Shown: positions 1-35,487 of the stretch, piece by piece | How the letters are laid out: every line of letters begins with the position of its first letter | How positions within the stretch are numbered: the stretch's first letter is position 1 | NCBI GenBank assembly: GCA_023484085.1 | Contig: JAMDAS010000001.1 | Location: 64,001 to 99,487, forward strand | From: Candidatus Omnitrophota bacterium | Lineage (GTDB): Bacteria; Ratteibacteria; UBA8468; B48-G9; DTJG01 | DNA length: 35,487 nt | Reading direction: 5' to 3' | Notes under the pieces: model-generated | What the model saw: only the letters and a program-made list of their open reading frames with translations | Told to the model about the DNA's origin: nothing | Databases searched by the model: none | Translations under genes and position numbers: made by a program

Positions 1-195
1 TATTAAATTTAAGAAAAGAACAAGCCCTATTACCTTGCCTATCAGTTTATACGTACCTTTTCTTTTTGGAAGAAAATAAGAGGGACCCTTTAACATAACC
101 CTGAATATTTCAAGGTCATCTGAAATATTTTCAGCAATTCCCAGTGATTGTGTCAGATTCCCCTTGTTTCCATCGTCAGGTATAAGAATTTTCAT
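1..195 (-). CDS. Partial N-terminus of an ELM1-like (mitochondrial fission ELM1 family, glycosyltransferase-like) protein, running off the window edge
   Basis: Hand translation of the reverse strand: MKILIPDDGNKGNLTQSLGIAENISDDLEIFRVMLKGPSYFLPKRKGTYKLIGKVIGLVLFLNLI. The DDGNKGNLTQSLGIAE stretch resembles the ELM1 'SDGkaGhenQsLGLAe' start. Begins 8 nt after hisF. Confidence 0.6.
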   Translation of the reverse strand, partial: MKILIPDDGNKGNLTQSLGIAENISDDLEIFRVMLKGPSYFLPKRKGTYKLIGKVIGLVLFLNLI

Positions 196-203
196 CTGAA
201 GAG

Positions 204-959
204 TTAAATTCTTACGATAATGCCGTTTTGCTGAAGATACTTTTTTATCTGTGATATTGTAAATACCTTGAAATGAAGAAGAGAAGCCATTAAAACCGCT
301 GATGCCCTGCCTTCAACAAGAACCCTTAACATGTGTTCAAGACTCCCTGCCCCGCCGGAAGCAATAACAGGAACTTTAACGTTTTCTGATACTCTCTTCG
401 TTAATTCTACATCATACCCCTTTTGAGTTCCATCTGCGTCAATGCTTGTTAACAATATTTCCCCGGCTCCAAGGGATTCAACTTTTTTAGCCCATTGAAT
501 AACATCCATACCTGCAGGTTTTCTCCCTGATTCTACATATACCTGCCAGCCTGTTTTGTCCTTTTTTGCATCTATTGCAATTACTATACACTGACTTCCA
601 AATTTTTTTGCGCTTTCATATACAAGTAACGGGTCCTTTACGGCATTAGTATTTATTGATATCTTGTCTGCCCCTGATTCCAGAAGAGTATTTATGTCTT
701 TTATTGATTTTATACCGCCGCCAACCGTAAATGGTATGGAAATCTCTTCTGCTGTTTTTTTTACAATGTCAACGATTGTTTTTCTTTTTTCAATGGTTGC
801 GCTTATGTCAAGGAAAACAATTTCATCTGCCCCCTCATCGCTATAGAATTTTGCATGCATGACAGGGTCACCTGCATCCCTTAAATTCTCAAAATGTACC
901 CCTTTGACCACCTTTCCATTCATAACATCAAGACAAGGAATAATTCGTTTTGTAACCAT
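204..959 (-). CDS. hisF: Imidazole glycerol phosphate synthase cyclase subunit
   Basis: Full-length HisF signatures: KRIIPCLDVMNGKVVKGVHFENLRDAGDP, FTVGGGIKS, ADKISIN, GAGEILLTSIDADGTQKGYD, VPVIASGGAGS. Confidence 0.97.
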   Translation of the reverse strand: MVTKRIIPCLDVMNGKVVKGVHFENLRDAGDPVMHAKFYSDEGADEIVFLDISATIEKRKTIVDIVKKTAEEISIPFTVGGGIKSIKDINTLLESGADKISINTNAVKDPLLVYESAKKFGSQCIVIAIDAKKDKTGWQVYVESGRKPAGMDVIQWAKKVESLGAGEILLTSIDADGTQKGYDVELTKRVSENVKVPVIASGGAGSLEHMLRVLVEGRASAVLMASLLHFKVFTISQIKKYLQQNGIIVRI

Positions 960-995
960 ATTTATTATTATATTTTATACCAAACTAAAGTAAGA

Positions 996-1036
996 AATAA
1001 GTTCTGGATTGCTCGTAAAGACAATCCAAACTTATT
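996..1036. repeat. REP-like hairpin, copy 1 (between hisH and hisF)
   Basis: AATAAGTT[c]TGGATTG ctcgtaaaga CAATCCAAACTTATT: 15 bp stem with one bulged base. The same arms recur at 11072-11144. Confidence 0.7.
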
Positions 1037-1038
1037 CT

Positions 1039-1641
1039 TTATAGATTTACAAAATTTTCAATAATTTTCTGTCCATGAACAGAACTTTTTTCCGGGTGAA
1101 ACTGCAGACCTATTATATTATTTTTCTCTACCACAGAGGCAAATTTAACCCCATAACCGGTTACACCAATTATAATATCCCTGTCTGCAGGAACCGGGTA
1201 ATATGAATGGGCAAAATAAAAAAAACTTCGGGCTGGAATATCTTTAAAAATTTTAGACTGTTTTTTCATAAGTACGGTATTCCATCCCATATGCGGAATA
1301 GATAATCCTGAATTTCCTGAAAACCTTAAATTACCGCCACTAAAAAAATTAAAACCATTTAAACTTCCTTCCTCGCTTCTTTCAAAGAACAATTGCAGTC
1401 CTAAACAAATACCAAGAATATATCTGCCTTTTTTTATACCATCTTTCAGGAATTCATCCATACCGGTTTCCCTCATACTCTTTATTCCATCATCAAACGC
1501 TCCAACACCGGGAAGGATAATATGCGTAATATCCCTGATTTTTTCAGGTTTTGACATAATTTTTGCTTTCTTACCCGTTTTTTCAACGCTTTTTAAAACA
1601 CTGAACACATTGCCTGCACCATAGTTTATTATTCCAATCAT
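1039..1641 (-). CDS. hisH: Imidazole glycerol phosphate synthase glutamine amidotransferase subunit
   Basis: MIGIINYGAGNVFSV, GVGAFDDG, catalytic GICLGLQLFFERSEEG, GLQFHPEKS. Confidence 0.97.
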   Translation of the reverse strand: MIGIINYGAGNVFSVLKSVEKTGKKAKIMSKPEKIRDITHIILPGVGAFDDGIKSMRETGMDEFLKDGIKKGRYILGICLGLQLFFERSEEGSLNGFNFFSGGNLRFSGNSGLSIPHMGWNTVLMKKQSKIFKDIPARSFFYFAHSYYPVPADRDIIIGVTGYGVKFASVVEKNNIIGLQFHPEKSSVHGQKIIENFVNL

Positions 1642-3191
1642 TATTTATAATATTCCTGTAAACTTTTTATATTAATCTTTTCCCCTTTAAGTTTTTTTAT
1701 GGCAAGCAGAGTGGCTTTTGCTCCGGGTATGGTTGTTACAAGAGGAACCCCCCGCTGAACTGCAATAGCACGGATAGAAACTATGTCTTTTCTTGGTTTC
1801 TTTCCTGAAGGGGTATTGATTATCAAAGAGATTTCATTGTTTTTCATATAATCCACAACGTTAGGCCTGCCCTCGTATATCTTGGGAATAATTGTTACGT
1901 CCAGACCCTTTTTCCGGAGGAATTCTCCTGTACCTGAACTTGTAAGAATTTCAAAACCGAGATTTTGAAATTCTTTTACTATAGGATAAATGTGAATCTT
2001 ATCTTTACTTTGGACGCTTATAAAAATCTTTCCTGAAAATGGAAGTTTCTGGCCTGCTGCAAGCTGACTTTTTGCATAAGCCATTTCAAATGAAGTATCT
2101 ATTCCCATAGCCTCACCCGTTGACCTCATTTCCGGACCTAAAATTGTATCAACACCAGGAAAACGGTTAAATGGGAATACAGATTCTTTTACACAGAAAT
2201 ATTTGGGAATTATTTCTGAAGTAAATGTCAGTTCCTTAAGGGTCCTGCCAAGCATAATCTTTGTTGCAAGTTTTGCCAGTGGAACCCCAATGGATTTACT
2301 CACAAAAGGGATTGTTCTTGAAGCCCTGGGGTTTACTTCAAGAACGTATACGTCCCTGTTTTTTACGGCAAACTGTATGTTTATAAGTCCTTTGACTTCA
2401 AGAGCAAGAGCTAATTTTCCTGTAATTGTTTTTACTTCTTTAATAATATCGGATGTAAGACTATATGGTGGCAGCACCATTGCGCTATCCCCCGAGTGTA
2501 TTCCTGCCTCTTCAATATGTTCCATAAGTCCGCCAATTACACATTCCCTGCCATCACATATGGCATCCACGTCAATTTCAATGGCATCTTCAAGAAATTT
2601 GTCTATAAGGATAGGCTTTTCTTCAGAAATTTCAATTGCCTTTGTCATAAATTCTTTTAAACCATTGTCATCATAGACTATCTCCATTGCCCTTCCACCG
2701 AGAACGTATGAGGGCCTTACAAGAACAGGGTATCCAATATCCATGGCAATTTCAATTGCTTTTTCCAGGGAAAAAGCAATACCGCTTGGAGCCTGCTTAA
2801 GACCGAGTCTTTCAATAAGATGCCTGAATCTTTCCCTGTCTTCTGCTATGTCTATGGCATCCGGAGAAGTGCCAAGTATCCGTACCCCCTTGTTTTGAAG
2901 TGGTATGGCAATGTTTAAAGGGGTTTGGCCGCCAAACTGGACAATAATCCCGCAAGGTTTTTCATGTGCAATAATGTTAAAGACGTCCTCAATAGTCAGG
3001 GGTTCAAAGTATAGTCTTGTTGAAATATCATAATCGGTGCTGACTGTTTCAGGATTGCAATTTATCATAATACTTTCATAACCTTCCTCTTGCAGGGCAA
3101 AAGAGGCATGAACACAACAATAATCAAACTCAATTCCCTGTCCAATGCGATTAGGACCTCCACCAAGAATAACAACGGATTTTTTAGCCAT
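1641..3191 (-). CDS. carB: Carbamoyl-phosphate synthase large chain, C-terminal half (split CarB)
   Basis: Begins exactly at the second ATP-grasp half (KKSVVILGGGPNRIGQGIEFDYCCVHA), with VQFGGQTPLN, PSYVLGGRAMEIV, EVNPRASRTIPFVSK and a C-terminal MGS-like domain. No N-terminal half is encoded upstream. Confidence 0.93.
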   Translation of the reverse strand: MAKKSVVILGGGPNRIGQGIEFDYCCVHASFALQEEGYESIMINCNPETVSTDYDISTRLYFEPLTIEDVFNIIAHEKPCGIIVQFGGQTPLNIAIPLQNKGVRILGTSPDAIDIAEDRERFRHLIERLGLKQAPSGIAFSLEKAIEIAMDIGYPVLVRPSYVLGGRAMEIVYDDNGLKEFMTKAIEISEEKPILIDKFLEDAIEIDVDAICDGRECVIGGLMEHIEEAGIHSGDSAMVLPPYSLTSDIIKEVKTITGKLALALEVKGLINIQFAVKNRDVYVLEVNPRASRTIPFVSKSIGVPLAKLATKIMLGRTLKELTFTSEIIPKYFCVKESVFPFNRFPGVDTILGPEMRSTGEAMGIDTSFEMAYAKSQLAAGQKLPFSGKIFISVQSKDKIHIYPIVKEFQNLGFEILTSSGTGEFLRKKGLDVTIIPKIYEGRPNVVDYMKNNEISLIINTPSGKKPRKDIVSIRAIAVQRGVPLVTTIPGAKATLLAIKKLKGEKINIKSLQEYYK

Positions 3192-3200
3192 GGCAGATTA

Positions 3201-4136
3201 TTAGAAAAATTCAATGTCACTGGGAGGTTTTGGGGTTATGTCAAAAAGAACTTTTACAACACCAGGAACTTCCCTGATTATTCTTTTTTGAATTTTTTCC
3301 ATCTTGGAACAGGTAGGATTATAAGGCCTGGCTGATATGATGTTTTTGGTTTCAACGGCTCTAACAACTACTACGTCACCTGTTATCTTTTTTTCATTAA
3401 TAATACCAGCAGCTTTCTCACCTAATAAAACAGGAAATGCCTGGTAAATTTTGGGACTTTTGAACTCTTCCTCCACAATGGAACTGAGTAATCTTATTTT
3501 TTCAATTCTTTCAGCCGTAATTTCCCCTCCGATTCTTGTCGTAAAACCCGTAAATGGGAAAGGAAAAACATGGACAATCTTAGGGGGAATTTTTAAAAGT
3601 TTAGCTATGGAATATACCTGGTTCTTATATAATTCTTTTAAAGGCTCTATAATTTTAAGCCCGTAAATCTGGGGATTTATGTCATCCTGAAAAACATTAT
3701 AAAAAGTTTTTACGCCCTTTTGAAATTCAATTATATCCGGAAGTATTGTCCCCTGTATTACGTACTCTACTGAATAGCTTTTCGTTGCCTGGCTGATTGT
3801 CCTGTAAAAAATATCCTTATAAATTTCTATTTTTTCTTCAGTAACGGTTTTTTCTTTTAATGCCTGGAAAAATTTTTCATTCATATCCCATACCTGAAGT
3901 TCAATATTGTATTTTTGAAGAAATTTATTTAAAACATCGGATTTATCTGACTTCACAAGGCCTGTGTTAACATAAAGAAAAATAGCATTTTCCTTTATGG
4001 CATTATAGGCAAGAAGGGCACAAACGACACTATCAACCCCCTCAGAAACAAGCACCAAAACCCTGTCTTCCTTAGCAACAGATTTTATTTCATTGATTTT
4101 TTCTTTTATAAATTTACTTGCATCAAATTTTGACAT
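3201..4136 (-). CDS. Stand-alone GuaA-type ATP-pyrophosphatase (GMP synthase PPase-subunit-like), divergent
   Basis: End-to-end resemblance to the GuaA C-terminal domain (SEGVDSVVCALL, YVNTGLV, VIQGTILPDIIE, IIEPLKELYKNQV, KRIIREVPGVVKVLFDITPKPPSDIEFF). No glutaminase domain. Start moved from the ORF-track Met (4202) to 4136 because a good promoter lies between them. Confidence 0.85.
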   Translation of the reverse strand: MSKFDASKFIKEKINEIKSVAKEDRVLVLVSEGVDSVVCALLAYNAIKENAIFLYVNTGLVKSDKSDVLNKFLQKYNIELQVWDMNEKFFQALKEKTVTEEKIEIYKDIFYRTISQATKSYSVEYVIQGTILPDIIEFQKGVKTFYNVFQDDINPQIYGLKIIEPLKELYKNQVYSIAKLLKIPPKIVHVFPFPFTGFTTRIGGEITAERIEKIRLLSSIVEEEFKSPKIYQAFPVLLGEKAAGIINEKKITGDVVVVRAVETKNIISARPYNPTCSKMEKIQKRIIREVPGVVKVLFDITPKPPSDIEFF

Positions 4137-4143
4137 TATTCTT

Positions 4144-4172
4144 AGTATAACATTTTTCACTTCAATCGTCAA
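4144..4172 (-). promoter_or_regulatory. Sigma-70-type promoter of the guaA-like/carB/hisH/hisF operon, positioned for a leaderless mRNA
   Basis: Reverse strand TTGACG-N17-TATACT-AAGAATA-ATG. Confidence 0.7.
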
Positions 4173-4202
4173 TTTTTCGCATTCCATAATTTTATTTAAC
4201 AA

Positions 4203-4265
4203 GGAGTTTTTTCAGGAGGCTCAACTTTAACTTATTTTACTGCTTCACTTAATAGGTGCAGTATA
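4203..4265. repeat. Imperfect direct repeat flanking the HicB-like ORF, copy A
   Basis: ggagttttttcaggaggctcaactttaacttattttactgcttcacttaataggtgcagtata resembles copy B at 4614-4678 by eye. Confidence 0.45.
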
Positions 4266-4351
4266 ATGCATTGCTTTTTTTAATTTTAGGCCTGATTGAG
4301 ATATTAAAATGTTTTAGCAGAACAATGTGAAATTTTTTAAAAAAGTCGTTT

Positions 4352-4528
4352 TTATTGATTGGGTACTTCAGCAAGTTCACGATTTGCCTCAAGTACTAAA
4401 TTCACTGCTTCAATTAGGTTATGCTTAGCTTCTTCTAAAGTTTTTCCTTGGGTATTGGCGCCAGGAAGTTCTTCAACAAAAGCAACATATTCTTCTGAAA
4501 ACTTTTGGTAAACTGCTGTTAGTTTCAT
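4352..4528 (-). CDS. HicB-like (type II toxin-antitoxin antitoxin / UPF0150) small protein
   Basis: Hand translation: MKLTAVYQKFSEEYVAFVEELPGANTQGKTLEEAKHNLIEAVNLVLEANRELAEVPNQ*. HicB-like 'AxVEELPGaxTqGkTleEAxxNlxEAv'. Strong SD (ggggagaag) before the ATG. 58 aa, below the ORF-track cutoff. Confidence 0.75.
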   Translation of the reverse strand: MKLTAVYQKFSEEYVAFVEELPGANTQGKTLEEAKHNLIEAVNLVLEANRELAEVPNQ

Positions 4529-4613
4529 CTTCTCCCCTGAAATATTTTTTGTTATTATACATCTTTTTTTATAATCTTCAAATTATTTATGGGGAAGTTT
4601 CTGTTTTTTCATA

Positions 4614-4678
4614 AAGGTTTTTTCAAGAAGTCTATTCTACGCTTATTTTACCTGCTCAACTAATGGGGAACAGTATAG
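4614..4678. repeat. Imperfect direct repeat flanking the HicB-like ORF, copy B
   Basis: aaaggttttttcaagaagtctattctacgcttattttacctgctcaactaatggggaacagtata; pairs with copy A at 4203-4265. Confidence 0.45.
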
Positions 4679-4767
4679 TAGTTTTGGTTATCCAGGATAT
4701 ATGTTAAAATACACCTAAGCAGGGCTGTTCAGTTTTTGGGGACCAGCTCAATTTTTATTTTATCAAA

Positions 4768-6858
4768 ATGGATACAAAAAATCTTCTTATTGAAATTGGA
4801 TGCGAAGACCTGCCCTCATGGACAGGGGAATCGTTTGTTCACCAGTTTAAAAATTCATTCAGGACGTTTATAGAAAACAGAAAGCTGCGGTTTGACGACA
4901 TAAATGTTTTCTGGACTCCAAGAAGGATTGTCCTGTTTGTAAAAGGCATCCCTGAAAAAACACCTGCTGAAAAAAAAGAAATAACAGGTCCAAGATTAAA
5001 CATCATTAAAGATGAAAATGGACATTATCATCCTGCAATTATGAAATTTGCCCAGGCTTATAATATCCAGCCTGAAAATCTTATGATAAAAGAAGCCGGG
5101 GATAAAAAAGCCGTCTATTTTTTAAAAGAAACAGCACCGGTTCCCGTAAAAAACATTATCGGTGAAGCAGTTATGGAGATTATAAAAAATTTAAATATTC
5201 CAAAATCCATGAAATGGGATAATTCCGGCTTAAAGTTTTACAGGCCGGTAAGATGGCTATTTTCCTTGTGGGATAATGAAAAAATATCCATGCACATGGG
5301 AGACGTAAAAAGTTCTTGTTTTACATACGGGCACAGGCTTATCAGCCCGGGAAAAATTCAGGTTAAACACTGGAAAGACTATTTTGACGTAATCCAGAAA
5401 AATTTTGTCATTATTGACAGGGAAGTAAGAAAAAAATTTATTTCTGCCCTTGTAAAAGAAAAAATCCAGACAGAAGAAAATGTTGACGAAACACTTTTTG
5501 AAAATTTGGCAGAGCTTGTTGAATATCCTGTCCTGTTAAGGTGTAAATTTCCATCTGACGTTCCATACATTCCTGATGAGATTGTAAAAATTATTATTGA
5601 AAAGGCAGAAGGAATCCCTTTATATAAAAATAAAATATTGTGCAGGGAGTTTCTTATCGTTTCTGATGGAATTGACAATCCTGATTGTATAAGAAATTAT
5701 GAAAAACTTATCAGGGACAGGATAATGGATGCCGTATTTTTTTATAATAACGACCTTCAGAAAAACCCCGGGACGTTCATTGAGATTACAAAAAAGATTT
5801 TATTCCATCCACAATGGGGCTCATTATATCAAAGGACCGAAAGACTTTGTACAATAGCAAAAAAAATTTCTGATATACTGAGTCTAAATGAAAGTTCATC
5901 AAAAAATCTTTGTCGTGCCGCGGAACTTTCAAAATTTGACATGGCTTCTTCAGTAGTCAGGGAATTCCCGCAATTAAGCGGAACAATGGGGAAAATATAT
6001 GCAAAAAAATGGGATGAAAATGAAACTGTATGCCAGGCAATAGAAGACCATTTAAGGCCAAAATTCCCCGGAGATAGTCTTCCTGTTTCTTATGAAGGCT
6101 CCATTTTGGCAATAATTGACAGGTTGGAGTATGTATGCACCTTTATATCTTCAAATGCAGAAATTTCAGGCTCAGAGGACCCCTATGGATTAAAAAGAAT
6201 CGGTAATACGCTTTTTGATATTATATGGGCTAAAAAGTATAATATTGAACTTACGCCTCTTATACATGAAACAGTTGATGCATTTAAACTGAAAAATCCG
6301 TCCGGGACAGAAAAAAATATAAGGGGTTTTATTATTCAAAGATTAGAGGCTCAATTGGGATTTGAAGGAATACCAAAAGGAGTAAGAGCCGGTATTATCT
6401 CGGTGGAAAATCTTAACGTATACAGGATAAGAGAAAAAGCAAATGCTTTTTCCCGGTTTATCGGAACAGTTGAGGGGGCTGAAAATATTTTTGTCCCGTT
6501 TTCAAGAATGGCAAACATATTAAAACAGGCAAAATCTCATAATATAATAAACTGGTATTTTGATGAAAAACTTCTTGTTGAAAAAGAGGAAAAAAATCTT
6601 TTTGAAATATTTAAGAGTAACGAGGATAAAGTAAAGGCATTCATAGAAAAAGAGGAATATCTTTTATTCCTGAATAAACTTCTTGATTTTAAAAAACCTG
6701 TGGATGATTTTTTTGATAAGGTGCTTGTGATGTGCCCGGAAGAAAACATAAGAAACAACCGGCTTGCATTTCTTGAAAAAATGAACAATATGTTTCTTTT
6801 TTTTGCGGATTTTTCTTTTATAAGGGAGGAAGACATAAAAAATGCTCGAAAAATTTGA
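4768..6858 (+). CDS. glyS: Glycyl-tRNA synthetase beta subunit
   Basis: [76 protein letters not shown]-like segments; 696 aa. Confidence 0.95.
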
Positions 6859-8071
6859 TTTGGAAATCTATTCACTTATAGAAAAAGAATTGATGAGGGA
6901 ATCAGAAACAGTCAATCTTATTGCCTCTGAAAATTATGTAAGCAAAGCCGTAATGGAGGCTACCGGTTCTATCCTGACGAATAAATATGCCGAGGGGTAT
7001 CCTTCCAGGAGATATTATGGCGGATGTGAATTTATAGACAGGATTGAATCCATTGCAATATCCCGGGTAAAAAAGATTTTCAATGCCGAGCATGCAAATG
7101 TCCAGCCTCATTCCGGAAGCCAGGCAAATATGGCAGTATATTTATCCTGTGCCAAAGCAGGTGATACAATACTCGGTATGGATATATGCGCAGGTGGACA
7201 CCTTTCTCATGGAACAAAAGTTAGTTTTTCCGGGATTATTTTTAATGCAGTTTGTTATGGGGTAAATCCTGACACTGAACTTATTGATTATAATGAGATT
7301 GAAAAAATTGCGCAAAAATATAAACCCAAAATAATTATATGCGGGGCAAGTGCATATCCAAGAATTATTGATTTTAACAGGTTTGCCGGGATAGCAAAAA
7401 ATGTTAATGCATATCTCTGTTCTGATATGGCGCATATTGCCGGATTGGTAGCGGCAAATCTTCATCCTTCACCTGTGCCGGTTTCTGATTTTGTTACGTC
7501 AACAACCCATAAAACGCTTCGCGGACCCAGGGGCGGATTTATTCTTTGTAAAGAGAGGTATGCCAGGAGTGTGGATAAATCTATTTTCCCCGGTATTCAG
7601 GGAGGGCCTCTTATGCATATTGTTGCAGCAAAGGCTGTTGCATTTAAAGAAGCGGAAACTGGGGATTTCAGGAAATACCAGACACAGATTGTCAAAAATG
7701 CAAGATTTTTTGCTGAAAAATTAAGAGAATTGGATTATCGTCTTGTTACAGGTGGAACAGACAACCATATGCTTCTTGTAGACCTGCGTAATAAAAAAAT
7801 TACAGGAGTGGAATGCCAGAATATTCTTGAAAAGGTTAATATTATCGTAAATAAAAATTCCATACCATTTGACCCGTCAGGAGCAACCATTACAAGTGGT
7901 TTAAGAATTGGAACGGCTGCAATAACAACCAGGGGAATGAAAGAGAATGAAATTTTAAAAATCATTGAATTTATAGACGAGGCACTGCATTATAAGGATT
8001 ACCCGGAAAAATTGGAAAACATAAGAAAGGGGGTAAAAGATTTTGTGATGCAGTTTCCTATATATACCTGA
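6842..8071 (+). CDS. glyA: Serine hydroxymethyltransferase
   Basis: [57 protein letters not shown]-like, [17 protein letters not shown] (PLP lysine). Overlaps the glyS end by 17 bp. Confidence 0.97.
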
Positions 8072-8125
8072 ATAAAGTAAAAGTAAGAGATACTTTTAGG
8101 TTTCTCTTTTCTGTTTTAAAAAAAA

Positions 8126-8581
8126 ATGAGACCAGGCTGGGATGAATATTTTTTAAAAATTGCTGAATTAGTAAGTGAAAGGACAACCTGTTTAAGAAGA
8201 AAGGTTGGCGCTGTTTTAGTGAAAGATAAAAGAATACTTGCTACAGGATATAATGGGGCGCCGATTGGATTTGAGCATTGTGAGGTAACCGGTTGTCTTC
8301 GTGAAAAGTTACATGTTCCTTCAGGAGAAAGACATGAGCTGTGCCGGGGACTTCATGCAGAACAAAACGCTATAATCCAGGCTGCATACCATGGTGTCAG
8401 TATAAAAGGAAGCGTTCTTTATATAACGAATCACCCATGCAGCATCTGTGCCAAAATGATTATCAATGCGGGCATAGAAAAAATTGTTATTTCCGACTAT
8501 TATCCTGACAAATTTGCTGAAGAGATATTAAAAGAAGGCAACATAAAAGTGGAATATCATAAAAAAGAGGAAAAAGAATAA
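8126..8581 (+). CDS. dCMP deaminase / ComEB-type cytidine deaminase
   Basis: [45 protein letters not shown], zinc motifs LHAEQNAI and [11 protein letters not shown]. Confidence 0.93.
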
Positions 8582-8664
8582 GTTGATGTTTGAGCTTTCT
8601 GAAAATTTGCAATAATATAAAAAATGTAATATATTAGTTTCAAAAAGTGATCAATAGTATGAAA

Positions 8665-8756
8665 CCTTCTCCCTTGAGGGGAGAGGGCCCGGGTGAGGGT
8701 GAAATTACATAAATTCTCTCACCCCCACCTCAATCCTACCCCCTCAAGGAGGAGGA
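8665..8756. repeat. Imperfect palindromic MITE/REP-like element
   Basis: ccttctcccttgaggggagagggcccgggtgagggtgaaatt versus the reverse complement of the right arm ttcctcctccttgagggggtaggattgaggtgggggtgagaga: ~40 bp arms around a short loop. GC-rich against an AT-rich background. Confidence 0.75.
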
Positions 8757-8788
8757 AAACAGAAATTTACTTTTTAACGCTAATAGGT

Positions 8789-9118
8789 TACAAGAAAACA
8801 TACAATCCAAACGCGGTCCGGGTATTTTTCAACACAGCAACTGGTTTCTCTAATCCGGTTCGTGTGATTTTTGATTCCATTTTACGTCCCAAAACTCAAG
8901 AAACACAGGAAACTGTTTCCACTCATTTTAGAACTACAATTCATCGTTATCACAAAGAGAAACATATCATTGACCGTTTAGTGGTTATACCGCTACGGTC
9001 AGGAATTTTGAAAATAGCACATGGTTTATCCGCCATGCATCATGGCCGTATCAACACATATGCAGCCTATATTCTTTTAATTTTGATACTTGTTCTTGTT
9101 TTAGTGATACTTATATAA
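8789..9118 (+). pseudogene. C-terminal remnant resembling a hydrogenase-4 subunit B / NuoL-like proton-conducting membrane protein
   Basis: YKKTYNPNAVRVFFNTATGFSNPVRVIFDSILRP...IDRLVVIPLRSGILKIAHGLSAMHHGRINTYAAYILLILILVLVLVILI, similar to the 'tatgFsnPlR.iF...lqsGrin.YllYil.tLlllL' C-terminus. No upstream body; the ORF opens inside the palindromic repeat. Confidence 0.6.
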
Positions 9119-9195
9119 TAAAATAGAAGAAATGTAAGAGTGATGTTGGAATGTAAAAATGATATAATTATACGTAAATTGGAGGAAAGACAAAC

Positions 9196-9444
9196 ATGAA
9201 TAAGGAGATACTGCTTTTTGGAAAAAATGACTGCGGACTATGCCAGGGGTGGAAAAAGAAATTAGAGCATTTTAGCATTCCCTTCAAGTATATAGACATT
9301 GACAAGCCTGAAAATCTTGCAGAATTTACGTACCATGGATTTGCAAACATACCTGCTCTCATTGTAGGGGAGAAAAAATTTGAAGCCGTAAGACCATCTG
9401 ACATAACAATAGAAAACATCCAGTCAATGTTAAAGGAAAAATAA
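9196..9444 (+). CDS. Glutaredoxin/thioredoxin-family small protein
   Basis: MNKEILLFGKNDCGLCQGWKKKLEHFSIPFKYIDIDKPE...NIPALIVGEKKF: CxxC motif (CGLC), cis-Pro region. SD ggagg. Confidence 0.8.
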   Translation: MNKEILLFGKNDCGLCQGWKKKLEHFSIPFKYIDIDKPENLAEFTYHGFANIPALIVGEKKFEAVRPSDITIENIQSMLKEK

Positions 9445-11022
9445 ATGGTTTTTTCAGAACGTTTTCATGACATTCTTAAAGACATGGGTATTAAAGCGGA
9501 GGAGACAGAACCATTTCTTTTCCCGGAAGTTTCACACCTGTCTGACCCATTCCTGTTAAATGGCATAGAAAAAACATGTGAAATTATAAAAAAAACCATA
9601 TCCAACAAAGAAAAGGTATTTATATATGCAGATGGAGACATGGATGGAATTGCAGGAGCGGCAATCCTTAGCAATTTCTTTAAAATAACCGGAATTGATT
9701 TTGACGTAAAACTAACCCATAGACTTGAGAACTACGAAATAGATGAAACCCTCATAGAAAATATATTGAAAATGGGTTATTCCCTTTTATTTATTATTGA
9801 TTCAGGAACAAACTCAGAAAAGGCATTACGTTATTGTGAATCCAGTTCTCTTACCACGATTATCATAGACCACCATATTTTTAACCAAAAATATAAATTT
9901 TCTCATGTGCATTTTATAAATCCTTATATAGATGAAAATAGTTTTTACACCGGTATGACATCAGCGGGCTTGACTTTCAAACTTATCCATGCATTAAAAA
10001 TCTATCTTCCTTTTTTTCCTGAAGAATGTTTTATTTCCTCTGTTGAACTTGCAACCATGGGAACCTTAAATGATTACCCGCCTCTAAAAGGGGAAAACAG
10101 GGTAATCATAAAAATAGGATTACGGCTCCTTGAAAATACAAATATTTTAGGTCTTAAATTATTCCAGGAATATTTTTATGTTCCGAGAAAAACAGATGAG
10201 ATTGAAACCATAACCTTTTTTTTAAATCCCAGGCTGAATGCCCCGGGAAGATTTGGAAAGCCTGAAATATCCTTTAAACTGCTTACTTCAAATAATCGGG
10301 ATGAATGTGAAAATGCCCTGAAAGAAATTGAGAATCTTTCAAAAAAGAAACAAAAAATTTTAAAGAATATATCTTCAAAAAACAATAAAATATATGGAAA
10401 CGATTATTCTTTTTCAATTCTTCATGATATCCCTGTATCATTTTCAGGTATAATTGCATCCAGGGCAGCAGAAAAATGTCAAAAACCATCATTCGTAGGC
10501 ATAGTTTCCGATAATGTCATACAAGGGTCTGCCAGAGGGTTTAACATGGTAAATCTTCATGATTTTTTTTCAAAAGAAAAAAATATTTTTCTTTCATTTG
10601 GCGGGCATAAAAATGCCGTAGGATTTAAATTCAGAAAAGAGAACACAGATAAAATAAAAAAATTATGGGAATCTATGGAAATAAAAGAAAAAAATGTTGC
10701 AAAAAGTCGTAAAATATACGACATCCCGATAGAAAAATTAGAGATTGATTTTATAAAAGAGCTTCAATTACTTAAACCTTTTGGAGAAGGCCACCCTGAA
10801 ATATTCTTAAGGTCCCAGCCGGTAAAAATCACAAAAATAGCCAGGAAAGAAAAAAAACAATGGATTACATGGATAAAACAGGGGAATTCCCTTTTTGAAG
10901 CCCATTTCCCGGATTCCAAACCTTTGCCTGATTCAGAAATTTCAATTATTTATATTCCAAGAATCAAAAAACTACACAATGATTTTTTTCTTATCTGGCT
11001 TGACATTAAAAATTATACATAA
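9445..11022 (+). CDS. RecJ-like single-stranded-DNA exonuclease (DHH/DHHA1)
   Basis: YADGDMDGIAGAAIL, FIIDSGTNS, TIIIDHHIF, NPRLNAPGRFGKPEISFKLL, GIIASRAAEKCQKPSFVG, SFGGHKNAVGFKF. Confidence 0.88.
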   Translation: MVFSERFHDILKDMGIKAEETEPFLFPEVSHLSDPFLLNGIEKTCEIIKKTISNKEKVFIYADGDMDGIAGAAILSNFFKITGIDFDVKLTHRLENYEIDETLIENILKMGYSLLFIIDSGTNSEKALRYCESSSLTTIIIDHHIFNQKYKFSHVHFINPYIDENSFYTGMTSAGLTFKLIHALKIYLPFFPEECFISSVELATMGTLNDYPPLKGENRVIIKIGLRLLENTNILGLKLFQEYFYVPRKTDEIETITFFLNPRLNAPGRFGKPEISFKLLTSNNRDECENALKEIENLSKKKQKILKNISSKNNKIYGNDYSFSILHDIPVSFSGIIASRAAEKCQKPSFVGIVSDNVIQGSARGFNMVNLHDFFSKEKNIFLSFGGHKNAVGFKFRKENTDKIKKLWESMEIKEKNVAKSRKIYDIPIEKLEIDFIKELQLLKPFGEGHPEIFLRSQPVKITKIARKEKKQWITWIKQGNSLFEAHFPDSKPLPDSEISIIYIPRIKKLHNDFFLIWLDIKNYT

Positions 11023-11071
11023 ATATTCACTGAACCCCGTCTCAGTGATTGAAATGAAAATGTTCAGAGAT

Positions 11072-11144
11072 AAGTTATGGATTGCTCTTTATATCTTTAT
11101 AAAGATAAATGCTTCAAATAAAGATTTAAAGACAATCCAAACTT
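11072..11144. repeat. REP-like hairpin, copy 2 (between convergent recJ-like and rpmB)
   Basis: AAGTT[a]TGGATTG ... CAATCCAAACTT, same arms and same bulge position as copy 1 (996-1036), with a larger loop holding a nested palindrome tatctttataaagata. Confidence 0.7.
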
Positions 11145-11160
11145 ACTTCAAACGTCGCGT

Positions 11161-11370
11161 TCACAGGGGATTAACGATAACGGGCTTAACAGGCTTGGTT
11201 ATTTTTCCTGATTTGATACACTGCGTACAGACACCTGCTCTTTTTTTGATACCACCTATTTCAATAAAGATGTTTTGAACGTTGGGTTTCCAGTATCTTC
11301 TCGTTTTTTTATTGGAATGGCTTACGTTATTTCCTGCCCGTGGTGTTTTACCACATATCTCGCATTTCAC
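11161..11370 (-). CDS. rpmB: 50S ribosomal protein L28
   Basis: [57 protein letters not shown]. Confidence 0.95.
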
Positions 11371-13121
11371 TTTTTTACCCTCCCTTTTTCCATTTTGGGC
11401 AATTTTTCTAATTTATCAAGAACAAAATTTGCATATTTGTCCTTTGGTTTTATTGCTATTACCTCTTTTAAATATTCCACAGCCTTTTTTTCATTATTGT
11501 CATACATTATACTTATGGAAGCAAGTGAGTCAAGAACATTAACGTTATACGGGTCAAACCATAGAGCTGTCTCAAAGTATTTTTCTGCCTCCTGCCCATC
11601 GTGTAAATTCATATAAATAATCCCGATATTTTCATCTGTTTCAGCAAAATGTGGAAAAAGGGATTTGTTTATAAATTGATATACATTAAGAGCTTTCCCG
11701 TATTTCCCCATCTGTGCATATGCATAAGCCATCTTGTAGTAGGCTATGACGTCATAATGGTCTATCGCACATGCTTTTTTATAATTCCTGACAGATGACT
11801 TGTAAAAACCCATATCCCTGTATGCGATAGCCTTTTTAAGATATACGTCAGGAACAATGCGATAATAAATGCCCCGGACCGCAAGAAAAAGAGAAACAAA
11901 AATTATTATCCCATAAAAAATTTTATTAAGGGAAATTTTATTAATAACAGAGAATTCATATTTTCTTCCTGAAAAAGCAGCCGCAGAACCAACAATAAAC
12001 CAGAAAAACATGGATGTTGAAGGATTTGCAAGATTTATGGAAAGAATATTATCAATCAGGACACCGACAATCGCAGGAATAATAAAAATAGACCAGTGAA
12101 ATTCTTCATATTTTTTATTTCTCAGACAACTTGATATGGCTATAACAGCAACCGCAATAAATAATACCACACCAATAATGCCATGCTGGGACCATAATTC
12201 CAGGTAAATGTCATGAGGGTGATTTGTTAAAGGGGTGGCTTCAGGTCTTAAAAAATATGGTCTGTACCTGAAATAGGGATAAAAATTCATAAAATTACCT
12301 GTGCCCCATCCAAGAAATGGTTTTGCCAAAATCATCTGCCATGTGCCTCTCCATATAAAGTATCTTATATTATGTAAAAATTTATGTTCAATCTGTGGAA
12401 ATAATATAGAAAAACCAATTATACCTGCAACAAAACCAATCCATTTGATATAAGAGGGATTTTTTCTTCTAAAGAACAGAAAAAGCACAAAAGCCAGACC
12501 AACAACATAGGCAGCAAGTGTTGACCGTGTTTTAAGAATGAACAGAGTAATAAACGTCAACAACAAGTAAATAACACCATATACGTTCCATTTCCTTTTC
12601 AGAAAATAAAAAGAAAGAAATGCAGGCATAATAAGAAACCCGGCAAAAAAATCAGGGTTCCCAAACATTGAGACTGGATATTTGGGGGGAATTATGGATT
12701 CAATTATCCCGATTATACAGGCAATAACTGCTGATATGGACCATATAATTGCATCTTCCTGTTTCCATTCCCATGTAAGTCCGACAAGAAAAAGCAGGAA
12801 GTAAAGAAGATAGTTTTCCATATATTTTGCCGCAGCATATTTAAAAGGGGCATAAAAACATCCAATAAGAATCCAGACAAAAAACGCACTCCCTGCAAAA
12901 AATGTTAATCTATCAAATTCAAAACCATTCTTTTTTCTATATAAATAATAAATGCCAACCAGGGATACGAAAATGGAGCCTATAACACTTTTTATAAGTG
13001 TATAGTTATATTCTCCCGGAAAACTGCTGAAATTAACCAATGCGGCAAGAACAAAAAAAACGAATGGAAGCACCAGCCTGAAAACATCCACTTTTTTTGT
13101 TTCTGTTTTTACGTTTTTCAT
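11367..13121 (-). CDS. O-antigen ligase / Wzy-family membrane protein with C-terminal TPR repeats
   Basis: Multiple TM segments, WzyC-like loop ([21 protein letters not shown]...[23 protein letters not shown]), then TPR-like [26 protein letters not shown]. Confidence 0.88.
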
Positions 13122-13131
13122 GATTTTTATG

Positions 13132-14058
13132 TCATCCTGATTTTTTCATTATAATTTTTTTTATTTTTTCTTCAGATTTTTTTAACATATCATCATCATT
13201 ATTAATTATACAGTCATAATATTTTTTACAGGATTCAACTCTCCCGGCATTTTCAAGCCTTTCTTCAATCTGTTCTTTTTTATTAAATCCTCTTTCATTC
13301 AGCCTTTTTTTTATAGTCCTGACAGGAGCATCTATAAGTATCAAAACAGCCTCAGGGAATATTTTTCTGACGTGTAAAACATTCCCAAGGTTTATTATAC
13401 CAAGAAGATTTTTCCCTGAAAGAAGATAATCAAACGTTTCCTTCCATGGAATCCCATAGCTCATCCCAAAAAGATAATCCCTGTATTCAATAAAAGCACC
13501 TGAAGAAGCAAGGGTTCTAAATTTATCTTTTGAAACAAATACATATTCTGATTCCGTTCTGATATTTTTTCTTGGCTCTCTTGTACAATATCTTGGCAGA
13601 ATTTCTATGAGTTCTTCACATCCCAGGTCATGCAGGATAGTTGTTTTCCCTGAACAGCTTGCCCCATCAAGAAGAAAAAGAGTCCCTGTTTTTTTGGTCT
13701 TATGAAGCTTTATCCTGTATAAATGGGAATTTTCATACATTTTTACCATTTCTCCATAGGACCATGGTATCATTTCCGGAAATGATATATCAAACGTTTT
13801 TATCAGATTTTCAATAATCCTGCATGTCTCTTTTTCTATAGCCCCTTCTATTTCAATAAAATCTCCAAGTCCCTTTATTTTATCAAGATTAATAACCACA
13901 TCATGACTGAATCTATAAGTTTTTCTTTCTTTTGATACAGAAGTATCTGTCTGTAAACCGGAATATATTAATTGTGCCTCAATGGAAATACATTTTTGTT
14001 CAGCTCTATCTATATTATCACAGTATGCCTTCAACTTAATGTTTTTATCCATTATCAC
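13132..14058 (-). CDS. Fusion of a CYTH-like (CyaB/thiamine triphosphatase superfamily) domain with a guanylate-kinase-like domain
   Basis: N-term CYTH-like block AQLIYSG...YRFSHDVVINLDKIKGLGDFIEIEG; C-term GLDG-type P-loop LLDGASCSGKTTIL and GMPK block RYCTREPRKNIRTESEYVFVSKDKF...GAFIEYRDYLFGMSYGIPW. GTG (14058) or ATG (14052) start. Confidence 0.78.
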   Translation of the reverse strand: MIMDKNIKLKAYCDNIDRAEQKCISIEAQLIYSGLQTDTSVSKERKTYRFSHDVVINLDKIKGLGDFIEIEGAIEKETCRIIENLIKTFDISFPEMIPWSYGEMVKMYENSHLYRIKLHKTKKTGTLFLLDGASCSGKTTILHDLGCEELIEILPRYCTREPRKNIRTESEYVFVSKDKFRTLASSGAFIEYRDYLFGMSYGIPWKETFDYLLSGKNLLGIINLGNVLHVRKIFPEAVLILIDAPVRTIKKRLNERGFNKKEQIEERLENAGRVESCKKYYDCIINNDDDMLKKSEEKIKKIIMKKSG

Positions 14059-14121
14059 TTAATTATAACACAAGGTTTGAAAAAAGAAGACTGAAATTTT
14101 TATACACATATAATAATGTGA

Positions 14122-14127
14122 TATTAT
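14122..14127 (+). promoter_or_regulatory. Putative -10 box of lysC, 6 nt from the ATG
   Basis: TATTAT-AATAAA-ATG; -35 (TTTATA, 17 bp upstream) is weak. Confidence 0.4.
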
Positions 14128-14133
14128 AATAAA

Positions 14134-15336
14134 ATGAAAATTGTTCAAAAATATGGTGGAAGTTCAGTAGGAGATATTGAAAAAATCAAGATTGTTGCAG
14201 ATAAAGCGGTTAAACAAAAAAAAGCGGGAAATGAAGTGGTAATAGTAGTTTCTGCAATGGGAAAAACCACTGATTCTCTTTTTTCCCTTGCAAAACAAAT
14301 AAATACGGCACCCCCAACAAGGGAATTGGACCTTCTTCTTTCAACCGGTGAAATTGTCTCTGTTGCCCTTTTATGCATGGCAATAGAAAATCTTGGTTAC
14401 AAGGCAATTGGATTACCAGGTTTTCTTGCAGGAATCTATACTGATACCGTGCATACAAAAGCAAAAATAAAAAAAATAGACCCCAAAAAAATACTTGAAG
14501 AGATTGCAAATGATAAAATTGTAGTGATAGCGGGTTTCCAGGGAATCAGTGCTGAGGATAATATTACTACCCTGGGTAGAGGTGGCTCAGATCTTACTGC
14601 TATTGCCATAGCAGGGGCAATTGGTGCAGATAGATGTGAAATATACACTGATGTTGAAGGCGTTTTTACAACTGACCCAAGGATTGTCCCTGATGCAAAA
14701 ACCATCCCGCTAATCTCATACGAGGAAATGCTGGAAATGGCTTCTACAGGCGCAAAAGTCATGCAGGCAAGAGCAGTTGAAATTGCCCGGAAATATAAAA
14801 TACCTTTTATAGTGAAATCAACCTTTTCCGAAAGAGGTGGAACTATGGTAAAAGAAATGAAATTGGAGGAAGGCGCAATTGTAACATCAGTTACACTTGA
14901 TGAAAACCAGGCAAAAATAACGTTTTTCCACGTTCCTGATAAACCGGGAATAGCGGCACAAATTTTTGGAGAATTGGGTAAAGAGCATATAAATATTGAT
15001 ATAATTGTTCAGAACGTCAGCAAAGAAAATTATACGGACCTGTCTTTTACAGTGGCTTCATCAGATATGGAACGTGCCATTAAAATTTCCAAAAAAGAAG
15101 GGAAAAAATTGGGTGCCACTAACATTATTTGTGACGATAATATTGCAAAAATAACGATTATAGGACTTGGTATGGCAAACCATCCTGGAGTTGCGGCAAG
15201 AATGTTTAAATCTTTAGCACAAGAAAACGTAAACATAGAAATGATAAGCACATCTGAAATAAAGATTTCATGTGTTATTAAAAAAAACCAGGGTAAAAAA
15301 GCATTAAAAGCAATACATGATGAATTTTTCAAATAA
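14134..15336 (+). CDS. lysC: Aspartate kinase with C-terminal ACT domains
   Basis: MKIVQKYGGSSVGDIEKI, TLGRGGSDLTAIAIAGAIGADRCEIYTDVEGVFTTDPRIVP, two ACT domains. Confidence 0.97.
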   Translation: MKIVQKYGGSSVGDIEKIKIVADKAVKQKKAGNEVVIVVSAMGKTTDSLFSLAKQINTAPPTRELDLLLSTGEIVSVALLCMAIENLGYKAIGLPGFLAGIYTDTVHTKAKIKKIDPKKILEEIANDKIVVIAGFQGISAEDNITTLGRGGSDLTAIAIAGAIGADRCEIYTDVEGVFTTDPRIVPDAKTIPLISYEEMLEMASTGAKVMQARAVEIARKYKIPFIVKSTFSERGGTMVKEMKLEEGAIVTSVTLDENQAKITFFHVPDKPGIAAQIFGELGKEHINIDIIVQNVSKENYTDLSFTVASSDMERAIKISKKEGKKLGATNIICDDNIAKITIIGLGMANHPGVAARMFKSLAQENVNIEMISTSEIKISCVIKKNQGKKALKAIHDEFFK

Positions 15337-15342
15337 TCTTTG

Positions 15343-16503
15343 ATGAAAATAGTCCATATAATTACAAGAATGATTATTGGCGGAGCCCAGGAAAATACAC
15401 TTTATACTGTAACCGGCCTGCTTCAAAAAGGATATGATGTTACTCTTGTTTCAGGTCCATCATCAGGACCTGAGGGCAGTCTTGAAGAACTTATCAGGCA
15501 AAAAAACATCCCTTTTAAAAAAATCAGAAACCTTGTCCGGCAAATAAACCCTTTTATTGACGTTATCGCCTTTTTCAGGATTGCCATGCTATTAAGAAAA
15601 GAACGTTTTGACATAGTCCATACCCATAGTGCAAAAGCCGGGATTCTCGGAAGAGTTGCCGCAGGAATATTTTCTCCATCCTCTATTACTATCCACACTA
15701 TCCATGGCTTATCCTTCCACCCCTATCAAAACAGATTGAAAAACAGGTTTTACGTATTTTATGAAAAAATAGCGGATTTTTTTACGGATTACTATGTTTC
15801 CGTCAGTGAAATTATGGTTAAAAGATGCCTTGACGCAGGTATTGGAAAAAAAAAGAAATTTTCAATTATCAGAAGTGGTTTTGACGTTAAAAAATACATG
15901 GAAGCGGACACTATGAGGGAAAAAACGAGACAGGCGTTGGGGATAAAAGAAAATGAAATACTTCTCGGTATGATTGGAAGACTGTTTTACCTGAAAGGAC
16001 ATGATTATCTTCTTAACGTATTTTCAAAAATGACAAAAGATTATCCAGGGTTAAAACTTTTGATTATAGGCGGAGGTATACTTCAAAATAAATTTGAAAC
16101 ATTTGTAAAAAAAAATAATATTTCAGAAAAAGTTATTTTTACGGGACTTGTAAAAGGGGAAAAAATTCCTGAGCTTGTAAGTGCAATGGATTTTGGGGTT
16201 CATACAAGCTTAAGAGAGGGACTTCCCAAAGCTGTGGCACAAATTATGGCGGGTGGAAAACCTGTAATTGCTTTTGACGTGGATGGAACAAAAGAAATCG
16301 TCAGGGATTCCTTTACGGGTTTTCTTGTCCCGGCAAAAGATGAAGTAATCCTTGAAGAAAAAATTTCCATTTTGATTAAAGACCCTGTTTTCAGACAAAA
16401 AATGGGAAATAACAGCCGGAAGATTATTGAACAGAATTTTTCAACAGAAAAAATGCTTGATGAAATAGAAAAATTATATTTAAATATCGTAAATACCCGG
16501 TAA
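15343..16503 (+). CDS. Glycosyltransferase family 4 protein
   Basis: MKIVHIITRMIIGGAQENTLYTV, IVHTHSAKAGILGRVAA, LLGMIGRLFYLKGHDYLL, HTSLREGLPKAVAQIMAGGKPVIAFDVDGTKEIV. Confidence 0.93.
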   Translation: MKIVHIITRMIIGGAQENTLYTVTGLLQKGYDVTLVSGPSSGPEGSLEELIRQKNIPFKKIRNLVRQINPFIDVIAFFRIAMLLRKERFDIVHTHSAKAGILGRVAAGIFSPSSITIHTIHGLSFHPYQNRLKNRFYVFYEKIADFFTDYYVSVSEIMVKRCLDAGIGKKKKFSIIRSGFDVKKYMEADTMREKTRQALGIKENEILLGMIGRLFYLKGHDYLLNVFSKMTKDYPGLKLLIIGGGILQNKFETFVKKNNISEKVIFTGLVKGEKIPELVSAMDFGVHTSLREGLPKAVAQIMAGGKPVIAFDVDGTKEIVRDSFTGFLVPAKDEVILEEKISILIKDPVFRQKMGNNSRKIIEQNFSTEKMLDEIEKLYLNIVNTR

Positions 16504-16542
16504 ACGGTGTTTGAAATAAGTTTGGTTCGTCTTTGAGGCAAA

Positions 16543-16977
16543 ATGAAAAACAGTATTATTGTGCAGGTAAACATAGAAAGTCTGAACCTGATATCCGAAT
16601 TCTTACAGGAAAAAGCCATCGCGGAACGTCTGCCTTCAAGAAAAATGTGGGAAATTTTATTAGCTATTGATGAAATATGTTCCCAGATTATAGAGATTAT
16701 TGACAATGACCCATCCGAAATCAAAATGGAGTTAACGTGGGAAAAGAAAACAAACATGATTGTAATTATGATAAAAACCGATTGTTTTGCTTTTAACCCT
16801 ATGGAAATTGAAAAATTTAAAAATGAAGATGAACAATCCTTAGAGGGAATGGAATTATCCCTTGTTAAACAAATGGTGGATGAAGTTCATTATTTTAGAA
16901 AAAACAACATGAACGTATTAACCATAAAGAAATTTTTAAAATCAAAAAAGAAAAAAGATACAAAGGCACAAAGCTAA
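16543..16977 (+). CDS. RsbW-like anti-sigma-factor-kinase-fold (HATPase_c) protein, degenerate
   Basis: LLAIDEICSQIIEIIDNDPSEIKMELTWEKKTNMIVIMIKTDCFAFNPM...LEGMELSLVKQMVDEVHYFRKNNMNVLTIKKFL follows the RsbW/SpoIIAB layout, including the 'lmDevxyxrxxxxNxltikK' tail. Confidence 0.75.
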   Translation: MKNSIIVQVNIESLNLISEFLQEKAIAERLPSRKMWEILLAIDEICSQIIEIIDNDPSEIKMELTWEKKTNMIVIMIKTDCFAFNPMEIEKFKNEDEQSLEGMELSLVKQMVDEVHYFRKNNMNVLTIKKFLKSKKKKDTKAQS

Positions 16978-16984
16978 ATTATAA

Positions 16985-18274
16985 CTACGTATTTACGATT
17001 TTAAGTATATCCCCTGCAAGATAAAGAGACCCGCATATTACTCCCCTGCTATTACTTTTTACGGTTCTTTCTTTTAAATATGTAAATGCTGACTCCGGAT
17101 TTTCCATTATAACTGATGGAATCTGTATTTTTTCTTTTTCCAGGATTTTTTGTAATTCCCGGGAAGGAAGGGTTCTTGGATTTTGTGGGTCGGTAAATAT
17201 AAACATGGAAGCATGAGATGAAAAAATTTTTAATATACCCGTATAATCTTTATCTTTTAAAATACCGGTAAGAAAAATAAATTTTTCACCAGGGAGATAA
17301 AAATCAAGGGTTTTCACAAGTGTTTGCGCCCCTTCATAATTATGTGCCCCATCAAGAATGAGCAAAGGATTCTTTGAAATAATCTGAAATCTTGCAGGCC
17401 AGACTGTTTGTTCAAGCCCCTTTCTTATAGATTCTTCTTTCACAGAAAGAAGACATTTGTCAATAATCAGGGCTGATTGAACAGCCACTGAACTATTTTG
17501 CAGTTGATGTTGTCCATGTATGTTTATTGTCAGGTTTTCAATCTCTTTGATGCCATAAAAATTAAAATTCTGGCCATTTTCCAGGGAACTTGAGTTTAAC
17601 CTGAAAAAGAAATCGTACGGATAGAAAAAATTTTTTGTATTTTTTATGGATGAAATCCTGTTTATTACGTCTTCAACTTCCTTTTTTTGTTCTCCAGATA
17701 CAAGAAAAGAATTTTCTTTTATAATACCCGCTTTTTCTCCCGCTATTTCCTGGAGACTGTTCCCCAAAAACTCCATATGGTCAAAAGATACAGGCATTAT
17801 TATTTCAAGAAATGAAGGAAGAACGTTTGTTGCATCATATTTACCACCCATACCAACTTCACAAACAAGAATGTCAATTTTTTTCTCTTTAAAATAATAA
17901 AAAGCGATTGCCGTAAGTGCCTCAAAATAGGTTGGAATTTTTTCAACAGGAGATTTTTCCACTGTTTTTTGAATTTCTGTGCATACGTTTTCAAATACAT
18001 CCTTTGGTATGTCTTCCCCGTTGATTTTTATCCTTTCCTCCACGTTTATTAAATGAGGACTTGTATAAAGACCCGTTTTATACCCGCTTTCTTTAAGTAT
18101 TGAGGAAAGAAATTTGGCAGCAGAACCTTTTCCATTTGTTCCTGCAATAAGAACAGAAGGGTATGCAAGATGAGGATTACCGAGTTTTTTTAAAAGAAAT
18201 GAAACCTTATCAAGTCCTAATTTAATGCCAAAATCTGTCAAATCCTCAAGAAATTTTATACCGGGGCTTTTCAT
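16985..18274 (-). CDS. folC: Folylpolyglutamate synthase / dihydrofolate synthase
   Basis: VLIAGTNGKGSAAKFLSSILKESGYKTGLYTSPHL, FDHMEFLGNSLQEIAGEKAGIIK, ILDGAHNYEGAQTL. Confidence 0.95.
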   Translation of the reverse strand: MKSPGIKFLEDLTDFGIKLGLDKVSFLLKKLGNPHLAYPSVLIAGTNGKGSAAKFLSSILKESGYKTGLYTSPHLINVEERIKINGEDIPKDVFENVCTEIQKTVEKSPVEKIPTYFEALTAIAFYYFKEKKIDILVCEVGMGGKYDATNVLPSFLEIIMPVSFDHMEFLGNSLQEIAGEKAGIIKENSFLVSGEQKKEVEDVINRISSIKNTKNFFYPYDFFFRLNSSSLENGQNFNFYGIKEIENLTINIHGQHQLQNSSVAVQSALIIDKCLLSVKEESIRKGLEQTVWPARFQIISKNPLLILDGAHNYEGAQTLVKTLDFYLPGEKFIFLTGILKDKDYTGILKIFSSHASMFIFTDPQNPRTLPSRELQKILEKEKIQIPSVIMENPESAFTYLKERTVKSNSRGVICGSLYLAGDILKIVNT

Positions 18275-19113
18275 TAATGAGAAAATATGGCTAAAATTTT
18301 GATAATCTTATCTTTTAACTGGTCACGACTTACGACTTCATCAAGCATTCCATGCTGATACAAAAATTCTGCTCTTTGAAACCCATGGGGAAGTTTTTGT
18401 TTTATTGTCTGTTCAATAACTCTTGGACCGGCAAAACCTATAAGCGCTTTTGGCTCGGCAATAAGAATATCGCCCAAAAAAGCAAAACTTGCAGCGATAC
18501 CACCCATGGTAGGGTCTGTCAAAATAGATATATAAAGTATCCTGTTTTCTTTTAGCTTTCCAATAACCTGGGACGTTTTGACCATCTGCAGGAGAGAAAA
18601 CATTCCTTCATACATTCTTGCCCCCCCTCCCCCGCCACATATAGAAATAAAAGGTATTCCTTTATCTATTGCTTTTTCACATCCCCTTACAAATTTTTCT
18701 CCTACCACAGAACCCATGCTCCCCATAATAAAATTACTATCAAGGATTGAAAGTATTACGTCAAAATCACTTATTTTTGCGAGTCCATAGGTAAGAGCCT
18801 CTTTAAGTCCTGTTTTTTTTATTTCCTCATTCAGTTTCTCTGAATATGATTTTACAGCTTTAAAATCCAGCGGGTCACCGGAAATAAGATTTATATCATA
18901 AGGTTCAAATTTGTTATCCGTAAGAAGCCCTATCCATTCATTTGTAGTAAGTCTGAAATGACTGCCACAATATGGGCATATTTTAAAATTTTCATTTAAT
19001 TTCCCCTCGTATATTAATTTTCCGCATTGAGAGCATTTTTGCCATAGTTCTTTTTTTATTTCCCTTGTTTCTTTAGGTTGTAAATCAATATATCTTTTTT
19101 TTCTGAAAAACAT
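18274..19113 (-). CDS. accD: Acetyl-CoA carboxylase carboxyltransferase subunit beta
   Basis: Zn ribbon CSQCGKLIYEGKLNENFKICPYCGSHFRL; MGSMGSVVGEKFVRGCEKAI, SGGGGARM-like CGGGGGARMYEGMFSLLQM, IGFAGPRVIEQTIKQKLPHGFQRAEFL. Confidence 0.96.
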   Translation of the reverse strand: MFFRKKRYIDLQPKETREIKKELWQKCSQCGKLIYEGKLNENFKICPYCGSHFRLTTNEWIGLLTDNKFEPYDINLISGDPLDFKAVKSYSEKLNEEIKKTGLKEALTYGLAKISDFDVILSILDSNFIMGSMGSVVGEKFVRGCEKAIDKGIPFISICGGGGGARMYEGMFSLLQMVKTSQVIGKLKENRILYISILTDPTMGGIAASFAFLGDILIAEPKALIGFAGPRVIEQTIKQKLPHGFQRAEFLYQHGMLDEVVSRDQLKDKIIKILAIFSH

Positions 19114-19114
19114 A

Positions 19115-19987
19115 TTATGTCAATCCGTAAACCTTTAAAATTTTTTGAATTTTTTGTTTGTTTTCTTCAGATGGCATAGTCAAGGGTAGCCTCCATTCCA
19201 TATTAATCATACCCATCATTGAAAGACACGTTTTTACAGGAATAGGGTTTGTTTCAATAAAAAGGGTTTTAAAAAGGTTAAGAAAATTTAAGTGAATTTG
19301 TTTAGCTTTCTCCCATTCATTATCAAGTACATGTTTAACCATCTGACTGACTTCTCCGGGAATTATATTTGAAGCAACGGAGATTACTCCTTTTCCACCT
19401 ACAGACATAATAGGCAGAGTCATTGAATCGTCTCCTGAAAGCAGAACGAAATCTTTTGGGCATAAAGATATAATTTTGCTTACCTGGTCCATGCTGCCGC
19501 TGGCTTCCTTGATTCCCACAATATTTTTAAGCTCAGAAAGTCTCGCAACAGTTTCAGGAGAAATTGAAATACCTGTTCTTGAAGGCACGTTATAGAGTAT
19601 AACCGGCGTTTTAATTGTTTCTGAAATTGCTTTATAATGCTGATACAGACCCTCCTGTGTAGGTTTGTTATAATATGGTGTAATAACAAGAATCCCTTCA
19701 ACCCCTATTTTATCTGCAAAAACACTAAGCTCCACCGCTTCCCTGGTTGAATTTGAACCGGTACCTGCAATAACAGGAACACGTTTATTCACAATTTCCA
19801 GTGTAAATTCTATTATTTCTTTTTGTTCATCATGGGAAAGTGTTGCTGCTTCACCAGTACACCCGCACGGTACAATTGCATCAGTTCCATTACTGAGCTG
19901 AAACCCAATAAGTTTTTTATATGCTTCCTTATCAAAAATCCCATTTTTAAAAGGGGTTACAATGGCAACAATTGCTCCTTTAAACAT
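19115..19987 (-). CDS. dapA: 4-hydroxy-tetrahydrodipicolinate synthase
   Basis: MFKGAIVAIVTPFKNG, GCTGEAATLSHDEQKEII, VITPYYNKPTQEGLYQHYKAI, VILYNVPSRTGISI, GIKEASG. The MRRLRN extension contains the SD (GAGGAG), so start is placed at 19987. Confidence 0.96.
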   Translation of the reverse strand: MFKGAIVAIVTPFKNGIFDKEAYKKLIGFQLSNGTDAIVPCGCTGEAATLSHDEQKEIIEFTLEIVNKRVPVIAGTGSNSTREAVELSVFADKIGVEGILVITPYYNKPTQEGLYQHYKAISETIKTPVILYNVPSRTGISISPETVARLSELKNIVGIKEASGSMDQVSKIISLCPKDFVLLSGDDSMTLPIMSVGGKGVISVASNIIPGEVSQMVKHVLDNEWEKAKQIHLNFLNLFKTLFIETNPIPVKTCLSMMGMINMEWRLPLTMPSEENKQKIQKILKVYGLT

Positions 19988-20060
19988 ATTTCTTAATCTC
20001 CTCATATCAATTCAGTTTATCCGTTTATTATATCAAATTGAAAAAAATTATGCAATAGAA

Positions 20061-20092
20061 CGCGCCTGGCCAGACTTGAACTGGCCACCTTT
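20061..20092 (-). repeat. Partial duplicate of the tRNA-Arg 3' end (T-arm plus 3' acceptor strand)
   Basis: cgcgcctggccagacttgaactggccaccttt matches 20241-20272 (cgcgcctggccagacttgaactggcaaccttt) at 31/32 positions. Confidence 0.9.
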
Positions 20093-20094
20093 CA

Positions 20095-20125
20095 CAAAAG
20101 TCAAGTATTTCAGACTTGACTTTTG
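20095..20125. repeat. Perfect hairpin 1 of the tRNA-adjacent cassette
   Basis: CAAAAGTCAAGT atttcag ACTTGACTTTTG: 12 bp perfect stem. Confidence 0.9.
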
Positions 20126-20129
20126 CTCT

Positions 20130-20155
20130 TTAAGGGGGAACAAGTTCCCCCTTAA
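20130..20155. repeat. Perfect hairpin 2 of the tRNA-adjacent cassette
   Basis: TTAAGGGGGAAC aa GTTCCCCCTTAA: near-perfect palindrome, 12 bp arms. Confidence 0.9.
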
Positions 20156-20170
20156 TCTTCCCCCTACTAC

Positions 20171-20193
20171 GTGGGAAAAGCCTCTTTTCCCAC
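20171..20193. repeat. Perfect hairpin 3 of the tRNA-adjacent cassette
   Basis: GTGGGAAAAG cct CTTTTCCCAC: 10 bp perfect stem. Confidence 0.9.
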
Positions 20194-20209
20194 ACCCTTA
20201 TTAAATCTC

Positions 20210-20223
20210 GCCAGTTCAAATCT
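20210..20223 (+). repeat. Inverted copy of the tRNA T-arm segment closing the cassette
   Basis: GCCAGTTCAAATCT is the reverse complement of AGACTTGAACTGGC (20072-20085) at 13/14 positions. Confidence 0.75.
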
Positions 20224-20240
20224 CTCAAAGAAGTAAAAAT

Positions 20241-20314
20241 CGCGCCTGGCCAGACTTGAACTGGCAACCTTTGGATTCGAAGTCCACCGCTCTATCCAAC
20301 TGAGCTACAGGCGC
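20241..20314 (-). tRNA. tRNA-Arg (anticodon TCG)
   Basis: GCGCCTGTAGCTCAGTTGGATAGAGCGGTGGACTTCGAATCCAAAGGTTGCCAGTTCAAGTCTGGCCAGGCGCG: 7 bp acceptor stem, T-arm GCCAG-TTCAAGT-CTGGC, anticodon loop CTTCGAA. No encoded CCA. Confidence 0.93.
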
Positions 20315-20340
20315 AATAAATATAAAAATTCATGTCCAAA

Positions 20341-20372
20341 ATTATAGTAATAGGAATAAAAATATATGTCAA
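20341..20372 (-). promoter_or_regulatory. Possible promoter for tRNA-Arg
   Basis: Reverse strand TTGACA-N20-TATAAT; hexamers are consensus but the spacer is long. Confidence 0.35.
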
Positions 20373-20427
20373 AGGGCAAATCTGATTTATCTTGGGATTT
20401 GAGCTGATAAAAACAATAAGAACGTTT

Positions 20428-20946
20428 CTACTTTAAAAAATTGAATTTTGTTAAAAGCTGAAAGATAGCAACAGTGAAAACAATACCGCCCATTGCACCA
20501 ATTATAACCTCATCAATCTTATGAACACTTTTTAAGATTCTTCCATGCACCACCAGTATGGCTAAAAGCAGGACAAGAAAAGAAACCAACGGAGTTTCTT
20601 TAAACGTGAGAAAAGAAACTATTGTCCATATACTAAATGCTATCCCGCTATGAATACTGGGCATTCCACCGGAAAAAAAAATTGTTCTTTTTGTAAAGAA
20701 TTTAATCAGGATATAACTGAAAATAATAACAAAAAATACTATAAGCGTAAAGTACCAGGGTGCATTTGCGATATCATTTAAAATATTTATAAAAAAAGAC
20801 GGGGAAATCTTTGCAAGAATTATATACCCCGCAATAGCAATACTCCCGATAGCAACAACAACTATTGAGGTAACAATGTCCTTTCTGTAGTCCTTATCCT
20901 TATTTCTCGTAATTTTTTGCCCGTATCTATTTAAGAATCTTATCAT
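20428..20946 (-). CDS. PAP2-like (membrane-associated phosphatase superfamily) protein
   Basis: TM-rich; SGGMPSIHSGIAFSIWT resembles the PSGH motif, HKIDEVIIGAMGG resembles motif 3. Motif 1 is not clear. Confidence 0.65.
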   Translation of the reverse strand: MIRFLNRYGQKITRNKDKDYRKDIVTSIVVVAIGSIAIAGYIILAKISPSFFINILNDIANAPWYFTLIVFFVIIFSYILIKFFTKRTIFFSGGMPSIHSGIAFSIWTIVSFLTFKETPLVSFLVLLLAILVVHGRILKSVHKIDEVIIGAMGGIVFTVAIFQLLTKFNFLK

Positions 20947-21013
20947 TTTTTTCTAAGGTATTTTATTGATTTGTATATATTAACACAATTTTTAATTGTC
21001 TGCCATAAAATTT

Positions 21014-22096
21014 TTATAAGCATTGAGCAAACACCTCATTATAAAGTTTCTTTACGTTCTCCCGTGTCTTTGTCATTTTGGGCAAACCCTTATACTGCAT
21101 GGCTTTTTTAATATCTTCAGTCAGATTAAGTTTATATTGATTTGTTGAATAAATCCATTTCTGTTTTCTCAGGTATCTTGCAATATATTGCTGCTCTGTA
21201 TGTCCCGGTATAGGTATTAACATAGCCGATTGTTTATCCAGTTCCGCTATTTCCATAATAGTAGTGTATCCTCCCCTTGTAATAATAAATTTTGAGCGAT
21301 TCATAAGAACGTTCATTTCTTTTCTTGAAGCATAGGATTTAACAATGGTACCGGGGAATAATTCATACTCAAAATTTTCCTCGGGCCTGGCAAGAAGAAT
21401 TGTTTTTTTTCCGGAAAGACTGCATATCTGTTTCAAAATTTTATTTTCAAGATAATTGGGCCCGCCCGGGGTTGATATTGTTATAAGATAATCTATATCC
21501 TCTCTGATATCTATTTTTTCCGCTGCGGCAAGAATACCACAATAGTAAGCAATTTTATTGGTGGCAGGCTGGTTTGAAACGTCTAAACTGCCCAATAAAG
21601 AAGCTTCACCGGGGGGATTATCCGGAATTATAACACGTTGAAAATTGGTATGAAAGTATGTATGAAAATACTCGGACCACAGGTCTACCGGCTTAAAAAA
21701 TAATGGGGCACGAAATCTTAACTGATGATTAATAAAAAAAGAGGGAATATCTTTTGAATAAACACCAAAACGTGCATCACTGATTATCAAATCAAATTTT
21801 TTTTGAGACAATATTCTGTCTGTTTCCTTTTTTTCTCCTTGTATTGCCTTTAACATCGCGGGAATATACAGAGCGAACTTAGCCGCAAAAAACGGGGTTG
21901 AAGTAAAAGGAGCAGGATAATCTTTAAATTCAATTGTTTCACATTGCGGAAATTCATTATGCAGAAATATAAGAGCTCTTCCGCTTGTAGCAAACGTTAC
22001 GGCATGTCCTCTTCTTAAAAATTCTTTTGCAATTGGAACTATGCGACTTGCATGGCCTAATCCCCATGAAAGCGGACTGATTAATATTTTAGCCAT
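21014..22096 (-). CDS. MurG-like / GT-B glycosyltransferase-family protein
   Basis: MAKILISPLSWGLGHASRIVPIAKEFLRRGHAVTFATSGRA, DLIISDARFGVYS, RSKFIITRGGYTTIMEIAELDKQSAMLIPIPGHTEQQYIARYL. Confidence 0.85.
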   Translation of the reverse strand: MAKILISPLSWGLGHASRIVPIAKEFLRRGHAVTFATSGRALIFLHNEFPQCETIEFKDYPAPFTSTPFFAAKFALYIPAMLKAIQGEKKETDRILSQKKFDLIISDARFGVYSKDIPSFFINHQLRFRAPLFFKPVDLWSEYFHTYFHTNFQRVIIPDNPPGEASLLGSLDVSNQPATNKIAYYCGILAAAEKIDIREDIDYLITISTPGGPNYLENKILKQICSLSGKKTILLARPEENFEYELFPGTIVKSYASRKEMNVLMNRSKFIITRGGYTTIMEIAELDKQSAMLIPIPGHTEQQYIARYLRKQKWIYSTNQYKLNLTEDIKKAMQYKGLPKMTKTRENVKKLYNEVFAQCL

Positions 22097-22102
22097 TGCT
22101 TT

Positions 22103-22108
22103 AGTATA
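22103..22108 (-). promoter_or_regulatory. -10 box of the MurG-like gene, 6 nt from the ATG
   Basis: Reverse strand TATACT-AAAGCA-ATG; -35 is weak (TTTCAA/TTTTCA). Confidence 0.5.
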
Positions 22109-22125
22109 TAACGGATACGTGAAAA

Positions 22126-22153
22126 TTGAAAAAAAGTTCTGAAAATGTAAAAT
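22126..22153 (+). promoter_or_regulatory. Promoter of the AEC transporter, positioned for a leaderless mRNA
   Basis: TTGAAA-N16-TAAAAT-AATGTT-ATG. Confidence 0.5.
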
Positions 22154-22159
22154 AATGTT

Positions 22160-23125
22160 ATGTTTTTAAAATTGTTTCTCACGGTTTTTTCCATATTCTT
22201 GATGATGGGGTTTGGTTTTATTGCAAAAAAAATAAGACTGATAAATACAGATACAACAAGAGAGATGTCGCATGCAATCATAAAGTTTTTTTACCCTGCT
22301 CTTATATTTTCATCACTTGTAAATAATTTTACGGTTAAATCTTTACTTTTAAACGTAAGTCTGCCTATAGGAACCCTTATTATTATGGTCATAGGGTTTA
22401 TATACGGACTTTTATTTTCAAAAGTTACTTTATTCACAAATCAAAAAGAAGAAAATTCCTTCAGGTTTTTATGCACAATGAATAATTATACGTTCTTACC
22501 ACTACCTATAATTTTAATGCTATGGGGAAACAAAGGGGTTGCAATGTTAATATTTTCAAGTCTTGGAGCCGAAATATGCATATGGACACTTGGAATTTTT
22601 TCCCTGACAGGCACTACTCTTTCAAGAAAAAATTTAAAACAGGTATTAAGCGTTCCCCTGCTAACGATTATTTTTTCATTTTTTATTATAGTCATAAGGG
22701 ACAGTTTTCTTGTCAATAATCTTATTTTTATAAACAATCCGATTTTTTCCCAGCTTAGCAAATCTCTTATGTCTGTCCTTGACGTTTTTGGAAAAGCCTG
22801 TATACCTATTGCAATGTTTATTGTGGGCGGGAAAATGGCAGAACTTCGCTGGAAATACATGTTTGACGTAAAACTCATCTATCTTTCTGCCATACGTCTG
22901 CTTATTATCCCTGCAACTTCACTGGCTGTTTTTTATTTTCTGCCATTTACCAAAAACGTCAATCTTATTATTTCCGTCGTTGCCATTATGCCATCAGCAA
23001 TAGCAAGCGTATATCTTAGTGAGGTTTATGATTCTGACGTCAGATTTTCATCTAAAGGAGTACTTATTACACACCTGTTTTCCCTGATTACCATACCTTT
23101 ATGGCTATATTTTATTTTACGTTAG
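22160..23125 (+). CDS. AEC (auxin efflux carrier) family transporter
   Basis: GFIAKKIRLINTDTTREMSHAIIKFFYPALIFSSLV, repeated TM topology, GKACIPIAMFIVGGKMAE, MPSAIASVYLSEVYDSDV. Confidence 0.88.
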   Translation: MFLKLFLTVFSIFLMMGFGFIAKKIRLINTDTTREMSHAIIKFFYPALIFSSLVNNFTVKSLLLNVSLPIGTLIIMVIGFIYGLLFSKVTLFTNQKEENSFRFLCTMNNYTFLPLPIILMLWGNKGVAMLIFSSLGAEICIWTLGIFSLTGTTLSRKNLKQVLSVPLLTIIFSFFIIVIRDSFLVNNLIFINNPIFSQLSKSLMSVLDVFGKACIPIAMFIVGGKMAELRWKYMFDVKLIYLSAIRLLIIPATSLAVFYFLPFTKNVNLIISVVAIMPSAIASVYLSEVYDSDVRFSSKGVLITHLFSLITIPLWLYFILR

Positions 23126-24135
23126 AGAGTTGACGTTTCCTCTTCACCTGTCAGATTTACCACAGAGGAATCTCCAAGATTTATAGCCTGGAGGTTTCCT
23201 ATAAGATGAGCGGAATATCCAATTACAGAGTTTTGTAAAACAACATTTTTGATAATGGCCTTATCATTTATTATTGAATTACGGACAATAACGTTTGATA
23301 AAGAAACCCCCTTACCAATAGAAACATAAGGTCCAATAACGCAGTTTCTTAATTCAGCATCCGGAGAAATATACACAGGCGGATTTATTACCACAGAAAA
23401 CACCTGATTATATGAAGGCTTATTTTTCTCAAGAAAATAATGATTGGTTTCAAGCAGGGATTCTATCTTGCCGGAGTCAAACCATTTATCAATCTCATAA
23501 ATAAAAATCTTTTCCCCTTTTTCAATCATTTTCTGTATTGCATCCGTCAATTGATATTCACCTGCTGTTTTAACGTCTTTTTTAATGATTTCATCAAGAC
23601 ATTGAAAAAGAAGTTTGCTGTTTTTAAAAAAATACATACCGCAGATTGCCTTATCAGAAACAAAATCTTTTGGTTTTTCAACAACTTTTTTTATAAGTCC
23701 ATTTTTATCAATTACTGCCACACCAAACCTTTTTGGATCATTTACTTTTTTCACTGCCACCCATGACTTATTTTTTGAAAGATATTTTTTTACATCTGCC
23801 TCTATCAGAGTATCCCCTAAATTGATAAAAACAGGGGAATCCACGTATTTTTTAGTCAGGGAAATGGCATATCCAAGCCCAAGAAAATCTTTTTGTCTGA
23901 CAAATATACTGTCAATTTCAGGAAAATCTTTTTTTACGTAATTAACTATTTTTTCCCCCAAATGCCCTATGACAAAGATTATTGTTTTTATTTCAAGGCT
24001 TTTGATGAATTCAATAAGATGTCCAAGTATCGGTTTCCCGCCAACAGGAAGAAGAACTTTTGGAATGGTAAATGTATGAGGTTGAAGTCTTTTACCCATT
24101 CCGGCAACAGGCAGAATGCAGATTATTTTTCCCAT
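23122..24135 (-). CDS. Sugar-phosphate nucleotidyltransferase with C-terminal left-handed beta-helix (RmlA-long / GlmU-like)
   Basis: LPVAGMGKRLQPHTFTIPKVLLPVGGKPILGHLIE, GDTLIEAD, GEYQLTDAI, WFDSGKIESLLETNHY; C-term hexapeptide-type VVINPPVYISPDAELRNCVIGPYVSIGKGVSLSN. Confidence 0.92.
   Translation of the reverse strand: MGKIICILPVAGMGKRLQPHTFTIPKVLLPVGGKPILGHLIEFIKSLEIKTIIFVIGHLGEKIVNYVKKDFPEIDSIFVRQKDFLGLGYAISLTKKYVDSPVFINLGDTLIEADVKKYLSKNKSWVAVKKVNDPKRFGVAVIDKNGLIKKVVEKPKDFVSDKAICGMYFFKNSKLLFQCLDEIIKKDVKTAGEYQLTDAIQKMIEKGEKIFIYEIDKWFDSGKIESLLETNHYFLEKNKPSYNQVFSVVINPPVYISPDAELRNCVIGPYVSIGKGVSLSNVIVRNSIINDKAIIKNVVLQNSVIGYSAHLIGNLQAINLGDSSVVNLTGEEETSTL
24042..24070 (-). promoter_or_regulatory. 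Not used; see 24142-24170
   Basis: Placeholder: the supported promoter hexamers lie at 24142-24147 and 24165-24170; this interval carries no supported feature. Confidence 0.01.
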
Positions 24136-24141
24136 GTAAAA

Positions 24142-24170
24142 ATAATAACATCTTTATAATAAAAAGTAAA
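24142..24170 (-). promoter_or_regulatory. Promoter of the nucleotidyltransferase gene, positioned for a leaderless mRNA
   Basis: Reverse strand TTTACT-N17-TATTAT-TTTTAC-ATG. Confidence 0.5.
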
Positions 24171-24285
24171 CCCCTTCCGCGTGAATCTTCCACCGGATTT
24201 ATATAAATTTCAGCAAAAAAAAGTAAAATCCTTTATCCTGTTTTTCCAAAGGTAAGATTTGAAGACCTATTTGAAAAAAATCAAG

Positions 24286-24858
24286 TCAGAAGTGACCAAC
24301 CCAACGTACACCCCGAAAAATTAGAAATATAAACAACAATAATAATAATAAACTTACGATTTTTTTGAAAGGAGATGCAATTATTTTAGAAATAAGATTT
24401 GTATTAGTACCCATAATGCTTATTACCACAAATTTATTATTCCCATATGCTATCCCGATAAGATCATTATTTATTCCGGAATTTTGCTTTGACCATGTAA
24501 TTCCATCAAAAGACGTAAGAATCGTTCCTTTATATCCTACAGTCACAAACTTATTGTTCCCATATGTTATATCAAAAAGGTCATTATTTGTTCCGGAATT
24601 TTGTTTTGTCCATGTTTTACCATCAGCAGAAGTAAAAATTGTACCAACCAATCCTCCAGATATACATTCAACGTTCTCATAGGTTGTAACGTTAAACCAA
24701 TGAGATATTCCGGTTTTTTGTTTTGTCTCTGCAGTTTGAACCAAAGAATATTTTAAAAGTGCCAAAACAGATAAACCTAAGAATAGAAAAAATAATGATT
24801 TTTTAAATAATTTAATAAAATTGAATATTGAAGTGTACCTTCCCAATTTTTCTGTCAA
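24286..24858 (-). CDS. Membrane-anchored protein with YCF48/BNR-like beta-propeller repeats
   Basis: Repeats with 39-aa period: TWTKQNSGTNNDLFDITYGNNKFVTVGYKGTILTSFDGI / TWSKQNSGINNDLIGIAYGNNKFVVI; TM helix at each end. Confidence 0.65.
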   Translation of the reverse strand: MTEKLGRYTSIFNFIKLFKKSLFFLFLGLSVLALLKYSLVQTAETKQKTGISHWFNVTTYENVECISGGLVGTIFTSADGKTWTKQNSGTNNDLFDITYGNNKFVTVGYKGTILTSFDGITWSKQNSGINNDLIGIAYGNNKFVVISIMGTNTNLISKIIASPFKKIVSLLLLLLFIFLIFRGVRWVGHF

Positions 24859-24864
24859 ATTCTA

Positions 24865-25440
24865 TTATTGGGGAAACGTAAATTTTACATCTACGTCCTT
24901 TTTATCCTCTTCAGTTGCCTTGAAAAGTTCCTTAGGCTGCATGTGCATCATATTAGCCACAAATACGTCTGGTATTTCCTTTATTCTTATATTATAAGTG
25001 TTCGTTGAATCATTATAAAATTCCCGCCTGTCCGCTATCTGACTTTCAAGGTAACTGATACGCTGTTGTAACTGCATAAAATTTTGATCTGCCTTAAGGT
25101 CCGGATAATTCTCCGCAACCGCAAAAAGTGTTTTCAAAGATGCTGCCAGACTGCCTTCTGCCCGGGATGATTCGCCTACTGTCGTTGCCTGCATGCATGC
25201 TGTCCGAGCGGACGTAATTCGTTCAAGAGTTTCCCGTTCATATTTCATGTAGCCTTCACATGCCCCAATTAATTTTGGTATTTCATCATGACGTTGTTTT
25301 AAAAGAACGTCAATGTTTGCCCATGCCTTGTCAACGTTGCGTGAAACCACGATAAGTCCGTTATAAATAGTTACAAAATAAATAAGAACTCCAACCCCCA
25401 CAAACAATATAACAGCTCCAACAATAATCGTTATTATCAT
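24865..25440 (-). CDS. LemA family protein
   Basis: N-term TM, YNGLIVVSRNVDKAWANIDVLLKQRHDEIPKLI, AVAENYPDLKADQNFMQLQQRISYLESQIADRREFYNDSTNTYNIRI. Confidence 0.96.
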   Translation of the reverse strand: MIITIIVGAVILFVGVGVLIYFVTIYNGLIVVSRNVDKAWANIDVLLKQRHDEIPKLIGACEGYMKYERETLERITSARTACMQATTVGESSRAEGSLAASLKTLFAVAENYPDLKADQNFMQLQQRISYLESQIADRREFYNDSTNTYNIRIKEIPDVFVANMMHMQPKELFKATEEDKKDVDVKFTFPQ

Positions 25441-25503
25441 TTTCTTCCTCCGAATATATTGTGATTCCCATGAATAATAAACAAAAATCCAGAATAGGAC
25501 ATT

Positions 25504-26439
25504 TCAAAAGTTGATCCCTATGTGTAATTCATACAGTATATATGCAAGTGAAGCAAGACTCAATAATGCACCACCGAAAACCTCTGCAAAGCTTTGCCAC
25601 GTCATGCTTTTCACCATCTGACTCTGGATTTCATCTGAAATAACGAACGTTTGGTTTCCGTCACCTTTCCCGATTATAAGTTCTGTTGCATCATTTTGTG
25701 TGTCGGGCATGGGTTCGTTTGACGTTTTTTGTTCTGTTTTCAACACGTCTTTGCTTCCCATTCCATTTTTATTCAATCCAACTTCTGCCATCCAGATTGC
25801 CTCTTTTTGCGGGTCAACCTCTTTCTTTATGTTTTCAATGCCTTTGTCCAATTTTTCTTCCTGTTCCTCAGGGAGACAATTTTTTTGTTCGGCTGTACCA
25901 AGAATGCATACGTTTTCGTGGGGTATTATATACCATTCCTTGAAACGTAGCGAATTATTTCCGAACATTTCATTGGAACTTAAACCGCTGTTTTTCATAA
26001 AAACCGAAATATTATCCGGAGGTATTCCTAAGCCTGTTTGGTATTGATATCTGACCGGCATAATTATTTCTGCTCCTCTCGGAAATATCTTTATTTTACC
26101 TGTTCCGTCATCAAGGTAAAAAGGACTCTCATCACTACTTCTTCCATCAATTTCCACCCATTTTCCTCCATAACGTCCAGAATTTTCATATCGTTCTACT
26201 GTACAACGGAAAAATACACATTCTCTTCCGGAGATAGGGGATTTAATTGTTTTTATTTCATGCGCCGTGCCGGAGAGTTCCACAAGCCCGAGAGCAATAC
26301 CTCTAACTGTGGACGTTGGAGTATCCTGTATGAGTCTTTTTTCGCTTAAACGTTTAAATCCTTTGAAAAAAAATACGACTCCCGCGCCCAAGAAAAAAAC
26401 AGCATATATCAAAAGATTCCCACTGTTAAAGAAATACAT
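25504..26439 (-). CDS. GIDE-domain (MUL1/E3-ligase-like) membrane protein
   Basis: TVRGIALGLVELSGTAHEIKTIKSPISGRECVFFRCTVERYE...WVEIDGRSSDESPFYLDDGTGKIKIFPRGAEI...EWYIIPHENVCILGTA; N- and C-term TM. Start moved to 26439 because GGGAGGA (SD) lies inside the upstream extension. Confidence 0.8.
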   Translation of the reverse strand: MYFFNSGNLLIYAVFFLGAGVVFFFKGFKRLSEKRLIQDTPTSTVRGIALGLVELSGTAHEIKTIKSPISGRECVFFRCTVERYENSGRYGGKWVEIDGRSSDESPFYLDDGTGKIKIFPRGAEIIMPVRYQYQTGLGIPPDNISVFMKNSGLSSNEMFGNNSLRFKEWYIIPHENVCILGTAEQKNCLPEEQEEKLDKGIENIKKEVDPQKEAIWMAEVGLNKNGMGSKDVLKTEQKTSNEPMPDTQNDATELIIGKGDGNQTFVISDEIQSQMVKSMTWQSFAEVFGGALLSLASLAYILYELHIGINF

Positions 26440-26472
26440 AAAAATTGATATCCTCCCTATCAATTCTAAGCG

Positions 26473-26502
26473 AATATTCTTCTCTATTATTTTAAGAATA
26501 TT
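26473..26502. promoter_or_regulatory. Inverted repeat upstream of the GIDE/LemA operon, possible operator
   Basis: AATATTCTT N12 AAGAATATT: perfect 9 bp arms. Confidence 0.4.
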
Positions 26503-26588
26503 GTATTGCTAAAACCGATATTTGTCCATTTCTTCATGAGGTAAACCTTTACCGGATGCAACCTGCAGATTCACTGTAAACCAATTTC

Positions 26589-27836
26589 TTAAATAAAAAA
26601 CAGTGGCATAAAAAATATATTTCTTCTTTTATCAAAAGAATAATAATTTTCAGATAATACAATTGTTTTGGATGGTAGATATTTTTCTTTAAAACTAATT
26701 AATGCTTTGCCAATTTTATTTAAATTTAAACTCGATTTGACTTCTATAACAACGGGTGTTCCATTCAGTTCAAATACAAAATCTATTTCAGCACCAGATT
26801 TTGTTCTCCAATAATTGATATTGTATTCATTTTTTAAAAGTTGCGAGGCTACAAAATTCTCATTAAGATTTCCCCTGTCAGTCCTTTTATCAATATCTTG
26901 AAAATTATCAATAACTATATTACGGAATCCATTATCCCAAAAATAAATCTTGGGAACTTTTGCAATTTCAATTCTTTTATTTTTGTAAAAAGGTTGTATT
27001 TTTTTTATCACAAAAGTTTTTTCCAGAATGTTAATATGTTTTAAAAGGTTATTGTAATTAAGTGAAGAAATCTGGCATAATTCATTATATCTTACAGAAC
27101 AACCAATTTGCAGGCATAATGCTTTTACAAGTTTTTGCAGCTGTTCTTCAGTACTTAATTGCAGTATATCCCTGATTTCTCTTAAAAAATATGTATTATA
27201 AGTATTTCTTAAAACAATTATTTTTTCTTCTTTGTATTTAGCAATTACTACCCTGGGATACCCGCCGAATATGACATACTCATAATAATATTTATTGATT
27301 TCTTTTATTATTTCCGTGGATAAAACAGGTGTGGTTTTTCTTCTATCTGTCAAATAATAATCTATTTTTTGTTTAATATCCACGTATACATTTTCATAAA
27401 TGGAAGGATTTCTAAAACTTAAAAATTCTTTAAAATCCAGAGGAAAAAGATGAAATATAAAAATTCTGCCTACAAGATACTTAACTGCCTGATGGGTTAA
27501 ATCCAAAACAGATGAACCGGAGATAACAATCTTGATTTTATAAGTATCATAGAGATATTTTAATTTTTGCCCCCCGTTTTTGGCATATTGAAATTCATCT
27601 ATAAAAAGATATTTAAATTTTTTACCATAAAGATTATAAAACGTTTTAATGTCACTATTAAATAATTTAAGTATATCTCTATCTTCAAAATCAACATAGG
27701 ATACCTCTTTAAGCTCCCCTGCAACTTTTTTCAAAAGTGTGGTTTTACCTGACTGTCTCGGCCCTATAATTGCAAGAATTTCGGGCTTATCCAGATAATT
27801 TCTGATTTTACCCTCTAAAGTTCTTTTTATATACAT
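26589..27836 (-). CDS. AAA ATPase with DUF4143 C-terminus
   Basis: ILAIIGPRQSGKTTLLKKVAGELKEVSYVDFED, YLFIDEFQYAKNGGQKLKYLYD, VISGSSVLDL, GRIFIFHLFPLDFKEFL, NYWRTKSGAEIDFVFELNGTPVVIEVKSS. Confidence 0.94.
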   Translation of the reverse strand: MYIKRTLEGKIRNYLDKPEILAIIGPRQSGKTTLLKKVAGELKEVSYVDFEDRDILKLFNSDIKTFYNLYGKKFKYLFIDEFQYAKNGGQKLKYLYDTYKIKIVISGSSVLDLTHQAVKYLVGRIFIFHLFPLDFKEFLSFRNPSIYENVYVDIKQKIDYYLTDRRKTTPVLSTEIIKEINKYYYEYVIFGGYPRVVIAKYKEEKIIVLRNTYNTYFLREIRDILQLSTEEQLQKLVKALCLQIGCSVRYNELCQISSLNYNNLLKHINILEKTFVIKKIQPFYKNKRIEIAKVPKIYFWDNGFRNIVIDNFQDIDKRTDRGNLNENFVASQLLKNEYNINYWRTKSGAEIDFVFELNGTPVVIEVKSSLNLNKIGKALISFKEKYLPSKTIVLSENYYSFDKRRNIFFMPLFFI

Positions 27837-27959
27837 AATTTTAACCCTGCTAAAATTTATTTAATTAAAATTATAGCAGTATAATTAATTATCGTCAAGT
27901 TTTCTATTCTTCCAATAAATTTCATAAATTGATTTTTTAAGGCTAATATATTATTTATT

Positions 27960-28865
27960 ATGGCTACTATACCTGTTTTCCCAAAATTTAAAAAAATTGA
28001 GATTGATGACAAAGATATTATCACTGACTTCTTTTTGAAATATCCATCTGATATCTCAGAGCTTACTTTTACAAATATTTTTATATGGCGTAAACATTAC
28101 GGAACAAAGTGGTCAGTATATAAAAACTGGCTGTTTTTAATTTTTAATACGATTTCCTCCTCAGGCGGCTTAATGCCTGTAGGTCCGGCTCCAAGGGTTG
28201 AACCCACCAGGGTTCTTCTGGACTATTTAAAAGAATCCGGAGAAAAAAATCCTTCCATTCAAAGGGCTGATAAAAGATTTGCAGAAGAAATAAAAAATCC
28301 CTCTCTTTTTGTCATTGAACCGTCGCGTGAATATTTTGATTATGTATACCTGTCCAAAAACCTTATAGAACTTCCCGGCAGAAAATATCATTCAAAAAGA
28401 AATCACATAAAAAAATTTCAGGAATCATATTCTTTTTCCTTTGAAAGATTTAAAGAAGAATATACCAGAGAATGTGAAGAGATTGCGGACAAATGGTGTA
28501 AAACCAACCGGTGTGAAGATGACCTTGACCTTTTAGGGGAAAGATGCGCCATCAATGAAATTCTCCTGCATTTTCCAAAATTAAATATTTTTGGCGGGGT
28601 TATCAGGATTAATAACAGGGTGGAGGCATTTACTTTTGGAGAAAATTTAAATAAGGATACAGGAGTGGTTCATATAGAAAAAGCCAACCCTGATATTCCG
28701 GGTCTGTATCAGGTTATAAATCAGAAATTTGCAGAGGATGCATTCAGTTCTCTTGAATTTATAAACAGGGAGGAAGACCTTGGGATGGAGGGATTAAGAA
28801 AAGCAAAGGGCTCTTATCATCCATCTTTCTTTATAGAAAAATTTAAGATAAATTCTGTGGTATAA
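27960..28865 (+). CDS. DUF2156 (phosphatidylglycerol lysyltransferase C-terminal-like) protein
   Basis: FPKFKKIEIDDKDIITDFFLKYPSDISELTFTNIFIWRKHY, LPGRKYHSKRNHIKKF, VEAFTFGENLNKDTGVVHIEKANPDIPGLYQVINQKFAE, FINREEDLGMEGLRKAKGSYHPSFFIEKF. Confidence 0.9.
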   Translation: MATIPVFPKFKKIEIDDKDIITDFFLKYPSDISELTFTNIFIWRKHYGTKWSVYKNWLFLIFNTISSSGGLMPVGPAPRVEPTRVLLDYLKESGEKNPSIQRADKRFAEEIKNPSLFVIEPSREYFDYVYLSKNLIELPGRKYHSKRNHIKKFQESYSFSFERFKEEYTRECEEIADKWCKTNRCEDDLDLLGERCAINEILLHFPKLNIFGGVIRINNRVEAFTFGENLNKDTGVVHIEKANPDIPGLYQVINQKFAEDAFSSLEFINREEDLGMEGLRKAKGSYHPSFFIEKFKINSVV

Positions 28866-28872
28866 TTTCATT

Positions 28873-29460
28873 ATGATTTGTTCTATTGAGGGAAAACTTT
28901 TAAAAAACCAGCCAATGGAAGCAATTGTAGAGGCAGGCGGCATCGGATACCAGATAAGAGTTCCGCTTTCAACCTCAAGAAAACTTCCATCTGAGGGGTC
29001 CATAATAAAACTTCTTACATGTTATATGATAAGAGATGAGTCTCCTGAATTGTATGGCTTTATAACAGAAGAGGAATGGAAAACGTTCCAGAAACTTATT
29101 CTCCTCCCAGGCGTTGGCCCAAAGCTTGCTCTTCGTATTTTATCCGGTCTGAGTCCGGAGGAAATATATCATGCCGTTATTTCACAGGATATAGAAATCT
29201 TTAAAAAAACACCGGGCGTAGGCAGAAAAATAGCAGAAAGACTTATTGTTGAGATGAAGAACCAGATAGATTTTATTGAAGAAAGTCCCGGTAAACCAGG
29301 CGGAAAAAATGAAATGATAAGAGATGCGGTGGAAGCGCTTACCGTTCTTGGATATAAAAGAAGTGAAGCATTTAATCTTGCAAAAAAAACAGCAGCAGAA
29401 TTTGAAAATAAAAAAATAACCCTGGAAGAATTTATCAGGGAGATATTAAAAAGGGTTTAA
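28873..29460 (+). CDS. ruvA: Holliday junction branch migration protein RuvA
   Basis: MICSIEGKLLKNQPMEAIVEAGGIGYQIRVPLST, LLPGVGPKLALRILSGLSPEEI, PGVGRKIAERLIVEMK. Confidence 0.96.
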   Translation: MICSIEGKLLKNQPMEAIVEAGGIGYQIRVPLSTSRKLPSEGSIIKLLTCYMIRDESPELYGFITEEEWKTFQKLILLPGVGPKLALRILSGLSPEEIYHAVISQDIEIFKKTPGVGRKIAERLIVEMKNQIDFIEESPGKPGGKNEMIRDAVEALTVLGYKRSEAFNLAKKTAAEFENKKITLEEFIREILKRV

Positions 29461-29466
29461 AAAAAT

Positions 29467-30483
29467 ATGGATGATAATATAACCTCACCTGTAGTTTTAT
29501 CTGAAGAAACTAACTATGAAAATGCCCTGAGACCTGCAATATTTGATGATTTCATAGGACAACAGCAGGTCAAGGAAAACATGAAGGTTTTTATACAATC
29601 TTCAAAGATAAGGAAAGATATTTTAGACCATATTCTTCTTTATGGACCCCCAGGCATTGGAAAAACAACACTCGCCTATATTATTGGGCATGAATTAGGT
29701 GTAACCATAAAATCCAGTTCAGGCCCTGTAATTGAAAAAGCCGGTGACCTTGCAGGTATCCTTACAAATCTTGAGGAAGGCGATATACTTTTTATTGATG
29801 AAATACATAGAATCCCCAGGGTTGTTGAGGAATATCTTTACAGTGCCATGGAGGATTTTAACATTGACATTATGCTTGGAGAAGGACCAAAGGCAAAATC
29901 AGTAAAAATCCCCTTGAAACATTTTACTCTTGTTGGAGCAACAACAAGGATAGGGCTTCTTACTTCACCCTTAAGAAACAGGTTTGGGATTATTCACAGG
30001 CTTGATTATTATAACATAAACGAACTTGCACAGATTATAAAAAGGTCTGCCCGTATTTTAAACATTGAACTAAACGATGAGGGTTCCATGGAAATCGCAA
30101 AACGGTCAAGAGGAACTCCAAGAATTACCAACAGACTTTTAAAAAGAGTAAGAGATTTTGCCGTCGTAAAAGGAGAAACAACCGTAGACAAAGAGATTGC
30201 TTCTTTTGCACTTGACAGAATGCTTGTTGACAGCAGGGGCCTGGATGAAATGGACAAAAGAATTCTTGAAACAATCATATATAAGTTTAATGGGGGCCCT
30301 GTTGGATTAAAAAGCCTTGCCATAGCGGTGGGTGAAGAGCCGGAAACAATAGAAGAGGTATATGAATCATATTTAGTCAGGGAAGGGTTTATCCAGAAAA
30401 CCTCCCAGGGAAGAACGACAACCAAAATAGCATACCAGCATTTAAAAATAAAAACCCAGGAAGGTCTTTTCCATGGAGCTTGA
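29467..30483 (+). CDS. ruvB: Holliday junction branch migration ATPase RuvB
   Basis: LRPAIFDDFIGQQQVKENMKVFI, ILLYGPPGIGKTTLAYIIGHELG, DILFIDEIHRIPRVVEEYLYSAMEDF, GATTRIGLLTSPLRNRFGI. Confidence 0.98.
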   Translation: MDDNITSPVVLSEETNYENALRPAIFDDFIGQQQVKENMKVFIQSSKIRKDILDHILLYGPPGIGKTTLAYIIGHELGVTIKSSSGPVIEKAGDLAGILTNLEEGDILFIDEIHRIPRVVEEYLYSAMEDFNIDIMLGEGPKAKSVKIPLKHFTLVGATTRIGLLTSPLRNRFGIIHRLDYYNINELAQIIKRSARILNIELNDEGSMEIAKRSRGTPRITNRLLKRVRDFAVVKGETTVDKEIASFALDRMLVDSRGLDEMDKRILETIIYKFNGGPVGLKSLAIAVGEEPETIEEVYESYLVREGFIQKTSQGRTTTKIAYQHLKIKTQEGLFHGA

Positions 30484-31189
30484 AACCAGAAAAATTGCTA
30501 AAAAAATTGGCAGGAGAGACATAGTAAAAAACGTATCCCTTTATATAAATAAAGGTGAGATAGTCGGACTTTTAGGTCCTAATGGTGCAGGAAAAACAAC
30601 GATGTTCAAACTTATAATGGGTTTTTTAATACCTGACAGCGGAAATATTTTATTTGATGGGAAAAACATTACTTTTTTCCCTGTTTATCAAAAGGCAAGA
30701 CTCGGGTTAAGCTATCTTTTCCAGGAACCTGCAATATTTAATAAATTGACCGTCATTGAAAATCTTTTAATCATACTTGAAAATTTTTATCCAAAGGAAA
30801 AACAAAAAAAAATGGCAGAAACCCTTCTGAATAAAATGGGTATAGAACGTCTTAAGGATAACGTTGCCGTCCATCTTTCCGGGGGAGAAAAAAGAAGGCT
30901 GGAGATTGCAAGAAATCTTATTAATAATCCTAAGTTTTTTTTATTGGATGAACCGTTTTCAGGAATAGACCCCAAGACTGTCTTTGAGATAAAAACCATG
31001 ATAAACCAGTTAAAAGCAGAAGGTGTCGGCATTTTAATTACGGACCATAACGTCCGGGATGCTTTAAGCATAATAGACAGGGCATATCTTATACACAATG
31101 GAGAAATTATCGCTCATGGAACACCTGAAGAAATATTAAAGAATCCATTGAGCAGACAGGTATATTTTGGCGAGGATTTTTCTACATAA
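30473..31189 (+). CDS. lptB: LptB-like ABC transporter ATP-binding protein
   Basis: GLLGPNGAGKTTMFKLIMGFL, LGLSYLFQEPAIFNKLTVIENL, LSGGEKRRLEIARNLINNPKFFLLDEPFSGIDP, GILITDHNVRDAL. Confidence 0.92.
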   Translation: MELETRKIAKKIGRRDIVKNVSLYINKGEIVGLLGPNGAGKTTMFKLIMGFLIPDSGNILFDGKNITFFPVYQKARLGLSYLFQEPAIFNKLTVIENLLIILENFYPKEKQKKMAETLLNKMGIERLKDNVAVHLSGGEKRRLEIARNLINNPKFFLLDEPFSGIDPKTVFEIKTMINQLKAEGVGILITDHNVRDALSIIDRAYLIHNGEIIAHGTPEEILKNPLSRQVYFGEDFST

Positions 31190-31196
31190 ACTTATC

Positions 31197-31880
31197 ATGA
31201 GAAACATAAAACATCTCGCAATTATTATGGATGGGAACGGCAGATGGGCGAAAAAAAAGGGTCTCCCAAGAATAGAAGGGCATAAAAGGGGTGTATCTGT
31301 CATAAAAAAAATAGTCCAGTCAGCAGATGACATGGGAATAAAGTATCTTACGCTCTATTCTTTTTCCACTGAAAACTGGAAGCGGCCAAAAAGTGAAGTG
31401 AAGTTTCTTTTTAAACTCATGGAAGAAAATCTAAAAAAAGAGGCGGAAAATTTACACAAAAACAACATCCATGTTCTTTTTGCAGGCAGAATAGATGAAC
31501 TGCCCCTGTTTCTTCAAAAAACAATCCTGGAAATGAAAAATCTTACACGTAAAAATACAGGACTCAGGCTTATATTTGCAATAAATTATGGGGGAAGACA
31601 GGAAATAGTGGATGCAGTCAACAAAGCATTTGAAATGAATGGCAACAAAAAAATAGATAAGGATATGGTCAGAAAGTTTCTTTACGTTCCTGACGTTCCT
31701 GACCCGGATATTGTCATCAGGACGTCCGGGGAACAAAGGATGAGTAATTTTCTCACATGGCAGTCAGTATACTCTGAGCTGTATTTTACAAGTAAATTAT
31801 GGCCTGATTTTGACAGGAATGACCTGAAGAGAATATGTGATGATTATCAAAAAAGAAAGAGAAGGTTTGGCGGGCTATGA
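31197..31880 (+). CDS. uppS: Undecaprenyl diphosphate synthase (isoprenyl transferase)
   Basis: HLAIIMDGNGRWAKKKGLPRIEGHKRGV, LTLYSFSTENWKRPKSEV, DPDIVIRTSGEQRMSNFLTWQSVYSELYFTSKLWPDF. Start set at the internal Met. Confidence 0.97.
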   Translation: MRNIKHLAIIMDGNGRWAKKKGLPRIEGHKRGVSVIKKIVQSADDMGIKYLTLYSFSTENWKRPKSEVKFLFKLMEENLKKEAENLHKNNIHVLFAGRIDELPLFLQKTILEMKNLTRKNTGLRLIFAINYGGRQEIVDAVNKAFEMNGNKKIDKDMVRKFLYVPDVPDPDIVIRTSGEQRMSNFLTWQSVYSELYFTSKLWPDFDRNDLKRICDDYQKRKRRFGGL

Positions 31881-32992
31881 AAAACGTAGTCATTTTTGGT
31901 TCTACGGGAAGTATTGGAACGTCAACGTTAGACGTTATCTCTCCACAAAGAAAAGATTTCAGGGTTTTTGGTCTTGTTGCCAACCTGCAAAAAGAAGTTC
32001 TTAAAAATCAGATTGAAAAATGGACACCGCAGTACGTCGTTCTTCCTGAAGCAGATAAAAAACTACAAGGTATTTTTCCACACGTTAAATTTCTTTTGGG
32101 ATATGAAGGAATGGAAGAAATCGCTGTTATGCCGCAGGTTGATATCATTGTTATGGCAATACCCGGACTTGTCGGATTAAAAAGCACTCTAAAAGCCTTG
32201 CAATCCAATAAAAAAGTAGCCCTTGCAACAAAAGAGATTATTGTTTCTGCAGGTCCCTTATTGAAAAAATATGGACACAATATTATACCTGTAGATAGTG
32301 AGCATAATGCAATTTTTCAGATTATTTCTGAAGGGAAAAAACATATTAAAAAAATTTTTATCACTGCTTCAGGCGGCCCATTATTGAAATATAAAGGAAA
32401 TTTTGAAAACGTTACACTTAAGCAGATTTTAAAACATCCTGTATGGAATATGGGGAAAAAAGTTACAGTTGATTCAGCCACGCTTATGAATAAAGGACTT
32501 GAGCTGATTGAGGCTTCATTTCTTTTTGGAATGGAACCCAAACAAATGGACGTGCTTGTTCATCCCCAGGCAATTGTTCATGGACTTGTTCTTTTTACAG
32601 ACGGATTTATGAAAGCTGTTTTATCCATCCCGGATATGAAATATTCCATAAACTACTGTCTTAATTATCCGGAAAGAAAAGACATAGAGCTTGATTGTTT
32701 AAACCTTTCTGAAATCGGGCACCTGACTTTTCAAAAGCCCGACGTTAAACATTTCCCGTGTCTTGCACTGGCAAAACAGACTCTTAAAAAAGGAGGTTCT
32801 TTTTTACCTGTGTTAAATACTGCGGATGAAGAGGTTGTTAAACTTTTTCTTTATGGTAAGATATGTTTTTCACGTATACCTGAAATAATTGAAAAAGTTC
32901 TTGAAAAACATAAACCCGTTGAAATAAATAAGATTGAGGACATATACCAGGTGGAAAAATGGACAAAACAACAAATAGCAGGTCTGACATAA
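31877..32992 (+). CDS. dxr: 1-deoxy-D-xylulose-5-phosphate reductoisomerase
   Basis: VIFGSTGSIGTSTLDVI, ALATKEIIVSAG, IPVDSEHNAIFQ, ITASGGPLLKYKGNFENVTLKQILKHPVWNMGKKVTVDSATLMNKGLELIEASFLF. Confidence 0.97.
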   Translation: MKNVVIFGSTGSIGTSTLDVISPQRKDFRVFGLVANLQKEVLKNQIEKWTPQYVVLPEADKKLQGIFPHVKFLLGYEGMEEIAVMPQVDIIVMAIPGLVGLKSTLKALQSNKKVALATKEIIVSAGPLLKKYGHNIIPVDSEHNAIFQIISEGKKHIKKIFITASGGPLLKYKGNFENVTLKQILKHPVWNMGKKVTVDSATLMNKGLELIEASFLFGMEPKQMDVLVHPQAIVHGLVLFTDGFMKAVLSIPDMKYSINYCLNYPERKDIELDCLNLSEIGHLTFQKPDVKHFPCLALAKQTLKKGGSFLPVLNTADEEVVKLFLYGKICFSRIPEIIEKVLEKHKPVEINKIEDIYQVEKWTKQQIAGLT

Positions 32993-34446
32993 GGGTAAGG
33001 TTTGCACCAAGCCCTACAGGGTATCTTCACATAGGAAATGCCCGGACAGCGCTTTTCAATTACCTGTTTGCAAAAAAAACAAAAGGGACACTGATTTTAA
33101 GGATTGAAGATACGGATAAGGAGCGGTCAAAAAAAGAGTATGAGGAAAACATTATTGATGACCTGAAATGGATTGGAATTCAATGGGATGAAGGGCCGGA
33201 TACCGGCGGTGATTATGGACCTTACAGACAGACTGAAAGGATTGAGACTTATAAGGAGTTTGCAGAAAAACTCTTAAAAGAGAAAAAAGCATATTACTGC
33301 TACTGCACAAAAGAAGAAATTGAAGAAAGAAACAGGCAGTCCCAGAAAGAAAAGTCAGGATATGACAATAAATGCAGGAATCTGACAGAAAAAGAAGCTG
33401 AAAAACACATAAATGAAGGAAGAAAACCTGTCCTAAGACTCCTTGTCCCTGAAAAAAACGTGGTTGTCCATGACCTTATAAGAGGGCAGGTGGAATTTGA
33501 TACGTCATTACAAAACGATTTTGTCATTATGAAATCGGATGGCACTCCTACGTATCACTTTGCAGTTGTCATTGATGACCTGTTGATGAAAATAACCCAT
33601 GTAATCAGAGGGGAGGACCATCTTTCAAACACTCCAAAACATATACTTATCTATGAAGCTCTGAATCAGCCATATCCACAGTTTGCACATATGTCCATGA
33701 CCTTAGGTCCTGACAGAAGCAGGCTAAGTAAAAGACATGGTGCAACGTCTGTAAGGGCATACAGGGAAGACGGCTATCTTAGCGAAGCTTTTTTTAATTA
33801 TATTTCACTTCTCGGCTGGACAACAGGTGAAAACAGGGAAATTTTTTCAAAGGATGAGCTAATCAATGAGTTTTCCCTTGAAAGATGTTCAAAGGTAAAT
33901 GCCATTTTTGACCCCCAAAAGCTTTTATGGCTCAATGGAATCTATATAAGAAAAGAAAAGCCGTTAAAGATTTTTGAGGATTCTGTTCCATTTATCAGAC
34001 AGTCCGGTATTTTGGATGAGGTTTTGAAAGAAGGTAATGAAAAAATTGAAAAAATAATAATTCTCCAGCAGGAAAGGATAAAAACCTTAAAAGACGTGCC
34101 TGACCTTATGGGATTTTTTATAAAAGAAGACGTTGAGTACGCAAAGGAGGAAATAGAAAAATTTTCAAATGAAGAAATAAAAAACAGATTTAAAAATCTT
34201 CATAATGAATTTGAAAACATTGAATTCAGACATGAAATACTTGAGGAGAATGTAAGAAAATTCTGTGAACAAAACAGCTTGAAAACGTCAGGAGTTTTCC
34301 ATCCGCTTAGATTGGCAGTAACAGGAAGAACAAAAGGTCCCGGATTATTTGAAACAATGGAGGTTATCGGAAAAGAAAGGGTTTTAAAAAGAATAGAAAA
34401 TTTTATCTCCATTATTGAAAAAAACGACCCGGAGTCAAAAATTTAA
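32959..34446 (+). CDS. gltX: Glutamyl-tRNA synthetase
   Basis: VRFAPSPTGYLHIGNARTALFNYLFAKK, LRIEDTDKERS, LGPDRSRLSKRHGATSV. Overlaps dxr by 34 bp. Confidence 0.97.
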   Translation: MDKTTNSRSDIRVRFAPSPTGYLHIGNARTALFNYLFAKKTKGTLILRIEDTDKERSKKEYEENIIDDLKWIGIQWDEGPDTGGDYGPYRQTERIETYKEFAEKLLKEKKAYYCYCTKEEIEERNRQSQKEKSGYDNKCRNLTEKEAEKHINEGRKPVLRLLVPEKNVVVHDLIRGQVEFDTSLQNDFVIMKSDGTPTYHFAVVIDDLLMKITHVIRGEDHLSNTPKHILIYEALNQPYPQFAHMSMTLGPDRSRLSKRHGATSVRAYREDGYLSEAFFNYISLLGWTTGENREIFSKDELINEFSLERCSKVNAIFDPQKLLWLNGIYIRKEKPLKIFEDSVPFIRQSGILDEVLKEGNEKIEKIIILQQERIKTLKDVPDLMGFFIKEDVEYAKEEIEKFSNEEIKNRFKNLHNEFENIEFRHEILEENVRKFCEQNSLKTSGVFHPLRLAVTGRTKGPGLFETMEVIGKERVLKRIENFISIIEKNDPESKI

Positions 34447-34588
34447 TGCCGTAACCTATTGCCATTTTAAAATTTTTCAAGTATAACTATATTAAAGTAA
34501 GAGGTTAGGGAGAAGATTAAGATGAGGGTTAAAGTAATAGTATGAACGCCATTCAGTGAATATTTACATAATATTTTTAGAGGATAAA

Positions 34589-34837
34589 ATGGAATTAGAA
34601 AAAGAATTGAAATTTTATGAGAGAAAAAAAGAAGAGTTTCTTAAAGAACATGAGAATCAATTTGTGTTAATTAAGGATGAAAAAGTTATAGGCTTTTATA
34701 ATTCTCCTGAAGAAGCTTATGATGAAGGGGCAAAACTTTTTGGGCTTGAACCATTTTTTATTAAAGAAGTAGTTCGTAATGAACAGATTGAATCAATTCC
34801 TGCATTAACATATGGATTAACAAATGCCAGTATTTAA
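34589..34837 (+). CDS. DUF5678-like small protein
   Basis: MELEKELKFYERKKEEFLKEHENQFVLIKDEKVIGFYNSPEEAYDEGAKLFGLEPFFIKEV. SD (agagga) precedes this Met; overlaps the next ORF by 14 bp. Confidence 0.65.
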   Translation: MELEKELKFYERKKEEFLKEHENQFVLIKDEKVIGFYNSPEEAYDEGAKLFGLEPFFIKEVVRNEQIESIPALTYGLTNASI

Positions 34838-35294
34838 TATAGGATTCACTGCCAATATTTCATCTTCTCAGGTTTTAAAACAAGTTGGAAGTTTATTCCC
34901 TGGAGAAATTGCTGTCCCTGATAAAGTAGTAAAAATAATGGAAAAACAAAACCTTCCTATTACTTCTGCCATAAAAGGATATTTCTTAATAGATACTGGG
35001 GCGTCTATAAGTGGTATAAAAAAAGATATTGTTCAAACTTTACATCTTCCGGTTATTGGAAGCACTTATTTAAATACTCCTTCAGATACAAAGAAAGCAA
35101 CGAGTATAGTTCCCGCTAAATTTATTCTTCTTAATCCACAAAATCAACCTATTTATGTAATAAATTTTGAAAGAGTAATTTGTTGTGAAAGATATTTAGG
35201 TAAAGATATTATAGGAATTATAGGAAGAGATGTTCTCGAAAAATCCGTTTTTATCTACAACGGTATAAATGGAAATATAACCTTGGCTTTTTGA
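34824..35294 (+). CDS. Retropepsin-like aspartic protease
   Basis: Catalytic-type motif GYFLIDTGASISGIKKDIVQ and C-terminal flap-region-like DIIGIIGRDVLEKSVFIYNGINGNITLAF; ~156 aa, single Asp motif. Confidence 0.8.
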   Translation: MPVFNIGFTANISSSQVLKQVGSLFPGEIAVPDKVVKIMEKQNLPITSAIKGYFLIDTGASISGIKKDIVQTLHLPVIGSTYLNTPSDTKKATSIVPAKFILLNPQNQPIYVINFERVICCERYLGKDIIGIIGRDVLEKSVFIYNGINGNITLAF

Positions 35295-35308
35295 TATGTA
35301 AACACACT

Positions 35309-35356
35309 ACTGTCCAATAAAATTTTAAGTTCCTTTTCCCTGTTTATAAATTCCAT
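35309..35356 (-). pseudogene. N-terminal stub resembling an archaeal-type/DUF234-DUF4143 AAA ATPase
   Basis: Reverse strand SD aggaga then MEFINREKELKILLDS, followed by unrelated sequence and a stop (…SVFTYQKAKVIFPFIPL*). Confidence 0.45.
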
Positions 35357-35487
35357 TTTTTCTCCTATGTTAATTGTCAAATTTAGTCTACTCGTGAGAC
35401 TATTTTTTTAAGTGCTTGCAACAACAAATTTAAAGTTTGTAAAATCCTTAAAAATCCAGTTGTTTTTTAAGGTACGATAAATAATAG

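Follow-up and report, generated by a model that had tools for sequence, protein, structure and literature searches.

Short, gene-less cassettes that probably move between tRNA genes in a little-studied bacterial phylum

Transfer RNA genes are the best-known landing sites of mobile DNA in bacteria, and an insert found behind one of them is usually explained by an integrase and a fixed attachment site. The locus described here, found behind a tRNA-Arg(TCG) gene in a 35,487-nucleotide stretch of a Candidatus Omnitrophota genome (termed ‘the window’), raises the question of what kind of element might surround a short, hairpin-rich insert with copies of the tRNA’s own 3' end, one direct and one inverted. 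An initial sequence-only reading of the block had reported a direct copy of the tRNA tail, three perfect hairpins and an inverted copy of the T arm, had noted that a direct repeat at a tRNA 3' end is the classic footprint of tyrosine-recombinase integration, and had offered as interpretations a minimal non-autonomous element, the scar of a lost island or a processed structured RNA. Each of the reported features was recovered, with the same lengths, positions and match counts. They are listed below for the cassette and its host gene (20061-20315, minus strand), where X denotes the T-arm side of the gene, Y the acceptor 3' strand, T the trailer and X' the reverse complement of X.

20240..20315, minus strand: host gene, tRNA-Arg(TCG) (ARAGORN; Rfam RF00005, 69.3 bits)
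20241-20272, minus strand: host tail X1-Y1 of tRNA-Arg(TCG), within the host gene
20224..20239, minus strand: trailer T, 16 nt, TTTTTACTTCTTTGAG, containing the CTTCTTTGA motif that is shared with many cassette trailers
20210..20223, minus strand: X', the T arm of tRNA-Arg(TCG) in inverted form, 13/14 by sequence comparison
20093..20209, minus strand: class A structured core, including a copy-specific 3' hairpin (model R1, 20125-20201, 96.9 bits, E 2.2e-22)
20171..20193, minus strand: hairpin HP3 of the class A core, GTGGGAAAAG/CTTTTCCCAC, a perfect inverted repeat of 10 bp
20130..20155, minus strand: hairpin HP2 of the class A core, TTAAGGGGGAAC/GTTCCCCCTTAA, a perfect inverted repeat of 12 bp
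20095..20125, minus strand: extra hairpin, 12 bp and perfect, found in the window copy only
20061..20092, minus strand: X2-Y2, a direct copy of the tRNA-Arg(TCG) 3' end, 31/32 against 20241-20272 at a spacing of 180
19115..20005, minus strand: next ORF downstream, dapA-like, 296 aa (named from its translation by inspection), in the flank outside the element

Along the tRNA strand the parts are ordered as tRNA tail, 16-nt trailer, inverted T arm, hairpins and tail copy. When the downstream sequence was shuffled 1000 times, the direct tail copy was matched 0 times and the inverted copy 2 times; folded as RNA on the tRNA strand, the element has a predicted energy of -75.5 kcal/mol (z = -5.1), which was equalled by 0 of 200 dinucleotide shuffles. 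The conserved class A core in the window consists of HP2 and HP3, and the hairpin at 20095-20125 is peculiar to this copy, with no counterpart in the other class A copies that were inspected. The loop side of that hairpin repeats the T-loop word CAAGTCTG, and the hairpin as a whole is built from T-loop words of tRNA-Arg (CAAGTCTG and its inverse); it is perhaps the leftover of an earlier unit. The comparison of the tRNA-Arg(TCG) locus with relatives, proposed from the outset, gave a partial answer: the gene stands without a cassette in the sister species G001, where the upstream flank is syntenic but the downstream flank is rearranged.

The proposed search for additional copies beside other tRNA genes was more productive, in both the home genome (906 kb in 27 contigs, 63% complete) and its relatives. 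A second class A hairpin pair of the home genome is found behind tRNA-Ala(CGC), in the same orientation, and there carries the tail of tRNA-Ala and not that of tRNA-Arg. Further class A copies lie behind tRNA-Ser, -Phe, -Lys, -Ala and -Val in relatives, and the good-scoring matches that were inspected lie behind tRNA-Thr, Gly, Ala, Val, Ile, Leu, Lys, Met and others, as well as behind tmRNA (confirmed with Rfam) in four genomes. Reading of 22 tRNAs of the home genome revealed two additional kinds of core, such that three classes (A, B and C) are arranged on one common plan, in which the tRNA tail X-Y is followed by the trailer T, the inverted T arm X', a structured core and a second tail, X2-Y2. 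The class B core follows the pattern GAGCGAAG... hairpin ...GGCCGACCCC...GGGG, and the class C core the pattern TTCACCAC...stem...GTGTGCGTCA. Cassettes are nearly always located 3' of the tRNA and on its strand. They may form arrays of mixed class (behind tRNA-Asp of the home genome, a class C unit is followed by a class B unit), in which the last copy of the module stops variably, within T, within X' or part-way into a core; cut-down copies and remnants are frequent. The tmRNA hosts at loci L032, L084, L085 and L090 score 140-161 bits with Rfam, are not called by ARAGORN and have GCAGTACCCGC at their 3' end, where a T-loop would normally stand.

The distribution of the classes was followed with covariance models built from 15 class A copies (R1) and 22 class B cores (R2), and all class counts rest on models made in this analysis. 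Genomes were read as separate stretches, chosen around tRNA genes and matches to the models. Class A was matched in 21 of the 35 genomes of the phylum, although the weakest R1 matches include unrelated repeats (for example L091 and L092, which are G-rich and were rejected). Class B was matched in 22 of the 35, with more than 150 copies, and outside the phylum in 1 of 28 genomes, by a weak match. The same plan recurs in metagenome-assembled genomes (MAGs) from different projects; because all are drafts, array lengths are uncertain and a missing gene family is no proof of absence. In a scan made with a single threshold, an inverted T-arm copy was found within 160 nt behind 17/22 tRNAs of the home genome, 22/43 of G001 and 1/34 of G014, a relative from the same order, and a direct tail copy behind 12/22, 18/43 and 0/34, respectively; upstream controls gave 0-1 (1 and 0 in the home genome). 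The single G014 match is best read as chance, as probably is one match in the home genome, 150 nt behind tRNA-Met. Many tRNAs of element-rich genomes have no cassette. The class A motif had no match among IMG/VR viral contigs and is therefore not phage-borne in that set. A class A 19-mer was matched in GTDB contigs from Uhrbacteria, Clostridia, Lewinella, a record labelled Rickettsia and another MAG (L062, L064, L066, L071 and L072); these hold no module by inspection and look like chance. Of the outcomes named at the start as speaking against a mobile element (a single copy, lack of conservation, or an ordinary island between the repeats in relatives), none was encountered.

The flanks of the cores proved to be specific to the tRNA that each adjoins. 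Among 98 class B copies examined closely, 75 are first copies, with a core that starts 22-37 nt (median 29) past a tRNA on the same strand, and these cover 27 anticodons. Of the others, most belong further along an array or are situated at a contig end; one adjoins a tRNA that is partially N-masked, and for a few (L287 and L295 among them) no neighbouring tRNA could be recognised. The X2 of a first copy matches its own tRNA in 68 of 75 cases, versus 2 of 750 comparisons with other tRNAs. The joints are equally well defined, in tRNA numbering counted off the T-loop GTTC: in class B, X' is complementary to the tRNA from nucleotide 54 in 96% of cases (versus 29% at 53), and X2 begins at nucleotide 56 in 96% (versus 26% at 55). 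For class C the corresponding positions are 52 and 58, and for class A X' runs from about nucleotide 43, with X2 starting about there, less sharply. Each class therefore joins at its own fixed position in every tRNA, and because X' extends slightly beyond X2, the full partner of X' is the genuine tRNA. Bases at the inner edge of X' that might derive from a donor were also considered; a mismatch was seen in only 5 of 30 tRNAs with G57, too few to use.

Evidence that the cores move comes from their relationships and from syntenic comparisons. Class B cores differ by a mean distance of 0.21 within a genome, whatever the tRNA, and between genomes by 0.30 at the same tRNA and 0.32 at different tRNAs (0 of 2000 permutations); cores that sit behind different tRNAs within a genome are up to 98.8% identical, with differing flanks. 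The same insert is thus found at different loci, and close relatives also provide occupied and empty sites, in comparisons between species and not between strains. At the syntenic tRNA-Trp locus, a class B cassette is present in G001 and X' alone in the home genome; at tRNA-Gly(GCC), also syntenic, the home genome has a class C cassette and G001 a mere remnant, and at the syntenic tRNA-Ala(TGC) a class C cassette of G001 corresponds to a remnant at most in the home genome. The tRNA-Phe gene is cassette-free in both sister species, with matching downstream sequence, while tRNA-His and tRNA-Cys carry cassettes of different class in the two species (B versus C), at loci of uncertain orthology. 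The tRNA-Trp pair is the most informative: the empty site has a single X-Y-T-X' module and the occupied site has two such modules flanking the core. It follows that the insert is the core, and that the duplicated part is the module bounded by the inverted repeat.

The window feature is accordingly best regarded, with a probability of roughly 0.6, as one copy of a phylum-wide, non-autonomous and non-coding family of mobile cassettes, around which a module at the 3' flank of tRNA and tmRNA genes is duplicated. The ‘minimal element’ of the earlier interpretation thereby gains strong support, from many copies at many tRNAs, syntenic empty sites and movement within genomes. What was read directly from the genomes comprises the architecture, the tRNA-specific flanks, the class-fixed joints, the spread of cores within a genome, the occupied and empty sites, and the covariation of class B stems described below. 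The moving part would be a core of about 80-115 nt, composed of conserved hairpins (class A in the window), and its target the 3' flank of a tRNA or tmRNA gene in the form of an inverted-repeat module, X, Y, T, X'. The core would enter immediately behind X', with all or the first part of the module copied once more beyond it, to yield tRNA-[XYTX']-core-[XYT...]; the 3' end of the gene stays intact because the module is recopied behind the core. Successive rounds would generate arrays, including those of mixed class, and recombination between the direct copies would delete a core and leave a scar of X' alone. The last copy of the module would then be the original flank, and if so its variable ends are to be expected, since an old flank has its own history.

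Two routes might give such products, which are themselves all that is seen, and in either of them insertion would amount to DNA copying at the module. In one, a new strand formed during replication would quit its template at X', copy a core from elsewhere by way of short T-loop homology, and return at X, such that X-Y-T is copied twice; this template switching suits the negative enzyme searches described below, because it needs no dedicated enzyme. In the other, a putative integrase would read X...X' as an inverted repeat. The hairpins of the core may be kept because they fold, as RNA or as single-stranded DNA, during spread or in a transcript.

That the cores fold is indicated most clearly for class B, where 14 of 20 pairs are changed on both sides and 52 cells show such changes versus 14 in shuffles (0/500), beyond what the control gives; class C shows only moderate covariation. 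A class C pseudoknot (CCATACA/TGTATGG) was considered and dropped, being present in one copy and not conserved. In class A, double changes affect 3 of 15 predicted pairs, in alignments with little covariation energy, and in its HP3 3 of 6 modelled pairs are changed on both sides across copies. On the tRNA strand of class B, G-U pairs outnumber A-C pairs by 72 to 32, in copies that are not independent of one another; the excess hints, without proving it, that this strand is the one that folds. With Rfam, only tRNA and tmRNA were matched above the gathering score, and the hairpin block gave no known family for classes A-C at gathering or relaxed thresholds. A processed structured RNA, as had been suggested, is possible as an additional role, given the covarying class B stems and their G-U excess.

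These same observations are those that favour a structured RNA useful to the host and acting in cis, that is, a pre-tRNA trailer that steers folding, processing or stability, with the similarity between tRNAs maintained by gene conversion. X' might bind the tRNA's T arm, and X2 might pair with X' and so free that arm; the nearly invariable position 3' of the tRNA on its own strand, and the fact that X' matches the genuine tRNA over a longer stretch than it matches X2, are in keeping with such an arrangement. Structure by itself cannot decide between host function and spread, because selection acting while the element spreads would have an identical signature. However, a host-serving trailer would have to be dispensable at all 34 sampled tRNAs of the same-order relative and at many tRNAs of the element-rich genomes themselves, while being of different class at same-kind tRNAs of sister species; shortened copies and remnants are common, and in one case a tRNA-Ser copy is broken by the cassette. 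This explanation is considered unlikely. Insertion by a Cas1-type enzyme or a reverse transcriptase, either through a duplication of repeats resembling CRISPR adaptation or through copying of the tRNA tail, is a good deal less probable. An inverted-repeat-bounded module doubled around an insert, and arrays with different inserts, do recall such systems, and X2-Y2 of class B would look like the 3' piece of a tRNA cleaved in its T loop. Nevertheless, neither Cas1, RVT_1 nor Y1 transposase was detected in the element-rich sister genome G001 (a draft, 90% complete); RVT_1 is found in 3 of the 35 genomes of the phylum, and two Cas1 proteins occur in G014, which is element-free.

Conventional integration by a site-specific tyrosine recombinase acting at tRNA 3' ends, with the cassette as a minimal element or a scar, appears slightly more improbable still. 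It would explain why a tRNA 3' end is repeated in direct orientation while the tRNA stays intact, and PF00589 proteins occur in 34 of 35 genomes. A normal attP, however, has one fixed core sequence, whereas the repeat of the cassette is rewritten for each host (at least 27 kinds of tRNA) and is accompanied by an inverted copy of the same tRNA, and the joints vary by class. Several element-bearing genomes (G002, G003, G004, G005, G008 and G024) have only one or two PF00589 proteins, presumably the housekeeping XerC/D, and no additional integrase. The ‘classic footprint’ of a tyrosine recombinase is for these reasons not supported, and the scar of an island or prophage is rejected, no island being present at the site in any relative that was read. 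The distributions of Cas1, RVT_1, Y1_Tnp and Phage_integrase do not match that of the cassettes, so that all four were rejected as movers, and among the families and genomes searched no enzyme or autonomous relative of the cassette was identified. Chance palindromes, an assembly artefact or simple tandem slippage at a single tRNA can be given practically no weight: several arrays do lie at contig ends, where assemblies fail, but a single plan in MAGs of different projects, the statistics of flanks, clustering and scans, and the syntenic empty sites already refute such a reading.

With the mobile-cassette reading preferred, its relation to known systems can be considered. Integrative elements at tRNA sites also occupy the tRNA 3' end, leave the tRNA intact and copy its tail directly. 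They include the tycheposons, transposons of 4-200 kbp that carry cargo and employ the tyrosine recombinase xerD (PMC10872708). Such elements are of kilobase scale, with genes and a recombinase, whereas the cassette is about 100 nt long and gene-less, brings in an inverted copy as well and has flanks rewritten to suit each tRNA; no dedicated integrase was found with it, and the X2 comparisons given above (68/75 versus 2/750) leave no fixed attachment core. REP/BIME sequences and MITEs are short, non-coding, hairpin-rich and multi-copy repeats without an enzyme of their own, and in all of these respects the cassette resembles them. It differs in that its termini, X' and X2, vary with the tRNA, in place of the constant terminal inverted repeats of a MITE, and in that it is found almost only behind tRNA and tmRNA genes; the Y1 transposase expected of a REP/BIME (RAYT) system was not detected in the element-rich drafts G000 and G001. 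Casposons also target tRNA 3' ends, and like CRISPR adaptation they place an insert at the edge of a duplicated module. The inserts of the cassettes, however, are a few recurring, conserved and structured classes and not foreign spacers, the repeat is a tRNA tail, and Cas1 was undetected in G000, G001 (both drafts) and others. Nor is a retroelement indicated, given the rarity of RVT_1 and a group II intron in a G061 copy that is read as a secondary insertion. Integron cassettes likewise form arrays of different units at one site and use folded sites, but the tRNA cassette has no ORF and its site changes from one tRNA to another. Rickettsia palindromic elements and similar repeats are short palindromes within or beside RNA genes and interrupt genes, while the cassette leaves its gene whole, with the end duplicated.

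The cassette fits none of the known families tested, and no earlier description of it was found in a literature search that covered open-licence papers only and is therefore weak evidence. We know of no mechanism that yields a gene-less insert which follows tRNAs and copies their tail in both directions with joints that are near base-exact. It is tentatively suggested, as a proposal somewhat less probable than its converse, that the cassette may represent a new kind of mobile element: a structured unit of some 100 nt, devoid of genes, which passes from one tRNA or tmRNA gene to another and renews its two flanks from each new target, with class-fixed joints (about nucleotides 43/44, 54/56 and 52/58). 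It would do without a reverse transcriptase, Cas1, a Y1 transposase or a dedicated integrase, and might fold as RNA or single-stranded DNA and direct template switching, or even act by a catalysis of its own. Because a cassette is present behind most tRNA genes of some genomes, the family bears on tRNA expression and annotation throughout the phylum, and the covariance models from this analysis make it searchable.

A number of additional observations concern unusual copies and arrangements. In two genomes (L261:150-500 and L247), a tandem pair of tRNA-Ser(CGA) genes was found; a class B core interrupts the T loop of the first gene, and the X-Y-T copy is lacking. The class A copy behind tRNA-Ser(CGA) of an Omnitrophota MAG (L070) contains, at 3370-5250 and within the HP3 stem, a group II intron with a reverse transcriptase ORF of 443 aa (identified by inspection); it was considered as an autonomous parent and rejected, since its location inside HP3 looks like that of a secondary insertion. 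Four contigs of G006 (C114, C57, C89 and C11; L106-L109) have tandem units of about 205 bp with no tRNA nearby, in which a class-A-like core lies between two different stems, AGTGTGCTG.../GTGTCGTGTC...; these arrays are perhaps a related element independent of tRNAs. A further repeat, AAGTTTGGATTGTC...GAGCAATCCAGAACTTATTTC..., is located without an X2 at L008, L006, L012 and L136, where its hosts are tRNA-Arg(TCT), Gly(TCC), Gly(GCC) and Ala(TGC), and is possibly another class. Finally, L055 and L103 of G006 carry extra modules with paired arms that co-vary (GTGCTGGTGCGATGAAGAAAGAGCACCGTATAGCAC versus CTGCTAACGCGATGAAGAAAGAGCGTTGTATAGCAG), which probably constitute a fourth class, D.
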